A DNA stretch of 64,000 nt from Pseudomonas putida (lineage in GTDB: Bacteria > Pseudomonadota > Gammaproteobacteria > Pseudomonadales > Pseudomonadaceae), in contig NZ_CP011789.1 of assembly GCF_001636055.1 (NCBI RefSeq), positions 3,286,001-3,350,000 of the forward strand, given 5' to 3'. This document shows positions 1 through 64,000 of the stretch, piece after piece. The notes under the pieces are model-generated. The model had not been told where the DNA came from. It did no database searches and saw nothing but the letters and a program-made list of their open reading frames with translations. Positions within the stretch are counted from its first letter, which is position 1. Every line of letters begins with the position of its first letter. The position numbers were made by a program, and so were the translations under genes.

Positions 1-454
1 TAGCTTTTGCCCGCCATTTGCCCGGGAACCAGTAGGTGAAATACAGGTACACACCCGGCGTGAAGCCCGCCTCGGCCAGGCCCAGTAGGAAGCGCGCAAT
101 ACTGAAGCTGACAGGCCCGGTGGCGCACGCCGTGGCCATGGAGATCAGCCCCCAGGTGATCATGATCCGTGCAATCCAGACACGTGCGCCAAAGCGTTGC
201 ATCAGCAGATTGCTGGGAATCTCGAATATGAAGTAGCCGAAGAAGAACAGCCCTGCCGCCCAACCGAACATCGTTGCGGTCAGGCCCAGGTCCTGGTTCA
301 TGCTGATGGCGGCAAAACCAACGTTGGTGCGGTCCAGATAGCTGATCACGTAGCAGATGAAGATGAACGGAACCAGGCGCCACAGGACGCGGCGCATGAG
401 ACGTTCGCCCTCGGCGTCGCTAAGCGGCGCCTGGGTAGTGGTTTCGTGGGTCAT
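1..454 (-). CDS. MFS transporter, anion:cation symporter type (3' end outside window)
   Basis: The minus-strand frame from the ATG at 454 encodes the N-terminal 151 residues of a major facilitator superfamily carrier; the rest lies left of position 1. The first membrane helix is followed by SYLDRTNVGFAA, a signature of the ACS (anion:cation symporter) branch that takes up organic acids such as hexuronates, tartrate and phthalate. Further helices carry FEIPSNL and the loop-2/3 pattern usual for this branch. It sits 45 bases downstream of the SMP-30 lactonase gene on the same strand, so the two are probably co-transcribed and handle one carbohydrate-acid-like substrate. The substrate itself cannot be read from the sequence. 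Confidence 0.9.
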   Translation of the reverse strand, partial: MTHETTTQAPLSDAEGERLMRRVLWRLVPFIFICYVISYLDRTNVGFAAISMNQDLGLTATMFGWAAGLFFFGYFIFEIPSNLLMQRFGARVWIARIMITWGLISMATACATGPVSFSIARFLLGLAEAGFTPGVYLYFTYWFPGKWRAKA

Positions 455-499
455 GTCGTCACTCTCTTGTAGTTGTTGTGTGCGCTGACAGGCGCGGGT

Positions 500-1420
500 T
501 CAGCTGTGGGAGTACATGGCCAGCCCAGGGGTGGTGGTGCGGACCTGGAGGATGCTGCCGGTCTCGGATTCGGTAATGAACAAGGTCTGGCCGTCTTCAC
601 CGCCAAAAGCCAGGTTGGTATTGCTGATCCCTGCGCAGGAAACGATGCGTTGCAGTGGCTCGGCGACTTTCGACAGCTTCCACACCGAGCCGAAGCCGGT
701 GTGCGCGATGTACAGGTTGCTTTGCGCATCCAGCGCCAGGCCATCAGGCCCGCCCAAGCCGCCATGCAATTGGGCGAACACCCCGACCTTGCCGACGATC
801 GACCCATTCCCCAGAGGGATGCGCCAGATCTGTTGCGCGCGGGTCACAGCTACTAGCAGATGATTCAGATGAGGGTCGTAGACGATGCCGTTGGGGCTTG
901 GAATGGTGCCCAGCAGGCAAGTCAGATTGCCTTTGGCATCGAGCTTGTACACACGGCCAGTGGCATCCTGCAGGCCGGTCTGGCCTTGGTCGGTGAAATA
1001 CATGTCGCCGTTGGGCGCGAACACCAGATCGTTGACGCCCTTGAAGCCTTCGGAGCCTGCCGAGGCGAGCAGTGCCTCGATAGCACCGGTCTGCGGGTCG
1101 AGCAGCATGATGCCGCGCTTGTAGTCGGTGATGAAGATGCGGCCGTCCTGGTGGATCTTCAGGCCATTGGGCCAGCCATCGTATTGACACACCAACTCCC
1201 ATTCGCCTTGTGGCGAAATGCGGAAGATCCGTCCATTGGGGATATCGGTCACGTACAGGCGACCTTGGCGGTCGAAGGAGGGCCCCTCAAGGAACGAGTC
1301 GATGGCACGGCCTTGACGATTGGCATTGGCCCAGCTTGTCGGGCGCGGGTCGCGAAAGCGCTCGGGCAAGCGGGTGAAAACACGGGTTTCAACGGTCGGC
1401 GGGGCAGCGAAAAAGCTCAT
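500..1420 (-). CDS. SMP-30/gluconolactonase/LRE family protein
   Basis: A 306-residue six-bladed beta-propeller of the SMP-30/gluconolactonase family, which hydrolyses sugar-acid or other lactones with one divalent metal. The expected metal ligands are visible: E45 in FLEGP, N177 in SPNG and D226 in GGPDG, with N130 (GVND) as the usual substrate-side residue. I choose the ATG at 1420 rather than the in-frame ATG at 1447 because the upstream nine residues are proline-rich and non-conserved. No signal peptide is seen, so it is probably cytoplasmic. It is first in a two-gene minus-strand unit with the MFS carrier and is divergent from the ABC operon. The exact lactone is unknown. Confidence 0.85.
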   Translation of the reverse strand: MSFFAAPPTVETRVFTRLPERFRDPRPTSWANANRQGRAIDSFLEGPSFDRQGRLYVTDIPNGRIFRISPQGEWELVCQYDGWPNGLKIHQDGRIFITDYKRGIMLLDPQTGAIEALLASAGSEGFKGVNDLVFAPNGDMYFTDQGQTGLQDATGRVYKLDAKGNLTCLLGTIPSPNGIVYDPHLNHLLVAVTRAQQIWRIPLGNGSIVGKVGVFAQLHGGLGGPDGLALDAQSNLYIAHTGFGSVWKLSKVAEPLQRIVSCAGISNTNLAFGGEDGQTLFITESETGSILQVRTTTPGLAMYSHS

Positions 1421-1485
1421 GGGCGCTCCTGGCGGGGAGGGACGCACGCGCGTCCGAATTGTTTTTCTTTTCTTTTTTACTGCAA

Positions 1486-1605
1486 TGCCGTTGCAAAATA
1501 AACCATCACGATAGGAAATGCGATTGATTTTGCCCGTTTAAACTGGCTATTGACGAACGGTGCATGTTTATGACCTTCTGTAAAGGAAATGGCGTTCTAA
1601 AATAA
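1486..1605. promoter_or_regulatory. Divergent promoter region with two similar 16-bp boxes
   Basis: The gap between the lactonase and the ABC operon carries two direct copies of a 16-base box: TGCCGTTGCAAAATAA at 1486-1501 and TGGCGTTCTAAAATAA at 1590-1605, 13 of 16 bases identical. The first overlaps a dyad TGCAA-N5-TTGCA (1481-1495). The boxes lie close to the two divergent starts. A reasonable guess is that they bind one regulator, perhaps the IclR protein encoded at 7157; that assignment is inference. Confidence 0.4.
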
Positions 1606-1623
1606 TAACAAGTGGAGTTTGCT

Positions 1624-2655
1624 ATGTACCTAAGCACATGGCGCAGGCTGTGCCATCCTCGTTTGTCCCTGAGAAGCCTCTCGATTGCCCTTGGTCTGGC
1701 TGCAGTCTGCGCGACGGCGCAAGCCGAGCAAGACCGCGTTACCCTTGCCATCCAGTACGGTTATGCCTACTTGCCGGTCACGGTCGCCGACAAGCTGGGT
1801 ATGTTCCGTCAGCAAGCCAAGGCCCATGGGCACCCGGACGCGGACTTCGAGATCAAGCGCATCAGTGGTGCCCCGGCAATCAATGACGCGCTCATCAGCG
1901 GCAATGTCGATATTGGCGCCTATGGTTTGTCCGGGACGTTGATTGCCTGGGAGAAGACGCGTCGCTCGCTGGATGTCAGGGCTCTTTGCGCGCTGGTGGC
2001 CGGGGACAACGGCCTGTTCGTGAATGACCCGGCGATCAAGTCACTGGCCGACTTCAAGGCCGATGACAAGATCGCCGTTAGCTCGCCCAGCGGACAACAG
2101 GCCCTGCTGCTGCAGATGGCCGCCGAGCGTCAGTTTGGCCCCGAGCAGATCCACAAGCTGGACCGCTTGATGGTCAGTCTTCCTCACCCCGACGCGACTT
2201 CCAGCCTGGTGAACAAAGCCGGCATCAAGGGCTACATCGGCCCCAACCCATACAGCTATCAGCTGGCCCAGGATCCCAGGGTCAGCAAGCTGTTCGACTT
2301 CTCTTCGGCGCTCGATATGCGCATGACAAGCGGCGTACTGACCAGTACCGGGCGCTTCGTCGAGAACAACCCGCAGTTAAGCGCTGCTGTGGTGGCGGCC
2401 ATCGATGAGGCCAATGCCTACATTCGCAGGGAGCCGCGCAAGGCAGCGGAACTGTTTTTGGCCAGCGAGCCGTCAAGCCTGTCGCTCGATCAGGTCGAGG
2501 CTATGTTGCGACAGGTCAGTGGTGAGTGGTCGGTGCAGCCGACCGGGGTCATGGCCCTGGCCGATTTCATGGTGCGGTCCGGTGCATTGAAAAAGGCCCC
2601 CGACGATTGGCGTGCAGTGTTCTTCGCCCCTGTTGCCGACGGGGAGGGTAGCTGA
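1624..2655 (+). CDS. ABC transporter substrate-binding protein (NitT/TauT family)
   Basis: A 343-residue periplasmic solute-binding protein. Residues 1-34 form a Sec signal peptide: basic start WRRLCHPR, a hydrophobic stretch ending CATAQA, then EQD. The mature part begins with RVTLAIQYGYAYLPV and has the two-lobe pattern of the NMT1/THI5, SsuA/TauA group that binds sulfonates, nitrate, pyrimidine precursors or aromatic acids. I prefer the ATG at 1624 to the GTG at 1612, because GTGGAG at 1612-1617 is its ribosome-binding site. The stop overlaps the start of the ATPase gene by one base, so the importer genes are translationally coupled. Substrate not determinable. Confidence 0.9.
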   Translation: MYLSTWRRLCHPRLSLRSLSIALGLAAVCATAQAEQDRVTLAIQYGYAYLPVTVADKLGMFRQQAKAHGHPDADFEIKRISGAPAINDALISGNVDIGAYGLSGTLIAWEKTRRSLDVRALCALVAGDNGLFVNDPAIKSLADFKADDKIAVSSPSGQQALLLQMAAERQFGPEQIHKLDRLMVSLPHPDATSSLVNKAGIKGYIGPNPYSYQLAQDPRVSKLFDFSSALDMRMTSGVLTSTGRFVENNPQLSAAVVAAIDEANAYIRREPRKAAELFLASEPSSLSLDQVEAMLRQVSGEWSVQPTGVMALADFMVRSGALKKAPDDWRAVFFAPVADGEGS

Positions 2656-3470
2656 TGAGCCTGGTGTCCCCGACCGCCTTGCCCGCGCAAGCCAGCGCAC
2701 GCGCGCTGCTGAATGTGGACAATGTCACCTTGCAGTACAAAACACGTGATCAGTTGATCACCGCGACCCATCACGTTTCGTTTGACGTGCAGCGCAACGA
2801 TCGCTTCGTCTTGCTGGGCCCTTCAGGCTGCGGCAAGTCGAGCCTGCTCAAGAGCGTCGCCGGGTTTGTCGAGCCGGTGGCTGGCCAGATCTGCCTTGAT
2901 GGGCAGGTGGTCCGCGAACCTGGCCCTGATCGCATGATGGTATTTCAGGAATTCGACCAACTGATGCCCTGGAAAACGGTCATTGCCAACATCATGTTCC
3001 CCATGCAGGTCACCGGGCGCTTCCCGCGCAATGAAATTGCGGAGCGGGCGGCGCGCGCAGCCGCCAAGGTTGGCCTGGAGAAGTTCAGGGACGCCTACCC
3101 GCACCAGTTGTCGGGCGGGATGAAGCAACGGGTAGCCATTGCCCGCGCCTTGGCGATGGAGCCGGCCATGTTGCTGATGGACGAGCCGTTCGCCGCGCTG
3201 GATGCGCTGACCCGCCGGCGTATGCAGGAGGAATTGCTGGAGTTGTGGAATCAGGCCCCGTTCACTTTGATGTTCGTCACCCACTCGATCGACGAGGCGA
3301 TCGTGCTGGGTACCCGAGTTCTCGTGCTGACCCCGCACCCGGGGCAGGTTCGCGCCGAACTCGACGCCAGCGCTTTCGGCTTCGCCGACCAGGGCAGCAA
3401 GGCCTTTGGCCAACTGCACCAGCGCATCAGCCACATGCTCTTTGGTCACAGTGAGACTGCCCATGAATAA
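2655..3470 (+). CDS. ABC transporter ATP-binding protein (SsuB/TauB type)
   Basis: A 271-residue cytoplasmic ATPase that powers the importer encoded by its neighbours. Visible motifs: Walker A GPSGCGKSS at residues 55-63, Q-loop FQEFDQLMPW at 97-106, signature LSGGMKQR at 152-159, Walker B MLLMDEPF at 172-179 and the switch histidine in VTHSIDEA. The length is normal for the NitT/TauT group, with a slightly long N-terminal lead before the first strand. It begins at the last base of the substrate-binding protein stop codon and overlaps the permease gene by 8 bases, the standard arrangement of a tight three-gene transport operon. Confidence 0.93.
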   Translation: MSLVSPTALPAQASARALLNVDNVTLQYKTRDQLITATHHVSFDVQRNDRFVLLGPSGCGKSSLLKSVAGFVEPVAGQICLDGQVVREPGPDRMMVFQEFDQLMPWKTVIANIMFPMQVTGRFPRNEIAERAARAAAKVGLEKFRDAYPHQLSGGMKQRVAIARALAMEPAMLLMDEPFAALDALTRRRMQEELLELWNQAPFTLMFVTHSIDEAIVLGTRVLVLTPHPGQVRAELDASAFGFADQGSKAFGQLHQRISHMLFGHSETAHE

Positions 3471-4335
3471 GCCTGTCATCCTGCCACGTGCCGATTTCGA
3501 ATACGCACCGGTTCCACCCGGTCAAGTGGGTGATGTCGCCAGGCGACTGGGCATGTTCGAGCGGCTGTTCGCACATACCGGGGTACGCCGGGCGCTGGTG
3601 CTCGTGGTGTTGGCCGTGCTCTGGGAGGCCTACGCCCGTTACCTGGACAACCCGCTGATGTTCCCGACTTTCAGCGAGACGGTGCAGGCCATGACCCAGG
3701 ACGTGTTCAATGGTGTCCTGCCGCTGGCGGTAGTCAGCTCGCTCAAAGTGCTGTTGATGAGTTACGCACTGGCCATCGCCCTGGCGGCGGTACTCACCTC
3801 ACTGGCGGTTTCGACCCGGCTCGGTACCGATGTGCTGGCCACCTTGACGGCGATGTTCAACCCACTGCCAGCCATCGCCATTCTGCCGCTGGCCATGCTG
3901 TGGTTTGGCTTGGGCATCCAGAGCCTGATGCTGGTGATCGTGCATTCGGTGTTGTGGGCGGTATCGCTCAATACCTATTCGGGTTTCCTGTCAGTCAGCC
4001 AGACCCAGCGCATGGCTGGGCGCAACTACGGCTTGCGCGGCTTGCGCCTGGTCACGCGCATCCTTATTCCAGCTGCGGTGCCATCGATCCTGGCAGGCCT
4101 GAAGATTGGATGGGCGTTTGCCTGGCGTACCTTGATTGCCGCCGAACTGGTATTCGGCGTTTCCGGTAATTCCGGCGGCCTGGGTTGGTATGTGTTCCAG
4201 CATCGCAATGCGCTGGAAACGCCACATGTATTTGCCGGCCTGCTGATGGTCATCGTCATCGGCCTGGTCGTCGAAGGCCTGGTGTTCCGCAGCATCGAAT
4301 TGCTCACAGTACGCCGGTGGGGCATGCAGGGCTAA
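3463..4335 (+). CDS. ABC transporter permease (NitT/TauT family)
   Basis: A 290-residue inner-membrane permease of the BPD_transp_1 fold with about six transmembrane helices. The helix starting around residue 50 (ALVLVVLAVLWEAYARY) and the EAA-like loop near RNYGLRGLRLV are visible; the latter docks to the ATPase. The start is the ATG at 3463, which overlaps the end of the ATPase gene; a frame opening at 3406 has no support. It completes the importer together with the two preceding genes. The porin gene follows after 64 bases that contain a hairpin. Confidence 0.9.
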   Translation: MNKPVILPRADFEYAPVPPGQVGDVARRLGMFERLFAHTGVRRALVLVVLAVLWEAYARYLDNPLMFPTFSETVQAMTQDVFNGVLPLAVVSSLKVLLMSYALAIALAAVLTSLAVSTRLGTDVLATLTAMFNPLPAIAILPLAMLWFGLGIQSLMLVIVHSVLWAVSLNTYSGFLSVSQTQRMAGRNYGLRGLRLVTRILIPAAVPSILAGLKIGWAFAWRTLIAAELVFGVSGNSGGLGWYVFQHRNALETPHVFAGLLMVIVIGLVVEGLVFRSIELLTVRRWGMQG

Positions 4336-4364
4336 GTCTGCGTCAATTCCAATAACAAGAAACA

Positions 4365-4384
4365 GGCACCCGTACTCGGGTGCC
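4365..4384 (+). terminator. Intercistronic hairpin between ABC permease and porin
   Basis: GGCACCCG at 4365-4372 and CGGGTGCC at 4377-4384 form a perfect 8-bp stem with a TACT loop. No T-run follows, and the porin ribosome-binding site GGGAG begins three bases later. It may lower porin expression relative to the transporter, or stop RNA decay, rather than act as a full terminator. Confidence 0.4.
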
Positions 4385-4399
4385 CAGGGAGCCTTTGTC

Positions 4400-5716
4400 T
4401 TGAAATCCTCACGTTCTTTCTGTGGTTTTGCACTTGTGGCCGGTGGTGGCCTCCTGACGCTGCCTGCGCAAGCGGATTTTCTTACGGATAGCCATGCCAA
4501 CCTGGCGATGCGCAATTTTTACTTCAACAGCGATAATCGAGATGGCACCGCCCAGCCGTCGAAGACCGAAGAGTGGGCGCAGGGCTTTCTGCTCGACGTG
4601 CGCTCCGGATTCACCGAGGGGACAATCGGTGTTGGCGTGGATGCGACCGCCATGCTGGGTATCACCCTGGACAGCGGGCGTGGTCGGCACGCGGGCAGCA
4701 CGATGATCCCTTCTGCTGGTGAACATGCAGCGGACCAGTGGGGCAGTGCGGGTGCGACCCTGAAGCTCAAGGCGAGCAAGAGCGAGCTGCGAGTGGGGCA
4801 ATTGATGCCGAAGATCCCCGTGCTGGTAGCCTCTGATGGCCGGGTGCTACCGCAAACTTTCCAAGGCGCGCAGTTGCAGTCAAAGGAGTTCGAAAACCTG
4901 ACACTGGTAGGGGGTGCACTCAACCGCGCCAGAGGCCGGGCGTCCACTGACCTGACAGGCATGGCCGTGAGTGGCGGTACGCAGGAAAGCGACCGGTTTT
5001 ATTTTGCCGGCGCGGACTATCGTGCTAGCGATGCCCTGATGCTGCAGTACTACGTCGGTGAGTTGCAGGATTATTACCAGCAGCATTTCGCCGGCCTCAA
5101 TCACATACTGGCGCTCGCTGACGATAGCTCGCTGACCTCCGACCTGCGCTACTTCCGCACCCGCTCGGACGGTGCTAACGGCAGTGCGTCGGGACGGGCG
5201 CGAGGCTATACGGTCGGCGGCTATACCGCCAATGGCGACGGCGAAATCGACAGCGACCTGTGGAGTGCGGCATTTACCTACCGCCTGGGTGGCCATTCGT
5301 TGATGCTGGGTTACCAGAGTGTTTCCGATAACAGCAACTTCGTGCAGATCAACCAAGGGTCGATCGACAAGGGCGCCGGTGGCAGCAGCTTGTATCTGTG
5401 GACCGACAAGATGCTTCTGAGCTTCACCCGTGCCGGCGAGCGTACCGGCTTCGCGCAATACGGCTATGACTTCACTGCGCTGGGCGTGCCTGGGCTCAAG
5501 GCTTCGGTGATGTACCTCAAAGGGGAGCATATACAGACCGCAGGTGGCGCCGAGCAGTCGGAATGGGAGCGGGATTTTTCCCTCGACTATGTGATCCAGA
5601 GTGGCACCTTCAAGGGCCTGGGAGTGGCCTGGCGCAACGGCAAGTCCCACAGCGAAGCGGCCCGTAATGGTGACCAGAATCGCCTGATCGTCAACTATAC
5701 CGTGGCATTGTTCTGA
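4400..5716 (+). CDS. OprD family outer-membrane porin
   Basis: A 438-residue 18-strand porin of the OprD family, which admits small carboxylates or amino acids through the outer membrane. A signal peptide ends at LPAQA just before DFLTDSHANLAMRNFYF; the family hallmarks NFYFN, EEWAQGF and LRYFRTRSD are present, and the chain ends in the typical aromatic VALF. The start appears to be TTG at 4400, with GGGAG at 4387-4391 correctly spaced and no better ATG. It lies between an ABC importer and an amidohydrolase on the same strand, so it probably admits the same substrate. It is one of three OprD genes in the window, each tied to a different catabolic cluster. Confidence 0.88.
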   Translation: MKSSRSFCGFALVAGGGLLTLPAQADFLTDSHANLAMRNFYFNSDNRDGTAQPSKTEEWAQGFLLDVRSGFTEGTIGVGVDATAMLGITLDSGRGRHAGSTMIPSAGEHAADQWGSAGATLKLKASKSELRVGQLMPKIPVLVASDGRVLPQTFQGAQLQSKEFENLTLVGGALNRARGRASTDLTGMAVSGGTQESDRFYFAGADYRASDALMLQYYVGELQDYYQQHFAGLNHILALADDSSLTSDLRYFRTRSDGANGSASGRARGYTVGGYTANGDGEIDSDLWSAAFTYRLGGHSLMLGYQSVSDNSNFVQINQGSIDKGAGGSSLYLWTDKMLLSFTRAGERTGFAQYGYDFTALGVPGLKASVMYLKGEHIQTAGGAEQSEWERDFSLDYVIQSGTFKGLGVAWRNGKSHSEAARNGDQNRLIVNYTVALF

Positions 5717-5736
5717 GCCAGTAGCAGGAGCTGACC

Positions 5737-6768
5737 ATGCATTCCCCCCATGCCCCGGTTCGACCGGAGTGGCTTGCCCAGGTAAGTGAAGCAGCCTTGG
5801 ACCCCGAAAGGGCCATCATTGACGCCCACCACCATCTGTGGGATCGGCCCGGTCAGCGCTACATGATGGAGGATTATCTGGCCGACATGGCCTGCGGACA
5901 TCGGCTGGTGGCCTCGGTGTATATCCAGTGCCGTTCGATGCTGGCCGTGGACCGTCCGGAGCCGTTCCAGGCGGTGGGGGAGGTCGAGTACGCCAACGGT
6001 GTGGCGGCCTACAGTGCCAGCGGAGTGTTAGGTGAGGTACGGCTGTGCCAGGCCATCGTGGGTGGCGCCAACCTGTTGCTGGGCGATGCCGTGGCGCCGG
6101 TGCTCGACGAAATGCTCCAGCGTGCCGGCCCGCGCCTGCGCGGTATCCGCAATACAACGGCCTGGCATGCAGACCCAAGGCTGGTGTCCAATCCCAAACC
6201 ACCGCCTGCAGGCATTCTGCTGGAGCCAGCCTTCCAGCAAGGGCTTGCCCAGCTTCAGCAGCGTGAGTTGGTGCTGGATATCTGGGCCTACCATACCCAG
6301 CTCGGCGAGGTACTTGAGGTGGCCCGGTCATTCCCGGAACTGGTCATCGTTGTTGACCATCTGGGCGGGCCGCTGGGTGCCGGGCCTTATGCAGGCCAGC
6401 GTGAGCAAGTGTTCGCGCGCTGGTCGGCTGACCTTCGGCAGTTGGCGCAATGTGCCAACGTGCGGTTGAAGCTGGGAGGACTGGGAATGAAAGTGTCAGG
6501 TTTCGATCACCACATCGCCTCACAGCCGCCGGGGTCGGCCCTGCTGGCTGCGTTGTGGCGGCCATACCTGCTGCTGGCCATAGAATGCTTCGGTGTAGAG
6601 CGCTGCCTGTTCGAAAGCAACTTTCCCGTCGACAAGGGCATGTTCGGCTACGGCGTGCTATGGAACGCATTCAAGCGTGTGGTCGCGGACTTTACCGATG
6701 CCGAGAAAGACTGGCTGTTCAGCGGCACTGCTCGGGCAACTTACAAGATTGCAGAGGGGAGGGCCTGA
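5737..6768 (+). CDS. Amidohydrolase family protein (COG3618, lactonase-like TIM barrel)
   Basis: A 343-residue metal-dependent hydrolase of the amidohydrolase-2 fold. The N-terminal IIDAHHHLWD carries the HxH metal pair (H31, H33), VVDHLGGP supplies a later histidine and FESNFPVDK the region of the catalytic acid. COG3618 members hydrolyse lactones such as fuconolactone, sulfomuconolactone and pyrone-dicarboxylate, which fits a cluster that also has an SMP-30 lactonase. It begins 20 bases after the porin stop, with AGGAG upstream of the ATG. Immediately after its stop lies an acetolactate synthase tail, marking an old junction. Confidence 0.85.
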   Translation: MHSPHAPVRPEWLAQVSEAALDPERAIIDAHHHLWDRPGQRYMMEDYLADMACGHRLVASVYIQCRSMLAVDRPEPFQAVGEVEYANGVAAYSASGVLGEVRLCQAIVGGANLLLGDAVAPVLDEMLQRAGPRLRGIRNTTAWHADPRLVSNPKPPPAGILLEPAFQQGLAQLQQRELVLDIWAYHTQLGEVLEVARSFPELVIVVDHLGGPLGAGPYAGQREQVFARWSADLRQLAQCANVRLKLGGLGMKVSGFDHHIASQPPGSALLAALWRPYLLLAIECFGVERCLFESNFPVDKGMFGYGVLWNAFKRVVADFTDAEKDWLFSGTARATYKIAEGRA

Positions 6769-6795
6769 CCGCGCACTCAGGAGCGGCAAAACGAT

Positions 6796-6966
6796 GCCGG
6801 CCGTCCGGCGGGTAGCATTCGTGTCGAGAGCGCCGATGCGTTGCTGCCGCTGCTGGATCACTGCATCTCCAACCCGGGTGTGCATGTGATCGACTGCCCG
6901 GTTGACTACAGCGAGAACGACCGTATTCTCAACACCGAGCTACGCGCCCGCGCCCTGGCGGTGTAA
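6796..6966 (+). pseudogene. C-terminal fragment of acetolactate synthase (AlsS-like)
   Basis: The frame ending at the TAA at 6964-6966 reads ...GSIRVESADALLPLLDHC, HVIDCPVDYSENDRIL and ELRARALAV, which I recognise as the last 50 or so residues of catabolic acetolactate synthase (thiamine diphosphate-dependent, pyruvate to acetolactate). The remaining 500 residues are absent: the frame runs straight into the end of the amidohydrolase gene. There is no start codon with a ribosome-binding site. This is a truncated relic left by a deletion or insertion that brought the preceding catabolic block next to it. Confidence 0.7.
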
Positions 6967-7156
6967 TCGCAGCGCGGCGCAGCTCCGGTCCGTAACAGCC
7001 GTTCTACCCGTTGCCAGCAGGCGCAATCATCGGCCTGCTGGCATTTTAGCGTCTGCGAGGCGCATCTGCAGTTGGCCACAGCCAAGCCATTGTCTGATAA
7101 TGGGCGCTTTCTGCCCGTGCGTACCTTCAGGGCACTCTTCATGTGAGGTTTTGCAA

Positions 7157-7852
7157 ATGGTGAAAGCGCGACCGCGTCCAGCGGTAAATGGCGTGGCTTC
7201 GGCAGACCGAGTCCTGACCGTGCTCACAGCGTTTCAGATCGGCGATTCAGCGCTGAGCCTGGTCGAGTTGGTGGAACGCACCGGGCTTATCAAGAGCACG
7301 ATCATGCGCTTGATGGTTTCGCTCGAAAATCATGGCTTCATCACGCGCATGGCCGACGGCCGCTATCAGTTGGCGAGCGAGGTGATGCGCTTGAACGCTG
7401 TGTATCAGGAAGCGCTCGATCTGGAACGACATGTCATGCCACGGTTGCATCACCTGGCCGAACAGTCGGGGGAGACCGCCTCCTTCTATGTGCGCCACGG
7501 CGCCTACCGCATGTGCCAGTATCGGGTGAATTCTTCTCATCGGCTGCGGCTCATCATGCAGCCTGGCGATATGCGCCCGATGGACGAGGCTGCGGGTGCG
7601 CAAGCTCTGCGCGCGCCGTATGAGGTGGGCATTGCGCTGCAAAATCCTTTCTATTCCCAAGGGGCCACGGATCCCCACGCCGCCTCCATGGCTCTGCCGA
7701 TCTATGGCGCTCAAGGCGAGACCATGGGGGCGCTGGTCATTTCCGGGCCCGCCAGTCGCTTGACCGAAGAAAGTGCGCACAACCTCAAGCAGATGTTCTT
7801 CGAAACAGCGCGCGACCTCATGCGCAGCCTTGGCTGCAAGGCCGCAGGCTGA
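7157..7852 (+). CDS. IclR family transcriptional regulator
   Basis: A 231-residue regulator. Residues 14-75 form the IclR winged helix (ADRVLTVLTAF, LVERTGLIKSTIMRLMVSLE, GFITRMADGRYQLAS), followed by a GAF-like effector domain. The chain is shorter than the usual 250-270 residues: the part after residue 150 lacks the typical conserved effector pocket motifs, so the ligand domain may be divergent. I start at ATG 7157, 5 bases after GAGGTT; the frame is open further upstream without family similarity. It is the nearest regulator to the ABC/porin/amidohydrolase block, from which the acetolactate synthase relic separates it, and may control it. Confidence 0.85.
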   Translation: MVKARPRPAVNGVASADRVLTVLTAFQIGDSALSLVELVERTGLIKSTIMRLMVSLENHGFITRMADGRYQLASEVMRLNAVYQEALDLERHVMPRLHHLAEQSGETASFYVRHGAYRMCQYRVNSSHRLRLIMQPGDMRPMDEAAGAQALRAPYEVGIALQNPFYSQGATDPHAASMALPIYGAQGETMGALVISGPASRLTEESAHNLKQMFFETARDLMRSLGCKAAG

Positions 7853-8522
7853 CGCCGGACCTGGTCCTGTGTCGGCGGCCGTCTTGGCGTTGGAAACCAG
7901 TTGCCCATCTAGTCGGAACGTTTGCCAGCGCAGGTTCTGGTTGAACGTCCATCGAGGGGAGGCTCATCGCCAACAAGTCTCGGAGCAAGCATGCTCACGA
8001 CACACAATAAATAGCCCAGTGTCGCTGGCAGCTCAGCATGGCGGCACACGTAGTACCCATACGCAAGACCCAACCAACACGCTGGCACGAACTAAATCCC
8101 CAAATATCCGGCGCGTCTGATTTTGCACCATCAGTTTTTAGCTGTCAGCCTACCTTAAAAAGAATAAATCTTAAGCCATTGCTTTACATGGCTTTTTTGA
8201 AAAACACAAAACACCAAGCTGGGATATAGGTCAGATTTTCTTCTTTTTATGCGAGAAATGCACGAAATTACTTTTTATGTCCTCAAGGATAAGGCCTGTC
8301 GAAGCCCCCCAAATCTGCCTGTCGTCAGAATTAGTCATGGAGGGTTTTGAGTCGACCAGTGAGTATGCGAAATGGCATGATGTGCCTACTTTTATTGGAT
8401 CGTTTTCAATCATATCGAACCGGGCTATATGGCGTACAAAGACTAGAGCAGCCGCGGTTTTTTGCAGCAGGTATGGGGGATTTGACCGAAGTGATGATGG
8501 GATTATCCAGGAATCGCTTTAG
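7853..8522. other. Intergenic stretch with no supported gene
   Basis: About 670 bases between the IclR gene and the recombinase of the tni module. Base composition changes from GC-rich to AT-rich near 8100. Short frames are present but none has a convincing ribosome-binding site or family similarity. The left terminus of the tni element is expected here, but I could not find an inverted repeat matching sequence to the right of tniA. Confidence 0.4.
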
Positions 8523-9464
8523 CTAAAACTCAGCCCATTCAGATCCCTGATCTCCCGATTGGTCGTACTTTAACGTCGAAGAAATACTTTTATGCCCGAG
8601 TGCAATTTGAGCGGCGCTTAAGCCATATTTGTGTGAAAAATCCATAGCGAATGTTCGCCTTGCGTCGTGAGGCCCCAAGGGACAGATGCCCGCTTCTAAG
8701 CACCTTGACCTTAGTGCGCTATACAAACCATCCGCCGTAAGATTTCCCAGTATTCTCCCGCTCTTGCTGACACGTTGGAGAATACAATCGCCACAGTCGA
8801 TATGGTTGCCTGACTCCTCCAGCCAGTTGATCAATGGTTCGTGTGCCCAGTTGAGTAGACGACGGGAGGTTAGTTTTCCTTTGTTGAATATTTGCAGCGA
8901 TGTATTTTTCAAATCCACATCATGACGCCTAACTGCGCTAGCCTCTGCTCGACGTAAACCCGCTCCGAAAAGCAAAGCAACCATGGCGCAATCCCTAAGT
9001 GCGAGGAGGTAACGTTCATCGTTCAGGCAGCTGCGCATTAAATTTACAATGGTGTCGGAGTTGACATAGACGCCACGATAATCTCTCAATTGTTCAAACT
9101 CAAATCGAAGCGCATCTACTTCTCGGTACTGTCTGTCAGTGATGAGGCCTTGAGCCATACAGCACCGAAGTATTTTTCGTACTGCAATCAGCCTCAGCTC
9201 TATTGTGGCTGTAGAGTATTTTTGTTTCCACTCACTGACTAATGAAATAATGCTGGGGGCGTCCAGCCTTTGCCAAGGTACGCTTTCAAGTCGTGAGTCG
9301 TCGTAGCCAATGTCGCGTGCAAGGTACTTAAGACAGTTAAACATCGTCGTGCGACTGTCGCCGATAAAGTGTAAAAAATATTGCTTTAAAGCCTGCTGAG
9401 CGAAGAAGATGTTTTCAGGAAGAATTGAGTGGTCCAAGTCATTGGGGTCGATTGGGTTTGCCAT
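8523..9464 (-). CDS. Tyrosine recombinase of the tni element
   Basis: A 313-residue tyrosine recombinase, probably the resolvase of this replicative transposon. The N-terminal SAM-like domain spans residues 15-120. The catalytic set is complete: R171 in GAGLRRAE, K197 in NKGKL, H266 and R269 in PHDARRT, H291 in LGHKS and the nucleophile Y300 in LKYDQS. The start is ATG 9464, with GGAGAA upstream; the TTG at 9479 is less likely. It is last in the tni operon, 50 bases after tniQ. Resolution by a tyrosine enzyme would require a res-like site nearby, which I cannot place. Confidence 0.88.
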   Translation of the reverse strand: MANPIDPNDLDHSILPENIFFAQQALKQYFLHFIGDSRTTMFNCLKYLARDIGYDDSRLESVPWQRLDAPSIISLVSEWKQKYSTATIELRLIAVRKILRCCMAQGLITDRQYREVDALRFEFEQLRDYRGVYVNSDTIVNLMRSCLNDERYLLALRDCAMVALLFGAGLRRAEASAVRRHDVDLKNTSLQIFNKGKLTSRRLLNWAHEPLINWLEESGNHIDCGDCILQRVSKSGRILGNLTADGLYSALRSRCLEAGICPLGPHDARRTFAMDFSHKYGLSAAQIALGHKSISSTLKYDQSGDQGSEWAEF

Positions 9465-9514
9465 GCGAGGATTCTCCAAACGCGGCGGTTAGCAGTCGCA
9501 AAGCTTTAGGAACG

Positions 9515-10564
9515 TTATCGAATAAAACAAAAGGGCGCGGGATGGAGTCGGTGTGTCCCTACGCTACTAAGCCAACCCTCCACGAGATCAATGCAAGGGT
9601 TTTTATAAGCACATAATTTTTTGATTATCTCATCAGTTATTTGTGCTTCTATATCAGGAAAAAAGCTTATAAGGGGTGGTGGACTATATCGATAATTCCT
9701 GCTAAGTATGCGCCACATTGATACGCAAGAAGGGATGCCTAGGAATGCCCCAAGAGTAGCGAGTAATCTTGAGGTATGCAAAGGGTCAAACCGCGCAATA
9801 TCGTTAGGTGCTAATCTAGCAGCGTTGTGACGATCGGCATCACTGCCGGCGTCGTGTGGCGTAAAAGATACGAGGGCAAGGTCCGTGTCGCAAAAACCCT
9901 TGACCAGAGTTATTGCGGTGGCATCAATTATCTGTAAGAGGTGGTTTGCTTTTATTGACCTTCCGGTAGGCAGATGCACTGTCGAATGTTTAAGGGCGTT
10001 TGCTAGCCAAAGCTGGAAGCGTAGCGCAGTCAGAAAGCAGCCAAGTTCAGGGCGCCGTAAAGAGGCAGCCAGGATGGCTTGATAGCTAAATTTATACCAA
10101 GGCGAGTCGCCTGATAGAGCAACAAAAACAGCATGACTTATAGTTTCATTAGTGTCCTCAGTAAAGTGATGGATCATCGACAACGGATGTAAGTGCACAG
10201 GGCAGCCAACGGACCATCGATGGAGCCAAGATCTTCTGTAAGCTGGATGGCGCCCTTGAGCCAGATCTTCAGCTATGCAGGAAATACAGTATTTTCGTCT
10301 CTGAGTGACGGGCGGAAGCCACAAAGCGGGGGTTGGCAGTAGGCTCTGGATCGCGCTAGGTGTGCAGCCCAGGATCTGAGAGGACAAGATGCACACTTGG
10401 GCATGCTTGATGCTGTCTGGATCAGTAATCCCTAAATGTGCCAATATTGCCGCCGTCTCAAAAAACTTTGGAACGCCTCGTTTTATACCGCGATTAAGCC
10501 ACGAACTGAAGACCTCATCAGAGTAAGGCCGGTGCATGCCTACAAATAAGTGGTTACTACTCAT
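9515..10564 (-). CDS. tniQ: TniQ family transposition protein
   Basis: A 349-residue protein with the TniQ N-terminal signature: HRPYSDEVFSSWLNR near residues 11-25 and the zinc-binding stretch YCISCIAEDLAQG followed by WSVGCPVHLHPL, where CxxC and CxxH ligands are visible. TniQ/TnsD-type proteins help choose or activate the target site together with the AAA+ ATPase. It starts 8 bases inside the tniB gene, so the two are coupled. The C-terminal part (residues 190-349) is divergent and could carry target-specific DNA binding. Confidence 0.87.
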   Translation of the reverse strand: MSSNHLFVGMHRPYSDEVFSSWLNRGIKRGVPKFFETAAILAHLGITDPDSIKHAQVCILSSQILGCTPSAIQSLLPTPALWLPPVTQRRKYCISCIAEDLAQGRHPAYRRSWLHRWSVGCPVHLHPLSMIHHFTEDTNETISHAVFVALSGDSPWYKFSYQAILAASLRRPELGCFLTALRFQLWLANALKHSTVHLPTGRSIKANHLLQIIDATAITLVKGFCDTDLALVSFTPHDAGSDADRHNAARLAPNDIARFDPLHTSRLLATLGAFLGIPSCVSMWRILSRNYRYSPPPLISFFPDIEAQITDEIIKKLCAYKNPCIDLVEGWLSSVGTHRLHPAPFCFIR

Positions 10565-11444
10565 ACACCGAGCTCAGGTCAGGGAGGAAATCAGATCTTT
10601 TAAGCACATCAATACTAATGCGCTCGGAACCTTCAAGAATGGCCGTCATCGCAGCCCATTTGAGTCGATTGACGATATTGCGTGTTGTTGGTTCTAGTTG
10701 ATTAACAAAATAATCAACTATCTCTTTGGACGCCAAATTAGATGGATGCATGAGGGGGATGCATTTTTCGTAGCTGGCCAGAAATGATCGAAATTCCTCG
10801 TCTGGCCTCCACTGCTCCAGTTCAAAAACCTGAAAGCGACTGGAGAGCTGTATGTCCATTCTTATTGCGTGCATAGCATCATGCGTGCCAAACACCACCA
10901 GTATGAGTGACATTGGAGGGCCAGAGATAAGCTTGAAGAAATTTAAATTCTTTCTCGCTTCGATTCGATTTACAGCCAGCAGGTGATTGAATTCATCCAC
11001 GAGCAACATTCTGATTTTTCGGGCCTTAAACAATAGTTCCAACGGCCTAGGCAGTGCATCTTTCGTTACGCTGTGGGTAGACAGCCCGCACTGGTTACAC
11101 AGCGCGGATATATTATTTCTCAACGTCGGATCTGACGGCAGCTTCAATTGCAGGTATGGTGCAGGTACGCCTTGTCGATGAGCCCATGATTCACAATCTT
11201 TCACGACGCGATCAAGCAGACTAGATTTTCCAACTCCTCCGGCACCTACGATCATCATGCACATTGCTTGTTCGTTATTGGGCAGGAAAAGTGAGGATTT
11301 GATTCTATTCCGGATATTCACTCCTGCGCTGTGATTCACCCACTTATCTTTATGAATGAAACCTATCCTCTCCTTGGTGGGCAGCGCCATTACGGACTGG
11401 CACAGTGTGTTGAGGTGCGAATAGTCGCTAGCCATCACATTCAC
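10557..11444 (-). CDS. tniB: TniB AAA+ ATPase
   Basis: A 295-residue TniB/TnsC-type AAA+ ATPase. Walker A is GAGGVGKSS at residues 67-75; Walker B is MLLVDEFNHLL near 143-153, the form typical of TniB. SRFQVFELEQW is the sensor-1 region of this family. TniB binds target DNA in an ATP-dependent way and activates the TniA transposase. The gene overlaps tniA by 4 bases (ATGA-type) and tniQ by 8. Confidence 0.9.
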   Translation of the reverse strand: MNVMASDYSHLNTLCQSVMALPTKERIGFIHKDKWVNHSAGVNIRNRIKSSLFLPNNEQAMCMMIVGAGGVGKSSLLDRVVKDCESWAHRQGVPAPYLQLKLPSDPTLRNNISALCNQCGLSTHSVTKDALPRPLELLFKARKIRMLLVDEFNHLLAVNRIEARKNLNFFKLISGPPMSLILVVFGTHDAMHAIRMDIQLSSRFQVFELEQWRPDEEFRSFLASYEKCIPLMHPSNLASKEIVDYFVNQLEPTTRNIVNRLKWAAMTAILEGSERISIDVLKRSDFLPDLSSVYE

Positions 11445-13243
11445 TCCACGTCGTAAGTCTTTGGTTGACGGCTATAGTCCAGGCGAGGTGAGAGCTCTGG
11501 CACTATCCTCTTTAAATCTGCGGTGAACAAATTTTTTTGTTTTTCTTGCTCGCGTCTCATTTTTGCAGTCTTTTGTGTCGCTGCTGCAACCCTCTCGCGG
11601 TTTCTTTCAACTGCCGCGAATATCATTGAAACAGGCACTCTAGATTTGTTCTCGGCGCTCAGTTCCTTGCGTGCAGCCTTTAGTTCAGCGAGCGAGCAAT
11701 CTGGTAATCTGATGTCCGAGTAGTCACACTGAATATAACTGCCTTCACCGTTTGGTTTTACCCAGATCTTACAGATTGACTGTGGGTTGAACTTGATAAT
11801 GCAAGGTGTTTTAATGCTGAAGCGCTTGAGCGCCGGCGCATAATACTGCACTCCGTGGATAGTGACACCGCTTCTCTGGATTGAGCCTCGCTTAAATGGA
11901 AGAAAGTCTATGGCTAATTTCCTAAAATCTCCTACTATCGCTGGTGGAATTATTTTCCCATCTTTATTTTTGTGAGCGCTCTCCCATTTAAGCAGGGGAG
12001 AGCACCCCAGTTCGGAGTGCTCTTTCATGTGATAAATACCGACCTGCTCAATGATCCAGTCGCGCACTTCACTCAATGTCATTCCTGGCGCCTTTAGATT
12101 GGAGTATCTTGCCTTGTCTGCGACACTCGCGAGGATAGCGCCCGGCAAGCCACGCATAGATTTCATAAGGGTTCCGATGTATCGCTCGATGTGACCGCCA
12201 TAATGTGGCGAACCAGGAGGGCGCCACGTTAATTTAATGTCATATTCTTTACATCCTGAAATGAACGCGGCAGAGCGAAAATCTTTGCCGTTATCGACAT
12301 AAATGTGCTGGGGGAGCCCATACATAGGGTATTGAATTTCATGCAAATTGAGCTCTGATAACCAGCCGTGTTTAGGTGTGACCGAGTGCACTAAGCATGC
12401 AGCATTGGATACCGCGGAAGGATGGTGAAGGCTTAGATAAAAACCGATGACAGATCTGGTGTGGACGTCGATTGCAATCGTTAACCATGGGCGCCCAATC
12501 GGTTTTCGGCTGGTCGAATCGACGACGATAACGTCAATGATGCAGTGGTCTATTTGAACTAGCTCAAGCGCACGCTTAGTTAGATGTTTTCCTCCGCGCA
12601 CCAGATGGTCCTGTCGAGATTTCTTTCCACCATGCAACCGTTTCGTATTGTCACTGGGGGAGCGCTGGCGTACTCTCAAGGCAATGGTCTTAGTGCTCGG
12701 CGCTGGGTAGCCAGCGTTCTCGCACATTGTTTTGACTGCTTCTGATATGGCGTTGATAGAGCTTCCAGGACCTTTGCTCGCGGTGATGGTACTGTCGATG
12801 ATGTTCTCTACTTCGCTCGCAAGGCGTCGGGTACCAACTTTCCGTCCACGCTTCTCCTTTATCAGCGAGCTAAAACTCCCGCGCACATAGCGACGGATCA
12901 ATGTGTAGGCATATGAACTACTACAGGCCAGGTCCTGAGCCACCGCTTCGGCAACTGGGCGACTGGCTGGTTCTTCAAGGTGCTTGGTGATGACATCATA
13001 TTTTCTCTGGGCATCGCTCAGTTGTTCTGCATCGAAAGCCGAAATATCAAGGCTATCGTTTTTCAATGATGTCTGGAGAGTGGCATGATCAATTACGCAC
13101 TGAATCTCGCAAATGTTGATTATTTTGATTTTGTGATAACTGTCAATTATCTGCAGCTTGTCAGCTTCTACCCAAGCTACTACTTCAGCTAAAGCGCCGT
13201 TATGAATTATTTTCGTACCTTCCGTCAATATGTGCCTGTGCAT
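11441..13243 (-). CDS. tniA: TniA DDE transposase
   Basis: A 600-residue transposase of the retroviral-integrase (rve) superfamily that cuts and joins the transposon ends. A helix-turn-helix region (about 75-190) precedes the catalytic core, where the DDE triad is visible as D232 in VQIDHC, D317 in IYVDNGKDF and E353 in GGHIERYIGT. A Mu-transposase C-terminal beta-barrel follows around 430-500. The start is the ATG at 13243. It is first in the tni operon; the AT-rich region upstream contains a palindromic promoter-like element. Confidence 0.92.
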   Translation of the reverse strand: MHRHILTEGTKIIHNGALAEVVAWVEADKLQIIDSYHKIKIINICEIQCVIDHATLQTSLKNDSLDISAFDAEQLSDAQRKYDVITKHLEEPASRPVAEAVAQDLACSSSYAYTLIRRYVRGSFSSLIKEKRGRKVGTRRLASEVENIIDSTITASKGPGSSINAISEAVKTMCENAGYPAPSTKTIALRVRQRSPSDNTKRLHGGKKSRQDHLVRGGKHLTKRALELVQIDHCIIDVIVVDSTSRKPIGRPWLTIAIDVHTRSVIGFYLSLHHPSAVSNAACLVHSVTPKHGWLSELNLHEIQYPMYGLPQHIYVDNGKDFRSAAFISGCKEYDIKLTWRPPGSPHYGGHIERYIGTLMKSMRGLPGAILASVADKARYSNLKAPGMTLSEVRDWIIEQVGIYHMKEHSELGCSPLLKWESAHKNKDGKIIPPAIVGDFRKLAIDFLPFKRGSIQRSGVTIHGVQYYAPALKRFSIKTPCIIKFNPQSICKIWVKPNGEGSYIQCDYSDIRLPDCSLAELKAARKELSAENKSRVPVSMIFAAVERNRERVAAATQKTAKMRREQEKQKNLFTADLKRIVPELSPRLDYSRQPKTYDVE

Positions 13244-13331
13244 CGATTAACTACCTCGCGCAGCTCACGTAAAAAGTGGCATCGCGGTCGATGACTGGCA
13301 AGCGCAGATTGTCGGAAAAGGTCAGGCACTA

Positions 13332-13350
13332 GGTATAACATCATTATACC
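13332..13350 (-). promoter_or_regulatory. Palindromic candidate tniA promoter/operator
   Basis: GGTATAA-CATCA-TTATACC is a perfect 7-bp inverted repeat about 90 bases upstream of tniA. Read on the minus strand it contains TATAAT, an ideal -10 hexamer, inside the dyad. A clear -35 was not found. The layout suggests a tniA promoter that a bound protein could occlude, or a terminal binding site for TniA. Confidence 0.35.
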
Positions 13351-13561
13351 TTGTAAAAGTTGTTGTTCTTAAATATCAGCCAACCATTTGGCATCCATGC
13401 GGTACTTGCAGACCCTTTATGGGAGAGCTCTAGCACGCGCCTTGTGGGCTGGTAGGTAGAGTTTAGCAGCTCCGCTGATTACGTTCGTCGGGAGGCGCAC
13501 GTTCCTGAGGGTTGGGCCGTACATTATTACGAAGAAGGTGCCGGAGAGCGGCCGCTCGACG

Positions 13562-13609
13562 GTCGGGTTAGCCTATTCAGGCTGTAAGCGTTTGTGACGC
13601 CAACCCGAC
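13562..13609. repeat. Nested inverted repeat
   Basis: GTCGGGTT (13562-13569) and AACCCGAC (13602-13609) are perfect complements enclosing a smaller AGCC-N6-GGCT stem. It lies between the tni module and the broken integrase. The bases do not fit an integron attC site. It may be a recombination or attachment site of the adjacent broken integrase. Confidence 0.3.
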
Positions 13610-13684
13610 TAATCAGCTTGGCGCCAGACCTAAACGCGAAAACCCTTGGAGCCGCGGGAGTGGGACGGGGTGCGAAGCGCAAGC

Positions 13685-14763
13685 TCACTCGGTTACTGGC
13701 ATTTGTTTATCGTCGTCCTCTGGAGTTGGTGCTGGATACAGTTGGCTAGCACGGCTGCCCAGCAGAGAGCCTACCTGGAGGTTTCCCATCACCGTGCTGA
13801 TGCTACGGTGTTCAGTTATCGCCATGACTTCATCAAGCGGCACGCCCTGTTTTCTAGCCTCAGTGAAGAATCCTGAACCTAGGCTGTGCGCTACCCAGTC
13901 GCAGTCAACGCCGGCCAGTGCTGCGCGACATTTAACGATGCGCGCGACCTGGTCACCGGACAGACCAGCAGCCGCGAACCCGCCATCTTTGTACAAGCGG
14001 TGAAATAGCGGACCCTCGCAGGCCGGTACTTCAGGAAGCCATACATTCAGCGCCGGAGCCGCCAGTCCCTCAAGCGGCTTTTCCCGCCGTACGCCGCTAC
14101 TATCGGTTTTGGTTGCCCCGAGTGTATAAAGCCAGGTTTCGACGTCTAGGCGGCGCAGGTCTCCGATCTCTAAACCCACGATTTCCGAGCGGCGCTGGCC
14201 ACCGCCGCTCTAGGCCCGCAACAGCAGGGCGCGTGCCACGCACGCCGTTATTGCAGGTGGCGAGCATCGCCTGCAGCGGCTCCGATACCACTGCGGTTTT
14301 CTTTCGCACGGATAAACCTTGGCGTGCCTGAGCCTTGCGTGTCTCACGCAGTAGAGCCTTCACCGCTGGAGCCTCACTTGGGTTATCCCATTTAGCCCAA
14401 ACTGCCAAGCGGTGCTGAACGACAGTGGCCCCAGCTTTCCCGTGACTGTGGCCGCCATCAACGCGGCGTCGACGGCCGGCGGCAGCAGGTGTGTTTAACC
14501 GCCGATAGTATCGGGCCTGGTTAGGTGGTTGACGATGAACTGCACCGCAATCTCGGGCGGCAGCGCGCCATCGCCAAGCGACCGGCAATAGCGCAAACGC
14601 AGCCACGCCGCCGAGTATGCTAGGGCGCCCTGATAGCTGTGCACGGTATTGGCTGCGATGCCGGCGGTGATGATGCTTCAGCAGCGGCCCGGTTGTTGCC
14701 AGCCAGCTCTGCCAGCACCAGCGGCAGGGACGAAGGCATCTGTATCGGCTCTGTCAATTTCAT
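13685..14763 (-). pseudogene. Frameshifted tyrosine integrase
   Basis: A degraded site-specific recombinase on the minus strand. The N-terminal piece begins near 14763 (MKLTEPIQMPSS) and changes frame around 14640, where NTVHSYQGALAYSAAWLRLR resumes; the central core-binding part lies in a second frame and the catalytic domain in a third (14179 to 13685). The last piece keeps LRRLDVETWLY and HSLGSGFFTEARKQG. In this family the second box normally reads HSLRSGF, so the essential arginine is glycine here. At least two frameshifts plus loss of a catalytic residue make it inactive. It stands next to the tni module and could have been its landing zone. Confidence 0.7.
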
Positions 14764-14918
14764 ATTGCTCAACGCGGCAATAGGTTCGGATAACCTGTGC
14801 TTATCAGACCTAATATAGCGAAGAGGTAGGCATGACGATATCCATGATCGTGAAGAGCAGCAATCGCCCCTTTGCGACCGCTGAGCGCTAACGGCTTTAC
14901 CAAGTGCGACGCGCACTC

Positions 14919-15004
14919 TGTGGGGAGCGGGTTTTCCCGCTAAGCAGACGACGCGGTGGATGTCACCGGCTTTGCCGGTGTTGGCGGGTTAACTCGCTCC
15001 CACA
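14919..15004. repeat. Pair of inverted pseudomonad REP elements
   Basis: TGTGGGGAGCGGGTTTTCCC at 14919-14938 and, inverted, GGCGGGTTAACTCGCTCCCA at 14983-15002 match the repetitive extragenic palindrome of P. putida-type genomes (GCGGG stem followed by GCTCCCACA). The middle holds CACCGGCTTTGCCGGTG, a further hairpin. Head-to-head REP pairs mark intergenic sites and can be insertion targets. Confidence 0.7.
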
Positions 15005-15339
15005 AAGTCCGCTATCAGAGGCAAGGGCCGGCAAAGGCTCGCGCCCCACAGCGCGCCTCGGTCATTGATGATCGCGGTCGTAGCGGGTGCTTCAGGGCGA
15101 TACAACGCGTTAACCCGGTCGCCTATCGCGTAGCCGAAGATCAACCCATTTTCGGAGTTCCTGATCATTCTGCCCGTGACGTCCCTAAATTCGATTTGTG
15201 GATGATCGCCGCGCGTTCACAGCGCCGACATTGCCTTGGGAGCGTTGGGCGTGAGAGGCGCCGATGCAACGGACGCAGCGGACGCCGACGAAGACATTCA
15301 GGACGACGGTCAAGTCATTTACGCATGAGGAGAAAGGCA
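15005..15339. other. Intergenic stretch, possible tail of a lost gene
   Basis: No complete gene. A frame without a start codon runs from about 15206 to a TGA at 15326-15328 and encodes an acidic tail (GVRGADATDAADADEDIQ). It may be the 3' end of a deleted gene, but I do not recognise it. GAGGAG at 15327-15332 is the ribosome-binding site of the next gene. Confidence 0.3.
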
Positions 15340-15564
15340 ATGGACAACTACCACCTGAGCCTAACCGCTGATGGCTGGGAGCTGAAGAAAACCGGTGCGG
15401 AACGAGCCGCCAAGCGCGCCGCTACGAAGCAGGGGTTGGTTGGTTCGCTGGCTGACTTCTTTGATGGCAAAACAGCTTCGGTGAAAATTCATAAAGCTGA
15501 CGGCACCATCGAAGAAGAGCGTACCTACCCACGTTCGGCTGACCCGAGGCGTTCGAAGGGGTGA
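15340..15564 (+). CDS. DUF2188 domain-containing small protein
   Basis: A 74-residue protein beginning MDNYHLSLTADGWELKK and containing KIHKADGTIEEERTYP, the pattern of DUF2188 proteins: a short beta-rich domain of unknown function, common in pseudomonad stress-related gene sets. The ATG at 15340 follows GAGGAGAAAGGC. The frame is open upstream for 128 more codons, but that part is low-complexity and arginine-rich, with no family match, so I exclude it. Its stop overlaps the GTG start of the HhH gene. Confidence 0.7.
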   Translation: MDNYHLSLTADGWELKKTGAERAAKRAATKQGLVGSLADFFDGKTASVKIHKADGTIEEERTYPRSADPRRSKG

Positions 15565-16016
15565 TACCAGTTACCGCTGCAGGCCTGGGTATCAATGTCA
15601 GCGATTCGACCGGGCATGGGCTGTACAAGTGGCTGCTCGCGAGCTACCTGATCGGGAAGAGGATTCGTTCCTCCTTCGCCGTGGAGGAGTACCGGAACTT
15701 GGTTGATCGGCATGGCCTGGATACGCCGGAGAAGTTGGCCCGCTGTTCCCATCGGGATCTCGTAGGACTCCTAGGCCAGGCAGGTTACGCGCGATACGAC
15801 GAGTCCACGGCGAAGCGGCTTCATGCTTTGAGTGTTCGGGCCGCTAGCGAACTCGATGTTCAGTTGATCTCGCTGAAAAAGAACGAGTTGGACACCTCTG
15901 CCTTCCAGGCCTGGCTTTTGAGCTTCGAAGGGGTTGGCCCTAAAACTCTCGAGATTTTTATGCGTGAAGCAGCAGCCCTCCTTGAGCACCGCTCTACAGC
16001 GGGATCGTCACGCTGA
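15561..16016 (+). CDS. HhH/endonuclease III-like protein
   Basis: A 151-residue protein resembling small HhH-GPD-like proteins often labelled 'DNA methylase' or endonuclease III-like in Pseudomonas. STGHGLYKWLLASYLIGK starts the helical core, and the helix-hairpin-helix segment is FEGVGPKTLEIFMREA near residues 123-138. The family is usually about 180-200 residues, so both ends look slightly short here. The start is probably GTG 15561, whose bases overlap the stop of the DUF2188 gene. Its 3' end converges on and overlaps the truncated histidine kinase by 23 bases. A role in DNA repair is suggested by the fold only. Confidence 0.55.
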   Translation: MIPVTAAGLGINVSDSTGHGLYKWLLASYLIGKRIRSSFAVEEYRNLVDRHGLDTPEKLARCSHRDLVGLLGQAGYARYDESTAKRLHALSVRAASELDVQLISLKKNELDTSAFQAWLLSFEGVGPKTLEIFMREAAALLEHRSTAGSSR

Positions 16017-16450
16017 AGCAGGTGCCGCTCTCTTTAGAGGATGACACGTCGATTTTCCCTCCATGACTGGCGACGATTTCAGCTGCGATGAAAAGGCCTA
16101 ACCCCAGGCCTTGAGAAGCTTTGCTACCCGTCTCGGTATAACCAGAGTATCGACGATCAGGATCAAACAAGGATGGCATAGCGGCTGGAGAGATGGGCTC
16201 TCCGGCGTTTCTGACTCCGAAGGTCATTGTGTTGTGGCTGCCTTTGAGGGCGACCTGGATTGGCTGCTGCAGGTCACCATGCCTGACTGCATTACCAATC
16301 AGGTTGGTAAATACCTGAGCCATTCGCTCTGGATCAAAACCACCCACGACCGGATCGGTATCATTGAATATAACCGTCGCGTTTGGCTCCCCAGAACTCA
16401 GTTCCTTGATTGTCGTCCGGCAGATCAAATTCAGCTCGGTGGGACTTTTG
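15994..16450 (-). pseudogene. Histidine kinase, only the ATPase domain remains
   Basis: The minus-strand frame ending at 15994 encodes a HATPase_c domain: N-box VFTNLIGNAVRHG, G1-like SLFDPDRRYSG, and G2 ASQGLGLGLFIAAEIVASHGG, finishing with CFSVTIPL. The dimerisation and histidine-phosphotransfer part that must precede it is missing: beyond about 16450 the strand carries only the antisense of the manganese catalase gene. No start codon with a ribosome-binding site is available. The 5' half was removed, apparently by the same event that removed the start of the divergent catalase gene. Confidence 0.7.
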
Positions 16451-16454
16451 ACAA

Positions 16455-17184
16455 CCGGACCCGCAAAGACCTGCTGATGGACATCGCCACTGAAGAGCTG
16501 AGCCACCTGGAGATTGTAGGCTCGATAGTCGTGATGCTTAACAAGGGCGCCAAGGGCCGACTTGCTGAGGGGGTCGAAGAGGAGGGAGAGCTGTACCGAG
16601 CAATCAATGGCGCCGGTAACGATTCCCACATTACCAGCATCCTCTACGGCGCCGGCGCTCCGCTTACCAACTCGGCAGGGGTGCCCTGGAGTGCGGCCTA
16701 TGTGGACACCATCGGTGAACCGACAGCTGATTTTCGCTCCAACATCGCTGCCGAAGCGCGGGCGAAGATCGTGTACGAGCGCCTGATGAACGTGACGGAC
16801 GACCCAGGCGTGAAAGAGGCGCTGGGTTTCTTGATGACGCGAGAAATCGCACACCAGCTTTCTTTCGAAAAAGCACTGCACGCCATCCAGCCTAACTTCC
16901 CTCAGGGCAAGCTCCCTGGCATGCCGGAGTTCACCAACAAATATTTCAACATGTCGGGTGAGCCGAATGTGCGCGGCCCTTGGAATGAAGGCGAGGAGTG
17001 GGAGTACGTCGAGAATCCATCGGCTGCCGTTGATGGCGGAGATGGCACCGCTTCGGTAGAACTGGCCGCTCCTGATCTGGCGGTATTGGAAGCCATGAAG
17101 CTGGGGACGAGGTCCGATCCAGCCAGCAACCCGGTCACCGGCGCGGATCTTGGTTCAGGCTTGGTCAACGGTAAAGATGACTGA
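16455..17184 (+). pseudogene. Manganese catalase, N-terminus missing
   Basis: Sequence from DLLMDIATEELSHLEIVG onward is a non-haem dimanganese catalase (2 H2O2 to O2 and water). Metal-ligand segments EELSHLE and TREIAHQLSFEKAL remain, as does the C-terminal YFNMSGEPNVRGPWNEG region. A complete protein has about 60-70 more residues, including the first Glu ligand helix; these are absent and the frame runs into antisense of the histidine kinase. An internal ATG at 16477 could start a protein lacking the first ligand helix, which should be inactive. It lies upstream of two small same-strand genes. Confidence 0.7.
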
Positions 17185-17200
17185 ATTTCGGGAGGCCGCA

Positions 17201-17431
17201 ATGAGCACTTTGAAAAGGAGGGATAAGGCTCAGGTCGGCATCGGCTTTGAGCATTTGATGAGCGCGGCGGTAGCAGAGTTCGAGGCCGACTCGCGCCTGG
17301 CTTGCCGAGCGATGCGAGTAAAGATGGCCATAAGCATGTTCGGCGTTGGCTCCCTGCTGCCCAACGATCTGCCCCCAAAGCTTCCCATTGAGTCCTCACA
17401 CGAGAGCTTGGTCAGCCACACCCTGCAGTGA
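17201..17431 (+). CDS. Small hypothetical protein after Mn-catalase
   Basis: A 76-residue protein with a good ribosome-binding site (GGAGG at 17191-17195) and ATG at 17201, starting 16 bases after the catalase stop. It is alanine-rich and partly helical (FEHLMSAAVAEFEADSRLACRAM). No signal peptide or domain is recognised. Its position between manganese catalase and a ferritin-like gene suggests a stress-response role, which is inference from context only. Confidence 0.6.
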   Translation: MSTLKRRDKAQVGIGFEHLMSAAVAEFEADSRLACRAMRVKMAISMFGVGSLLPNDLPPKLPIESSHESLVSHTLQ

Positions 17432-17461
17432 AATCGATTTTCAAACCCAAGGAGAATGACG

Positions 17462-17962
17462 ATGGTTGCTCGCAAAACAGTTGAAGACCTGTTCATCCAT
17501 GAGCTTTCGGATGTGTACAGCGCTGAGAAGCAGATCACCAAAGCATTGCCGCGTCTGGCTAGGGCATCTACCAATCCGCTGCTGGCGGATGCGTTCACTT
17601 CACACCTAGCGGAAACCCAGGGGCAGATAGAGCGCATTGACCAGTTGGTAGAGTCCGCTGGATTGAAACTCAAGCGGATGAAGTGCGTAGCCATGGAGGG
17701 TTTGGTTGAGGAGAGCAAAGAGCTGATAGATGAAATCGAGAAGGGGGCGGTGCTCGATGCGGCGCTCATCGGGGCATGCCAGAAGGTTGAGCATTATGAG
17801 ATCGCCAGCTACGGCACCCTAATTGCGATGGCCAAGCACCTCGGTATGGAAGAGGCGGCCTCGCTGTTGGCCGACACGCTTGCAGAAGAAAAAGCTGCAG
17901 ACGAGAAACTGTCAGCGATTGCCGAAGAAGGCGGCAACCAGGCCGCCACCCTCGAGAAGTAA
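17462..17962 (+). CDS. YciE/YciF ferroxidase family protein (DUF892)
   Basis: A 166-residue four-helix ferritin-like protein. The hallmark opening LFIHELSDVYSAEKQI, the central HLAETQGQIERIDQL and the later QKVEHYEIASYGTL supply the Glu/His ligands expected for a di-iron centre. The family is induced by osmotic or general stress and is often beside manganese catalase, as here. I start at ATG 17462 because AAGGAG is 7 bases upstream; the ATG at 17456 is too close. A hairpin terminator follows directly after the stop. Confidence 0.88.
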   Translation: MVARKTVEDLFIHELSDVYSAEKQITKALPRLARASTNPLLADAFTSHLAETQGQIERIDQLVESAGLKLKRMKCVAMEGLVEESKELIDEIEKGAVLDAALIGACQKVEHYEIASYGTLIAMAKHLGMEEAASLLADTLAEEKAADEKLSAIAEEGGNQAATLEK

Positions 17963-17969
17963 CGGGTCG

Positions 17970-17998
17970 GGCCCAGCCAAGGACGTGCTGGGCCTTCT
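17970..17998 (+). terminator. Rho-independent-like terminator
   Basis: GGCCCAGC at 17970-17977 and GCTGGGCC at 17987-17994 make a perfect 8-bp stem with a 9-base loop, followed by TTCT. It begins 8 bases after the YciF-family stop codon. The T-run is short, so efficiency is uncertain. Confidence 0.6.
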
Positions 17999-18189
17999 AG
18001 GAATTTGTCATTTCCGCGATTTCTTTCTCGCAACGCGCGTCTTCTTATACAAAAAAAAATTCTTGTGGAGCATTTTGACCCGCCGGTCCGGTATCTCATC
18101 GGCGCGGTGGAAATCGGTCGCTATTCGGAGGTGATGCGCCCATGGTGGATAAATCCTTCAGCATAGACCTAGCGTCGTAAGAGAACGAC

Positions 18190-18532
18190 ATGCGCATTCG
18201 CGGTAAGGCTTTTTTGGGCATGGGCTGACCCCACGCTCCACCACCAGATCCATGATGAATCCCTCGCCGATGGTACAACCATTGACGTGCAAAGCAGGCT
18301 CTCTCGAGCTGGAGGAACTCAACTGTTCATCGGCGTGTACGCGCCAAGCGGCCTGGTTCTTGATGAACAATGTTTCGATTCACGACCGGGCCAGTCGATG
18401 ACAACGGCTCTTTCCTGGGGCGTAGATATGGCCCTCCAGAGGGCGCGCGAGGCTTCATCTTCACTTTCTCAAACGGCTGACGTGTCGGATCGGTCTAAGG
18501 AGAGAGTGGAAGACTATGTCCGTATCCAGTGA
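18190..18532 (+). pseudogene. Hypothetical protein split by a frameshift in a T-run
   Basis: An ATG at 18190 opens MRIRGKAF and hits TGA after 12 codons. Removing one T from the six-T run at 18210-18215 joins it to the long downstream frame (ADPTLHHQIHDESLADG ... FIGVYAPSGLVLDEQCFD ... ALSWGVDMALQRARE) that ends at 18532. The downstream frame alone would need a GTG at 18287 without a ribosome-binding site. The combined product would be about 113 residues. I do not recognise the family. A real frameshift, a sequencing error at the homopolymer, or slippage could explain it. Confidence 0.45.
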
Positions 18533-18758
18533 GTCAGAAATTCAAGTTCAGCAAGCGCTGCTGCCAGTGTTTTCCGCAGCCGAGCAACTGAGGCTAGACC
18601 CTGAGGTCCTACGGCTCATGGCGATTGGTGGATTGACGCAGGACTCCCCTCCGGAATGGGTAACTCCGATTCTTCAACCAGAGGTCATTGAGTGGTTCCG
18701 CCGGCAAGCGAGATTTGCTGATCGGGACTGGCTCGAAGCTGCGCCTCGATGCCCTTGA
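18516..18758 (+). CDS. Small hypothetical protein, 3' end possibly replaced
   Basis: An 80-residue frame starting with ATG at 18516, overlapping the end of the preceding gene by 17 bases. It reads MSVSSESEIQVQQALLPVF, then DPEVLRLMAIGGL and PEWVTPILQPEVIEWF. From about residue 63 it coincides with the antisense of an IS1182-type transposase fragment, so the native C-terminus may have been lost and replaced by a read-through tail. No function can be assigned. Confidence 0.4.
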   Translation: MSVSSESEIQVQQALLPVFSAAEQLRLDPEVLRLMAIGGLTQDSPPEWVTPILQPEVIEWFRRQARFADRDWLEAAPRCP

Positions 18759-18834
18759 GTTTTTGCATTTGCTGTTTCAGCTTTTCGACTTTAGTGCTGA
18801 GTAGCCACGACGCGGCATTACGACAGGCACTCAT
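18700..18834 (-). pseudogene. IS1182-family transposase internal fragment
   Basis: The minus-strand frame from ATG 18834 encodes TKVEKLKQQMQKLKGIEAQL and SPDQQISL, resembling the segment of IS1182-family transposases that precedes the conserved SLTDPDARSM box. After ISL the similarity stops. It is about 45 codons long and points opposite to the second transposase fragment at 18903. Confidence 0.5.
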
Positions 18835-18902
18835 CGCGCCTGTTCCTCGATGGAGGACCGCCTGTTACTGCATACTGGTTTTCAGGATGCCGGAGTTGCT
18901 CC

Positions 18903-19188
18903 ATGCAGAAGCAGTGTAAGACCGATAAAGAGCGGCGACTCAAGCGCTGCGAGCATGAAGCAGTAGGCGAGAGGGGCAAATCCGATTGGAGCAAGATCCG
19001 GAGATGATGAAGGTTCGCCTGGTGGAGCACACCTTTGGAACGAACAGATTCTGGAAGGGAAGCAACCAGTTCGTGACCAAAACCCTGCCGAGGTTAAGCA
19101 CCGAAATGAGCCTTCACGTGCTCGCCTCCACAAACGCATGGTGAGCATTTTCGGCATCGCAGAGCTACTTGAGGCGATCAGGGCGTAA
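18903..19188 (+). pseudogene. IS1182-family transposase C-terminal fragment
   Basis: Across three frames this region carries the tail of an IS1182-type DDE transposase: RRLKRCEHEAVGER, then MMKVRLVEHTFGTNRFWKG and TLPRLSTEMSLHVLA, then KRMVSIFGIAELLEAIRA ending at TAA 19186-19188. VEHxFG ... TEMSLHVLAYN is the typical end of this family. Frame changes near 19005 and 19135 make it a relic. No terminal inverted repeats were found. Confidence 0.6.
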
Positions 19189-19216
19189 CCCCGCCGTTTG
19201 CTGGCCCGTAAACAGC

Positions 19217-19244
19217 TACATGGGCCGCTGACGCGGCCCGTGTA
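19217..19244. terminator. Strong hairpin between relic IS and minus-strand genes
   Basis: TACATGGGCCGC and GCGGCCCGTGTA pair over 12 positions with one G-T and a TGAC loop. On the minus strand it lies beyond the end of the small gene at 19280 and could end the DMT-transporter transcript; no long T-run is present on either side. Confidence 0.4.
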
Positions 19245-19279
19245 GCACTAAAAATGTCTATTTTTCTGGGTGAGTGTAT

Positions 19280-19579
19280 TTACGCTCTCGCCTGATGATT
19301 CCGCAGGTAATCTGCTCGGTTCTCAATTATCGATGCGATTCCTGCGTTTTTCCACAGCCTGGATCGATAGCGGTCAGTCGTTAAGGGCTGCCAGCAGCCA
19401 GAAATGATCACACTGAGTCCTCTACCGAGCTTCCCGTACTCAGTTAACCCTCGTAATCGCTCTTCTGTCAGTTCTCCTGCGGCAACCGCTTCGGCTTCAA
19501 GCTGCACTCCATCGGTATCAGTGGCTTTCAAGCGAGAGGGGTTAACCACGGGAGTCAGCTGGATACAAGCCCTGACCAC
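19280..19579 (-). CDS. Hypothetical protein
   Basis: A 99-residue frame opening with GTG at 19579, inside the 3' end of the DMT transporter gene (25-base overlap). It contains NPSRLKATDTDGVQLEAEAV and ERLRGLTEYGKLGRGLSVII, which read like real protein rather than antisense noise, but I do not recognise the family. It may be the C-terminal part of a larger gene whose start has been lost. No signal peptide or membrane segment is seen. Confidence 0.3.
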   Translation of the reverse strand: MVRACIQLTPVVNPSRLKATDTDGVQLEAEAVAAGELTEERLRGLTEYGKLGRGLSVIISGCWQPLTTDRYRSRLWKNAGIASIIENRADYLRNHQARA

Positions 19580-20028
19580 CGGTCACCAAACAGGGCGATT
19601 GCCAAGCCTCCGAGCATCACGATTACCCCGGCCAACTTGAAACCAGATACCGGCCTCTCGACTGCCCCGAGCAGTCCCAAGTGATCGATAACTAGGGACG
19701 AAATGATCTGCCCGGCGATGGCGAGGCCAAGCAGCGCTGAAAGGCCTATTTTTGGCGCGAGTACGACGTAGCTGAGCAACGCGCCGGCACCTAGCAGACC
19801 ACCTAGAAGGCTCCACAAAGGCTGGGCAGGGATAGCCGCGATTGAAGCCACTATCCCGCCACGCATCAACGAAAAGATGCCCAGGCATAGCGCACCGGCA
19901 GTAAAAGAAAACAGTGCCGCCGCTACGGAATCTCCACCCACACCTTTAGCGAGTTGGCCATTCAGCGTGGTCTGCAGGGTGATACCAAGCCCCGCGCAGA
20001 TAGCCAGTAGGTAGTAGGCTGCATTCAT
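19555..20028 (-). CDS. DMT family transporter (DUF606/YdcZ type)
   Basis: A 157-residue membrane protein of the short DMT (YdcZ, formerly DUF606) group: five hydrophobic segments, beginning YYLLAICAGLGITLQTTLNGQLAKGVGG, with the characteristic NxxLAK after the first helix and a second half ending VIVMLGGLAIALFGDRW. Members of this small family act as dimers to export small metabolites. AGGAGG lies 4 bases before the ATG at 20028, and the gene starts 11 bases after the stop of the amidohydrolase, so the two form an operon. The partner enzyme may produce or remove the transported compound. Confidence 0.8.
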   Translation of the reverse strand: MNAAYYLLAICAGLGITLQTTLNGQLAKGVGGDSVAAALFSFTAGALCLGIFSLMRGGIVASIAAIPAQPLWSLLGGLLGAGALLSYVVLAPKIGLSALLGLAIAGQIISSLVIDHLGLLGAVERPVSGFKLAGVIVMLGGLAIALFGDRWSGLVSS

Positions 20029-20039
20029 TTAACGCCTCC

Positions 20040-21440
20040 TTACTTGGCTGACTCAAGCGGCAAGAATGCCTCGGCAAACATATCCGGCTGATAGCCAGCA
20101 GCAGCAAACAGATGTTCACGGGACTCGTCGATCGCCGCGCGCAGCTTTTCGCTATTCACACCCAGAACCTTGCCGCCCTGCTTGACGATACGCCCGCCGA
20201 TCATGACAGTGTCGACATTGCTGCGCTCTGCCGCATGTACCACGGTGCCGAAGGCATTACCTGACGGATAAAGGTTGATGTCCTGCGCATTGATAAGGAT
20301 CATGTCAGCCTGTTTGCCGGGAACCAGGCTGCCGATTTTGTCATGCAAGCCAGCGCAGGTGGCGCCGTCGACAGTCGCGGCTTTGAGCAGAACATGGGCG
20401 GGCAGGGTCACCACCGGATGATGGTCTTCGCTGCAGCAGCGCTGCTGATGCATGCCCAGGACGCGCTGCAGATAAAACGCTACCCGCATCTCCATGAACA
20501 TGTCGCCGCTGTAGGACGTTTCGTTATCAACGCTCAGCCCAGGGCTGATGCCATGACGCTGAGCCGCCTGCATGGCGAACATTCCATCTTCAATGCCGTA
20601 GTGGGCATCTGAACGCGGGCATACGTTGACCCGCACGCCAGCCTCGCGAAGGATCTTCCACCCGGCGTCCGGCAGCGCGGTGCAGTGGTTGAAGATGTTG
20701 TCAGAGCGCAGCAGCCCCTCGCGATGCAAGCCTTCCAATTCAGCTGCCATGTCCCCACCAAAAAACTCGGTGATGATCGGTAATCCCAGGCGCCTGGCCT
20801 CAGCCCACAGCTCAGGTTCCAGCTGCGCCATCACTGCCAGTGAGAGCAGCGGGTTGTCACCGTTCTTGATGTATTTGTCCTGCAGACGCTCGAGGTTGCC
20901 CGGCCAGTGGGCTTTGTCCCACTCACCCGCCACCGGCGCTCCCGAAGCATGTACGGCGCGTATGCCTGCATCGAGCAGCGCCTCTACTGCGGCATCGGAG
21001 TGCGCACCGGTGCGGCTGTTATGCGAGTTGTCGACAAGGGTCGTGATACCAGCATCGATACAGCCCAATGCACTCAGCAGATTGCCGATATACATGTCCG
21101 CCGGACGGTAATATTTGGCGAACGAAAAGTGGGTGGCGTTGCAGTAATCCTCCAGGGTTGCGGCGTTCGGATTAATTCGCCGTAGTTGCCCCTCCCAGGA
21201 GTGACGGTGGGTATCGACCATGCCCGGCATGGCGATCATGCCGGATGCCTCAATCACAACAGCGTCGCCGGCTTCGAGATTTTCATCGATGGCCGAGATG
21301 GTGCTGCCTTCTATGAGGATATCGCCACGCGCCAGATTGCCGATGTCGCCGTCCATGCTCAGCACAGTTGCGCCGCGGATAAGTGTGCGTCCGGCCGGAG
21401 CGGCTGGAGCCTGCACTATGCTGCGGTTGTATTCACCCAT
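20040..21440 (-). CDS. Amidohydrolase/deaminase family protein (ATZ/TRZ type)
   Basis: A 466-residue cyclic-amidine hydrolase or deaminase of the amidohydrolase-1 superfamily. A split beta-sandwich (GRTLIRGATVLSMDG at the start, VHAAERSNVDTVMIGGRIV near the end) surrounds a TIM barrel. Metal-site segments: VDTHRHSWEGQLR (HxH), ITEFFGG in place of the usual HxxE box, FNHCTAL, and SVDNETSYSGD where the catalytic Asp sits. Relatives deaminate or dechlorinate guanine, cytosine, triazines or S-adenosylhomocysteine. It is expressed with the DMT transporter and is divergent from the LysR gene at 21581. The precise substrate is unknown. Confidence 0.82.
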   Translation of the reverse strand: MGEYNRSIVQAPAAPAGRTLIRGATVLSMDGDIGNLARGDILIEGSTISAIDENLEAGDAVVIEASGMIAMPGMVDTHRHSWEGQLRRINPNAATLEDYCNATHFSFAKYYRPADMYIGNLLSALGCIDAGITTLVDNSHNSRTGAHSDAAVEALLDAGIRAVHASGAPVAGEWDKAHWPGNLERLQDKYIKNGDNPLLSLAVMAQLEPELWAEARRLGLPIITEFFGGDMAAELEGLHREGLLRSDNIFNHCTALPDAGWKILREAGVRVNVCPRSDAHYGIEDGMFAMQAAQRHGISPGLSVDNETSYSGDMFMEMRVAFYLQRVLGMHQQRCCSEDHHPVVTLPAHVLLKAATVDGATCAGLHDKIGSLVPGKQADMILINAQDINLYPSGNAFGTVVHAAERSNVDTVMIGGRIVKQGGKVLGVNSEKLRAAIDESREHLFAAAGYQPDMFAEAFLPLESAK

Positions 21441-21580
21441 TTCAGTACCCCTCTTCGAATTTCGTTGGAAGCAATGTACGCAATGCGATACTGCGGGAAA
21501 AAGATGGTAGAACTGTTTTTATTATTCAATTTATGCGAATAATAATGCCTCCTTTCATTGCTCCAAGGCTGTTACCCGTC

Positions 21581-22489
21581 ATGGACCGTATTCAAGCAAT
21601 GCAGGTTTTCGTCCGTGTGGCTGAGGCAGGAAGCTTTAGCCAGGCGGCGCAGACGCTCTCTCTACCGGCCTCAACGGTGACCAGCAGCGTTAAAAACCTT
21701 GAGAAGTACCTGCAGGTGCGCCTGCTGAACAGAACAACGCGGCGGGTTAGCCTGACGCCTGAAGGCGCCCAATATCTGGGGCAATGCAGGGAAATATTGG
21801 GACTGATCGAACGCACGGAGACCAGCCTGACGGATTCCGTGAAACGGCCGCAGGGACGTTTGCGCGTCGATATGCCGGGCGGCATTGCCCACTTCATCGT
21901 CATTCCAAACCTGCAAGACTTTTACCGGCGCTACCCGGATATTTACCTGATGATAGGCGTCAACGATCGGCAGGTTGACCTGCTTCAGGAGGGAGTCGAC
22001 TGCGTCATTCGTACAGGCGAGCTTGATGACTCAACGCTCGTTGCGCGACCACTAGGCCGTTTTCGCTGGGTGACCTGTGCATCTGCTGCCTATCTCGAAG
22101 AGAACGGTACTCCGCAGACTCCGCGAGATTTGTCTCGTCACCGGGCCATCCATTACTTCTCGGGCCGTGCAAGGCAAGCAGGTGAGATGCGCTTCGCCCG
22201 GGGCGACGAGAAAATCTCAGTACCGGTCAAGGGCACAGCAGCCGTCAACGAGACTGGGCTCTACATCAAAATGTGCCTTGAAGGCTTTGGGCTCGTGCAA
22301 CTCGCCGAGAATGTTGTTTCCGAACATCTACGATGGGGGCGGCTGGTCGAAGTGCTTGCTGACTGGCAGCCTGACCGGGTTCCTGTACACTTGTTATATC
22401 CACATCAGCGCTTTCTATCACCAGCTGTGCAGGCGTTCGCTGACTGGATCGCTGGGCTAGTTCACGACGGCGGTTCGCATGCTGGCTGA
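21581..22489 (+). CDS. LysR family transcriptional regulator (DsdC/PtxR-like CrgA group)
   Basis: A 302-residue LysR regulator. Residues 1-60 are the winged helix (MQVFVRVAEAGSFSQAAQTL, STVTSSVKNLEKYLQVRLL, NRTTRRVSLTPEG), followed by the co-inducer domain (GRLRVDMPGGIAHFIVIP). It belongs to the group with NRTTR after the recognition helix. The start is ATG 21581. It is divergent from the amidohydrolase/DMT operon across 140 bases, the classical layout in which LysR binds the shared promoter region and controls its neighbour. Confidence 0.9.
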   Translation: MDRIQAMQVFVRVAEAGSFSQAAQTLSLPASTVTSSVKNLEKYLQVRLLNRTTRRVSLTPEGAQYLGQCREILGLIERTETSLTDSVKRPQGRLRVDMPGGIAHFIVIPNLQDFYRRYPDIYLMIGVNDRQVDLLQEGVDCVIRTGELDDSTLVARPLGRFRWVTCASAAYLEENGTPQTPRDLSRHRAIHYFSGRARQAGEMRFARGDEKISVPVKGTAAVNETGLYIKMCLEGFGLVQLAENVVSEHLRWGRLVEVLADWQPDRVPVHLLYPHQRFLSPAVQAFADWIAGLVHDGGSHAG

Positions 22490-22520
22490 TAAGGAGATGA
22501 AAGCTTCTCCGGACTAAAAT

Positions 22521-22536
22521 GCCAATCACTATTGGC
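22521..22536 (+). terminator. Small hairpin after LysR gene
   Basis: GCCAAT-CACT-ATTGGC, a perfect 6-bp stem 31 bases after the LysR stop, preceded by AAAAT and followed by GTTT. It could be a weak terminator for either direction. Confidence 0.35.
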
Positions 22537-22544
22537 GTTTATGG

Positions 22545-22760
22545 GATGGTTGAATGGTGCGCCTGGCTTGGCCCAGCAGTAGTGGACCATGGCTGCAATT
22601 AAAAAAACGACGCATTCCGCTGCTCCTGAAAATGAGCCGTGTCGTCAGCTTCATTTGCACGCAAACCGATGAACGTCAGGCCGAGCATTATGCTGGCGCC
22701 CGAGCCGAAGCGCAGGGAGGAGGCCCTCAACATGGCGTAGCCTGGCGCGTAAATGATCCT
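22545..22760 (-). pseudogene. Relic of a NimT/CynX-type MFS transporter
   Basis: On the minus strand this 469-base gap contains remnants of the last third of a NimT-like MFS gene. IIYAPGYAM, RFGSGASIMLGLTFIGLRAN and a later AGP...H-ST piece match, in the same order and spacing, the intact gene at 43715-44923. The DNA from 22660 to 22700, read in reverse complement, differs from 44642-44682 by a single base in 41, and the 39-base spacer to the upstream GCGCCAGGC match has equal length in both. Frameshifts and missing ends show it is dead. The rest of the gap shows nothing recognisable. Confidence 0.65.
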
Positions 22761-22958
22761 AATGAGGAGTTAGGTAATTTTGCCCGTCCATTTCGGCTCG
22801 GAAGCGGCTCAGTCTATGACCGGGCCATGCGGGCGCGTATACCCTTGCCGTGCTGCGCACACTGCGCGTAGCGCAGCCCGGCCAGCAATACCCGCCGACG
22901 TATGCTGCTAGCCCCTTTATGACTTGGCCTCCGTGACTACCCCTGATCTGCAATAGCC

Positions 22959-23864
22959 TTATCTGCGCAAGGTTTCAAATAGAAATGCCCTGAACCATTG
23001 ATTGCCGGCATCAGCGTCGTAGGCACCATGCCAATGAACGGTAGACTCGACCCCCGGCATCTCCACTGGCAGCGGGTAAATCACGAAATCATTCGAATGA
23101 TTCAGCGCATGTGCGACGCCTTCAGGTAGGGTGACCATCCACCCTGTATGCCTGAGTATCTGCGGCACAACTGTAAAGTGGGGTACCCTCAAAGCGATGT
23201 GTCGATTCAGGCCACGTGAGGCCAGAGTGTCCTCGATGGCTAAGTGGCTGCTGTCAGTGGAGGTGACACTGACATGGGAGAGGGCAAGAAAATCCTCCAC
23301 GCTGATTTTCCCGGCCGGAAGTCCGTCACGCTTGCGAGTCATGCAGGCGTATTGCTCTCGGAACAGGGATTGGTACCGGGTGGTTGTTTTCAGTGTGGGC
23401 AGGTTACCAATTGCGAAGTCCAGTTGCCCCATACGCATCCGCTCGACCACCATGGCGACGGGTACCAGCTCTGATGAGAGCCTAATGGCCGGCGCAAGCG
23501 TTTGAAGCCGTTCACAAAGCGACGGCAGGAACACCTGTTCGCCGATGTCTGACATACACAAACGGAACTCCCGGTCGCTAGTACCAGGATCGAAGGGTTC
23601 GGTTTCATTCAGAGCATCGCGTATTGCCGTGAGTGCCCGTCCGATCGGTAGGGCGATCCGCTCGGCGGTCTGGGTCGGCATCATGCCTTCCGGCGTGCGT
23701 ACGAATAGCGCATCATCAAAAAGCTTGCGAAGTCGACCCAAGGCGTAACTTACAGCAGGTTGTGTAATCGCCAGGCGTCCAGCCGCGAGTGTCAAGCTGC
23801 GTTCCTCCATTATGGCCTGAAAAACCCTAAGCAGATTTAGATCGACATCATTCAAGTTGCGCAT
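22959..23864 (-). CDS. LysR family transcriptional regulator (NodD/NahR type)
   Basis: A 301-residue LysR protein of the NodD/NahR/LinR branch. It opens MRNLNDVDLNLLRVFQAIMEE, with recognition helix ITQPAVSYALGRLRKLF and wing DALFVRTPEGMMPTQTAE, all typical of that branch, which often senses aromatic compounds. The effector domain includes FRLCMSDIGEQVFLPSL. It is divergent from the CoA ligase gene, with about 115 AT-rich bases between them that should contain its operator. It is the likely activator of the ligase, transporter and thiolase-like operon. Confidence 0.9.
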   Translation of the reverse strand: MRNLNDVDLNLLRVFQAIMEERSLTLAAGRLAITQPAVSYALGRLRKLFDDALFVRTPEGMMPTQTAERIALPIGRALTAIRDALNETEPFDPGTSDREFRLCMSDIGEQVFLPSLCERLQTLAPAIRLSSELVPVAMVVERMRMGQLDFAIGNLPTLKTTTRYQSLFREQYACMTRKRDGLPAGKISVEDFLALSHVSVTSTDSSHLAIEDTLASRGLNRHIALRVPHFTVVPQILRHTGWMVTLPEGVAHALNHSNDFVIYPLPVEMPGVESTVHWHGAYDADAGNQWFRAFLFETLRR

Positions 23865-23978
23865 TCGTATAAATACCGTTTATCAATTGTATAATTGCCA
23901 TGAATTTGACTTATAGGGTACAGGTTCATAGACTTCGGAACAACAGCGAGGCGATACAACAATCTGAGGCTTTGAGTG

Positions 23979-25592
23979 ATGGACACAGGTTTTTGCAAAC
24001 AACAAGCAGTTGGCGGGGCATTAACACTTCCGGTGCTGCTGTTGAAACGTATTGAACGCAGCCCTGAAACGGCGCTTTTTTCCGACCGAAGCTGCACTTG
24101 GACTGCTGCGCAACTTGTCGACGTGATAGGACGGCGTGCCACAACACTCGCGGAATATGGGATAAAGCGTGGAGATCGGGTTGGATTGATGTGCGCCAAC
24201 CGCGCCGAGTTCCTTGAAGTGCTGTTGGCATGTGGTTGGCTGGGCGCGGTTGCGGTGCCTATTAATACCGCCTGTCGGGGCATGCAGTTGAATCATGTGC
24301 TGGCTAATAGTGGGGCGCGCTTATTGGTCAGTGAAGAGGTCAATCTGGATGTGCTCGCGGCACTTGATTACTCTGCGCTTGCTGTCGAAGCCCTGTGGGT
24401 CCTTTCGCCGCAAGGCGATGTCAACGCGGTTTGGCAGGAGCGGTTGAGGGTGCGGTCGATGCCCCCTCGCAGTGCGTCCATGGCCCCACCTGCAGTGCTC
24501 GAGGATGGCGACCCGCTGGTTATCCTTTACACCTCCGGGACTTCCGGGTTGTCCAAGGGCGTGATCTGCCCGCACGCCCAATTCTTTTGGTGGGGGCTGA
24601 ATACCGGTGGCGACCTACAGGTGCGCCCCGGGGATGTGCTGTATACATGCCTGCCGTTGTTCCATACCAATGCATTGAACGCCTTTTTCCAGGCCTTGCT
24701 GCACGACGCACAGCTGGTGGTAGACAAACGTTTTTCCGCTAGCGGCTTCTACCAGGCGCTTGCGGAAACCGGGGCCACAGTGACGTATCTGCTGGGAGCC
24801 ATGGTGCCTATCCTTCTCAGCCGTCCGCACAATGAGCTCGAGCGCGCGCATAACGTGCGTGTCGCGCTAGCCCCAGGCGTCCCTGAACAGTTCCACGCCC
24901 CGTTTATTCAACGCACAGGCATAGGCCTCATCGATGGTTATGGGGCTACCGAAACCAATGCCGTGATTGGAGGGACTCTGGAGAATCAGCGGCCTGGTTT
25001 TATGGGCCGATTGGCCAAAGGCTTCAGTGCCCGGGTGGTAGACAGCCAGGATCAGCCGGTAGCGGATGGCGAACCAGGAGAGCTTGTATTGCGCGCTGAG
25101 CAGCCCTTCGCTTTCGCCTGCGGCTACTTTGGTATGCCGGAAAAGACTGTCGAAGCCTGGCGCAACCTGTGGTATCACACCGGCGACCGGGTTGTGCGCG
25201 ATAGCGACGGCTATTTCCGCTTTGTTGACCGCTTGAAGGACACAATCCGTCGCCGTGGAGAGAACATCTCGTCTTTTGAGGTGGAGCAGGTTCTGTCGAG
25301 CCACCCCGCGGTGGAGCTCGTGGCGGTATATGCGGTGAAATCCGAACTGGCGGAAGATGAAGTCATGGCATCTATCGTCATCAAGGAGGGGACTACGCTC
25401 GATCCATTGGAGCTGACGCAATATTGTGAGTCACGGTTGGCGTATTTCGCCGTGCCGCGTTACTTAGATTTTGTTATCGAGTTGCCGAAAACCGAAAACG
25501 GCAAAGTTCAGAAATATAAATTGAGAGAACTCGGCGTTACCGCCAGTACATGGGACCTAGAGTGCTCCGGCTACAGGCTTAAACGCGCCTAA
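23979..25592 (+). CDS. AMP-dependent acyl-CoA ligase (CaiC-like)
   Basis: A 537-residue ANL-superfamily enzyme that activates a carboxylic acid to its CoA thioester with ATP. Motifs: P-loop-like YTSGTSGLSKGV, GYGATETNAVIGG (A5), YHTGDRVVRDSDGYFRFVDRL (A7-A8), RRRGENISSFEVE (A8) and the catalytic lysine near the end in ENGKVQKY (A10). Best general resemblance is to crotonobetaine/carnitine-CoA ligase and other medium-sized ligases. The start is ATG 23979 rather than the GTG three bases earlier. It is first in the plus-strand cluster; the acid may be a side-chain carboxylate later cleaved by the thiolase-fold protein downstream. Confidence 0.88.
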   Translation: MDTGFCKQQAVGGALTLPVLLLKRIERSPETALFSDRSCTWTAAQLVDVIGRRATTLAEYGIKRGDRVGLMCANRAEFLEVLLACGWLGAVAVPINTACRGMQLNHVLANSGARLLVSEEVNLDVLAALDYSALAVEALWVLSPQGDVNAVWQERLRVRSMPPRSASMAPPAVLEDGDPLVILYTSGTSGLSKGVICPHAQFFWWGLNTGGDLQVRPGDVLYTCLPLFHTNALNAFFQALLHDAQLVVDKRFSASGFYQALAETGATVTYLLGAMVPILLSRPHNELERAHNVRVALAPGVPEQFHAPFIQRTGIGLIDGYGATETNAVIGGTLENQRPGFMGRLAKGFSARVVDSQDQPVADGEPGELVLRAEQPFAFACGYFGMPEKTVEAWRNLWYHTGDRVVRDSDGYFRFVDRLKDTIRRRGENISSFEVEQVLSSHPAVELVAVYAVKSELAEDEVMASIVIKEGTTLDPLELTQYCESRLAYFAVPRYLDFVIELPKTENGKVQKYKLRELGVTASTWDLECSGYRLKRA

Positions 25593-25682
25593 TCATTTAG
25601 CTTTGACTGCCGTGCAATAACAAAAGATGCAACAACAATAAAAATAGCGTTCATAAATATTCAGTCATTGACGGAGACGGCC

Positions 25683-27047
25683 ATGACGGGCACGCATTCG
25701 CTTGAACTATCAGATAACCAGTCGGAGCACAGTCATGTTTCCGCTGCAGTTGATAACCGAGTACCGATCGACAGTAAGACCTTTCGCAAGATCGTCTTGG
25801 CTTCTGTCACTGGCACGGCGTTGGAGTGGTACGACTTCTTTCTCTACAGCACAGCGGCGGCGCTCATATTCGGGGAATTGTTTTTCCCCAAGGGCACCGA
25901 TCCACTGGTGGGTACGATCGCGGCACTGGCCGGGTTTGCATTGGGTTTTCTCGCGCGGCCTTTCGGTGGGGTGATATTCGGCCATATCGGGGACAAGTAC
26001 GGTCGCAAAAAAGCCTTGGTATGGACGCTCTCTATCATGGGCGGGGCAACTTTCTTGATCGGATTGTTGCCCACCTACGCTCAAGCGGGCATGTGGGCGC
26101 CCGCGTTGCTACTGCTGTTACGTATCTTGCAGGGCATCGCAGCAGGAGGCGAGTGGGGCGGTGGCGTGCTGATGATCAGCGAGTCGGCGCCACCTGAGCG
26201 CCGCGGCTTCTACGCTTCGATTAGTCAGATCGGAGTGGGCGGTGGGTTTGTCTTGTCCGCAGCGGTGTTCTATCTAGTCCAGTTGTTGCCGGAGCGGGAT
26301 TTCCATAGCTGGGGTTGGCGCATTCCGTTCCTTATCTCGATCGTCATATTCGTCCTGGGCGTCTACATTCGCCGGACATTGCCAGAGAGTCAGGATTTCC
26401 AGCGAGCTGAGGCAACGGGCAAGACGGCGCATATGCCCGTGCTGGATGTGTTGCGCAGATATCCGCGGGAAGTGCTGATGGCCATGGGGTTGCGAGTGGC
26501 TGAAAACGGCGGCTCCTACATCATGCTGGCGTTCGCTCTTGTCTACGGCAAGTTTCTTGGCGTGCCCAATAGTGTGATGCTGGCGGGAGTCACGTTCTCC
26601 ACGTGCGTGGAGTTGGTGGCCATGCTGTTCTGGGGGCGTTTGTCGGACCGCATAGGTCGCAAGCCGGTATATATGGTGGGTGCCTTAGGGATGGTGCTAA
26701 TGGCATTCCCATTCTTCTGGTTACTCGAGACCCGAGAGCCTGCCTGGATCTGGCTCGCCTTCCTCATTGGCAATGCCATCTGCCACGGGGCCATGATCGG
26801 TACGCAGCCTAGTCTTATGGGCGAACTGTTCAGCACTGAGGTCCGCTATTCCGGAATGGCTCTCGGGCACGAAGTCGCCTCGGTATTCTCCGGTGGCCTG
26901 ACGCCGATGATCGCTACCGCCTTGCTGGCGCATTACCAGGCTAGTTGGCCAGTTTCTCTGATGATGATGGCGCTGGGGCTGATCACAGTCATCTCTCTTT
27001 GTTTCACCAAGGAGACCCGCGTGCGGGCCAAAGGAGGGCGGTCATGA
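25683..27047 (+). CDS. MFS transporter, metabolite:H+ symporter family (MHS)
   Basis: A 454-residue inner-membrane proton symporter of the MHS branch (ShiA/KgtP/ProP relatives). The signatures are clear: TALEWYDFFLYSTAAALIF in helix 1, RPFGGVIFGHIGDKYGRKKAL in loop 2-3, GEWGGGVLMISESAPPERRG in helices 4-5 and WGRLSDRIGRKP in loop 8-9. About twelve helices. I start at ATG 25683 behind GGAGACGG; the upstream TTG at 25668 is unlikely. It overlaps the thiolase-like gene by 4 bases, so transport and metabolism of one compound are coupled. Probable substrate: the acid activated by the preceding ligase. Confidence 0.9.
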   Translation: MTGTHSLELSDNQSEHSHVSAAVDNRVPIDSKTFRKIVLASVTGTALEWYDFFLYSTAAALIFGELFFPKGTDPLVGTIAALAGFALGFLARPFGGVIFGHIGDKYGRKKALVWTLSIMGGATFLIGLLPTYAQAGMWAPALLLLLRILQGIAAGGEWGGGVLMISESAPPERRGFYASISQIGVGGGFVLSAAVFYLVQLLPERDFHSWGWRIPFLISIVIFVLGVYIRRTLPESQDFQRAEATGKTAHMPVLDVLRRYPREVLMAMGLRVAENGGSYIMLAFALVYGKFLGVPNSVMLAGVTFSTCVELVAMLFWGRLSDRIGRKPVYMVGALGMVLMAFPFFWLLETREPAWIWLAFLIGNAICHGAMIGTQPSLMGELFSTEVRYSGMALGHEVASVFSGGLTPMIATALLAHYQASWPVSLMMMALGLITVISLCFTKETRVRAKGGRS

Positions 27048-28225
27048 ACCGGTCAGCAAGCAATGACGCCGTGGCGCTGATCGCCGGGGCCCTGGAAGTA
27101 CCTTACAACCGGCGCGGCACGGGTGAGTCGACGTCGCAACTGCTCGGCAGGGCGGTGCAGCAATTGCTGCGCCAGGCAGGCGTGGCAGCGCATGAGGTCG
27201 ACGGCCTGGGCGTGGCATCCTTCACCCACCGGCCGGACAACGCCATCGATCTGGCGTGGCGCCTCGGGCTGACCCTGACCTGGTGCATGGATGACCGCAA
27301 TGGCGGGGCTAGCGCGATCAATATGCTGCAGCATGCCGTGCGTGCCATCCAGCACGGTGATGCCAACGTGATCGTACTGGTGGCCGGTGATACGTTCACC
27401 CCGGAGGATTTCAAGACTCTGGTCGACCATTACAACCGGACCACCGAGGAGTACCTCAAGCCGCTTCAGCACGGCGGGCCCAATGGGGTGTTCGCGATGC
27501 TCACCCAGCGTCATGCGCAACGCACCGGCCTTGGCCGCGAAGACTATGCAGAGCTGTGCATTGCCCAGCGAGCCTGGGCGCAGCGCAACCCGCTGGCGGT
27601 CTACCGCGAGCCGCTGACCATCGAGCAGTACCTTGAGGCGCCCATGGTGGCCGACCCGCTGTGCCGGTTTGACTGCGTACCGGTAGTCAATGGCGCCAAC
27701 GCCATCCTGCTGACCCGCGCCGACCTCGCCCGCAACACGGTCAACGTGGCGGTGCGTGCAGTAAAGGCGCTGCACAACGATGACCACCAGGCTGGCGATG
27801 GCCTGCAGACGCCGCTGGCAAAGATTGCCGACACGCTGTGGGACCGCGCCAATACCGGGCCTGATGCCATGGACCTGGCGTGCGTGTATGACGACTATCC
27901 GGTCATGGCCCTGATCCAGCTCGCCGACCTGGGCTTCGTCCCCGACGACGATTACCGGCGAGCGCTGCGGCGGATAGGCCGTTTCGAACTGCCGGTGAAT
28001 ACCTCGGGCGGGCAGCTCTCGGCCGGCCAGGCGGGCGCGGCGGGGGGTATGCATGGGTTGGTCGAAGCTATTACCCAGCTGCTTGGCGACGCCGGTCAAC
28101 GCCAGGTCAGCAATGCGCGCCTGGCGGTGGTGACCGGCTATGGCATGGTCCAGTATCGCTACGGCATGTGCGCCAACGCGGTGGTGCTCGAACGGTGGCA
28201 AGGGGGTGTGGCATGGCGTTCATGA
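27044..28225 (+). CDS. Thiolase-fold protein (SCP2-thiolase-like, no canonical Cys)
   Basis: A 393-residue protein of the lipid-transfer/SCP2-type thiolase group. Where true thiolases carry the acyl-accepting cysteine (ACxSG), it reads MDDRNGGASAINMLQHAV, the GGAS form found in non-thiolytic members such as Ltp2-type retro-aldolases of steroid side-chain degradation. The second half keeps NTSGGQLSAGQAGAAGGMHG and ends with VTGYGMVQYRYGMCANAVVL. It overlaps the MFS gene upstream and the DUF35 gene downstream, and such thiolase/DUF35 pairs form complexes. A CoA-thioester lyase or aldolase role is more likely than classical thiolysis; this is inferred from family and partner. Confidence 0.82.
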   Translation: MNRSASNDAVALIAGALEVPYNRRGTGESTSQLLGRAVQQLLRQAGVAAHEVDGLGVASFTHRPDNAIDLAWRLGLTLTWCMDDRNGGASAINMLQHAVRAIQHGDANVIVLVAGDTFTPEDFKTLVDHYNRTTEEYLKPLQHGGPNGVFAMLTQRHAQRTGLGREDYAELCIAQRAWAQRNPLAVYREPLTIEQYLEAPMVADPLCRFDCVPVVNGANAILLTRADLARNTVNVAVRAVKALHNDDHQAGDGLQTPLAKIADTLWDRANTGPDAMDLACVYDDYPVMALIQLADLGFVPDDDYRRALRRIGRFELPVNTSGGQLSAGQAGAAGGMHGLVEAITQLLGDAGQRQVSNARLAVVTGYGMVQYRYGMCANAVVLERWQGGVAWRS

Positions 28226-28527
28226 TCCAGCAATGTGTCGGTTGCGGCCAGGCCAGTTTCCCGCCGCGTTACAGCTGCCCGCGCTGCGGTGAGGCGCAGT
28301 GGCAGGAAGTCTCTGCCGGGGCCGCCCGGATTGCTCAGGCTACCGTGGTGCGCGCGCGGATCGGGATCGCTACCGCAGAGCTCCTGCACCTGGCTAGTGT
28401 CGAGCTGAGCGATGGGCCAGTGGTAATTGCCCAGACTGCAGAGCCTTTGCCTCCAGGCACCTTGGTAGAGCTCGCCATAGATGAATATCGGCGAATCGTA
28501 GCCCACCCGGCCGACCGCGACTTGTAA
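28213..28527 (+). CDS. Zn-ribbon/OB-fold protein (DUF35 family)
   Basis: A 104-residue protein with an N-terminal rubredoxin-like zinc ribbon, CVGCGQASFPPRYSCPRCG (four cysteines in two CxxC pairs at residues 8-28), followed by an OB-fold that would bind acyl-CoA. DUF35 proteins are obligate partners of SCP2-thiolase-like enzymes in steroid and other CoA-thioester catabolism. It starts 13 bases inside the thiolase-like gene, so the two chains are made together. The C-terminal OB domain is complete though short. Confidence 0.85.
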   Translation: MAFMIQQCVGCGQASFPPRYSCPRCGEAQWQEVSAGAARIAQATVVRARIGIATAELLHLASVELSDGPVVIAQTAEPLPPGTLVELAIDEYRRIVAHPADRDL

Positions 28528-28658
28528 TCAACAACTGTTCGAGCCGACCTCGATCGCCGAAGCGTGCGTCGTCGGCCGACCCCCAGCTAGTCATTCCCTG
28601 ACCATGCATGGCCTCAAGGCCTTGCGCGTGGTGCACGTGAGTACCCAGGAGTGTGGTT

Positions 28659-30002
28659 ATGCCTGCAGTGATCGATTACCGACTAGTGTCTGGCTTAGGG
28701 CTGGCGCTGGCTTGCCAACAGGCCTTGGCAGATGAACTATGGGCCGATGCTTCAACATATTTTCAGCAGGGAAGCTTGTCCGGTTTAACCCGGAACTTTT
28801 ATCTCAACCGCGACTTCCGCAACGGTGGTGCCAACCGCCGATCAGGCACCGTTAACGGTTATCGCGCGGAGTGGGCCCAAGGCTTAACTCTGGACTACAT
28901 CTCCCCGTTCACGACTGGTGTTGTCGGCTTGGGATTCGACGCGCATCTGTATGCGGGATTGAAGCTTGACAGTGGTCGTGGCAAGACCGGCACCAACCTG
29001 CTTCACGTCAACAACGACGGTGATGTGGCGAATGAGTACAGCGTGGGCGGCGGTGCGCTCAAGCTCAAGTACCGTGAAATGGTGCTCAAATACGGCTCCA
29101 TGGAATTGCGCACCTCTCCGGTGTTACTCACCGATGGTGGCTCCGGGCGCCTGTTGCCGCAAACTGTGACAGCATGGCAGCTCATCAGTCGCGATCTGCA
29201 GCCGCTAACCTTCGATGCCGCCCACATCACCGCCGGCAAGGCGCCTTCGGAGAACCGCAACGACAGCACGCTACGTTCCCTGTATGGCGCTACGGAGACG
29301 GATACGGTCGATTATCTCAGCCTGAATTATGAGCAGGGCGCAGTCAAAGGCTACCTCAGCACTCAACGTGCCGAAGATCTTTGGCGCCAGGATTACCTGG
29401 GGTTTCGCTACTTGCCTGCCCTCGTCGAGGGGCTGACCCCAACCTTGAATTTCAGCATGTACCGAACGGTCGACATCGGTGCCGCCCATGGCGGGCCCAT
29501 CGACAACTTAACCTGGTCCTTTGCTCCGGGCGTCAAGTTCGGTGCCCATTCCCTCATGCTTGCATACCAGAAGGTGCAGGGCGACACGCCCTTCGATTAT
29601 ATGGCGTTCCGAGACGGGCAAACCACCGTGGCACAGCTGGCTAACAATGTGCAGCTCAGTGACTTCAACGCGCCCAACGATCGGTCCTGGCAGGTTCGTT
29701 ACGACTATGACTTCAGTGCGCGTGGCGTGCCTGGCCTGAGGTTCATGATTCGCTACATGCAGGGACAGGGTGGCAAAGGCTCCGATATCGAACCGTACAG
29801 TTCCTACTATCCCCTCGGCTTTCGAGATGGGGGGCGCCACTGGGAACGCAATATCGAGATGCAATATGTCGTGCAAGACGGGCCGGCGAAAAACCTCAGC
29901 TTTAGAGCGCGGTACGGCGTGCACCGCGGTAATTCGGCTGAGCCACGCGGTGACATGGATGAGATTCGCCTGATCACCGAATTCCCTTTCAAGCTGCTGT
30001 AG
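28659..30002 (+). CDS. OprD family outer-membrane porin
   Basis: A 447-residue OprD-type porin. A signal peptide ends around ALADEL; LTRNFYLNRDFRN, AEWAQGLTLDYIS and DSGRGKTG are family motifs, and the chain ends in EFPFKLL rather than the commoner terminal Phe. The start is ATG 28659 with CCAGGAG 7 bases before it; the GTG at 28653 is less likely. It follows the ligase/transporter/thiolase-like genes on the same strand and probably provides outer-membrane entry for their substrate. Compared with the porin at 4400, the loop regions are clearly different. Confidence 0.86.
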   Translation: MPAVIDYRLVSGLGLALACQQALADELWADASTYFQQGSLSGLTRNFYLNRDFRNGGANRRSGTVNGYRAEWAQGLTLDYISPFTTGVVGLGFDAHLYAGLKLDSGRGKTGTNLLHVNNDGDVANEYSVGGGALKLKYREMVLKYGSMELRTSPVLLTDGGSGRLLPQTVTAWQLISRDLQPLTFDAAHITAGKAPSENRNDSTLRSLYGATETDTVDYLSLNYEQGAVKGYLSTQRAEDLWRQDYLGFRYLPALVEGLTPTLNFSMYRTVDIGAAHGGPIDNLTWSFAPGVKFGAHSLMLAYQKVQGDTPFDYMAFRDGQTTVAQLANNVQLSDFNAPNDRSWQVRYDYDFSARGVPGLRFMIRYMQGQGGKGSDIEPYSSYYPLGFRDGGRHWERNIEMQYVVQDGPAKNLSFRARYGVHRGNSAEPRGDMDEIRLITEFPFKLL

Positions 30003-30093
30003 ATGGCGCCGTTGGCAATGCTTCATCAAAGCTGCTTCGCCAAGAATTCATGTAGAGCAATGTCTGTCCGCTTACCGTAGAAGGAGTAATGAG

Positions 30094-31329
30094 ATGAGCA
30101 AATACATCGATATTCAGGCACGAGACCAGGCTGGAAGTTTCAAGGGATATCTGGCGCTGCCGCCTGAAGGCAAGGGGCCAGGCATCGTGTTGGGCCAAGA
30201 AATATTTGGCGTGAACGCCAACATGCGCGAGGTGGCGCAGATGTATGCCGAGGAAGGTTATGTGGTTCTGGTGCCCGACTTGTTCTGGCGTCTACAGCCG
30301 GGTATCGACCTGGGCTATACCCCCGCAGATTTCGATAAGGCTTTGAGCCTCTACACCGCACTGGACCTGGACAAGGCCGTAGACGACATCGCCGCCGCCT
30401 TCGACACGCTGCGGGATCTGGCCGAGGTCACCGAGCCCGCCCTGGGCTTCGTGGGCTATTGCCTGGGAGGCAAACTGGCCTACCTCACCGCCACCCGTAC
30501 TGATGTCGCGGTTGCGGTGGGCTACTACGGCATGGGTATTGAGCAATACCTGGATGAAGCCGATGGCCTGAGCGGTGGGCTGGTGCTGCATCACGGCGAA
30601 CTGGACGGGCTGTGTGACGCCACGACCCGTGCGCGTATCGCCGAGGTGCTGCGTGGCCGCCCAGGCGTAGAGCTGTATACCTACGAGGGTGCTGACCATG
30701 CCTTTGCCCGCCTGGGCAGCGATCACTTTCACAAACCCTCGGCCCTCATGGCTCATGGGCGCACCATTGGCGCATTGAAGAAGTACATCGGGCCGGCCTA
30801 CAACCTTTCAGACCTGTGGGACGAGCACATCCACCATGAGTTCGTTACCCGAGACGTGCCGGCCACCCTGAAGACCATGGTCGCCGAGCCTTACGTGAAC
30901 CATATTCCGACGCTGACCGGCGGGGTGGGCAGCAAGCAACTCGGACGCTTCTATCAGCATCACTTTGTCCACGCCAACCCCGAGGACACCAAGATGATTC
31001 CGGTTTCTCGCACGGTCGGCGCCTACCAGGTCGTCGATGAATTCATCATGTCTTTCACCCACACCTGCGAAATGGACTACATGCTGCCTGGGATAGCACC
31101 TACCGGCAAATACGTGGAAGTACCCATGGTGGCGGTGGTCAACTTCCGCGGCAACAAGCTATACCACGAGCATATCTACTGGGACCAGGCCTCTGTGCTG
31201 GTACAGATCGGCCTGCTCGATCCAGAAGGGCTACCGGTGGCGGGCATCGAAACGGCCAAGAAATTGCTCGATGAATCGCTGCCTTCGAACACGCTGATGG
31301 CCCGCTGGGCCAAAAGTGAGCACCTGTGA
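30094..31329 (+). CDS. Dienelactone hydrolase fused to a SnoaL/NTF2-like domain
   Basis: A 411-residue two-domain protein. Residues 1-232 are a dienelactone hydrolase (carboxymethylenebutenolidase) with E36 (GQEIFG), nucleophile C123 (GYCLGG), D171 (GELDGL) and H202 (ADHAFA), the full catalytic set. Residues about 240-411 form an NTF2/SnoaL-like cone domain (LWDEHIHHEFVTRD, FIMSFTHTCEMDYMLPG, NKLYHEHIYWDQASVL). Canonical dienelactone hydrolases are only about 235 residues. The add-on may act as a second isomerase or lyase, or for substrate binding. A good ribosome-binding site (AGAAGGAG) precedes the ATG. It overlaps the SDR gene by 4 bases. Confidence 0.85.
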   Translation: MSKYIDIQARDQAGSFKGYLALPPEGKGPGIVLGQEIFGVNANMREVAQMYAEEGYVVLVPDLFWRLQPGIDLGYTPADFDKALSLYTALDLDKAVDDIAAAFDTLRDLAEVTEPALGFVGYCLGGKLAYLTATRTDVAVAVGYYGMGIEQYLDEADGLSGGLVLHHGELDGLCDATTRARIAEVLRGRPGVELYTYEGADHAFARLGSDHFHKPSALMAHGRTIGALKKYIGPAYNLSDLWDEHIHHEFVTRDVPATLKTMVAEPYVNHIPTLTGGVGSKQLGRFYQHHFVHANPEDTKMIPVSRTVGAYQVVDEFIMSFTHTCEMDYMLPGIAPTGKYVEVPMVAVVNFRGNKLYHEHIYWDQASVLVQIGLLDPEGLPVAGIETAKKLLDESLPSNTLMARWAKSEHL

Positions 31330-32045
31330 GCGCCATCACGACTGTGGGCAAGGAGGTCCTGATCACCGGCGCCAACGGAGGGTTGGGCCTTGCCTTGATC
31401 GAAGCGTTTTTGGCTGCGGGGGCAAGTCGTGTCTACGCCGCTTGCCGTAACCCTGAGCGTCTGCTGTTCGATCATCCGCTGGTGGAGGCGGTGGATCTGG
31501 ACGTCACCGACCAGCAGCAAGTCGCGCAGGTGGCGAGCAGGGTACGGGTCGATATCCTGGTGAACAATGCTGGCCTCAATAGGCAGCAGCGGTTGCTGGG
31601 CACCGAGGACTCCGAAGCCGCTGCCCAGGAAATGGCCGTCAACTACTTCGCCACGCTCGCGATGATGCGTGCCTTTGCGCCGACGCTTGTCGAGCGCACT
31701 GGCGCTATCGTCAACGTGCTCTCGATTCTGGCGCGGGTGGCGTTGCCAGCCATGGGGTCGTTGTGTGCGTCCAAGGCGGCCGCGTTGCGCCTGACCGAGG
31801 CCGCTCGGGCCGAGCTGGCCGGCCAGGTGCAGGTGATGGCGGTGCTCCCCGGTGCGATCGATACCGCGATGAGCCGTGACGTTGCGGGTGCCAAGGCCAG
31901 TCCTCGGGACGTGGCCGATGCGATCGTAGCGGGGTTGGCCAGCGGTGCCACGGAGGTCTATCCCGACCCCATGGCACTGGACGTTGCGCACAAGCTCGCC
32001 GCCAACCGGGCAAGTACGCAGGCCTACTTCGCCCGGCACCTTTAA
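31326..32045 (+). CDS. Short-chain dehydrogenase/reductase lacking the catalytic Tyr
   Basis: A 239-residue classical SDR by fold: NAD(P)-binding TGANGGLG at residues 14-21, NNAG at 80-83 and the active-site Ser at S133 (NVLSIL). The YxxxK motif is altered: the segment reads MGSLCASKAAAL, so the position of the catalytic tyrosine (146) is leucine while K150 remains. Either the enzyme uses another residue, or it has a non-redox role. The GTG start overlaps the dienelactone hydrolase stop (GTGA), indicating translational coupling. It is last in this cluster. Confidence 0.82.
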   Translation: MSAITTVGKEVLITGANGGLGLALIEAFLAAGASRVYAACRNPERLLFDHPLVEAVDLDVTDQQQVAQVASRVRVDILVNNAGLNRQQRLLGTEDSEAAAQEMAVNYFATLAMMRAFAPTLVERTGAIVNVLSILARVALPAMGSLCASKAAALRLTEAARAELAGQVQVMAVLPGAIDTAMSRDVAGAKASPRDVADAIVAGLASGATEVYPDPMALDVAHKLAANRASTQAYFARHL

Positions 32046-32393
32046 AAGGGCCGCATCGGGAGTGCTGCTCAAGTGTGCAGCACCACCGCAAGCGATGCTG
32101 CACGCTCGGGCTGACTGCAACGCGCTGGCCTACTGGCTGAGATGAAAAGTCGCGGCGGCTTGAGCATTACCTGCAGGCTTACAAGCAAAACCCGAAGTTG
32201 TTTGGGTGGCGCAATTAAGTTGCGGGCATCGTTAACATGAAAGTTGCAGTGAATTACTAAAGCGCACTCACATCCATAGCTTTGCCTGAAATTCATGTAT
32301 TCCGAGTTCTGATACCCGAAGACGATATTTCTATTATTAATTTATATATGACGTCCCTAAACTCATTGAAAACATCCTGCTCAGGAGGGCGCT
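32046..32393. other. Intergenic stretch with a possible transposase tail and nbaE promoter
   Basis: No complete gene. A short frame ending in TAA near 32219 encodes RRLEHYLQAYKQNPKLFGW, which resembles the last residues of IS630-type transposases; too short to be sure. The final 120 bases are AT-rich and should hold the promoter of the nba operon, ending in AGGAGGG before the GTG start at 32394. The upstream porin-to-SDR genes point the same way. Confidence 0.3.
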
Positions 32394-33854
32394 GTGTCCA
32401 AACATTTGCTACGTCACTATATCGCTGGGACTTTCGTCGAGAGCAGCCGCAGGTTCGACAACATCTCTCCTGTCAATGGGAGCCTATTGGGCCAGGTATG
32501 TGAGGCTGGTGAAGATGAAGTGAATGCTGCAGTCGAAGCGGCGGCAGGCGCTCAATTGGGGCCGTGGGCTGGATTCAGTACTGCCCAGCGGGCTGATCTG
32601 CTAGAGCGGATCGCCGATGGCATCGAGCGTCGATTTGAAGACTTCGTGGATGCCGAAGTCGCTGATACTGGTCGGCCCGTGCATCAGGCGCGCAGCCTGG
32701 ATGTTGCACGGGGCGTGCAGAACTTCCGTACCTTCGCTGATTTAGTGCGACACGGCGGTAGCGAGCTTTTTGAAATGCGCACCGGCGATGGTACGGATGT
32801 GTTCAGTTATACCGTGCGTAAGCCGCATGGCGTGGTGGCCATCATCTCGCCGTGGAACCTACCGCTGTTGCTGCTTACCTGGAAAGTCGCGCCAGCGTTG
32901 GCCTGTGGTAATTCTGTGGTTGTCAAACCGTCGGAAGATACGCCTTCCAGTGCCACCCTGTTGGCCGAGGTCATGCACGAGGCCGGTGTGCCCGCCGGTG
33001 TATTCAATCTTGTGCATGGCTTTGGCCCTGATTCTGCCGGTGAGTTTCTCACTCGCCACCCTGGCGTCAATGCCATCACCTTTACCGGTGAGTCGCGCAC
33101 CGGCTCGACCATCATGCGCGCTGCTGCCGAGGGCGTACGTGAGGTGTCTTTCGAACTGGGTGGCAAGAATGCCGCAGTCGTTTTTGCCGATTGCGATTTT
33201 GATGCGGCAGTTGCCGGTGTGCTGCGTTCCAGTTTCACCAATTCTGGCCAGGTCTGCCTATGCACGGAGCGGGTCTACGTCGAGCGGTCGATCTACGAGC
33301 GCTTTGTCGCGGCGCTCAAAGCAGGCGCCGAGAAGCTGAAGATCGGCTATCCCGACGAAGACGGCGTGAACATGGGGTCGCTGATTTCCCATAAACACCG
33401 CGACAAGGTGTTGGGCTACTTCCAGTTGGCTGTGACAGAGGGCGCGACAGTGGTCAGTGGCGGCGGTGTGCCGACATTTGGCGACGAGCGCGACCAGGGC
33501 GCTTTTATCCAGCCGACTATCTGGACCGGCCTTACCGATGACGCTCGCTGCATTCGCGAAGAAGTGTTCGGTCCGGTCTGTCATATCGCGCCCTTCGATA
33601 GCGACGAGGAAGTGCTGCAACGCGTTAATGATTCGGCCTACGGCCTGGCTGCTTCTCTGTGGACTCGCGATCTGAAGCGGGCCCACCGTCTCTCTAGACG
33701 TATCCATGTCGGCATGGTGTGGGTCAATACCTGGTTCCTGCGCGATCTGCGTACGCCTTTTGGTGGCGCACGCTTGTCTGGGCTTGGCCGCGAAGGAGGG
33801 CGCCACTCGCTGGATTTCTATTCCGAGCTCACCACCATTTGTGTCAATCCGTAA
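32394..33854 (+). CDS. nbaE: 2-aminomuconate 6-semialdehyde dehydrogenase
   Basis: A 486-residue NAD-dependent aldehyde dehydrogenase of the hydroxymuconic/aminomuconic semialdehyde group. Visible residues: N155 in SPWNLP, cofactor strand TFTGES, general base E254 in FELGGKN and nucleophile C288 in SGQVCLC. In this operon it oxidises 2-aminomuconate 6-semialdehyde to 2-aminomuconate, after ring cleavage and decarboxylation by NbaC and NbaD. The start is GTG 32394 directly behind AGGAGGG. By sequence alone it could also be a 2-hydroxymuconic semialdehyde dehydrogenase; the neighbouring dioxygenase and deaminase decide for the amino substrate. Confidence 0.88.
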   Translation: MSKHLLRHYIAGTFVESSRRFDNISPVNGSLLGQVCEAGEDEVNAAVEAAAGAQLGPWAGFSTAQRADLLERIADGIERRFEDFVDAEVADTGRPVHQARSLDVARGVQNFRTFADLVRHGGSELFEMRTGDGTDVFSYTVRKPHGVVAIISPWNLPLLLLTWKVAPALACGNSVVVKPSEDTPSSATLLAEVMHEAGVPAGVFNLVHGFGPDSAGEFLTRHPGVNAITFTGESRTGSTIMRAAAEGVREVSFELGGKNAAVVFADCDFDAAVAGVLRSSFTNSGQVCLCTERVYVERSIYERFVAALKAGAEKLKIGYPDEDGVNMGSLISHKHRDKVLGYFQLAVTEGATVVSGGGVPTFGDERDQGAFIQPTIWTGLTDDARCIREEVFGPVCHIAPFDSDEEVLQRVNDSAYGLAASLWTRDLKRAHRLSRRIHVGMVWVNTWFLRDLRTPFGGARLSGLGREGGRHSLDFYSELTTICVNP

Positions 33855-33869
33855 GGACAGGAGAACTCC

Positions 33870-34679
33870 ATGCATCCAGCAATCGCTGAAGCAGCAGCGT
33901 GTTTGCGCCAGGCTCGTGAACAGGGCAGGCCCTGTGCGCCAGTACGCGAACTCATCGAGCGTGCGGCTGTCGAGCAAGATGAATCCGCGCTAAAGCAGGC
34001 TTACGCCGTGCAACAGTACAACAACGCCGCCGACATTGCCGCAGGCTGGAACCCGGTAGGTCACAAGATCGGTTTGACCTCAAGTGTTGTCCAGCGCCAG
34101 TTGGGGGTTGACCAACCGGACTTTGGTCGGCTGTTTGCCCAGATGGCCCGAGGTGACGGCCAGTCTATCAGCTGGAGTGAATGCCAGCAGCCCAAGGTAG
34201 AAGCAGAGATCGCCCTGGTTCTGGAGCGCGATCTGTGCAATGAGCGCCAGACCCTGGCCGACATTATCCGTGCCACTGCTTTCGCCCTGCCGGCCATCGA
34301 AATCGTCGGCAGTCGAATCGCCAACTGGGACATCAGTTTGCTCGACACAGTCGCAGACAATGCTTCGTCCGGGCTGTTTGTCCTGGGCAGTCAGCCGGTA
34401 TCCCTGGGGCAATTGGACCTGGTCAATTGTGGCATGCGCCTGAGTCTACGCGGCGAACCGGTATCGGTCGGAGCCGGTGCAGCCTGCCTGGAAAACCCAC
34501 TGAATGCGGCGGTGTGGCTGGCCAATACCATGGTCCGTCTCGGCGAGCCATTGCGTGCCGGTGACGTGGTGTTGACCGGTGCCTTGGGACCTATGGTGCC
34601 GGTGAGCCCGGGAGATGTGTTTACCGCTGAGATCCAGGGCTTGGGCCGCGTCACTGCGTCCTTTGCTCAAGCCGAGTAA
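33870..34679 (+). CDS. nbaH: 2-oxopent-4-enoate hydratase
   Basis: A 269-residue member of the fumarylacetoacetase-fold hydratase/decarboxylase family. [23 protein letters not shown] (metal ligands E in the EAE motif) and [16 protein letters not shown] are the family boxes. It adds water to 2-oxopent-4-enoate to give 4-hydroxy-2-oxovalerate. It is paralogous to NbaG in the same operon, and the two usually associate. It starts 15 bases after the dehydrogenase stop behind GGACAGGAG. In the described 2-nitrobenzoate cluster an extra orf (nbaX) lies between nbaE and nbaH; here there is no room for it. Confidence 0.9.
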
Positions 34680-34690
34680 GGGGGCCCTAA

Positions 34691-35623
34691 ATGAGCCAGA
34701 AACGCAAAGTAGCCATCATCGGTTCCGGCAACATCGGCACCGACCTGATGATCAAGATCCTGCGCAACGCCAAGCACCTAGAGATGGCAGCGATGGTCGG
34801 CATCGACCCGGCCTCCGACGGCCTGGCCCGCGCCGCCCGCCTGGGCGTGACCACCACCCACGAAGGCGTGCAGGGCCTGACCCGCCTGCCGGTGTTCAGG
34901 GACATCGATTTCGTCTTCGACGCCACCAGCGCTGGTGCCCATGTGAAGAACGACGCCTTCCTGCGCCAGCACAAGGCCGACCTGCGCATCATCGACCTGA
35001 CCCCAGCGGCCATCGGCCCGTACTGCGTGCCGGTGGTAAACCTCGAGCAGCACCTGCAGGCGACCAACGTCAACATGGTCACCTGCGGTGGCCAGGCGAC
35101 CATCCCAATGGTCGCGGCGGTATCGCGGGTGGCCAAGGTGCACTACGCCGAGATCGTTGCCTCGATTGCCAGCAAGTCCGCCGGCCCCGGCACCCGCGCC
35201 AATATCGACGAATTCACCGAGACCACCAGCAAGGCCATCGAAGTGATAGGCGGCGCGACCAAGGGCAAGGCGATCATCATCATGAACCCCGCGGAACCGC
35301 CGCTGATGATGCGCGACACGGTGTACGTGCTGAGCGAGACCGCCGACCAACAGTACATCGCGGGGAGCATCGAGGAAATGGCTCGCGCAGTGCAGGTCTA
35401 CGTGCCGGGCTACCGCCTCAAACAGCAGGTGCAGTTCGAACCCGTGTGCGGCCTGAGGTTGCCTGGGCAGGGCACCTTCACCGGTCTCAAGACGTCGGTG
35501 TTCCTTGAAGTGGAAGGCGCCGCCCATTACCTGCCGGCTTACGCCGGCAATCTCGACATTATGACCTCCGCCGCGCTGGCCACCGCCGAGCGCATGGCAC
35601 AAGCAATGGGGGCGTCGGCATGA
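34691..35623 (+). CDS. nbaJ: Acetaldehyde dehydrogenase (acylating)
   Basis: A 310-residue CoA-acylating aldehyde dehydrogenase (DmpF/MhpF family). Rossmann motif GSGNIGTD at residues 11-18 and the catalytic thiol C132 in VTCGGQAT are intact. It converts acetaldehyde, NAD and CoA to acetyl-CoA, receiving the toxic aldehyde through a channel from its partner aldolase. The two genes overlap by 4 bases. This pair has noticeably higher GC and stronger codon bias than the flanking genes of the operon, suggesting a different origin or stronger selection. Confidence 0.95.
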
Positions 35624-36648
35624 ACGGCAAGAAGCTCTATATCAGTGACGTAACCCTGCGCGACGGCATGCACGCCATCCGTCACCAGTATTCGCTGGAT
35701 GACGTGCGTGCCATCGCCACGGCGCTGGATCGCGCCAAGGTCGACTCCATCGAAGTCGCCCATGGCGATGGCCTACAGGGTTCCAGCTTCAACTACGGTT
35801 TCGGTGCCCACACCGACCTCGAATGGATCGAAGCAGCGGCCGACGCGGTCAACCACGCCAAGATCGCCACGCTGCTGCTGCCAGGGATTGGCACCCTCCA
35901 TGACCTGAAGAGCGCCTATGACGCCGGTGCTCGCATTGTTCGCGTGGCCACCCACTGCACCGAGGCAGATGTTTCGCGCCAGCACATCGAATATGCCCGT
36001 GAACTGGGCATGGACACCGTTGGCTTCCTGATGATGAGCCATATGCACACGCCTGAAGGGCTCGCGCAGCAGGCCAAATTAATGGAGGGCTACGGCGCCA
36101 CTTGCATCTATGTGGTGGATTCGGGCGGGGCGATGAACATGGACGACATCCGTGCGCGCTTCCGTGCGGTCAAGGCTGTGCTCGACCCAGCGACGTCGAC
36201 CGGTATCCATGCCCACCACAACCTCAGTCTGGGCGTGGCCAACTCCATCGCCGCCGTGGAGGAGGGCTGCGACCGCATCGACGCCAGCCTCGCCGGCATG
36301 GGCGCCGGCGCCGGCAACGCCCCGCTGGAAGTGTTCATCGCCGCTGCCGACAAGCTTGGCTGGCAGCACGGTACCGACGTGTACGCGCTGATGGATGCCG
36401 CCGACGACCTGGTGCGCCCGCTACAGGACCGCCCGGTACGGGTGGACCGTGAAACGCTGGCCCTGGGTTACGCCGGGGTCTATTCGAGCTTCCTGCGCCA
36501 CGCCGAAGTGGCCGCTGCACGGTATGGCATCAAGGCCGTGGACATCCTCGTCGAGCTGGGCAAGCGGCGGATGGTCGGTGGCCAGGAAGACATGATCGTT
36601 GACGTCGCACTCGACCTATTGAAGCCATCGCTGGAGAAGCGTGCATGA
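35620..36648 (+). CDS. nbaI: 4-hydroxy-2-oxovalerate aldolase
   Basis: A 342-residue aldolase of the HMGL/DmpG family that splits 4-hydroxy-2-oxovalerate to pyruvate and acetaldehyde. The N-terminal [15 protein letters not shown] carries the Asp metal ligand and the catalytic His/Arg; [15 protein letters not shown] supplies the two metal-binding histidines of the barrel end. The C-terminal communication domain (about 270-342) that contacts the dehydrogenase is present. It overlaps nbaJ upstream and nbaG downstream by 4 bases each. Confidence 0.95.
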
Positions 36649-37431
36649 ATACCGATATTGCTCGTATCGCCGAAGCCCTTGACCGAGCGGCGCGAAGCGC
36701 CGAACCACTGGCACAGTTCAGTGGCAGCACCGCCTTTTCCCTGGATGACGCCTACCGGATCCAGCGCGCCTCCATGCAGCGTCGTTATGCCGATGGTGAG
36801 CACAGCATCGGCATCAAGCTGGGCTTCACCAGCCGCGCGAAGATGGTGCAAATGGGGGTGGATAGCCTGATCTGGGGGTGGCTCAGCAACACCATGGTGG
36901 AAGAGGACGGCGGCCTGATCGACTTGGCGCGCTACATTCATCCGCGAGTCGAGCCGGAGGTTTGCTTTCTAACGCGCCGTGCGATTGATCGCCCGCTGAC
37001 CCTGCTGGAAGTAGGCAATTATGTCGAGGCCGTGGCGCCGGCGCTGGAGATCATCGATTCACGCTACCAGGCGTTCAAGTTCAGCCTGGAGGATGTGGTG
37101 GCGGACAACTGCTCCTCGGCCGGCCTCACCATTGGAGCTTGGTCGCGCAACTTCTCTGGGCTGGACAACGCCGGCGTAGTGATGCGCCTGGATGGGCGTG
37201 TGGCTCAGGCCGGCTCCACGGCTGCAATCCTCGGCAATCCGCTGCGCAGTCTAGTGCAGGCCTCACGCCTGCTGCACGGCGCCGAACTCGAATTGCCCGC
37301 GGGTAGCCTCGTGATGGCAGGCGCCGCCTGCGCTGCGGTGGCGTTGTACCCAGGCGTGCATGTCAGTGTCGATGTCCATGGCGTTGGGCAGAGCAGCTTC
37401 AGCGTCCGCGGTGACCACGGAGGCGTCAGCT

Positions 37432-37439
<8 letters not shown>
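36645..37439 (+). CDS. nbaG: 4-oxalocrotonate decarboxylase
   Basis: A 264-residue FAH-fold decarboxylase (DmpH/XylI family). [32 protein letters not shown] and [13 protein letters not shown] are the diagnostic stretches; the E-x-E metal site is EPE. It decarboxylates 4-oxalocrotonate to 2-oxopent-4-enoate, which NbaH then hydrates. It overlaps nbaI by 4 bases and nbaF by 8, so the whole distal part of the operon is translationally coupled. It is paralogous to NbaH; the decarboxylase assignment rests on GFTSRAKM instead of the hydratase GLTS. Confidence 0.9.
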
Positions 37440-39433
<1,994 letters not shown>

Positions 39434-39494
39434 TTGGCCATCGCGAACGAGCGGCAACCTGATCGGAAAAAAGTCGTGGTTGCCGAGGAGCGTC

Positions 39495-40451
39495 ATGAAA
39501 TCAAGCGTACTTACGGTTTCGCGCAAGCTGAAGTTCTACCAACTGGTGGTATTCGACCAGGTCGTGCAGAGCGGCTCACTAGTGCGTGCAGCTCAGATAT
39601 TGAACATGACTCAACCTGCCGTCACCAAGGTTATCCATGAGATAGAGTCGTACTTCTCCGCGCCGTTGCTGGTACGTAGCAATCGCGGCGTGCGCCTGAC
39701 GGAGCTGGGCGAGGTAGTGCTGCGCAGAGCCCGTGCAATGCTGGCAGAGCTTAGGGCGCTAACTGATGAAGTGCAGGCTCATCACGAGGGGGGGGCAGGC
39801 CATGTGGTTGTAGGCACGCTAATTTCAGCTTCGGCATCGTTGTTGCCGCTCGCGCTACGGCTGCTCAAGGAGCGCGCCCCGCAGGTGCTGGTGTCGGTGC
39901 GGATCGGGCAATTCGATCAACTCTTCCCCGCCTTGATAGTGGGTGAGGTGGACCTGGTGATCGGGAGGATCCCTGACGACTGGCGGGGGCGGGAGGAGAG
40001 CCGGACGTTGGGCGTTGACTCGCTTTACGTGGAGTCTTTGTCGATCGTTGCCGGAAGCCGACACCCGCTACACGATCAGGCCGTGTCGAGCTTGGCCGAT
40101 TTGCAGGCCTATCCGTGGATTTTGCCGCCACCCGGCTCGTCACTACGTCGTACCGTCAATGGGCTTTTTGCCGAGGCTGATTTACCGCTGCCAGCCAATG
40201 TAATCGAGTCGCTGTCGGTGCTTACCAACGTAGCGTTGATGCAGGACCAGAAGACTGTGGGTTTGCTGCCGATGGAGACGGCTAGGCAATTGTCTGGTCA
40301 GGGCGGGATTCGAAGCTTCACCTTCGGCACGCCCTTACGTTTCGGCGGGATCGGCTGTTTTTATCCCCATAACCGTGACCCCGGGCCTGCCGCCAAGCTT
40401 TTTAGGGAATGCACCCGACTTGCCTGCGAGCGGCATGTCATCAGCGACTGA
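39495..40451 (+). CDS. nbaR: LysR family regulator of the nba operon
   Basis: A 318-residue LysR regulator. The helix-turn-helix is FDQVVQSGSLVRAAQILNM TQPAVTKVIHEIE and the wing is LLVRSNRGVRLTELGE; the effector domain starts at GHVVVGTLISASASLLPLALR. It lies 61 bases downstream of nbaD on the same strand, the position of nbaR in the nbaEXHJIGFCDR cluster of P. fluorescens KU-7. GAGGAG is 5 bases before the ATG at 39495; the TTG at 39480 is a poorer start. It likely responds to a pathway intermediate; which one is not visible. Confidence 0.88.
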   Translation: MKSSVLTVSRKLKFYQLVVFDQVVQSGSLVRAAQILNMTQPAVTKVIHEIESYFSAPLLVRSNRGVRLTELGEVVLRRARAMLAELRALTDEVQAHHEGGAGHVVVGTLISASASLLPLALRLLKERAPQVLVSVRIGQFDQLFPALIVGEVDLVIGRIPDDWRGREESRTLGVDSLYVESLSIVAGSRHPLHDQAVSSLADLQAYPWILPPPGSSLRRTVNGLFAEADLPLPANVIESLSVLTNVALMQDQKTVGLLPMETARQLSGQGGIRSFTFGTPLRFGGIGCFYPHNRDPGPAAKLFRECTRLACERHVISD

Positions 40452-40559
40452 CAGTCGCCCCCCGGTAGAACCAGTGATGGTTATTCCGCCAAAAGGCGAG
40501 AGCGGCCAGTCAGGGCTGACCGCTATCGGTTCAACGCCAGCGCGGGATATTCAAACGCA

Positions 40560-41159
40560 TCAAGACGTGGGCCGCGAGCCGGATCCAGCTTTAGCTCGTT
40601 CGTCGCTGGCGCCTCGGGCCATGCTGGAGAAAACACCGTCTCTTAGTACCCAGGCATGCATCAATGCGGCGCCCAGATGTCCCAGGATGATCGCGAACAG
40701 CAGCCACGCCAGAGCGCCATGTGCCAGCCGAAGCCATGCGTAGAGCACCGGGTTTTCCGGAACCAGCGCAGGCAAGCTCCAGTCGCCCAGAAGGATGACG
40801 GGCCAGTTGCCTGCCGAACGCACCGCCCAGCCGAGCACTGGCAACCCCACCATCAATAGGTAGAGCAAGCCGTGCAACAGGTGGGCGGCTACGGCTTGCC
40901 AGCGGGGAATACTTGCGGGCAGTGCCGGCACAGGCCGGCAGAAGCGATTGGCCAGGCGCACCAGTGCGAGGCAAAGGATGGCGATGCCCAACGGCTGATG
41001 CACGTCGATCAACACGGGACGGAGGGCTAATGAGCTCATCATGGCTACCCCGATGAACAGCATGGCCATGATGGCGATCGCCATTGCCCAGTGCAGTAGC
41101 CTGGCGGTTAGGTTGAAGTGCCGGGGACTGCGCGTACGGGTAGTTGGTACGTCTTGCAT
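40560..41159 (-). CDS. Cytochrome b561 family protein
   Basis: A 199-residue four-helix di-haem membrane cytochrome of the CybB type. Haem-ligand histidines are visible in RLLHWAMA, VLIDVHQPLG, AAHLLHGLLY and IILGHLGAALMH. Such proteins carry electrons from quinol or superoxide and are often paired with a catalase-family peroxidase, as here. It starts with ATG 41159 overlapping the TGA of the peroxidase gene, so the two are translationally coupled on the minus strand. The tail after the last helix (GSGSRPTS) is short and polar. Confidence 0.88.
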   Translation of the reverse strand: MQDVPTTRTRSPRHFNLTARLLHWAMAIAIMAMLFIGVAMMSSLALRPVLIDVHQPLGIAILCLALVRLANRFCRPVPALPASIPRWQAVAAHLLHGLLYLLMVGLPVLGWAVRSAGNWPVILLGDWSLPALVPENPVLYAWLRLAHGALAWLLFAIILGHLGAALMHAWVLRDGVFSSMARGASDERAKAGSGSRPTS

Positions 41160-42235
41160 CACTTGTGCTCCTGCTGGCCAATGGCGTCGGTTGCCCTGCC
41201 GAACGCGATTTCGCGCAGACGTGCATTGTAAGAGTGCGAGTAAATACCCGCGCGCGCTGCTAGCACAGGATCGTTCGAAAGCGCGATACCGGATGGCACC
41301 AAGGTGGGGTCGAAGTTGATATCGCGACAGCCCCCTTCGCGCTGATCGCGAACGCTGGTCACTTCCAGCGTGCCGGCGACCACTTGCTGTCGCTCGTCGG
41401 GCCAGGGTTGTGACGGATCATCGACCGGATCTCCCGCCTGCGCCAATTGCAGTACCAGATCCCAGCGAACGGGCGCTTGTGCCACCCGCTTCTTGATATC
41501 GTCGAACAGGAAATCACGGCTGGATCGCGCCCGCTCTTCCGGGGAGAGGCCATGGAAGGGAGCGTGGGGCCGCATGAACCAGCGCACGGGCTGGCGTGTG
41601 CCATCTGCCGCAAGCAGGATAAATGCGTTGATGACGTTGTACTGGGCCTGCGCAAAGCTGCTCGGCCAAGGCGCAGTCGCCTTGTACTCCACCGCCTTGC
41701 GAGCCTCTGGGTACTTTTCGAAGAACGCCCCGACTCGCGCGGGGTCAGGCTGTCCGGTGGTCGGGTCAGGCTCGAATGCGTGCCTTTGTGCCAGGAACCC
41801 CTCGGCATCACGCGTAGGGAAGTAGGGGGCATTGTTCAGCTTCATCCGCCATTGAGATCTGTCGTCTGCACTCAACAACAAGGCCATGCTCACCGTGGCG
41901 GTAGAGGCGTCCGGCGCATGGGGGTCGGCGGATCCGATCGAGAAACGTCCGATTGCCGGGACTTCATCCTGGGCGAACACTCGAGCGGTCGAGAGCGACG
42001 CCGCTGCATTGCTGCTGCGAAAAACTCCTGCGAAACAGATGCCCTTACCATGCGCTCGACGATAGCCCGGTTCGAAGTGCTGCAGCGAGTCACCGAGAAA
42101 CGTTCGAGTGGTGGTTCGGCCCCCGACCAGCCCGGCGGCCCAGGCGAATGACAGTGCCAGTGCGCCGACGATGGCTGCGATGACCAGCACGGGCATCCAG
42201 CGTTTATTGAATGTGGGACGTTGCAAAGCGCTCAC
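41159..42235 (-). CDS. Catalase family peroxidase (SrpA-like, membrane-anchored)
   Basis: A 358-residue haem protein of the small catalase-related family. A single N-terminal membrane anchor or signal (residues 14-36, VLVIAAIVGALALSFAWAAG) places it in the periplasm. H62 in RRAHGKGIC is the distal catalytic histidine and FSIGSADPHAPD the usual following strand. The start is GTG 42235 with AAGGTCAGG upstream; ATG 42196 is a second option but would shorten the anchor. It is divergent from the HxlR gene and coupled to cytochrome b561, forming a periplasmic peroxide-handling unit. Confidence 0.87.
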   Translation of the reverse strand: MSALQRPTFNKRWMPVLVIAAIVGALALSFAWAAGLVGGRTTTRTFLGDSLQHFEPGYRRAHGKGICFAGVFRSSNAAASLSTARVFAQDEVPAIGRFSIGSADPHAPDASTATVSMALLLSADDRSQWRMKLNNAPYFPTRDAEGFLAQRHAFEPDPTTGQPDPARVGAFFEKYPEARKAVEYKATAPWPSSFAQAQYNVINAFILLAADGTRQPVRWFMRPHAPFHGLSPEERARSSRDFLFDDIKKRVAQAPVRWDLVLQLAQAGDPVDDPSQPWPDERQQVVAGTLEVTSVRDQREGGCRDINFDPTLVPSGIALSNDPVLAARAGIYSHSYNARLREIAFGRATDAIGQQEHK

Positions 42236-42292
42236 CCTGACCTTGACCGATGATTGGCACGCACTATAAGTTTGCTACCCCACCCTAAGGAA

Positions 42293-42314
42293 GTACGCAC
42301 CTTTTGGTTAGTAC
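42293..42314. promoter_or_regulatory. Putative HxlR operator
   Basis: GTAC at 42293-42296 and GTAC at 42311-42314 frame a 14-base spacer immediately before the HxlR start codon, within the 80-base gap to the divergent peroxidase gene. GTAC half-sites at this spacing resemble operators of HxlR-type redox sensors. Assignment is by position and motif only. Confidence 0.35.
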
Positions 42315-42315
42315 A

Positions 42316-42726
42316 ATGACTGACTCTCGCTTGGACACCGTCAACCCCCAAGACTCATCCGCGCTTGACGAGCACACGCTGACCGCCAAGCTCAGGCGCG
42401 GCGACCTATTCACGGGCAAATGCAAGGCCAGGGAAGTGCTGTCTCACGTCACGAGTCTGTGGGGAATGCTATGCCTGATTGCGCTAATTGACGGCACGCT
42501 GCGTTACAGTGAGCTGCGTCGCAAAGTGAACGGCGTCAGCGAAAAGATGTTGTCGCAGACCCTTCAGCGGCTGGAAGGCGATGGTTTCGTGCGCCGGACC
42601 TCATATCCCATTGTCCCTCCGTGGGTCGAATATGATCTGACCCCTTTTGGTCAGGAAGCCGCCGCGCATGTTGCGGCACTTGGCGACTGGTTGGAGATGA
42701 ATCTCCATAAAGTCCCTAAAGCCTAG
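42316..42726 (+). CDS. HxlR family transcriptional regulator
   Basis: A 136-residue winged-helix regulator: SLWGMLCLIALIDGTLRYSELRRKVNGVSEKMLSQTLQRLE is the HxlR core, followed by wing GFVRRTSYPIVPPWVEYDLT. C36 in TGKCKAREVL, just before the core, is the conserved redox-sensing cysteine position of YodB/HypR/QorR-type members. It is divergent from the peroxidase/cytochrome b561 operon, so it probably represses that operon until oxidants or electrophiles modify the cysteine. The start is ATG 42316, the TTG at 42304 being less likely. Confidence 0.9.
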   Translation: MTDSRLDTVNPQDSSALDEHTLTAKLRRGDLFTGKCKAREVLSHVTSLWGMLCLIALIDGTLRYSELRRKVNGVSEKMLSQTLQRLEGDGFVRRTSYPIVPPWVEYDLTPFGQEAAAHVAALGDWLEMNLHKVPKA

Positions 42727-42831
42727 CGGGGTCATGACGACTCATAGCTTCCATTGCCGGATTTGTACAACGGCCACTGTGTAAAAACTAGTTTTTGATA
42801 GCTTCGGCCCCTCGGATTCGCGAGCGGAGTG

Positions 42832-43626
42832 TTAGCGCAAAGAAGAGAAGTACTGGGTAGGTGACTTACCTACGGCTTTCTTGAACATCGTAATGAAGGC
42901 ATTAACGGAGTCATATCCAAGAATGCCCGCCACACGTTGCACGGATACCCCCTCTGCCAAATGGCTGAGTGCGATCATCAAATGCAGCTGCTGGCGCCAC
43001 CGCCCGAAGCTGAGCCCGGTCTTGCTTTCAACTAGCCTAGCCAGCGTTCGTTCACTAGTCGCAAGCCGAGTGGCCCATTCGCGCAGGGTGGTGCGGTCGC
43101 CGGGAGTAGCAAAGAGCGTATCCGCGATGTGTTTGATCTTCGGATGGTCTGATATTGGCAAGTGCAGCTCTTTCACCGACGCATCGGAAAGCTGCTCGAG
43201 TAGCACTGCAACCAACCGCGCGGCCTTGCCCTCTGAAAGACAAGAGCGGTCCTGCTCAACAAGGTGCAGGATCAACTCCCGGACAAGCGGCGTAATAGCA
43301 AGTGTACAGCACCCATCAGGCATGACAGCTGCGCTGGGCTCGACGAACAGAAAGCAGGTACTGGCATTCGCGGTTACACGACAACAGTGTGGCGTGCCGC
43401 CGGGGATCCATACCGCGTGCTGGGGTGGCACCAGCCAGATTGCGTTCTGCACCTCACAGCTCACCGCCCCCCGCAAAGACAAGATCAGTTGGCCTTTACG
43501 ATGATCATGTGTGCCGGTGCCGGAATGATTAGGTTCCGGCACAACCTTGAGTGCAATCGCCGCCTGGAAAAAAAGGTCTGAATCGAAATCTTCTGGTGAG
43601 GAAACGACATTTTTTGAGAATGGCAT
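42832..43626 (-). CDS. nimR: AraC family regulator, NimR-like
   Basis: A 264-residue regulator with an N-terminal cupin (GTHDHRKGQLILSLRGAV, PPQHAVWIPGGTPH) and a C-terminal AraC double helix-turn-helix (TLREWATRLATSERTLARLV, RVAGILGYDSVNAFITMFKKAVGKSPTQYF). Domain order and length match NimR (YeaM) of enteric bacteria, which represses the divergent nimT exporter gene and responds to 2-nitroimidazole-type compounds. Here too it is divergent from a nimT-like gene, with a palindrome between them. The inducer in this organism is not known. Confidence 0.85.
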   Translation of the reverse strand: MPFSKNVVSSPEDFDSDLFFQAAIALKVVPEPNHSGTGTHDHRKGQLILSLRGAVSCEVQNAIWLVPPQHAVWIPGGTPHCCRVTANASTCFLFVEPSAAVMPDGCCTLAITPLVRELILHLVEQDRSCLSEGKAARLVAVLLEQLSDASVKELHLPISDHPKIKHIADTLFATPGDRTTLREWATRLATSERTLARLVESKTGLSFGRWRQQLHLMIALSHLAEGVSVQRVAGILGYDSVNAFITMFKKAVGKSPTQYFSSLR

Positions 43627-43634
43627 GATTTAGG

Positions 43635-43651
43635 TATCATATGGCTTGATA
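43635..43651. promoter_or_regulatory. Dyad between nimR and nimT
   Basis: TATCA at 43635-43639 and TGATA at 43647-43651 form an inverted repeat with a 7-base spacer, 8 bases from the nimR start codon in an AT-rich gap. It is a good candidate for the NimR operator, from which both genes could be controlled. Confidence 0.4.
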
Positions 43652-43714
43652 TCTATATTCTATAACTCTCAAGCTCTCTACAGTTGCCTTTTTTTTAGAG
43701 GACAGCTAGAGAAT

Positions 43715-44923
43715 ATGTCAGATACAAAAAACAAGTGGCAGGCCACCATGCTCGTCGCGGGCATCCTGCTTATTGCCATTAATCTGCGCGCTCCCTTCAC
43801 GGGCATCGCGCCCATTCTGCCGCTAATCCAGAAGGATTTTGGCTTGAGTGCATCAGCACTGGGCCTGCTCACTTCACTGCCACTCCTTGCTTTTGCGGGG
43901 TTCTCCCCGCTCAGCGCTGCGGTCGCACGAAGGTCCGGTACTGAGCGCACCCTTTTCGGTGCTCTGTTGGTGATTTCAGTGGGCATCCTACTCCGCTCCG
44001 CAGGTAGCGCGTGGGCGTTATACGCTGGTTCGATACTGATAGGCACCGGAATCGCCCTTGGCAATGTGTTGCTTCCCAGCCTGATTAAACGCGACTTCTC
44101 ATCGAAAATGGCGTCTATGATCGGCGCTTACTCCATCACGATGGGCGCAGCAGGTGCTGTTACGTCAGCCGCTATCGTTCCTCTGACCCAATCATGGGGA
44201 TGGTCGATAGCCCTGAGTTTGGTGGTGGCAGCCCCGCTGTTGGCGATGTTGGTGTGGCTACCGCAGTTGAAAGTTAAAGAACACCTGAGCCTGCCCAGCC
44301 CGAACCAAGCGGCATCTGTGGCGGTATGGCGTTCGCCGCTTGCCTGGCAAGTCACCCTGTTCATGGGGCTCAACGCGTTGCCTTTTTATGTCACAGTGAG
44401 CTGGCTTCCTACTATTCTGATGAACCATGGGATATCCCCCGAACAAGCAGGAACAATACACGGCACGCTTCAACTGACTACAGCGATTCCCGGCTTGATC
44501 CTGGCGGCCACGCTTCGCCGTCTCACAGACCAAAGACTGGCGGCCGCTACCGTCAGTCTGCTAACAGCCTTATCACTTATCGGACTTATTTATGCGCCAG
44601 GCCACGCTATGTGGTGGGCCGCATTCCTAGGCTTTGGTTCTGGCGCCAGCATGATGCTCGGCCTGACGTTCATCGGTTTGCGCACAAAGAACTCCGTTGA
44701 CGCGGCTGCACTTTCAGGAATGGCGCAATGTGTAGGCTATTTGATGGCAGCAGCAGGCCCGATATTGCTGGGGCAACTGCACGACTCAACCGGTGGTTGG
44801 ACGGCACCGCTGCTGACCACCGCCGCCATCTCTATCGCAGGTGCATTCACCGGCATTTTGGCAGGACGCAACGTCCAACTCGAACCCTCTTCTCGCTGCG
44901 CAGAATTTACTGGTTCTGAGTAA
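43715..44923 (+). CDS. nimT: CynX/NimT family MFS exporter
   Basis: A 402-residue MFS transporter of the CynX/NimT family with about 12 helices. INLRAPFTGIAPILPLI in helix 1, the RRSGTERTLFGALLVI loop and GSGASMMLGLTFIGLRT in the second half are typical. The enteric homologue exports 2-nitroimidazole. I start at ATG 43715 after AGAGGACAGC; the frame opening at 43646 lies over the promoter. It is paired with the divergent nimR-like gene. A dead relative of this gene, almost identical over 41 bases, lies at 22.6 kb. Confidence 0.88.
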   Translation: MSDTKNKWQATMLVAGILLIAINLRAPFTGIAPILPLIQKDFGLSASALGLLTSLPLLAFAGFSPLSAAVARRSGTERTLFGALLVISVGILLRSAGSAWALYAGSILIGTGIALGNVLLPSLIKRDFSSKMASMIGAYSITMGAAGAVTSAAIVPLTQSWGWSIALSLVVAAPLLAMLVWLPQLKVKEHLSLPSPNQAASVAVWRSPLAWQVTLFMGLNALPFYVTVSWLPTILMNHGISPEQAGTIHGTLQLTTAIPGLILAATLRRLTDQRLAAATVSLLTALSLIGLIYAPGHAMWWAAFLGFGSGASMMLGLTFIGLRTKNSVDAAALSGMAQCVGYLMAAAGPILLGQLHDSTGGWTAPLLTTAAISIAGAFTGILAGRNVQLEPSSRCAEFTGSE

Positions 44924-45143
44924 GGGGAGGCAGTGCTTGCCAGATCGGCTTGCGGCTGAGTTAACGTCCCGAAGCCCGCTGCCATCCGATCGACAGCATT
45001 GGTAGCTTAAGGCACGGTAATACATGCGCACATCCCAGGCTCTAGGATCAGGGCCTACATTAGTCACTGCTTGGGAGAATATGGCATGCGTCTGCTGGTG
45101 AGTTTCGCCACCCAGCCTGCGACTCAAGACCAACCTTGATCAA

Positions 45144-46166
45144 TCAATCGAAGGCCCGAGCGTCGAAGAACTGAATGGTAGTGTTTAAGGCTTCTAGATT
45201 GGTTTTATGAGTGATCGTACTATCTTGCTCGCAGATGAAGCTGTGACCAACATCGGGATACACAGTAAGTTGGTGCGGAACGTTAGCTGCAGCTAACGCA
45301 TGCGCTAATTGAATACTTTGTAAGTAAGGGACTTTTTCATCTTTTCTCCCTACCAAAATCAAGGTGGGCGCTGTTTCGTTGCTAACTTCTAACGCCGGAC
45401 TGGCCCCTTTAGGAACATCCGAGGAGTCGGGTAAGTAACGCAGTAATTGCGACTCTGGAGCGAGCTCGTGCTGCGGAAGAGACAACCCGAGGAGTTGGGC
45501 TTGATAAGGTAGGGTTTGGAAGCAGAACACGCCGTACCATACCGCTACGGCTTGAATTGTGACAGCACGGCCTCCAGGTTCGGCCGCGGGAGAGTTACCA
45601 TCGGTCCACGGGTTGCCCAAACTTGCAGCGATCTGCGCGCCAGCGGATACTCCCCAGACGTAGGTATTGGTAGTGTCAATTTGAAGATCTTCAGCGATTC
45701 CTGCCAGATAATTCAGGGCGGCTTTGGCATCCTCGAGCTGTCCAGGCCACCTCACTTCCGCGCTCAGTCGGTAGTTGATCGACGCCACGGCATATCCGCG
45801 GGCGGCTATCTCTGCCAGCAGCCGCGGGAAATCGCTGAACACTCCTGACCGATGACTGTCGCCTCGTCGCCATCCGCCGCCATGTATATAAATCAGCAAC
45901 GGGGAAGGAGAGGACCGACGCGGGCTGGGCGGTAGGTAAAGGTCCAGTGTCACAGGACGATATCCCTCGATCCGTGCGTAGGGCATTGCTCCATTAAGGG
46001 TTACGCCATTGTCAAACTCAACAATCCAGGGCGGCATTGCGTCTTTGTACACCATCGAAGCGCTGGTCTTTGCGTCTATCCAACTGTCCATTCTATTGGG
46101 ATGCTCTATTGCTGATTCGCGAACGATCTGAAGAACCGAACTTGCCAAAAAATTGATTGATGGCAC
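45144..46166 (-). CDS. Alpha/beta hydrolase (BD-FAE/HSL-like esterase)
   Basis: A 340-residue carboxylesterase-type hydrolase. The oxyanion-hole motif HGGGW is at residues 95-99, the nucleophile elbow GVSAG at 172-176 (S174), the acid in GRKDEKVP and the histidine in DVGHSF. There is no signal peptide. The first 70 residues are an extended cap. Members hydrolyse short esters or formamide-type bonds; the family also includes kynurenine formamidase-like enzymes, which would be noteworthy 6 kb from the hydroxyanthranilate operon, but nothing specific supports that function. It converges with nimT, with 220 bases between them that contain no supported gene. Confidence 0.83.
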   Translation of the reverse strand: MPSINFLASSVLQIVRESAIEHPNRMDSWIDAKTSASMVYKDAMPPWIVEFDNGVTLNGAMPYARIEGYRPVTLDLYLPPSPRRSSPSPLLIYIHGGGWRRGDSHRSGVFSDFPRLLAEIAARGYAVASINYRLSAEVRWPGQLEDAKAALNYLAGIAEDLQIDTTNTYVWGVSAGAQIAASLGNPWTDGNSPAAEPGGRAVTIQAVAVWYGVFCFQTLPYQAQLLGLSLPQHELAPESQLLRYLPDSSDVPKGASPALEVSNETAPTLILVGRKDEKVPYLQSIQLAHALAAANVPHQLTVYPDVGHSFICEQDSTITHKTNLEALNTTIQFFDARAFD

Positions 46167-46254
46167 TAACGATTACCCTGTAACTGTTTGTTTTCACAGA
46201 TCGGGACCAGTGAAGCCCATCAGATTATATGAGGCCTCGTCTCCAGTATCGACC

Positions 46255-46980
46255 TCAACGGGGTGCGCTGACGTCGGTTTGCCCGCTGGCAAGTAATGCA
46301 CCCCGGATGAAGCCCTCGGCCAATCGTCGTTCGACGAAGTCTCTAACATAGGCTGCTCCAGCATCACGGCCTCGTGGCACTGCGACTGCTTGGCGGATAG
46401 CGGTGAAGGCTCCCTGCATCACCCGATAATTCTGATTCTTGGCTGCGATTTGTTCCAGCGGTTGTCTGACCCCGGCGGCAGCATCCAGGTCTTGGTCAAT
46501 GAATAGGTCTACTGCACCTGCAGACGTTTCAGCTCGGTGTAGCTCTGCATGCTGCAACGTACGTGACAGGTACAGGTCGTAAGCAGCGCCGTTGCCTACC
46601 GCAAGCCGAAGTCCAGGTTGATCCAGGTCCTCGGTTTTGGAATAGGGCGACTCGGCCTTTACCAGATAGGTCCCTTCGATAAGTACGTAGGGTTCACTGA
46701 AGCTGATCTGGGCGGCGCGGACAGGCTCGATAGCCAGGAAGGCCAACGTCCACGCGTTGTCTTCAAGTGCAGCGAATACCTTCCCGGCCGCGTCGTATGT
46801 GCGCAATTCGAGACCTACGCCCAGCTCTTCGGCCAGCGATTTAGCAAGTGCAACAGAAACACCATGCGGTTCTCCGTCAGCGCCTGGCTGAGCCAGCACT
46901 GGGTTACCGAAGTTGATCGCCGCACGCAGAATGCCGTTGGGCGCCAGGTCCTTGAGAACCTGCTGGGCAATAGGGCTCAT
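46255..46980 (-). CDS. Solute-binding protein family 3 domain, without signal peptide
   Basis: A 241-residue protein of the bacterial extracellular solute-binding family 3 (amino-acid or PheC-type) fold: LRAAINFGNPVLAQ, GVSVALAKSLAEELGVGLELRTYDAAGKVFAAL, SEPYVLIEGTYLV and LRLAVGNGAAYDLYL. It starts MSPIAQQVLKDLAPNG with no hydrophobic leader, so it is apparently cytoplasmic, and no permease or ATPase gene is nearby. It may be a cyclohexadienyl-dehydratase-like or lyase-type enzyme, or a ligand sensor. It starts 13 bases after the OprD stop and belongs to that minus-strand operon. Confidence 0.8.
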   Translation of the reverse strand: MSPIAQQVLKDLAPNGILRAAINFGNPVLAQPGADGEPHGVSVALAKSLAEELGVGLELRTYDAAGKVFAALEDNAWTLAFLAIEPVRAAQISFSEPYVLIEGTYLVKAESPYSKTEDLDQPGLRLAVGNGAAYDLYLSRTLQHAELHRAETSAGAVDLFIDQDLDAAAGVRQPLEQIAAKNQNYRVMQGAFTAIRQAVAVPRGRDAGAAYVRDFVERRLAEGFIRGALLASGQTDVSAPR

Positions 46981-46993
46981 ACCTTCTCCTGGG

Positions 46994-48247
46994 TTAGAAA
47001 ATTGGGAATGTGTAGGACACGATCAGGCGGTTTTCATCCGCGCCACGTGCAAAGCTCGATCGATAGCTCGCGTTACGCCACCGGACCGATACGTTCTTCA
47101 GGGCACCGGATTGCACCACATACTGCAGTTCAGTGTTGCGCTCCCATTCATGGCCCTCACCGGTGATGGTCGCTGCGTCGGCCTGGTCGCCTCGCAGGTA
47201 GCGGGTCATGAAGGTCAAGCCAGGAATGCCGAGAGCCGCGAAGTTGTAGTCGTAGCGCAATTGCCAAGACCGTTCACCGGGCTCGGCGAAGTCGTTGAGC
47301 TGGACGAAGTTGACCAGGTAAGGATCAGTTCCATCGAGATAGGGCATGGAGGTAGAACCGTTCATCTTTTGCAGTCCCAGACCAAGCGCATGTCCGCCCA
47401 AGCTGTAGGTGAACATGCCGGAAATTGCTCTGCTATCGATACGTCCGCCCAAAGCTCGACCGTCATCGTCGCTATCCATGTAGCGAAGATCAGCTTTGAT
47501 CTTCCCGGGGCCCACTGGAATCGAATAGTTCGCCCCCACGAAGTGTTGGTGGTAGACCTGTTCCAGCTCTGCATATTGATAGGTCAGTAGCAGGTCTTTT
47601 GTGAGCTGGTAATCCAAGCCGCCCAGCCAGAAGGCGTCACCTTCGGTATTGCCTGTGAAACGACGGTTTTTGTTGTTTAGTGTGATCGGTACGCGGTCTG
47701 TCGAGTCGCGATCGGTTTGGCGCTCGAAGCGGGCACCGATGAAGGACAGCGAATCGAATTCTTTGCTGGTGAGCAGGCCGCCCTCAAAGGTCTGGGGAAG
47801 GAGGCGGCCAGTGTTGGCCTGAACAGTGGGCAGCTTGGGGATCAGAGTGCCGTATTTAAGCTCTGTCTCGGATAGGCGCATCTTGCCAGTCAGGCCCAGG
47901 CGGCTGAACTCGTCAGCAGCGCGACCATCATCATGAGTCGGTAACAGGCCAGTACCGGTTCGATCGGGACTTGAGTCCAGCTTCAGGCCGAGCATGCCCA
48001 GAGCATCGACCCCAAAACCGACTGGCCCTGGTGTGTATCCGGACTTCGCATCGAGAATGAAACCATGGGCCCATTCTTCGCGCTTTGACTGGCCAGCACC
48101 GTCACGGAAATCGCGGTTGATGTAGAAGTTCGTCGTTTGCAAGGTGACCTTGCTGTCGTCGATAAAACCATCCCCATAGGCCATAGCTGCGGCCAGGCAA
48201 GGAGTAACGGCGAGAAGCTTGCAACCAATCTTGTTTTTGTTATGCAT
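46994..48247 (-). CDS. OprD family outer-membrane porin
   Basis: A 417-residue OprD-type porin. The signal peptide is MHNKNKIGCKLLAVTPCLAA with cleavage near AYG-DGF; the mature protein has LQTTNFYINRDFRDG, REEWAHGF and DSGxDRTG-like motifs and ends VSYTFPIF with terminal Phe. I start at ATG 48247, preceded by GGAGC at proper spacing, rather than the ATG at 48259. It lies in the minus-strand operon with the lactonase-fold, PrpF and aconitase genes, and could admit tricarboxylates. Confidence 0.88.
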   Translation of the reverse strand: MHNKNKIGCKLLAVTPCLAAAMAYGDGFIDDSKVTLQTTNFYINRDFRDGAGQSKREEWAHGFILDAKSGYTPGPVGFGVDALGMLGLKLDSSPDRTGTGLLPTHDDGRAADEFSRLGLTGKMRLSETELKYGTLIPKLPTVQANTGRLLPQTFEGGLLTSKEFDSLSFIGARFERQTDRDSTDRVPITLNNKNRRFTGNTEGDAFWLGGLDYQLTKDLLLTYQYAELEQVYHQHFVGANYSIPVGPGKIKADLRYMDSDDDGRALGGRIDSRAISGMFTYSLGGHALGLGLQKMNGSTSMPYLDGTDPYLVNFVQLNDFAEPGERSWQLRYDYNFAALGIPGLTFMTRYLRGDQADAATITGEGHEWERNTELQYVVQSGALKNVSVRWRNASYRSSFARGADENRLIVSYTFPIF

Positions 48248-48320
48248 GTGCTGCTCCATCGATTGGAACGTGGGGTATAGGCGTGCCTCCCGGCACGCCA
48301 GGATCAGGAAAAAAAGAGGT

Positions 48321-49541
48321 TCAAGCGGTGCGGAAAATCATGCAGACCGGGCTGCCGGTCTGGATCTGATGCTCCAGCAAAGCCAGTTCGCCTTTCGGGC
48401 TAATGGAGAATGTCTTGATGTTGTCGCTGTCTTCGTTAGCGACGAACAAGAAGCGACCGTTAGGGGACGCGGTCATGAACCGAGGCTTCTTGCCGTGGCT
48501 AGGTACGTTGCCGATCGGGTTGATCTTCCCGGTAGGCTGATCCACCGAATAAATGGTCACGCTGTCATGCCCGCGATTTGAAGAGAACAAATGTACTCCA
48601 TCCGGTGCAATGACCAGCGCTGCTGCACGGCTGTCCCCTACAAAGTCCTGAGGGAGGGCTGGAACCATCTGGAATGGAACCAGGGAGCCGTCATTCTGGT
48701 TGTAGCGGTAGCTGGTGATCGTGCTGTCCAGTTCGTTCACGACGTAAGCAAATGACCCGGTCGGAGAGAACACCACATGTCGAGGTCCGGCCCCCTCGCG
48801 TGCCTTGATTTCATGCGCTAGTTCAGGCTTCAGTGCGGTCCCGTTCTGCTTCAAATCGAACACAAAGACTTTATCCAGTCCTTTGTCCGGGACCACCAGG
48901 AAGCGGCCCGATGGATCGCGTGGGATCATGTGCGGGTGGGAGCTCGCCTGCTCGATCTTGTGCGGGCCAGGGTTGCCCGGAAGGTCGTATTTGCTGATGA
49001 CGGGTTGCAGGTGGCCGGTCTTATCGAACGGCAGAATGACAATGCTGCCGGTGGCATAGTTGGCCACAGCGAGGAATTTGTTGCTCTTGTCCACGGTAAG
49101 ATGGACGGGGTTGTTCCCTTCGCAACTAACCGAGCTCACCTTCGTGAGCGTTCCGCTGGCTGGCTCAATTTGGAATGAGCTGACAATGGACTGGTCGCCA
49201 TGCACGCAGAACAGCAGGTTCTGGGTTTGGTCGAGGCACAGGAAGGATGGGTTCGTCAGATCGCCGACGGTTTGAACCAGTTCGGAGCGACCTGTCTGCG
49301 GGTCATGTCGATAAACCGTGATGCCTGCACCGCGGGCGTTACGCTCGCGAGTGGTTCTGGAGCCCACATAGACAATTTGGGTTTTGTTCGAGTTGGCAGG
49401 CTGCATAGCGTTCTTCTCAGGTCCTGATTTGGCATCTGCCGCTCCCGCGCCGAGGCCCAAAATGGTTGCCGCAGCGACGATGGAAGTAGAAGAGAGCAGC
49501 GTGCGTCGAGAAATGGCGGGTGAGAACGGTGATGGGCACAT
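48321..49541 (-). CDS. Lactonase family seven-bladed beta-propeller, Tat-exported
   Basis: A 406-residue protein of the lactonase (YbhE/3-carboxymuconate cyclase-like) family. The N-terminus SRRTLLSSTSIVAAATILGL resembles a twin-arginine signal, so export in folded form to the periplasm is likely. Repeated blades are visible, e.g. NPSFLCLDQTQNLLFCV, NPVHLTVDKSNKFLAVANY, GPRHVVFSPTGSFAYVVNEL and KPRFMTASPNGRFLFVANE. Relatives hydrolyse 6-phosphogluconolactone or cyclise carboxymuconate; a periplasmic one may open a lactone form of a tricarboxylic acid before uptake. It lies between the porin and PrpF genes. Confidence 0.83.
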   Translation of the reverse strand: MCPSPFSPAISRRTLLSSTSIVAAATILGLGAGAADAKSGPEKNAMQPANSNKTQIVYVGSRTTRERNARGAGITVYRHDPQTGRSELVQTVGDLTNPSFLCLDQTQNLLFCVHGDQSIVSSFQIEPASGTLTKVSSVSCEGNNPVHLTVDKSNKFLAVANYATGSIVILPFDKTGHLQPVISKYDLPGNPGPHKIEQASSHPHMIPRDPSGRFLVVPDKGLDKVFVFDLKQNGTALKPELAHEIKAREGAGPRHVVFSPTGSFAYVVNELDSTITSYRYNQNDGSLVPFQMVPALPQDFVGDSRAAALVIAPDGVHLFSSNRGHDSVTIYSVDQPTGKINPIGNVPSHGKKPRFMTASPNGRFLFVANEDSDNIKTFSISPKGELALLEHQIQTGSPVCMIFRTA

Positions 49542-49575
49542 AGCAAAATCTCATCGTTGTTTTTGTTGTGATGAG

Positions 49576-49603
49576 TACCGCCGACCTTCGAAGGTCGGCG
49601 GTA
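49576..49603 (-). terminator. Perfect 28-nt palindrome after prpF-like gene
   Basis: TACCGCCGACCTTC followed directly by GAAGGTCGGCGGTA is perfectly self-complementary over 14 bp with no loop bases excluded. It lies 9 bases beyond the PrpF stop on the minus strand and 34 bases before the lactonase start. There is no T-run, so it may be a partial terminator, an RNA stabiliser, or a protein-binding site. Confidence 0.45.
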
Positions 49604-49612
49604 GCTGAGCAA

Positions 49613-50761
49613 TCAGTACTTCGACGGTACGAGCACCCAGCCTTCCATCAGGCGACGGGCGCTTCGGCTCATGACGGCCTTGTCCACAATCCAGTTGCCA
49701 TCGACTTGGGTGGTCTGCGCGCCTACGGCAACGGTGCCGGCGGTGTGGCCCATGTTGACTTGGCGTTCACCGATATCGCCGACGATACGGTTGACCAGCG
49801 TGCCTTCCAGAGCGGCCGCCACGGCAACGGCTACAGCGCCAGTGCCGGTGATTGCGTGGTGCAGTTTGCCCATGGAAAGGATGCGGGCGATCACATCGAT
49901 CTCGCCGGCTTCGACTGTCTTGCCACCGGCAGCGCCGTAGGTTTGCGGCGGAGCTACCAGGCAGAGCTTCGGCGTGTGAGGGCGAAGGCGCGTTGCTTCT
50001 TCAGCGGTAGCCGCCAGACCCATGGCCACGGTGCAGTGTGCGCGGATGGTTTCCAGCGATTGCAGCAGTTCGGCGTTGCCGTTGACCTGGTCTTGGGTCT
50101 CGGTCCCGGTCAGGCCAACGCGCTGGGCGTCGACGAAGATCGTCGGGTTGCCTGCGTTGAGCAATGTTGCCGGCAAGCCTGGGAAGCCAGGGATATCCAG
50201 TTCATCCACGACATTGCCGGTTGGCAGAATGCTGCCGCCCGAACCGCCAGGCTGAAGGAATTCCACGACGATTTCGGCAGCAGGGAAGGCGACGCCATCC
50301 AGCACGAAATCACCTTCTTCAACGACCTCGCCATCCTTCATCGGGACATGGGCGATGATGCGTTTCTGAATATTGGCCTGCCAGATGCGGATGGTGGCGA
50401 TGCCGTCACGAGGCGCATCGACGAGCCCTTGGCGAATGGCGAAAGGACCGACGGCTGCGCTCAGGTTGCCGCAGTTACCGGACCAGTCGACAACCGGGTT
50501 TTCGATTGCCGGGGCGCCGAACAGGTAGTCAACATCGCAATCGGTACGACCCGATTTACCGATGATGACGACCTTGCTGGAGCTGGAGGTGGCAGCACCC
50601 ATGCCGTCGATCTGCTTGCCATAAGGATCCGGACTGCCAATGACGCGAAGCATCAGTGCATCGCGCTCTGGGCCTGCAGCCGGAACATCTTGCTCAAGGA
50701 AAAAGACGCCCTTACTGGTGCCGCCGCGCATGAATACGGCAGGGATTCGAACTTGAGTCAT
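49613..50761 (-). CDS. prpF: PrpF family isomerase (aconitate/methylaconitate type)
   Basis: A 382-residue diaminopimelate-epimerase-fold protein of the PrpF family. MRGGTSKGVFFLEQD at the N-terminus, NCGNLSAAVGPFAI with a catalytic cysteine, and GAGD-like GSGGSILPTGN are diagnostic. PrpF isomerises trans- and cis-forms of 2-methylaconitate and aconitate, and relatives act on 4-oxalomesaconate. It overlaps the aconitase gene by one base (TAATG), so the two are made together. With a CitMHS transporter next door, isomerisation of trans-aconitate or a similar tricarboxylate is a reasonable inference; a methylcitrate role is less likely because prpB and prpC are absent. Confidence 0.88.
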   Translation of the reverse strand: MTQVRIPAVFMRGGTSKGVFFLEQDVPAAGPERDALMLRVIGSPDPYGKQIDGMGAATSSSSKVVIIGKSGRTDCDVDYLFGAPAIENPVVDWSGNCGNLSAAVGPFAIRQGLVDAPRDGIATIRIWQANIQKRIIAHVPMKDGEVVEEGDFVLDGVAFPAAEIVVEFLQPGGSGGSILPTGNVVDELDIPGFPGLPATLLNAGNPTIFVDAQRVGLTGTETQDQVNGNAELLQSLETIRAHCTVAMGLAATAEEATRLRPHTPKLCLVAPPQTYGAAGGKTVEAGEIDVIARILSMGKLHHAITGTGAVAVAVAAALEGTLVNRIVGDIGERQVNMGHTAGTVAVGAQTTQVDGNWIVDKAVMSRSARRLMEGWVLVPSKY

Positions 50762-53388
50762 TACACTGCTCCTTCCAATTGCTTCGCTTTAGCAGCCTTG
50801 TCCATGCTCTCCACCAGCAGCTGCGGCAGCAGGCCGCCGCGGCGGAAGTAGCGCACGTCTTCATGTGTATCCAGGCGGCTGGTGACGGTTACGTTTTCAG
50901 TGGAGCCATCTGCACGCTCAATGACGAGTAGCAGCTTGTCGCCAGGCGCGAAGGTGTCGTTGATGCCTTCCACCGAGAACTTCTCGTGACCGGTCAGGCC
51001 CAGCGTCTTGCGAGTTACACCTTCTGGGAACTGCAGCGGGAGGATGCCCAGGCCAGCCAGGTTGGTGCGGTGGATGCGCTCGAAGCTCTCGGCCACGACA
51101 ACGCGCACGCCCAGCAGGCGAGGGCCTTTGGCTGCCCAGTCACGCGACGAACCACTGCCGTACTCCTTGCCTGCCACTACTATCAGAGGCTGCTTGCGAT
51201 CGGCATAAGCTTGGGCGGCTTCGAACACGGTGCTCACGCGGTTTTCCGGCAGCAGCAGCGTCCAAGGGCCTTCGCGGCCGTCAGTCATCAGCTCGTTCTT
51301 CAGGCGAGGGCTTGCGAAGGTGGCGCGCTGTGCGGCTTCGTGGTTGCCGCGACGAGTGCCATAGGAGTTGAAGTCATCAACACCAATGCCGTGGCCTTTC
51401 AAATACGAACCTGCGTCGCTGTCCGGCAGGATGGCGCCCGACGGCGAGATGTGGTCGGTCGTAATGTTGTCCGCCAGCATCACCAGAACGCGCATGTCTT
51501 TCAGGTCGCGTTGAGGGTCGGTAGCAGTCAGCTCATCGCTCCAGTACGGCGGCTTGCGGATGTAGGTGCTGCTCTGGTCCCAGGCGTACTGATCGGTAAC
51601 GCCGGCGCGCAGGTCAGAGGCGATGACGCCCGCTTCGCGAGGTACCGAGCTGTAAGCCTTGTCGAACAGGTCGGCCGACAGTGCTTTCTTCTCGATCTCG
51701 TCCAGCTCTTGATCCGAAGGCCACAGCTCGCTGAGGTAAACCGGCTTGCCTTCGGCGTCGGTGCCGAGCGCATCCACTTGCGGGTCGATGCGGTAGGTGC
51801 CAGCAATCGCGTACGCCACGATCAGGGGAGGGGACATGATGAACACTTCACGAGCCAGCGGGTGTACGCGACCTTCGAAGTTGCGGTTACCGGAGGTCGC
51901 TGCAACGGTTTCCAGCTTGCGAGTGCGAATTTCGTCCTCGATCTCTTTGCTGAGCAGAGGGCCGGACATGCCGTTGCAGGTCGTGCAGCCGTAACCAACA
52001 ACGTTGAAGCCCATGTTGTCGAGGTCCACGTTCAGACCTGCACGGTCCAGGTAGTCGGCGACCACCTTGGAGCCGGGTGCGAAGGAAGTCTTGACCCATG
52101 GAGCACGACGCAGACCGCGCTTGAGTGCATTGCGGGCGACCAGGGCCGCAGCGATCACGCCACGGGGGTTGGAGGTATTGGTGCAGCTGGTGATGGCGGC
52201 AATCACGACCGAGCCGTTATCCAGGTCGGTAGGGACGTCTTTTGCTGCTTCGCCTTTACCCAGCAGGATGCGCTGGTGAGGTTGTTTCGGGCCGGCAATC
52301 GCACGACCAACGGTGCTCAGGTCGAGGGTGACGACACGGTCGTATTCGACCGATTCCAGGCTGTCATGCCACAGACCTTGATGTTTGGCATAAGCCTCGG
52401 TCAGCTCGGCAATCTCACCGCCGCGACCGCTGAGTCGCAGGTAGTGCAGGGTGCGATCGTCGATCGCGAACATTGCTGCGGTAGCGCCGAACTCAGGAGC
52501 CATGTTGGACAGGGTGCCACGGTCCGCCAAGGACAGGGCGGCAACGCCTGGGCCATGGAATTCCAACACGCTGCCGATTACGCCGGCTTTGCGCAGGCTT
52601 TCGGTCAAGGCAAGCGCGATGTCGGTAGCAACGTAGCCCGATGGCGGGACGCCTTCCAGTCGGACGCCGACGATTTCTGGAACCCGCATCATCAGGGCTT
52701 TGCCCAGCATTGCGGCTTCTGCCTCGATGCCACCAACACCCCAGCCCAGCACGCCGATGCCGTTGATCATGGTGGTGTGGCTGTCAGTGCCGACTAGCGT
52801 ATCTGGGAATGCCCACAGATCACCTTCAACTTCACGAGTGCCGATGACGGTGGTCAGGCGCTCCAGGTTGATCTGGTGAAGGATGCCGTTACCTGAAGGC
52901 ACGATCGACAGGTTGTTGAAGGCCTTGTTGCACCAGTCGAGGAATGCAAAGCGTTCGGCATTGCGCTCGCGCTCGATGGCTTCGTTATCGGCCAATGCGC
53001 TGGCATCACCCCAACGCTCTACGTTCAGCGAGTGGTCCACGACGAGGTGAGTAGGGGTGACCGGGTTTACCTGGCGTGGATCGCCGCCTGCTTTTGCTAC
53101 TGCGTCACGCAGACCGGCCAGGTCGACCAGGGCAGGGGTGCCGAGCAGGTCCTGAAGAACCACGCGAGCGGGGCGGAAGGGGATGTCGCTGTTTTTAGAT
53201 CGAGTGCAAATTACCTTCAGCGCTTCGTTCGGCTCTGCTTCGGTGCGCAGGACGTTTTCAGCGAGGATCCGGAGGCTCATTGGCAGGCGGGCAAAGTCGC
53301 CGCCTATCGCTTTTACAGCTTCCGATACGTTGCAGACGCGGTAGTCGCGACCGTTTACGGCCAGGGTTTGGCCAATGTGCTTGCTCAT
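50761..53388 (-). CDS. acnA: Aconitate hydratase (AcnA/AcnD-type)
   Basis: An 875-residue iron-sulfur hydratase of the AcnA/IRP group. The [4Fe-4S] cysteines are visible in ITSCTNTSNP and YGCTTCNG; VGTDSHTTMINGIGVLGWGVGGIEAEAAMLG is the AcnA signature and the C-terminal swivel domain includes GSGSSRDWAAKG. N-terminal regions (LAGLRDAVAKAGGDPRQVNPVTPTHLVVDHS) lean toward AcnD, so it belongs to neither standard clade clearly. It would dehydrate/hydrate citrate, cis-aconitate or an analogue supplied by the PrpF isomerase. Its start lies 291 bases from the divergent CitMHS gene. A dedicated catabolic copy rather than the TCA housekeeping enzyme is likely. Confidence 0.88.
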   Translation of the reverse strand: MSKHIGQTLAVNGRDYRVCNVSEAVKAIGGDFARLPMSLRILAENVLRTEAEPNEALKVICTRSKNSDIPFRPARVVLQDLLGTPALVDLAGLRDAVAKAGGDPRQVNPVTPTHLVVDHSLNVERWGDASALADNEAIERERNAERFAFLDWCNKAFNNLSIVPSGNGILHQINLERLTTVIGTREVEGDLWAFPDTLVGTDSHTTMINGIGVLGWGVGGIEAEAAMLGKALMMRVPEIVGVRLEGVPPSGYVATDIALALTESLRKAGVIGSVLEFHGPGVAALSLADRGTLSNMAPEFGATAAMFAIDDRTLHYLRLSGRGGEIAELTEAYAKHQGLWHDSLESVEYDRVVTLDLSTVGRAIAGPKQPHQRILLGKGEAAKDVPTDLDNGSVVIAAITSCTNTSNPRGVIAAALVARNALKRGLRRAPWVKTSFAPGSKVVADYLDRAGLNVDLDNMGFNVVGYGCTTCNGMSGPLLSKEIEDEIRTRKLETVAATSGNRNFEGRVHPLAREVFIMSPPLIVAYAIAGTYRIDPQVDALGTDAEGKPVYLSELWPSDQELDEIEKKALSADLFDKAYSSVPREAGVIASDLRAGVTDQYAWDQSSTYIRKPPYWSDELTATDPQRDLKDMRVLVMLADNITTDHISPSGAILPDSDAGSYLKGHGIGVDDFNSYGTRRGNHEAAQRATFASPRLKNELMTDGREGPWTLLLPENRVSTVFEAAQAYADRKQPLIVVAGKEYGSGSSRDWAAKGPRLLGVRVVVAESFERIHRTNLAGLGILPLQFPEGVTRKTLGLTGHEKFSVEGINDTFAPGDKLLLVIERADGSTENVTVTSRLDTHEDVRYFRRGGLLPQLLVESMDKAAKAKQLEGAV

Positions 53389-53396
53389 GCCGGGGA

Positions 53397-53421
53397 CCTC
53401 ACAGGCGTGTTTTTTGTGAGG
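53397..53421. promoter_or_regulatory. Dyad upstream of the aconitase gene
   Basis: CCTCACA at 53397-53403 and TGTGAGG at 53415-53421 are perfect complements with an 11-base spacer, beginning 8 bases upstream of the aconitase start codon. The region between 53389 and 53679 is the shared control region of two divergent operons; this dyad is a candidate operator for the GntR protein at 55832. The rest of the gap shows nothing firm. Confidence 0.4.
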
Positions 53422-53679
53422 CGATATTGCACTTTGTCTAAACTTGAGTCAATTTATCTCCAGCAGAAAAACTTCGGTCGAGCGCCGAATGGTCACCTTG
53501 AAGCCTGAAGACCGGCCATTTATCTGCCTGCCAACCTTTCCCGCACAAAGACAAAAACGAGGAAATTCAAGATGAAATGCAATCAGACCTACCGTAAATC
53601 CGTCCGGCACCAGTCCGCTCAGTCCCTTTCGTTCCGCTAAAGCTTGGCTTCGCGGCACTAAAACAATAAGGAGAGAGCC

Positions 53680-55002
53680 ATGCTGCTGACCGTGCTCGGT
53701 TTTTCGATGGTCACCTGTTTCATGTACCTGATCATGACCAAGCGGCTTACCGCCCTGGTTGCCTTGATCGTGGTACCGATCGTGTTTGCCCTGATTGGTG
53801 GCTTCTACGCCGGCCTGGGCGGAATGATGCTCGACGGCATCAAAACGTTGGCGCCGACTGGTGTCATGCTGACCTTCTCGATTCTTTACTTCGGCATCAT
53901 GATCGACGCGGGACTGTTCGATTCATTGGTGCGCTGCATCCTGAAGATCGTGAAGGGTGACCCGCTGAAGGTCTTGGTCGGAACCACGATCTTGACCATG
54001 CTTGTATCCCTGGATGGCGACAGTTCCACTACTTACATGATCGTGGTCGCCGCATTCCTGCCGCTTTATCAGCGCCTGGGAATGAGCGTTCTGGGCCTGA
54101 CCTGCGTGGTCAACATCGCCAACGGCATCATGAACATCTCCCCGTGGGGCGGCCCTACTGCCCGCGCTGCGGCTGCGCTGCATGTCGACGCTATGGACAT
54201 CTTCCTGCCTATGGTGCCGTCGATGCTGCTGGGCTGCGCCTGCTTGCTCTTCATCGCAATTCTGCTGGGTCGACGTGAGCGTGCTCGCCTGGGCGTGATT
54301 GCCGTGGATGATTTCCACAACGGCTCTATCGCGCTGGGTAATGGTTCGCATGAGGAGTGCGATCGCAATCGCCGTCCGCACATGTTCTGGCCCAACCTGT
54401 TACTCACTGCAACGATGATTGGCGTGTTGATGGCAGGTATCGTACCGATTCAAGTGCTGTTCATGGTCTGCTTCGCCATCGCGGTGATGATCAACTACCC
54501 ACATCTGGAGCAGCAGAAAGAGCGTATCTCCGCTCACGCGGGCAACGTTCTCGCGGTGACTTCGGTCATTTTCGCCGCAGGCATCTTCACCGGCATCCTT
54601 TCGGGTACCGGCATGGTCGATGCGATGGCGAAGGGGCTGTTGGCAGTCATTCCTGATGCGTTTGGCCCATACCTGGCGGTGTTCACTGCCTTGGTCAGCA
54701 TTCCGTTCACCTTCTTCATGTCGAACGATGCCTTCTACTTCGGCATCTTGCCAGTGATCGCCCAGACCGCCGCTACCTACGGAATCTCGCATCTGGAGAT
54801 CGCCCGGGCATCGGTGGTTGGTCAGCCTGTTCACTTGCTCAGCCCATTGGTGCCTTCGCTATATCTGCTGGTGGCGTTGGCAAAAGTCGACCTGGGTGAC
54901 CACCAGCGCTTTGCGTTGAAATGGGCGCTCCTGGTGAGCATGGCCATGTTGGTAGGTGGCGTGATGTTCGGAGCATTCCCGGTCTATCACTCAGCTTCGT
55001 AA
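53680..55002 (+). CDS. CitMHS family citrate-metal:H+ symporter
   Basis: A 440-residue membrane protein of the CitM/CitH family that takes up metal-complexed citrate or related tricarboxylates. About 12 helices; signatures include [39 protein letters not shown] and [25 protein letters not shown] lies 6 bases before the ATG at 53680. It is divergent from the aconitase/PrpF operon, which together with the OprD porin gives a full route from outside the cell to the TCA cycle. The substrate (citrate, trans-aconitate or another tricarboxylate) cannot be decided from sequence. Confidence 0.93.
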
Positions 55003-55019
55003 GTTGATGGCTGGCCGTC

Positions 55020-55693
55020 GGCTCTGCTGGCGGTTGGCTGTTGGCTGGGTATCTGTTCTTCGGCAAGCCTGAAGACATGCGGTGGCTGTGCAGCCAAGAG
55101 AGCAAAACTATCCTGGATTCGCGTTCCGGTGGCGGCAAAAAGGGGGTGCTGCAGCTTCTGCGCAAGGCTGCAACGTCTACACCCAGTATCCCCTCCTGAC
55201 CTGGCTGCCGAGCTACCTTCAGCAAGAGCGGCATCTATTGCTGGAGAAATCGGTCTAGTGACTGCCATCCTGTATGCTGCTGCAATCGTGCTATACATGG
55301 GGCTGGGCAACCTCATCGGCTGGTATCTGACTCGCGGTGGCGGGTTTAACTCAGGCAAGCGCCGTAACGTGATTGCGATCTCGATGCTGATTGATAACTG
55401 CATTTTTTCTTGTGCCGTTTGCTGAATCTACTGCATCGCTTGTTTTGATTACGTCGCTCACTTTGGCTGGCATCGCGTCGACTACTTCGCTGAACTTCTC
55501 TTTGCTCAAGGACCTGCTGCCAAGTACCGGTGACGTTGTCGGGCAGTTGCGTTCATTGTCGTTGGCGGAAACCTTTTCGGTGTGGCCGCTCCGAGCGCCA
55601 CTGGGACGCTGTTCAAGCCACGAGTTCGTACAACTGGTCCTCATGATCGCAGGCATCCTCCTGGTGGCTGGTGCGTTTATTGCACTGCTATGA
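55020..55693 (+). pseudogene. Decayed MFS transporter (ACS type)
   Basis: Three frames carry the second half of an MFS carrier in the right order: YLFFGKPEDMRWLCSQE, TWLPSYLQQERHLLL, then a stop; VTAILYAAAIVLYMGLGNLIGWYLT and RRNVIAISMLI, then a frame change near 55405; STTSLNFSLLKDLLPSTGDVVGQ, then another change to IVVGGNLFGVAAP, finishing AGILLVAGAFIALL at 55693. At least one stop and two frameshifts plus a missing first half show it is dead. It lies between the CitMHS gene and the GntR regulator and may be a displaced earlier transporter of the same pathway. Confidence 0.65.
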
Positions 55694-55773
55694 CCCGTAA
55701 GCCAATGGTCTCGACATCTGTTAACGCCGAACTCCATTTGGAAATGAACCCGCAAAAGGCATAATGTGGGAGC

Positions 55774-55805
55774 TGTGGGGTTCGTCTGATGGGAGGAGCC
55801 CCACA
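55774..55805. repeat. Hairpin before the GntR gene
   Basis: TGTGGGG at 55774-55780 and CCCCACA at 55799-55805 pair perfectly around an 18-base loop, 26 bases before the GntR start. It could lie in the 5' untranslated leader or end the decayed MFS transcript. A related TGTGGGA sits just upstream at 55765. Confidence 0.4.
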
Positions 55806-55831
55806 ATCCAACGCCCCAACTCGGAAAAGAT

Positions 55832-56758
55832 ATGAATTTGACGCCTCTTCAAGCCCGCGTGGCTCGCGATATCGTTGCCTATGTTCGCCAAGAGCAACTG
55901 GCTGCGGGGCATCATGTCTCGGAGCTAGGACTGGCTAAGGCTTTGAAGACGTCACGAACTCCTATCAAGATTGCTCTCAACTACCTTGCCGAGCGAGGAT
56001 TGCTGAGTCAGGACCGCAATCGCGGTTTTTTCCTGGCCAAGCCCTATGATGATCTGGCTGAAATTGCCCAAGATTTGTCGGTCTCCATCGACGACCCGGT
56101 CTATCAGCAGATCGCGGTGATGCGACTGAACGGCCAGATTCCTGAGCAGTTTGCTGAAACGGACCTGATGCGTTTATTCAACATTTCACGCTATATGCTG
56201 CGAGGGGTTTTGAGCCGCATTCAACAAGAAGGCTGGATTGAGCAGCGTGCCGGCCAAGGCTGGCAATTCCTGCCGATGATCGACTCGGTCGAAGCCTACG
56301 AAGAAAGCTATTCCTTCCGAGCGATCATCGAGCCGGCGGGACTGCTTGCCCCAACGTTTATGATCGATACCGAAGCTTTGGCTCGCTGTAAAAAGCAGCA
56401 GCAATTCATTGCTGATGGCGGCTACCTGACCATGACTCCGCAGGAACTGTTCGAATCAAATGCTCAGTTTCACGAGACGCTTGCCAGCTTTTCCGGCAAC
56501 AGATTTCACGTCCAGACGGTTCGTCGTCTCGACCAGCTTCGCCGTCTTGTGGAATACCGTCAGGCTAGCAAGCGCGCTCCTCGGCGAGAGCAGGCGGTTG
56601 AGCATCTCGCTATCCTTGCTTGTCTTGAAAAAGGTGATCGGCTTGCAGCAGCTGATCACATGCGTAAGCACCTGGAACAAGCTCGCCGGCATAAAGTTGC
56701 AGCTGAGTTATTCGAGGCAGGTGAGCTGCCAATCAAAGTTGCTTTTGAGTCGGATTGA
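55832..56758 (+). CDS. GntR family regulator with two winged-helix segments
   Basis: A 308-residue regulator, longer than ordinary FCD-type GntR proteins (220-250). Residues 5-72 form one winged helix (ARDIVAYVRQEQLAAGHHVSELGLAKALKTSRTPIKIALNYLAERGLL). Residues about 90-150 look like a second one (VYQQIAVMRLNGQIPEQFAETDLMRLFNISRYMLRGVLSRIQQEGWI). The rest is an all-helical FCD-type effector domain (SNAQFHETLASFSGNRF, HLAILACLEKGDRLAAADHMRKHLE). It is next to the tricarboxylate cluster and is its most likely regulator. The start is ATG 55832. Confidence 0.85.
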   Translation: MNLTPLQARVARDIVAYVRQEQLAAGHHVSELGLAKALKTSRTPIKIALNYLAERGLLSQDRNRGFFLAKPYDDLAEIAQDLSVSIDDPVYQQIAVMRLNGQIPEQFAETDLMRLFNISRYMLRGVLSRIQQEGWIEQRAGQGWQFLPMIDSVEAYEESYSFRAIIEPAGLLAPTFMIDTEALARCKKQQQFIADGGYLTMTPQELFESNAQFHETLASFSGNRFHVQTVRRLDQLRRLVEYRQASKRAPRREQAVEHLAILACLEKGDRLAAADHMRKHLEQARRHKVAAELFEAGELPIKVAFESD

Positions 56759-58203
56759 GCTGGCAGTCTGGACCGCTTGTTCTATTCAGTTGTCTTTCCG
56801 GTTTAAATTGCGCAGTGCTGGTTTTCATGTTCCAGCGTACGTTCATCCGGTCCATGTTGGTGATGTCTGGTAGAGGTGGTTATAGCGGAGTCGTTTGTTG
56901 GCGCCCGCTCAGCGATAATTTCTGGATGTTGCATCAGATAGGCCTCGAACGCACGAGCGATCTTGTAGCTATTGTAAGGGGCCCCTATCCATAAGCCAGC
57001 TAAAACAAACAATTGGAGGCCCGTATGCTAGCGATAGATTTACTAGGCCCTTGCTCATCAGCAGGTCCGAGTTGCTGGAGTAGTCAGTTCCGTTGTTTCT
57101 GTGCGAATGGATCAGGTTCGCGGTCTAGCGGCATTCGTTTTGGGTAACCATCAATTGGCGGCTAACTGGCTCATCGAACCGGCCCTTGGCTTGGGGGGGC
57201 GCCCCCTGCAGTCTTCTTATGGATAACGAAGGGTATCGCCAAGTCTGCGAGTGCCTTGTGAGAATGGATTATGGTGTTTATTGATGCGCTGAGGACGTGA
57301 ATGTGAGTTCCGGCGTTTGGATAGTAGGGTCCCGCTGCGGTGGCGGAGTGCTATGTAGGTTTGAACGGATGGATGAGGTGCACGAGAAGTGGAAAAAACA
57401 TGCGATACAGACTCGATTGTTTTGATCGTGGAGCAACATGATTTTCGTCATCCAGTTTTGACTCGTGCGGCCTGACGGCCTTCGCTGAGCGGATTGGGTC
57501 GTCCCCATTCGCAGCAGATCTGTGACAGACAGAATCTGATGAGTAACAGTTTAGGGTGGCTGAAGAATTTCCGCTTCCTTTGTCCGGTCTGACCAGAAAT
57601 ATGCACAACGAAGCACATCATAGATGCGCAGGTTCATAGTATTTACTAATAAAAATCTTATCTTCATTAATCATTACTATTAATGGCAGCAATGGTAGTA
57701 GCTCACTACCTCTCGTCGCAGGATCGACCATTCTCAATCGAAAGGTCGTTTTATGAACTGGTCAGACCGCTGCGCTTACCGATTTGTATTTCACTTCTGG
57801 GTGCAAATAAAGTCAATTCAGCTGCAAATTCAAGCTCACAACGCTATTTACTCGAGGAGTGTGACCTGACCGGTCTAACCTGTTACGCCTGCTCGTGTGG
57901 TTGAGGAGCGTGCGAAGCTAGGCCGGGCTGTCGTCCTATCAGTCTGGGTATAGGAAGTTAACCGTCGGTTGAATGTGATGCGCGGGACGATTGAGCGTGT
58001 CGAAAAGGCACGTGAATTCTGCAAGCAGAGTAGCCTGCGGTCAGTACAACATCATGGATGTGTCAAGATTTATGCACTCTAGAGAAAACAATCCATGGTA
58101 AGTTAAAGTCAACGATGATTTAGAATCAGCGTCAAACTAAAAGACATCGTTAACGAAATGCTTTAGGATGTCCGACTATTTTCATTAAATTTGAGGATCT
58201 CAT
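56759..58203. other. AT-rich strip with relics, no intact gene
   Basis: About 1.4 kb between the GntR and MvaT-family genes. The only recognisable coding trace is the antitoxin relic at 57053-57284. A minus-strand frame at 56803-57012 contains KIARAFEAYLMQHPEIIAE, which reads like protein but has no recognised family. A plus-strand frame at 57683-57904 is unassigned. The last 150 bases before 58204 are AT-rich and must hold the promoter of the MvaT-family gene. Confidence 0.4.
57053..57284 (+). pseudogene. Relic of an Xre/MbcA/ParS-type antitoxin (DUF2384)
   Basis: One frame reads LAAFVLGNHQLAANWLIEPALGLGGRPL, the toxin-binding motif of MbcA/ParS/Xre antitoxins (...WL..P..ALGG..P). After a run of seven G's (57193-57199) the sequence continues in another frame as LLMDNEGYRQVCECLVRMDYGVY and stops at TGA 57282-57284, exactly how this family ends. 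The N-terminal DNA-binding half is absent and a stop lies just upstream. No RES or other toxin gene is adjacent. It is a dead antitoxin fragment. Confidence 0.6.
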
Positions 58204-58572
58204 ATGTCCCGCCTGGCAGAATTCCGTCAGCTTGAGCAAAAATTGGCCGCCCAGCTGGCCGAGCTGGAAGAAATGAAAAGCTCTTCTGAGCTGCAGAAAG
58301 AAATCGAATTTGAGACCAAGCTGCGCGATTTGCTGAGCAAATACGGTTACAGCCTTCGCGACATTATCAACATTCTGGATCCGCAGGCGAACCGTCGTTC
58401 AGTCGCTCCTTCAGCTGCAGAAAAGTCCCCGCGCCGCGCCCGTGAGGTGAAGCAGTACAAGAACCCGCACAATGGCGAGATCATCGAAACCAAGGGCGGC
58501 AATCACAAGCTGCTTAAGGAATGGAAAGCCGAGTACGGATCCGAGGAAGTGGAAAGCTGGCTGGCTCGCTAG
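58204..58572 (+). CDS. MvaT/MvaU family H-NS-like protein
   Basis: A 122-residue nucleoid protein of the pseudomonad MvaT family. Residues 1-62 are the coiled-coil oligomerisation segment (MSRLAEFRQLEQKLAAQLAEL, LRDLLSKYGYSLRDIINIL); the C-terminal DNA-binding part has YKNPHNGEIIETKGGNHKLLKEW, with the RGGN-type minor-groove loop here as KGGN. MvaT proteins coat AT-rich, horizontally acquired DNA and silence it. Its position between an AT-rich strip and an integrase/defence block fits either a core paralogue or an island-borne copy. A strong terminator follows. Confidence 0.93.
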   Translation: MSRLAEFRQLEQKLAAQLAELEEMKSSSELQKEIEFETKLRDLLSKYGYSLRDIINILDPQANRRSVAPSAAEKSPRRAREVKQYKNPHNGEIIETKGGNHKLLKEWKAEYGSEEVESWLAR

Positions 58573-58593
58573 AATCATCTTCCGAACGCAGAC

Positions 58594-58619
58594 AAACCGC
58601 CTTCAAGGGCGGTTTTTTT
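58594..58619 (+). terminator. Rho-independent terminator of the MvaT-family gene
   Basis: AAACCGCC-TTCAA-GGGCGGTTTTTTT, a GC-rich stem with a seven-T run, 22 bases after the stop codon. Textbook intrinsic terminator. Confidence 0.92.
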
Positions 58620-58807
58620 ATACATCCCAACCGCTGGCATTGAATCAAATTTCTACGTTTTCAATGGCTACACCCGATTGGACCGGGACGTCATGAGATG
58701 TAAGTGAGCTGAGATGGCCATCTGTCTCGATCATGCCTATCCAGAAACTCCAGCCAGCAGCGGTCAACGCAATCCTACCTCTGTTGGCAATCAGAGCGCG
58801 CCAGAAA

Positions 58808-59773
58808 TCACCCCTCAAGCTTCCGCACGAGTCCGCCGAATTGCTGGGCGGGCTCCACATAGCGCAGCGCCGACTTCATGTCACTCCAGCCTACGTATTC
58901 CATCAAGGTCTTGATGTCCCAGCCTGAACTCGCCGCCCATGTGGCAAAGCCCCGCCGGATGGAGTGAGCGGTAAACGTTTGAGAGGGTAGGCCGCAGCGC
59001 TCTAGGGTGCCCCGAAGAAGGGGGATGAGACTGTGGGCAGCGAGAGGTCGATCGCTGATGTTGCCCCAACGATCAATGCCCCGGAATACGCCGCCGCGGG
59101 TGAGGCCAGAAGCTTCCAGCCAATTGAGGTATGCCTCCACAGGACATAGCTTGGTCAATGAAGGGGTTTTGTACTCCCTCCCGATATTTTGTCGATCCCC
59201 CTTGCTAGTTCCCAAGTAAAACCTTATCCCAACGTAGCGCTCGGCATGTGTGTTCTCGATGGTGAGCCTGGCGAGTTCGTCTCCGCGAAACCCTCTCCAA
59301 AAGCCGATCGTCAGCAGGGCGATATCGCGAGTCGCTTTGAGTAGGCTAGACATGTTGCCGGCAGCTCTTGCCTGAACAACCTCCTCCTGGAGATGCGCCA
59401 CTGCCTTTTCGAGATGCAGCAATGCTAGGGGTGCCGCTTGCTTTTGCTGCACAGGGTGTAATGCCCGAATACCTTTTAACAATTGCCTGACCTTGGGTGC
59501 TTTAGTGGGGTCAGGGAATCCGTTGCTTTGATGCCAGTTGGCTAGGGCAGCCAAGCGCTGCTTGAGGGTACTGAGCGCCAGTTGGTCAGCGTACTCAGCG
59601 ATATACCGTACCACTGACTCACTGGTAGTGGGCAGATAGCCGCCCCAGGTCACCTCGTAGTGGGCGAGGGCAGCCGCATAGCTCTTCGAGGTGTTCTCTC
59701 GAACGCTCGCCTCTAGGTACCTCTCTGCCTTGCTGACCACTTCAACCACGCAATTTTCCCCGCTTCGAGCCAT
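58808..59773 (-). CDS. Tyrosine-type recombinase/integrase
   Basis: A 321-residue integrase with an N-terminal SAM-like core-binding domain (residues 12-110) and a catalytic domain. Active-site residues: R163 (WRGFRGDEL), K191 (TSKGDR), H270 and R273 (AHSIRRGF), W296 in place of the second histidine (VGWSD), and nucleophile Y305 (LRYVEP). His-to-Trp at that position is a known tolerated variant. It is divergent from the KfrA-type gene across 182 bases with repeats. The pair stands at the edge of a defence system, suggesting that it mobilises or once integrated this block. Attachment sites were not found. Confidence 0.9.
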   Translation of the reverse strand: MARSGENCVVEVVSKAERYLEASVRENTSKSYAAALAHYEVTWGGYLPTTSESVVRYIAEYADQLALSTLKQRLAALANWHQSNGFPDPTKAPKVRQLLKGIRALHPVQQKQAAPLALLHLEKAVAHLQEEVVQARAAGNMSSLLKATRDIALLTIGFWRGFRGDELARLTIENTHAERYVGIRFYLGTSKGDRQNIGREYKTPSLTKLCPVEAYLNWLEASGLTRGGVFRGIDRWGNISDRPLAAHSLIPLLRGTLERCGLPSQTFTAHSIRRGFATWAASSGWDIKTLMEYVGWSDMKSALRYVEPAQQFGGLVRKLEG

Positions 59774-59955
59774 CGGTTGCTCGCTTTTACCATTTGTACG
59801 GCATTTCTAACCATTTTACTGCCGCTCAACGGCATGACAAGCCATAAACCTCGATTATGTCTTGCCAAAAATTAAGGAATAATTGCTATATAAAAGTGTT
59901 AAAGTGGCACGTAATTACATGAAACGTAAAACAGTACGAAATCGTAGGGGCAGAC
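59774..59955. promoter_or_regulatory. Divergent region with direct repeats
   Basis: Next to the integrase start, ACCATTT occurs at 59789-59795 and 59810-59816, 21 bases apart (two helical turns). Next to the KfrA-type start, ACGTAA occurs at 59909-59914 and 59924-59929, with ACGAAA at 59936-59941. The region is AT-rich (CTATATAAAAG at 59886-59896). These repeats are candidates for KfrA-type autoregulation and integrase accessory sites. Confidence 0.4.
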
Positions 59956-60954
59956 GTGGCCAGAGGCGGCATTAACCTGGTACTGGTGCGCAAGGCTCGC
60001 GAGGCGCTGCTGTCGAGAGGGCAGAACCCTAGCATCGACGCGATACGCATCGAACTTGGAAATACCGGATCAAAGACAACGATTCAGCGGTTTTTGAAGG
60101 AGATTGAATCACACGACCCTCGACCCTCGGCTTCGCCTTCGCGCCTAAGTGATGAACTTACGGAGCTGGTGGGTAAGATGCTTGAACGCCTGCTTGAGGA
60201 GGGAAACGAAGCCTTGGCGCATGAGCGGGCCGCATTTGAGCTTGAACGCAAAGCGATGGCAGCTGAGAGCGGTACACTTCAAAGCAAGCTTGAGCAATCG
60301 CAATTGGAGATCGCCAAGCTGCAGTCAGCCCTGCAGGCTCAGGACGAAGAACTCAAGATCGTTCAATCCAGCCTACAAACCGAGATCACTCGAAACGCCC
60401 GGCTCAGCCAGAGCTGCAGCGACCTTGAGATTCGCGTGCAAGAGAAGGACGCCCAGATCGAATCTCTGGAGGAGAAGCATACGCATGCCAGAGAAGCACT
60501 CGAGCACTACCGAGTAGCGGTAAAGGAGCAGCGCGACCAGGATCTAAACCGTCACGAAACTCAGATCTACCAGATGCAGCAAGAGGTGACACTCCTCCAG
60601 CAGACGCTCATGGTTAAGCAGGAAGAAGCCACTCGACTGATTCGCGATAACGAGCGATTGATAGCCGAAAACCGTCAGCACGCCAAGGAGGCCAGCCAGC
60701 ATCGTGACGCTATCGAGCATCTGAGAGGCGACCTGGGCATCGCCAATGCTGCAACTGCTCGCGCGGAAGGGGCCAAAGAGCTACTGGCTCACCAGCTCGA
60801 AACCAAGAGTAAAGATGCTACCGATGCCCATCTGGCTGGAACAGCAGCGCAGCAAAGGGCAGAAGAGTTGAAGGCACTACTCGAGCAGTCTGAAAACGAG
60901 CTAGAAGCACTTCGCGCTGCGATTGAAACCAAGGATCGGTCTGAAAGTCGGTAA
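59956..60954 (+). CDS. KfrA-type DNA-binding coiled-coil protein
   Basis: A 332-residue protein. Residues 1-110 contain the KfrA_N helix-turn-helix region (LVRKAREALLSRGQNPSIDAIRIELGNTGSKTTIQRFLKEI), and residues 80-325 are an almost continuous alpha-helical coiled coil rich in Glu, Gln, Ala and Leu. KfrA proteins of plasmids bind repeats at their own promoter and form filaments. The start is GTG 59956 behind GTAGGGG. It is divergent from an integrase; such integrase/KfrA pairs mark mobile blocks. Its role in integration control or as a transcription regulator of the following defence genes is inferred. Confidence 0.85.
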   Translation: MARGGINLVLVRKAREALLSRGQNPSIDAIRIELGNTGSKTTIQRFLKEIESHDPRPSASPSRLSDELTELVGKMLERLLEEGNEALAHERAAFELERKAMAAESGTLQSKLEQSQLEIAKLQSALQAQDEELKIVQSSLQTEITRNARLSQSCSDLEIRVQEKDAQIESLEEKHTHAREALEHYRVAVKEQRDQDLNRHETQIYQMQQEVTLLQQTLMVKQEEATRLIRDNERLIAENRQHAKEASQHRDAIEHLRGDLGIANAATARAEGAKELLAHQLETKSKDATDAHLAGTAAQQRAEELKALLEQSENELEALRAAIETKDRSESR

Positions 60955-61397
60955 GCCTCGAGCCGAGACTTAGCAAGGAGTACTAATGTACTCCTCCCAA
61001 CCTTTAAGCATACGAGTTTCTTTGCGCCTTTACCCAGGGCTGATCAATAGCGATTTACTTGGCTAGATGCGTTGGGCCGGGTGTAACCGGATTCAACAGC
61101 CCCATAGGGGAGCATGGCGAAATAGCAGGCCGACACCTTCCGCAGCAGAATTACTCCCAAGTACGCCTTACCGCTAGCCAAATCGCATGAGATGAGGAGC
61201 CTAAGGTAGCCCACCAGTTCTGGCGGGGCAAAATACAGTAGCAATACTGCAAAATGGCGTATTGACATCAGTCGACGGGCTTTGGCCTACTCCGGTCACC
61301 AAATTGTGCCCGTTATGTGATGTGAGACCGGTCGCTTCCTAGCGCTGAGTTCACTGTCATGGGTTGCACCCCAAATGCTAGGAAGGGAGTTCTCTGC
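60955..61397. other. Stretch between the KfrA-type gene and qatA
   Basis: No supported gene. It holds the hairpin AGGAGTAC-TAAT-GTACTCCT at 60976-60995 (perfect 8-bp stem, no T-run), probably ending the KfrA-type transcript. A minus-strand frame at 61044-61268 is unassigned. TTGACA at 61262-61267 might be a -35 element for qatA, but no convincing -10 follows. GGAAGGGAG at 61381-61389 is the qatA ribosome-binding site. Confidence 0.4.
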
Positions 61398-63347
61398 ATG
61401 TTCCTGAACGACCAGGAAACGGCTACTGACCTGCTGTATTACGCCCCCATTGCCAAAACGGTACAGCGCCTGCTTCACGAATCGCGGGGCACCCCGGTCA
61501 CTATTGGCGTTCATGGTGATTGGGGAGCAGGTAAATCCAGTGTCCTGAAGATGACTCAGCAACTGCTCAACGCGGATAAGCGCGTCTGCTGCATATGGTT
61601 TAACGGGTGGACATTCGAAGGTTTCGAGGATGCGAAAACTGTCGTTATCCAGACCATTGTTGATGAGCTGAGACGTGCTCGCCCAGGCTCCACGAAAGTT
61701 GCCGAGGCCGCAAAGAAAGTCTTGCGGCGTGTGGATTGGTTCAAGCTGGCCAAGCATGCCGGAGGGCTAGGCTTCACCGCGCTAACCGGCATCCCTAGCA
61801 TTGACCAGCTCAAAGGGGCGGTGGAATCGATTTCCTCCTTCGTGCAGAACCCAGGTGACCATCTAAGCGTTGAGAGTCTAACCGGCCTTGCAGAGAAGGC
61901 CGGGGGCTTCATCAAGGATGCCGAAACAGAGTCTGAGCAGCTTCCCGAGCACATGCATCAGTTCCGAGTCGAGTTCGAAGAGCTTCTGACCGCCGCCGAC
62001 ATTGACCAATTGGTGGTCATCGTTGATGACCTGGATCGATGCCTACCCAAAACAGCCATCGCCACGCTCGAAGCCATCCGACTCTTCCTCTTCGTAAATC
62101 GAACTGCCTTCGTGGTCGGTGCCGATGAGGCAATGATTGAGTACGCGGTACGCGAGCACTTCCCAGACCTGCCGCAAGGTGCGGGGCCCGTGACCTACGC
62201 ACGTAACTACCTGGAGAAACTCATCCAGGTACCGTTCCGCATCCCGGCCCTCGGATTGGCGGAGACTCGTAGTTACATCACGCTGCTGCAGCTCGAGAGC
62301 TGTGTGAAAACGGACGACAAACAATTCAAAAGCCTTTTGGAAACCGCCCAGCAGGACATGCTCCGCCCCTGGAAGAGCACAGGCCTCGACCGCAAGGCTG
62401 TAGCTGGCGCCTTCGGCAACCCGCTTCCGGAGTTTGCCCAAGAAGCACTGGACACTAGTGCCTTGTTAGCCCGGATCTTGAGTGAGGGTACCCGCGGTAA
62501 CCCACGGCAGATCAAACGCTTCTTGAACTCCATGATGCTTCGCTACGCCATCGCCGATGCTCGAGGGTTTGCTGAGGACATCCGGCGCCCAATACTTGCA
62601 AAAATCATGTTGGCTGAGCGCTTCCACCCCGATTTTTACGAGCAACTGGCACGGATCGCGAGTCTGGATGCGAATGGCGTGGTACCTGCCATCGCCGAGT
62701 TGGAGAAGCGGGCTAGGAAATCCAAGGAGAGGATTTCAGAGCCAGAGGAGGGGAAAAGCTCCGGGAAGCTCAAGGCGGTGGCCACCTCTGGAGAGGTGAA
62801 CGACTGGGAGAAGAGTGATTGGATTAGCAATTGGGCGGCGATTGACCCCGCGCTATCGGGCATTGATTTGCGGCCGTACATCTTCGTGACTCGCGACAAG
62901 CGCAGCTCGTTGATGGGGCAGGTCGCAGTGAGTCATCTCGAGGCGCTCGTCGACAAGCTGATGGGCCCACCATTGCAGTTCAGACAAGGGGCCACGAAGA
63001 AAGAAATTTTGGGATTGGCTGAGGTTGATGCCGAGAATGTTTTTGATGCTCTCCGCGATCAGATAATCCAGGCGGACGATTTTTTGGATCAACCTAAAGG
63101 AGTTGCGGGGTTGATCGAGCTTGTCAAACAACGCCCCGCACTACAGAAACGCTTGGTCGAATTTGTCCGATCATTGCCCACACCAAAACTCGGCATGTGG
63201 GCTCCAGCCCCATGGCATGAGTGCCTGAAGGATACGAACGCTATCCAAGCGCTTGAGGGAATTCTCAGGGGCTGGAGCCAGCAGGTCGAAAACGAGAATC
63301 TCCAGAAGGCGGCCAATCGCGTACTGGCCTTCAGCGGCAAATCATAA
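61398..63347 (+). CDS. qatA: QatA: KAP-family P-loop NTPase of a Qat anti-phage system
   Basis: A 649-residue KAP-type NTPase. It begins LNDQETATDLLYYAPIAKTV; Walker A is GDWGAGKSS at residues 40-48, Walker B LVVIVDDLDRC at 205-215, and the sensor-like TRGNPRQIKRFLN follows near 378-390. A helical insertion with hydrophobic character (GGLGFTALTGIP) lies between the motifs, as in KAP proteins. The very next gene encodes a QatB-type protein, so this is the ATPase of the four-gene Qat system (QatA ATPase, QatB, QatC QueC-like, QatD TatD-like DNase) that defends against phages. The start is ATG 61398, favoured by GGAAGGGAG 8 bases upstream over the ATG at 61359. Confidence 0.88.
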   Translation: MFLNDQETATDLLYYAPIAKTVQRLLHESRGTPVTIGVHGDWGAGKSSVLKMTQQLLNADKRVCCIWFNGWTFEGFEDAKTVVIQTIVDELRRARPGSTKVAEAAKKVLRRVDWFKLAKHAGGLGFTALTGIPSIDQLKGAVESISSFVQNPGDHLSVESLTGLAEKAGGFIKDAETESEQLPEHMHQFRVEFEELLTAADIDQLVVIVDDLDRCLPKTAIATLEAIRLFLFVNRTAFVVGADEAMIEYAVREHFPDLPQGAGPVTYARNYLEKLIQVPFRIPALGLAETRSYITLLQLESCVKTDDKQFKSLLETAQQDMLRPWKSTGLDRKAVAGAFGNPLPEFAQEALDTSALLARILSEGTRGNPRQIKRFLNSMMLRYAIADARGFAEDIRRPILAKIMLAERFHPDFYEQLARIASLDANGVVPAIAELEKRARKSKERISEPEEGKSSGKLKAVATSGEVNDWEKSDWISNWAAIDPALSGIDLRPYIFVTRDKRSSLMGQVAVSHLEALVDKLMGPPLQFRQGATKKEILGLAEVDAENVFDALRDQIIQADDFLDQPKGVAGLIELVKQRPALQKRLVEFVRSLPTPKLGMWAPAPWHECLKDTNAIQALEGILRGWSQQVENENLQKAANRVLAFSGKS

Positions 63348-63355
63348 GGATTGAT

Positions 63356-64000
63356 ATGGGTACCTCCAAAGGATATGGAGGCCCGAGCTCCGGCTTGGTG
63401 CCTTCCTGGATTGATGATGTTGCGCAGCCAAGCGCACCGGCTGCTCAAGCCAACGGGCCAGGCCCGTCAAATCCATCGCAACCTGGTGCTATGCCATCTC
63501 AGCCGGGCTCCGCGCCATCAGCGCCAGTGAACAATGACGGCACTGGCTCCCTTCGCGGGGCGCGCAGTAGCTTCACCCGATTTGCCCGCACTGGCAGCCC
63601 TAGCGACCTTGGCAATGCGTTGTCTTCCTATGTGCGCAAAGGCGTTGGAGGATCTTCCAGAGGCGCGCGTCGCATGGGAACGTCCCGTGCTACTGCCGCC
63701 AAGCTGCTCAGCATCTTCGGAGATGTTCAGCGGAACGGGGCAGCTGAAACGCTGCGACGCTTGCAGCTCACCGTTGCCCCAGGGCAACCGGCCTCCCAGG
63801 TGCTGCTCACGCTACTTGAGTTCATTTGCCCGCCTGGAGGGGCGATCGACGAAGGTGTTGCGCGCCAGGCAGCGCTAAAGACAATCGCCGAACTGGACGA
63901 GGCAAGCAACGGTAGCTTCGATGACATGACCCAAGCTGATCGACAGAATTTCTTCCTCGACTTCGTAGCGAATTCGATTGAGAGCATGATCATGGCGGAT
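63356..64000 (+). CDS. qatB: QatB of a Qat anti-phage system (3' end outside window)
   Basis: The first 215 codons are in the window, starting 8 bases after the qatA stop. The opening MGTSKGYGGPSSGLVPSWIDD, the proline/serine-rich linker (residues 25-65) and the GARSSFTRFARTGSPSDLGNAL block that follows are the pattern of QatB proteins, whose biochemical role is not established. The rest is a helical region (KLLSIFGDVQRNGAAETL, VLLTLLEFICPPGGAIDEGV). The frame is still open at position 64000. QatC and QatD should follow to the right of the window. Confidence 0.85.
   Translation, partial: MGTSKGYGGPSSGLVPSWIDDVAQPSAPAAQANGPGPSNPSQPGAMPSQPGSAPSAPVNNDGTGSLRGARSSFTRFARTGSPSDLGNALSSYVRKGVGGSSRGARRMGTSRATAAKLLSIFGDVQRNGAAETLRRLQLTVAPGQPASQVLLTLLEFICPPGGAIDEGVARQAALKTIAELDEASNGSFDDMTQADRQNFFLDFVANSIESMIMAD

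Follow-up and report, generated by a model that had tools for sequence, protein, structure and literature searches.

The divergent integrase and KfrA-type genes that lie beside a Qat anti-phage system in the window (the whole 64,000-nucleotide stretch of Pseudomonas putida DNA analysed here) are, judged by homology, a TnpS/TnpT-type cointegrate-resolution module of the Tn4651 group of Tn3 transposons. We consider it probable (roughly 70%) that this is an orphan TnpS/TnpT/rst module whose rst site serves as a crossover point for turnover of the surrounding island. This reading draws on homology to tnpS and tnpT of catabolic transposons, an rst-like core between the genes and the lack of a Tn3 transposase in the genome, together with defence-rich DNA that is mostly unshared between related loci, similarity that switches at the core in some pairs of loci, and cargo found between rst and tnpS. 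A resolution function, and a crossover role for rst, are what these sequence comparisons make most likely.

Table 1 Features of the module and its neighbours (window positions; numbers above 64,000 continue the window coordinates to its right)
Feature	Position	Strand	Details
MvaT-family gene	58204..58572	+	Neighbour, beside the recombinase
TnpS-like tyrosine recombinase (integrase of the initial annotation)	58808..59773	-	321 aa
rst-like core	59839..59863	.	Imperfect inverted repeat of 25 bp, with arms of 9 bp and a spacer of 7 bp
Possible accessory repeats for the TnpT-like protein	59904..59930	.	5' of its gene; picked by eye, without a statistic
TnpT-like protein with KfrA_N domain (KfrA-type gene of the initial annotation)	59956..60954	+	332 aa
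qatA	61359..63347	+	Probable start 61398; PADLOC QatA 9e-289
qatB	63356..64219	+	Only its start (63356..64000) in the window; ends outside at 64219; PADLOC 4.8e-67
qatC	64216-65592		Right of the window; PADLOC QatC 7.1e-190
qatD	65589-66356		Right of the window; PADLOC QatD 1.6e-120
gajA	66592-68190		Right of the window; PADLOC 8.1e-206
gajB, short-type	ends 69253		Right of the window; PADLOC 2.5e-133

The recombinase (Pfam Phage_integrase, 3.2e-10) has R163, K191, H270, R273, W296 and Y305 all in place, which we take to be the catalytic set of the tyrosine recombinase family. Its divergent partner, which begins at a GTG codon, carries a KfrA_N domain (Pfam, 2.8e-22), and the two matches confirm the intact integrase and KfrA-type gene of the initial annotation. 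The window proteins match a pair on plasmid pWW0 (323 and 332 amino acids) at 59% (integrase) and 41% (KfrA-type), and each has a single matching place there. The homologous pair on pCAR1 matches the coordinates reported for Tn4676 tnpS and tnpT, and in both plasmids the same core site lies between the genes. The module thus shares with the TnpS/TnpT/rst systems of Tn4651, Tn4652 and Tn4676 a tyrosine recombinase with a divergent helper, similar protein sizes and a core palindrome between the genes; it differs in that its host genome is without a Tn3 transposase and its neighbours are anti-phage genes. Occurrence of the pair on pWW0, pCAR1, pQBR55 and P. aeruginosa plasmids could also reflect plasmid stabilization, in which the module resolves plasmid multimers and entered the chromosome with integrated plasmids. 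We regard this as quite improbable, given that the pCAR1 pair belongs to a transposon and that a glance at the ORF lists around the window pair revealed no adjoining gene for replication or partition.

Our locus set comprises the best 80 of 529 confirmed relatives, and the rst core was found in 72 of 77 loci. In the window's own genome the core pattern has one perfect match and one with three mismatches, which leaves the window module without a clear partner at present. The genome behind G023 has two modules, in direct orientation. Most true sites score above 20, but because the lowest true sites score only 8.3, 13.8 and 16.4, a weak second core site may still exist in some loci. Nine of 81 loci do have weak extra matches (scores of 11.5–17.2) at a distance from the pair, and L136 has one that scores 17.9; none of the loci scanned for core sites has a cargo block between two strong rst sites. 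We abandoned an early model in which every cargo is bounded by rst on either side, and the scan for rst-like sites gave no sign of an integron-like array of cores. A KfrA-like gene at C1:3211576 was considered as a second module and rejected, as the 12 kb examined there contain no recombinase match and its site is weak (10.7).

The module seems, from comparisons between loci, to have exchanged neighbouring genes at its rst site. In two pairs of loci (L067/L083 and L105/L112) similarity switches, at base resolution, within the core spacer or right arm; in two others (the window/L038 and L049/L055) it switches near the core in the opposite direction. Distances between integrases and between KfrA-type proteins are correlated overall (Mantel r = 0.83, n = 74; the largest of 999 permutations was 0.10), with a value of just 0.27 among the 12 closest loci, the window included. 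Identity returns beyond kfrA in L067 versus L083 (about 90–98%), so this exchange is two-ended and could reflect homologous recombination that ends at rst. Change-points also fall outside rst: they occur within int, at the variable 3' end of that gene, and, for L104/L105, about 156 columns past the start of the core; as int evolves more slowly than kfrA, the rate difference alone can place change-points near the gene boundary. Cargo also occurs within the rst–tnpS interval: G266 has 15.7 kb there compared with L045, with the same outer flanks, and L079 likewise carries cargo at this position. The far end of the insertion in G266 and L079 showed no second core site, so a simple rst × rst event does not explain these insertions. 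Passengers between tnpS and tnpT, at rst, are described for TnXocp1, TnXop1, TnSml1 and TnPsd1 of Xanthomonas and relatives (PMC4619425). These resemble L079, G266 and other loci here in carrying cargo within the tnpS–tnpT interval, and differ in being tnpA–tnpS–tnpT units whose passengers, as named in that account, mainly confer metal resistance.

Searches with the Tn3 transposase family (PF01526) returned no match in the whole host genome and matches in two of 14 control genomes; of 26 genomes of the same genus with the recombinase, 18 have no match to the family. A TnAs3-type TnpA stretch occurs in three loci of the best 80 of 529 relatives. No exact inverted 14-mer, as a sign of terminal inverted repeats, links 56701–58850 with 66501–74200. 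The module might be an inert relic of a Tn4651-type transposon without tnpA, adjoined by defence genes merely because both gather in plastic regions of the chromosome. The missing transposase fits such a relic, as does a published table that gives tnpS/tnpT without the Tn4652 tnpA for P. putida W619, F1 and GB-1 (PMC3056050). However, pN/pS is 0.06–0.14 for int and 0.09–0.38 for kfrA (a simplified count over 12 chosen pairs each); by these sequence measures both genes are under purifying selection, and the catalytic residues of the recombinase are intact. Together with the retention of rst across loci and the similarity switches at it, this makes an inert relic unlikely.

The initial annotation had read the pair as the mobility or maintenance module of a defence-carrying island; on this reading the recombinase would be the island's integrase and the KfrA-type protein would serve in maintenance or regulation. 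Several observations are compatible with this: the protein belongs to the tyrosine recombinases, the cargo is variable and rich in defence genes, three contexts (L037, L039 and L040) contain a sharply bounded Shango–kfrA–int block of about 8.15 kb, and a 7.2-kb block is common to L049 and L055. The homology of the proteins, however, is to resolution proteins, and signs of site-specific integration were absent from what we tested. As direct repeats, no exact same-orientation word of at least 12 bp is common to 56701–58850 and 66501–74200; no tRNA or tmRNA was found in the window or in L002–L004, nor any Rfam match in L002; and the best 80 of 529 relatives have no common target sequence beside them, their flanks being mostly unshared. 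This departs from the tmRNA-targeting IntY islands of Pseudomonas, which likewise combine a tyrosine recombinase with defence cargo but carry alpA, have 14-bp direct repeats and are described as inserting downstream of tmRNA (PMC12595487). We therefore rejected the recombinase as an integrase with att repeats, and consider an island integrase a distinctly improbable account of the pair.

Candidate empty sites and anchors were also set aside. Three genomes match the left flank of the window island to about 56800–56853 and then continue into other DNA; in one of them (G280) an inversion affects part of the far right, so there is no clean empty site. For L045, the joined flanks have no contiguous match in 298 genomes (E 1e-100), 22 of which matched, all except G266 by one flank (two candidates scored per genome). 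Neither the MFS gene beside L045 nor the right-flank methyltransferase served as an anchor, since the neighbours of the first and the contexts of the second vary. Integrase fragments at the far right show no significant match to the window recombinase and no Pfam match at 0.001.

Among the best 80 of 529 relatives, the pair is divergent and adjacent in 73 loci, is split in four and has no kfrA nearby in three, and conservation at the DNA level does not extend past the outer ends of the two genes. PADLOC families number 110 and 129 on the two sides of the pair versus seven in the control, these figures being families rather than proteins or complete systems, and several families may match one protein. 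The tallies list the 25 commonest families and use mechanical gene calls. Proteins above 2,500 amino acids were excluded from the near sets, and those below 110 or above 1,800 from the distant sets, from which 18 same-locus duplicates were dropped; the distant set on the int side covers 47 of 50 loci, and the control 143 of 206 proteins from 11 chromosome stretches. The proposal of an island with variable, defence-rich cargo is thus upheld. Such variable Pseudomonas regions, Shango included, resemble the core defence hotspots cDHS1 and cDHS2 of P. aeruginosa, which are set by flanking core genes and no single type of mobile element (PMC10250203); TnpS, TnpT, KfrA and resolvase are all absent from the main text of that report. 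The words TnpS and TnpT are also absent from the top-ranked open-licence full texts searched, and lower-ranked papers may contain them.

Two predicted anti-phage systems, Qat and Gabija, adjoin the window module. Because the PADLOC match to QatA begins at residue 14, the probable start is the ATG at 61398, which preserves the 443-base gap to kfrA reported in the initial annotation along with qatA and a partial qatB. The qatC and qatD genes that it expected to the right of position 64,000 are present, so absence does not count against it; the operon runs qatA, qatB, qatC, qatD and is followed by GajA (OLD-like, TOPRIM) and then GajB (UvrD-like). Gene order is the same as in P. aeruginosa qatABCD, and of the known essential motifs the QatB motif MGTS with P16 and W18, and the QatC motif SGGMDS at residue 156 with T278 and T280, are found here too, with no difference among the features compared from that description (PMC13279940). 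Regulation of the qat operon by the KfrA-type protein might be suspected from their shared strand and the adjacent position of qatA across the 443-base gap. Yet the DNA beyond kfrA is mostly not common to the loci and its neighbours vary. Conserved intergenic DNA lies on the side of kfrA that faces int, and rst is where a partner of the TnpT type would be expected to act; we think such regulation very improbable.

Returning to the orphan module, we hypothesize that TnpS, with TnpT as its helper, recombines the rst sites of two modules that come together in the same cell, the second module being carried by an incoming plasmid, a transposon or another island. Such a reaction would delete or exchange the DNA that separates the two sites, and would leave the tnpT flank of one island joined to the tnpS flank of another. 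Defence genes such as those of Qat and Gabija could in this way be brought beside the module and others removed, and the module by itself would not drive integration of the island. More tentatively, and as a possibility held with low confidence, orphan TnpS/TnpT/rst modules might form a genus-wide exchange platform in Pseudomonas. Circles or replicons that bear one rst would recombine with a resident rst, and defence and catabolic cargo would be gained, lost and re-paired at this fixed point without a transposase, integrase-type att sites or conjugation genes, in a resolvase-based counterpart of integron-style capture.

To account for how defence islands acquire and shed their systems, the proposals in the literature that we examined invoke integrases, transposases, prophages and conjugative elements. 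Should an orphan transposon resolvase and its rst provide the point of recombination, the turnover of islands across a large genus would become experimentally testable, and the tnpS–rst–tnpT triplet would offer a sequence handle with which to find undescribed defence genes nearby.

The genes named in the initial annotation (int, the KfrA-type gene, qatA and the start of qatB) are all present and intact in the window (G000:C1:3286001-3350000), which lies in a 5.81-Mb, single-contig genome, and extending the sequence rightward past the window completes qatABCD, bearing out the proposed Qat system. QatB has the motifs MGTS, P16 and W18 and QatC has SGGMDS at 156, T278 and T280, with residue numbers as in P. 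aeruginosa Qat, the activity of which requires these motifs according to excerpts of PMC13279940. To the right of qatABCD lie gajA, a short-type gajB, a gene for a DUF2513 protein and hypothetical genes. Farther right, sequence inspection suggests an integrase-like gene that belongs to another family and is broken, followed by a methyltransferase and genes of phenylacetate type. The broken gene, on the right side of the block, is tyrosine-recombinase-like and in three fragments, one of which resembles an open reading frame at another module locus (L066 7376-8452). Between 57 kb and the end of the window, G+C is ~0.49-0.58, compared with ~0.58-0.62 at 50-55 kb (one bin of 0.557 excepted). A 435-aa transporter-like gene is not intact in the window; in genomes G093, G280 and G328 it sits between CitMHS and GntR genes.

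The int-kfrA pair is best explained as an orphan resolution module of the Tn4651 type. Each of the two proteins has a single relative on plasmid pWW0, and these relatives lie side by side in matching arrangement (323 and 332 aa; 59% and 41% identical to int and kfrA). At the position of the corresponding pCAR1 pair, the excerpted PMC2642839 places the tnpS and tnpT transcripts and describes TnpST as the cointegrate resolvase of transposon Tn4676; a homologue of the KfrA-type protein on a P. veronii plasmid bears the annotation 'Tn4652, cointegrate resolution protein T'. Excerpts of two further papers describe TnpS and TnpT as a bipartite resolvase with divergent genes and rst between them (PMC7157771), in which TnpS recognises a 23-bp core and TnpT has a 17-bp accessory site (PMC4619425). 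The window has the same organization as this system, a homologous pair with the core inverted repeat between divergent genes. The core site is at that place in 72 of the 77 loci with kfrA; the other five (L096 and L108-L111) have divergent sequence there, below the score limit. A search of its own genome for the core gave one perfect match and, elsewhere, one with 3 mismatches. Among solved structures, the recombinase best matches Cre recombinase (E 7e-7), and nothing matches the KfrA-type protein at E 0.01. A second KfrA-like gene in the genome (35% identity) lacks a recombinase match in the surrounding 12 kb, where the only rst-like site is a weak one.

Coordinates of the module, its relatives and nearby features
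Feature	Location	Remarks
MvaT-family silencer gene	window 58204-58572	
int (tnpS-like)	window 58808-59773 (-)	tyrosine recombinase
rst core	window 59839-59863	imperfect 25-bp inverted repeat, 7-bp spacer; ~95 bp upstream of kfrA/tnpT start; matches described site
kfrA (tnpT-like)	window 59956-60954 (+)	KfrA_N gene, divergent from int
Disrupted transporter-like gene	window ~55000-55830	
Broken recombinase-like gene	window continued 70667-71943 (L002 16667-17943, minus)	
Second KfrA-like gene	G000:C1:3211576-3212085 (L198 5576-6316)	
pCAR1 pair	52762-53733 and 53914-54915	
Insert after recombinase stop	L105 10971-13061	~2.09 kb; missing from L104 (at 10991)
Weak rst-like site	L136 9314 (G024)	score 17.9; between module and methyltransferase

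The module is not a complete Tn4651-type transposon, judging from transposase searches of the genome and the related loci: its own genome yielded no Tn3 transposase, and a TnAs3-like transposase stretch occurs in only 3 of 80 loci (in DNA of up to 10 kb per side; a distant transposase could be missed). Tn3-transposase matches occur somewhere in the genomes of 8 of the 26 same-genus carriers (in one, a fragment alone), and the other 18 gave none. The initial annotation had read the pair as the mobility or maintenance module of a defence island. The pair does not look like an island integrase: searches found no exact direct repeats of at least 12 bp in the tested ranges, no tRNA and no shared target. 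Orphan tnpS/tnpT genes are not in themselves new, as a table in the excerpted PMC3056050 places them in P. putida W619, F1 and GB-1 without the Tn4652 tnpA (W619 has another Tn3 tnpA). As read from locus numbers in that table, four of six T/S pairs in four strains are 8 to 58 locus numbers apart and two are neighbours, so cargo may sit between T and S in those strains too.

Both genes occur in the same 26 of 35 same-genus genomes, own genome excluded (recombinase at E ≤ 1e-20, KfrA-type protein at E ≤ 1e-8; carriers identical on comparing both tables). Named relatives of the recombinase, of which 529 were confirmed, are mostly from Pseudomonas. Among the best 80 of these 529, 12 are 80-91% identical and 68 are 57-63% identical, and int and kfrA are divergent neighbours in 73 loci; in 4 they lie 1.1-9.0 kb apart, and in 3 no kfrA is close by. 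Pairwise DNA conservation spans both genes. Directly past the recombinase stop it persists in only a few per cent of pairs, and past the kfrA end in about a tenth or fewer, so the two genes form a conserved unit whose surroundings change; some flanks are common to groups of closely related species. At the recombinase 3' end, the last codons after a conserved FGGL vary among many loci and DNA homology stops there, so the C-terminal tails may derive from adjoining DNA.

These surroundings are rich in matches to defence proteins, with PADLOC tallies that count protein matches and not complete systems. The 12 closest retrieved loci (E ≤ 1e-10) gave 45 families (65 proteins) on the kfrA side, with Shango SngA, B and C at 4 members each, and 100 families (72 proteins) on the int side, including Gabija, JukA, JukB, TmtA, PD-Lambda-1 and MkoA. 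At E ≤ 1e-20, 50 dereplicated distant loci gave 110 families (145 proteins) on the kfrA side (among the 25 listed, QatA, QatC, GajB, AbiEi, Drt4, Drt6, PtuA, KwaB, ThsB, MkoA and MkoC) and 129 (137 proteins, 47 loci) on the int side (among the 25 listed, PtuA, PtuB, GajA, GajB, Avs4 and several PDC candidates). At the same threshold, 143 control proteins from other Pseudomonas chromosome stretches matched 7 families: mad3 (3 members), typeIV_DinG, C3a194, Ppl, two PDC-M37B models and DolB. Cargo is not defence alone. A 15.7-kb block in genome G266 holds what, on sequence inspection, are presumably transport and catabolic genes, and plasmid copies of the module lie near mercury-resistance, transposase or toxin-antitoxin-like genes.

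Qat itself recurs near the module. It lies between rst/tnpT and tnpS in P. asturiensis (L079), with an OLD/UvrD-like pair on the opposite side, and on the far int side in L068; L090 has more distant Qat relatives. In P. putida KH-21-134 (L044), qatBCD is beside an N-terminally shortened recombinase, the match of which begins at residue 46 and adjoins qatB; qatA and kfrA were not found there, and a second module with kfrA (L038) is ~15 kb away. In P. mosselii SC006 (G024, L135-L137), the order mvaT-int-kfrA-...-methyltransferase is that of the window, and kfrA and the methyltransferase are 38 kb apart, with Shango and two OLD/helicase-like pairs, compared with 13 kb in the window; a weak rst-like site also lies in this interval. 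MvaT-family silencer genes occur within ~10 kb of many modules (the window, L037, L039, L044, L060, L079, L109 and others), directly downstream of the recombinase in L060, L061, L072, L073 and L088. At the position of the L105 insert, a Gp37/68-TcmP gene pair is present on plasmids that have the module, and the insert is similar to it by eye.

Distances for int and kfrA are correlated (Mantel r 0.83, n = 74), indicating that the two genes have mostly moved as a pair; the coefficient is 0.27 when only the 12 closest loci are taken, the window being one of them. Switches in similarity between locus pairs, which are non-independent, were located by change-point mapping and alignment at base level. 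L067 and L083 diverge by ~21% across the kfrA side and by 0.1% across the int side, their sequences being 99-100% identical for ~2.4 kb from the core right arm onward; divergence between L105 and L112 is 36% to one side of that core point and 8% to the other. For the window and L038, with the change-point 41 columns ahead of the core, the kfrA side diverges by 6.8% and the int side by 22%; for L049 and L055 (75 columns ahead) these values are 6.6% and 28%. Because the kfrA side is the more similar in these last two pairs, their switches do not reflect slower evolution of int. Against a simple crossover at rst, identity between L067 and L083 comes back beyond kfrA, the L104/L105 change-point is ~156 columns past the core start, and change-points also fall within int and at its 3' end, as in most of the 20 listed pairs in which the kfrA side is the more similar. 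In split pairs the core site is still near tnpT (L079, L085, L099, L100, L143 and L146, with the recombinase 93 kb away in L146; L144 has a weak site), and L100 also retains a recombinase remnant by tnpT. On plasmid pPNP1, IS21 genes are annotated at the kfrA position and rst stays adjoining the recombinase.

Qat, Gabija, TnpS/TnpT and rst are already known, as, from excerpts of PMC4619425, are passengers at rst in Xanthomonas. In open-licence full texts we found neither orphan TnpS/T modules tied to Pseudomonas defence islands nor crossovers at rst between orphan modules. Word searches found no TnpS, TnpT, KfrA, resolvase or cointegrate in the main text of PMC10250203 or in PMC12595487, and neither TnpS nor KfrA in PMC12629846; in excerpts of PMC10561277 and PMC12375680, KfrA is treated as a plasmid protein and TnpT does not appear.

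In its own genome, the window module currently lacks a clear partner site. TnpS with TnpT resolves cointegrates holding two rst copies (excerpts of PMC2642839, PMC7157771 and PMC4619425), and low pN/pS (0.06-0.14 for int and 0.09-0.38 for kfrA; simplified count, 12 chosen pairs each) argues that the module retains some role. We infer that a plasmid, a transposon or a second island could bring another rst into the cell, and that recombination between the two sites would then exchange or delete DNA, leaving new neighbours and chimeric tnpT-rst-tnpS modules such as those observed here.
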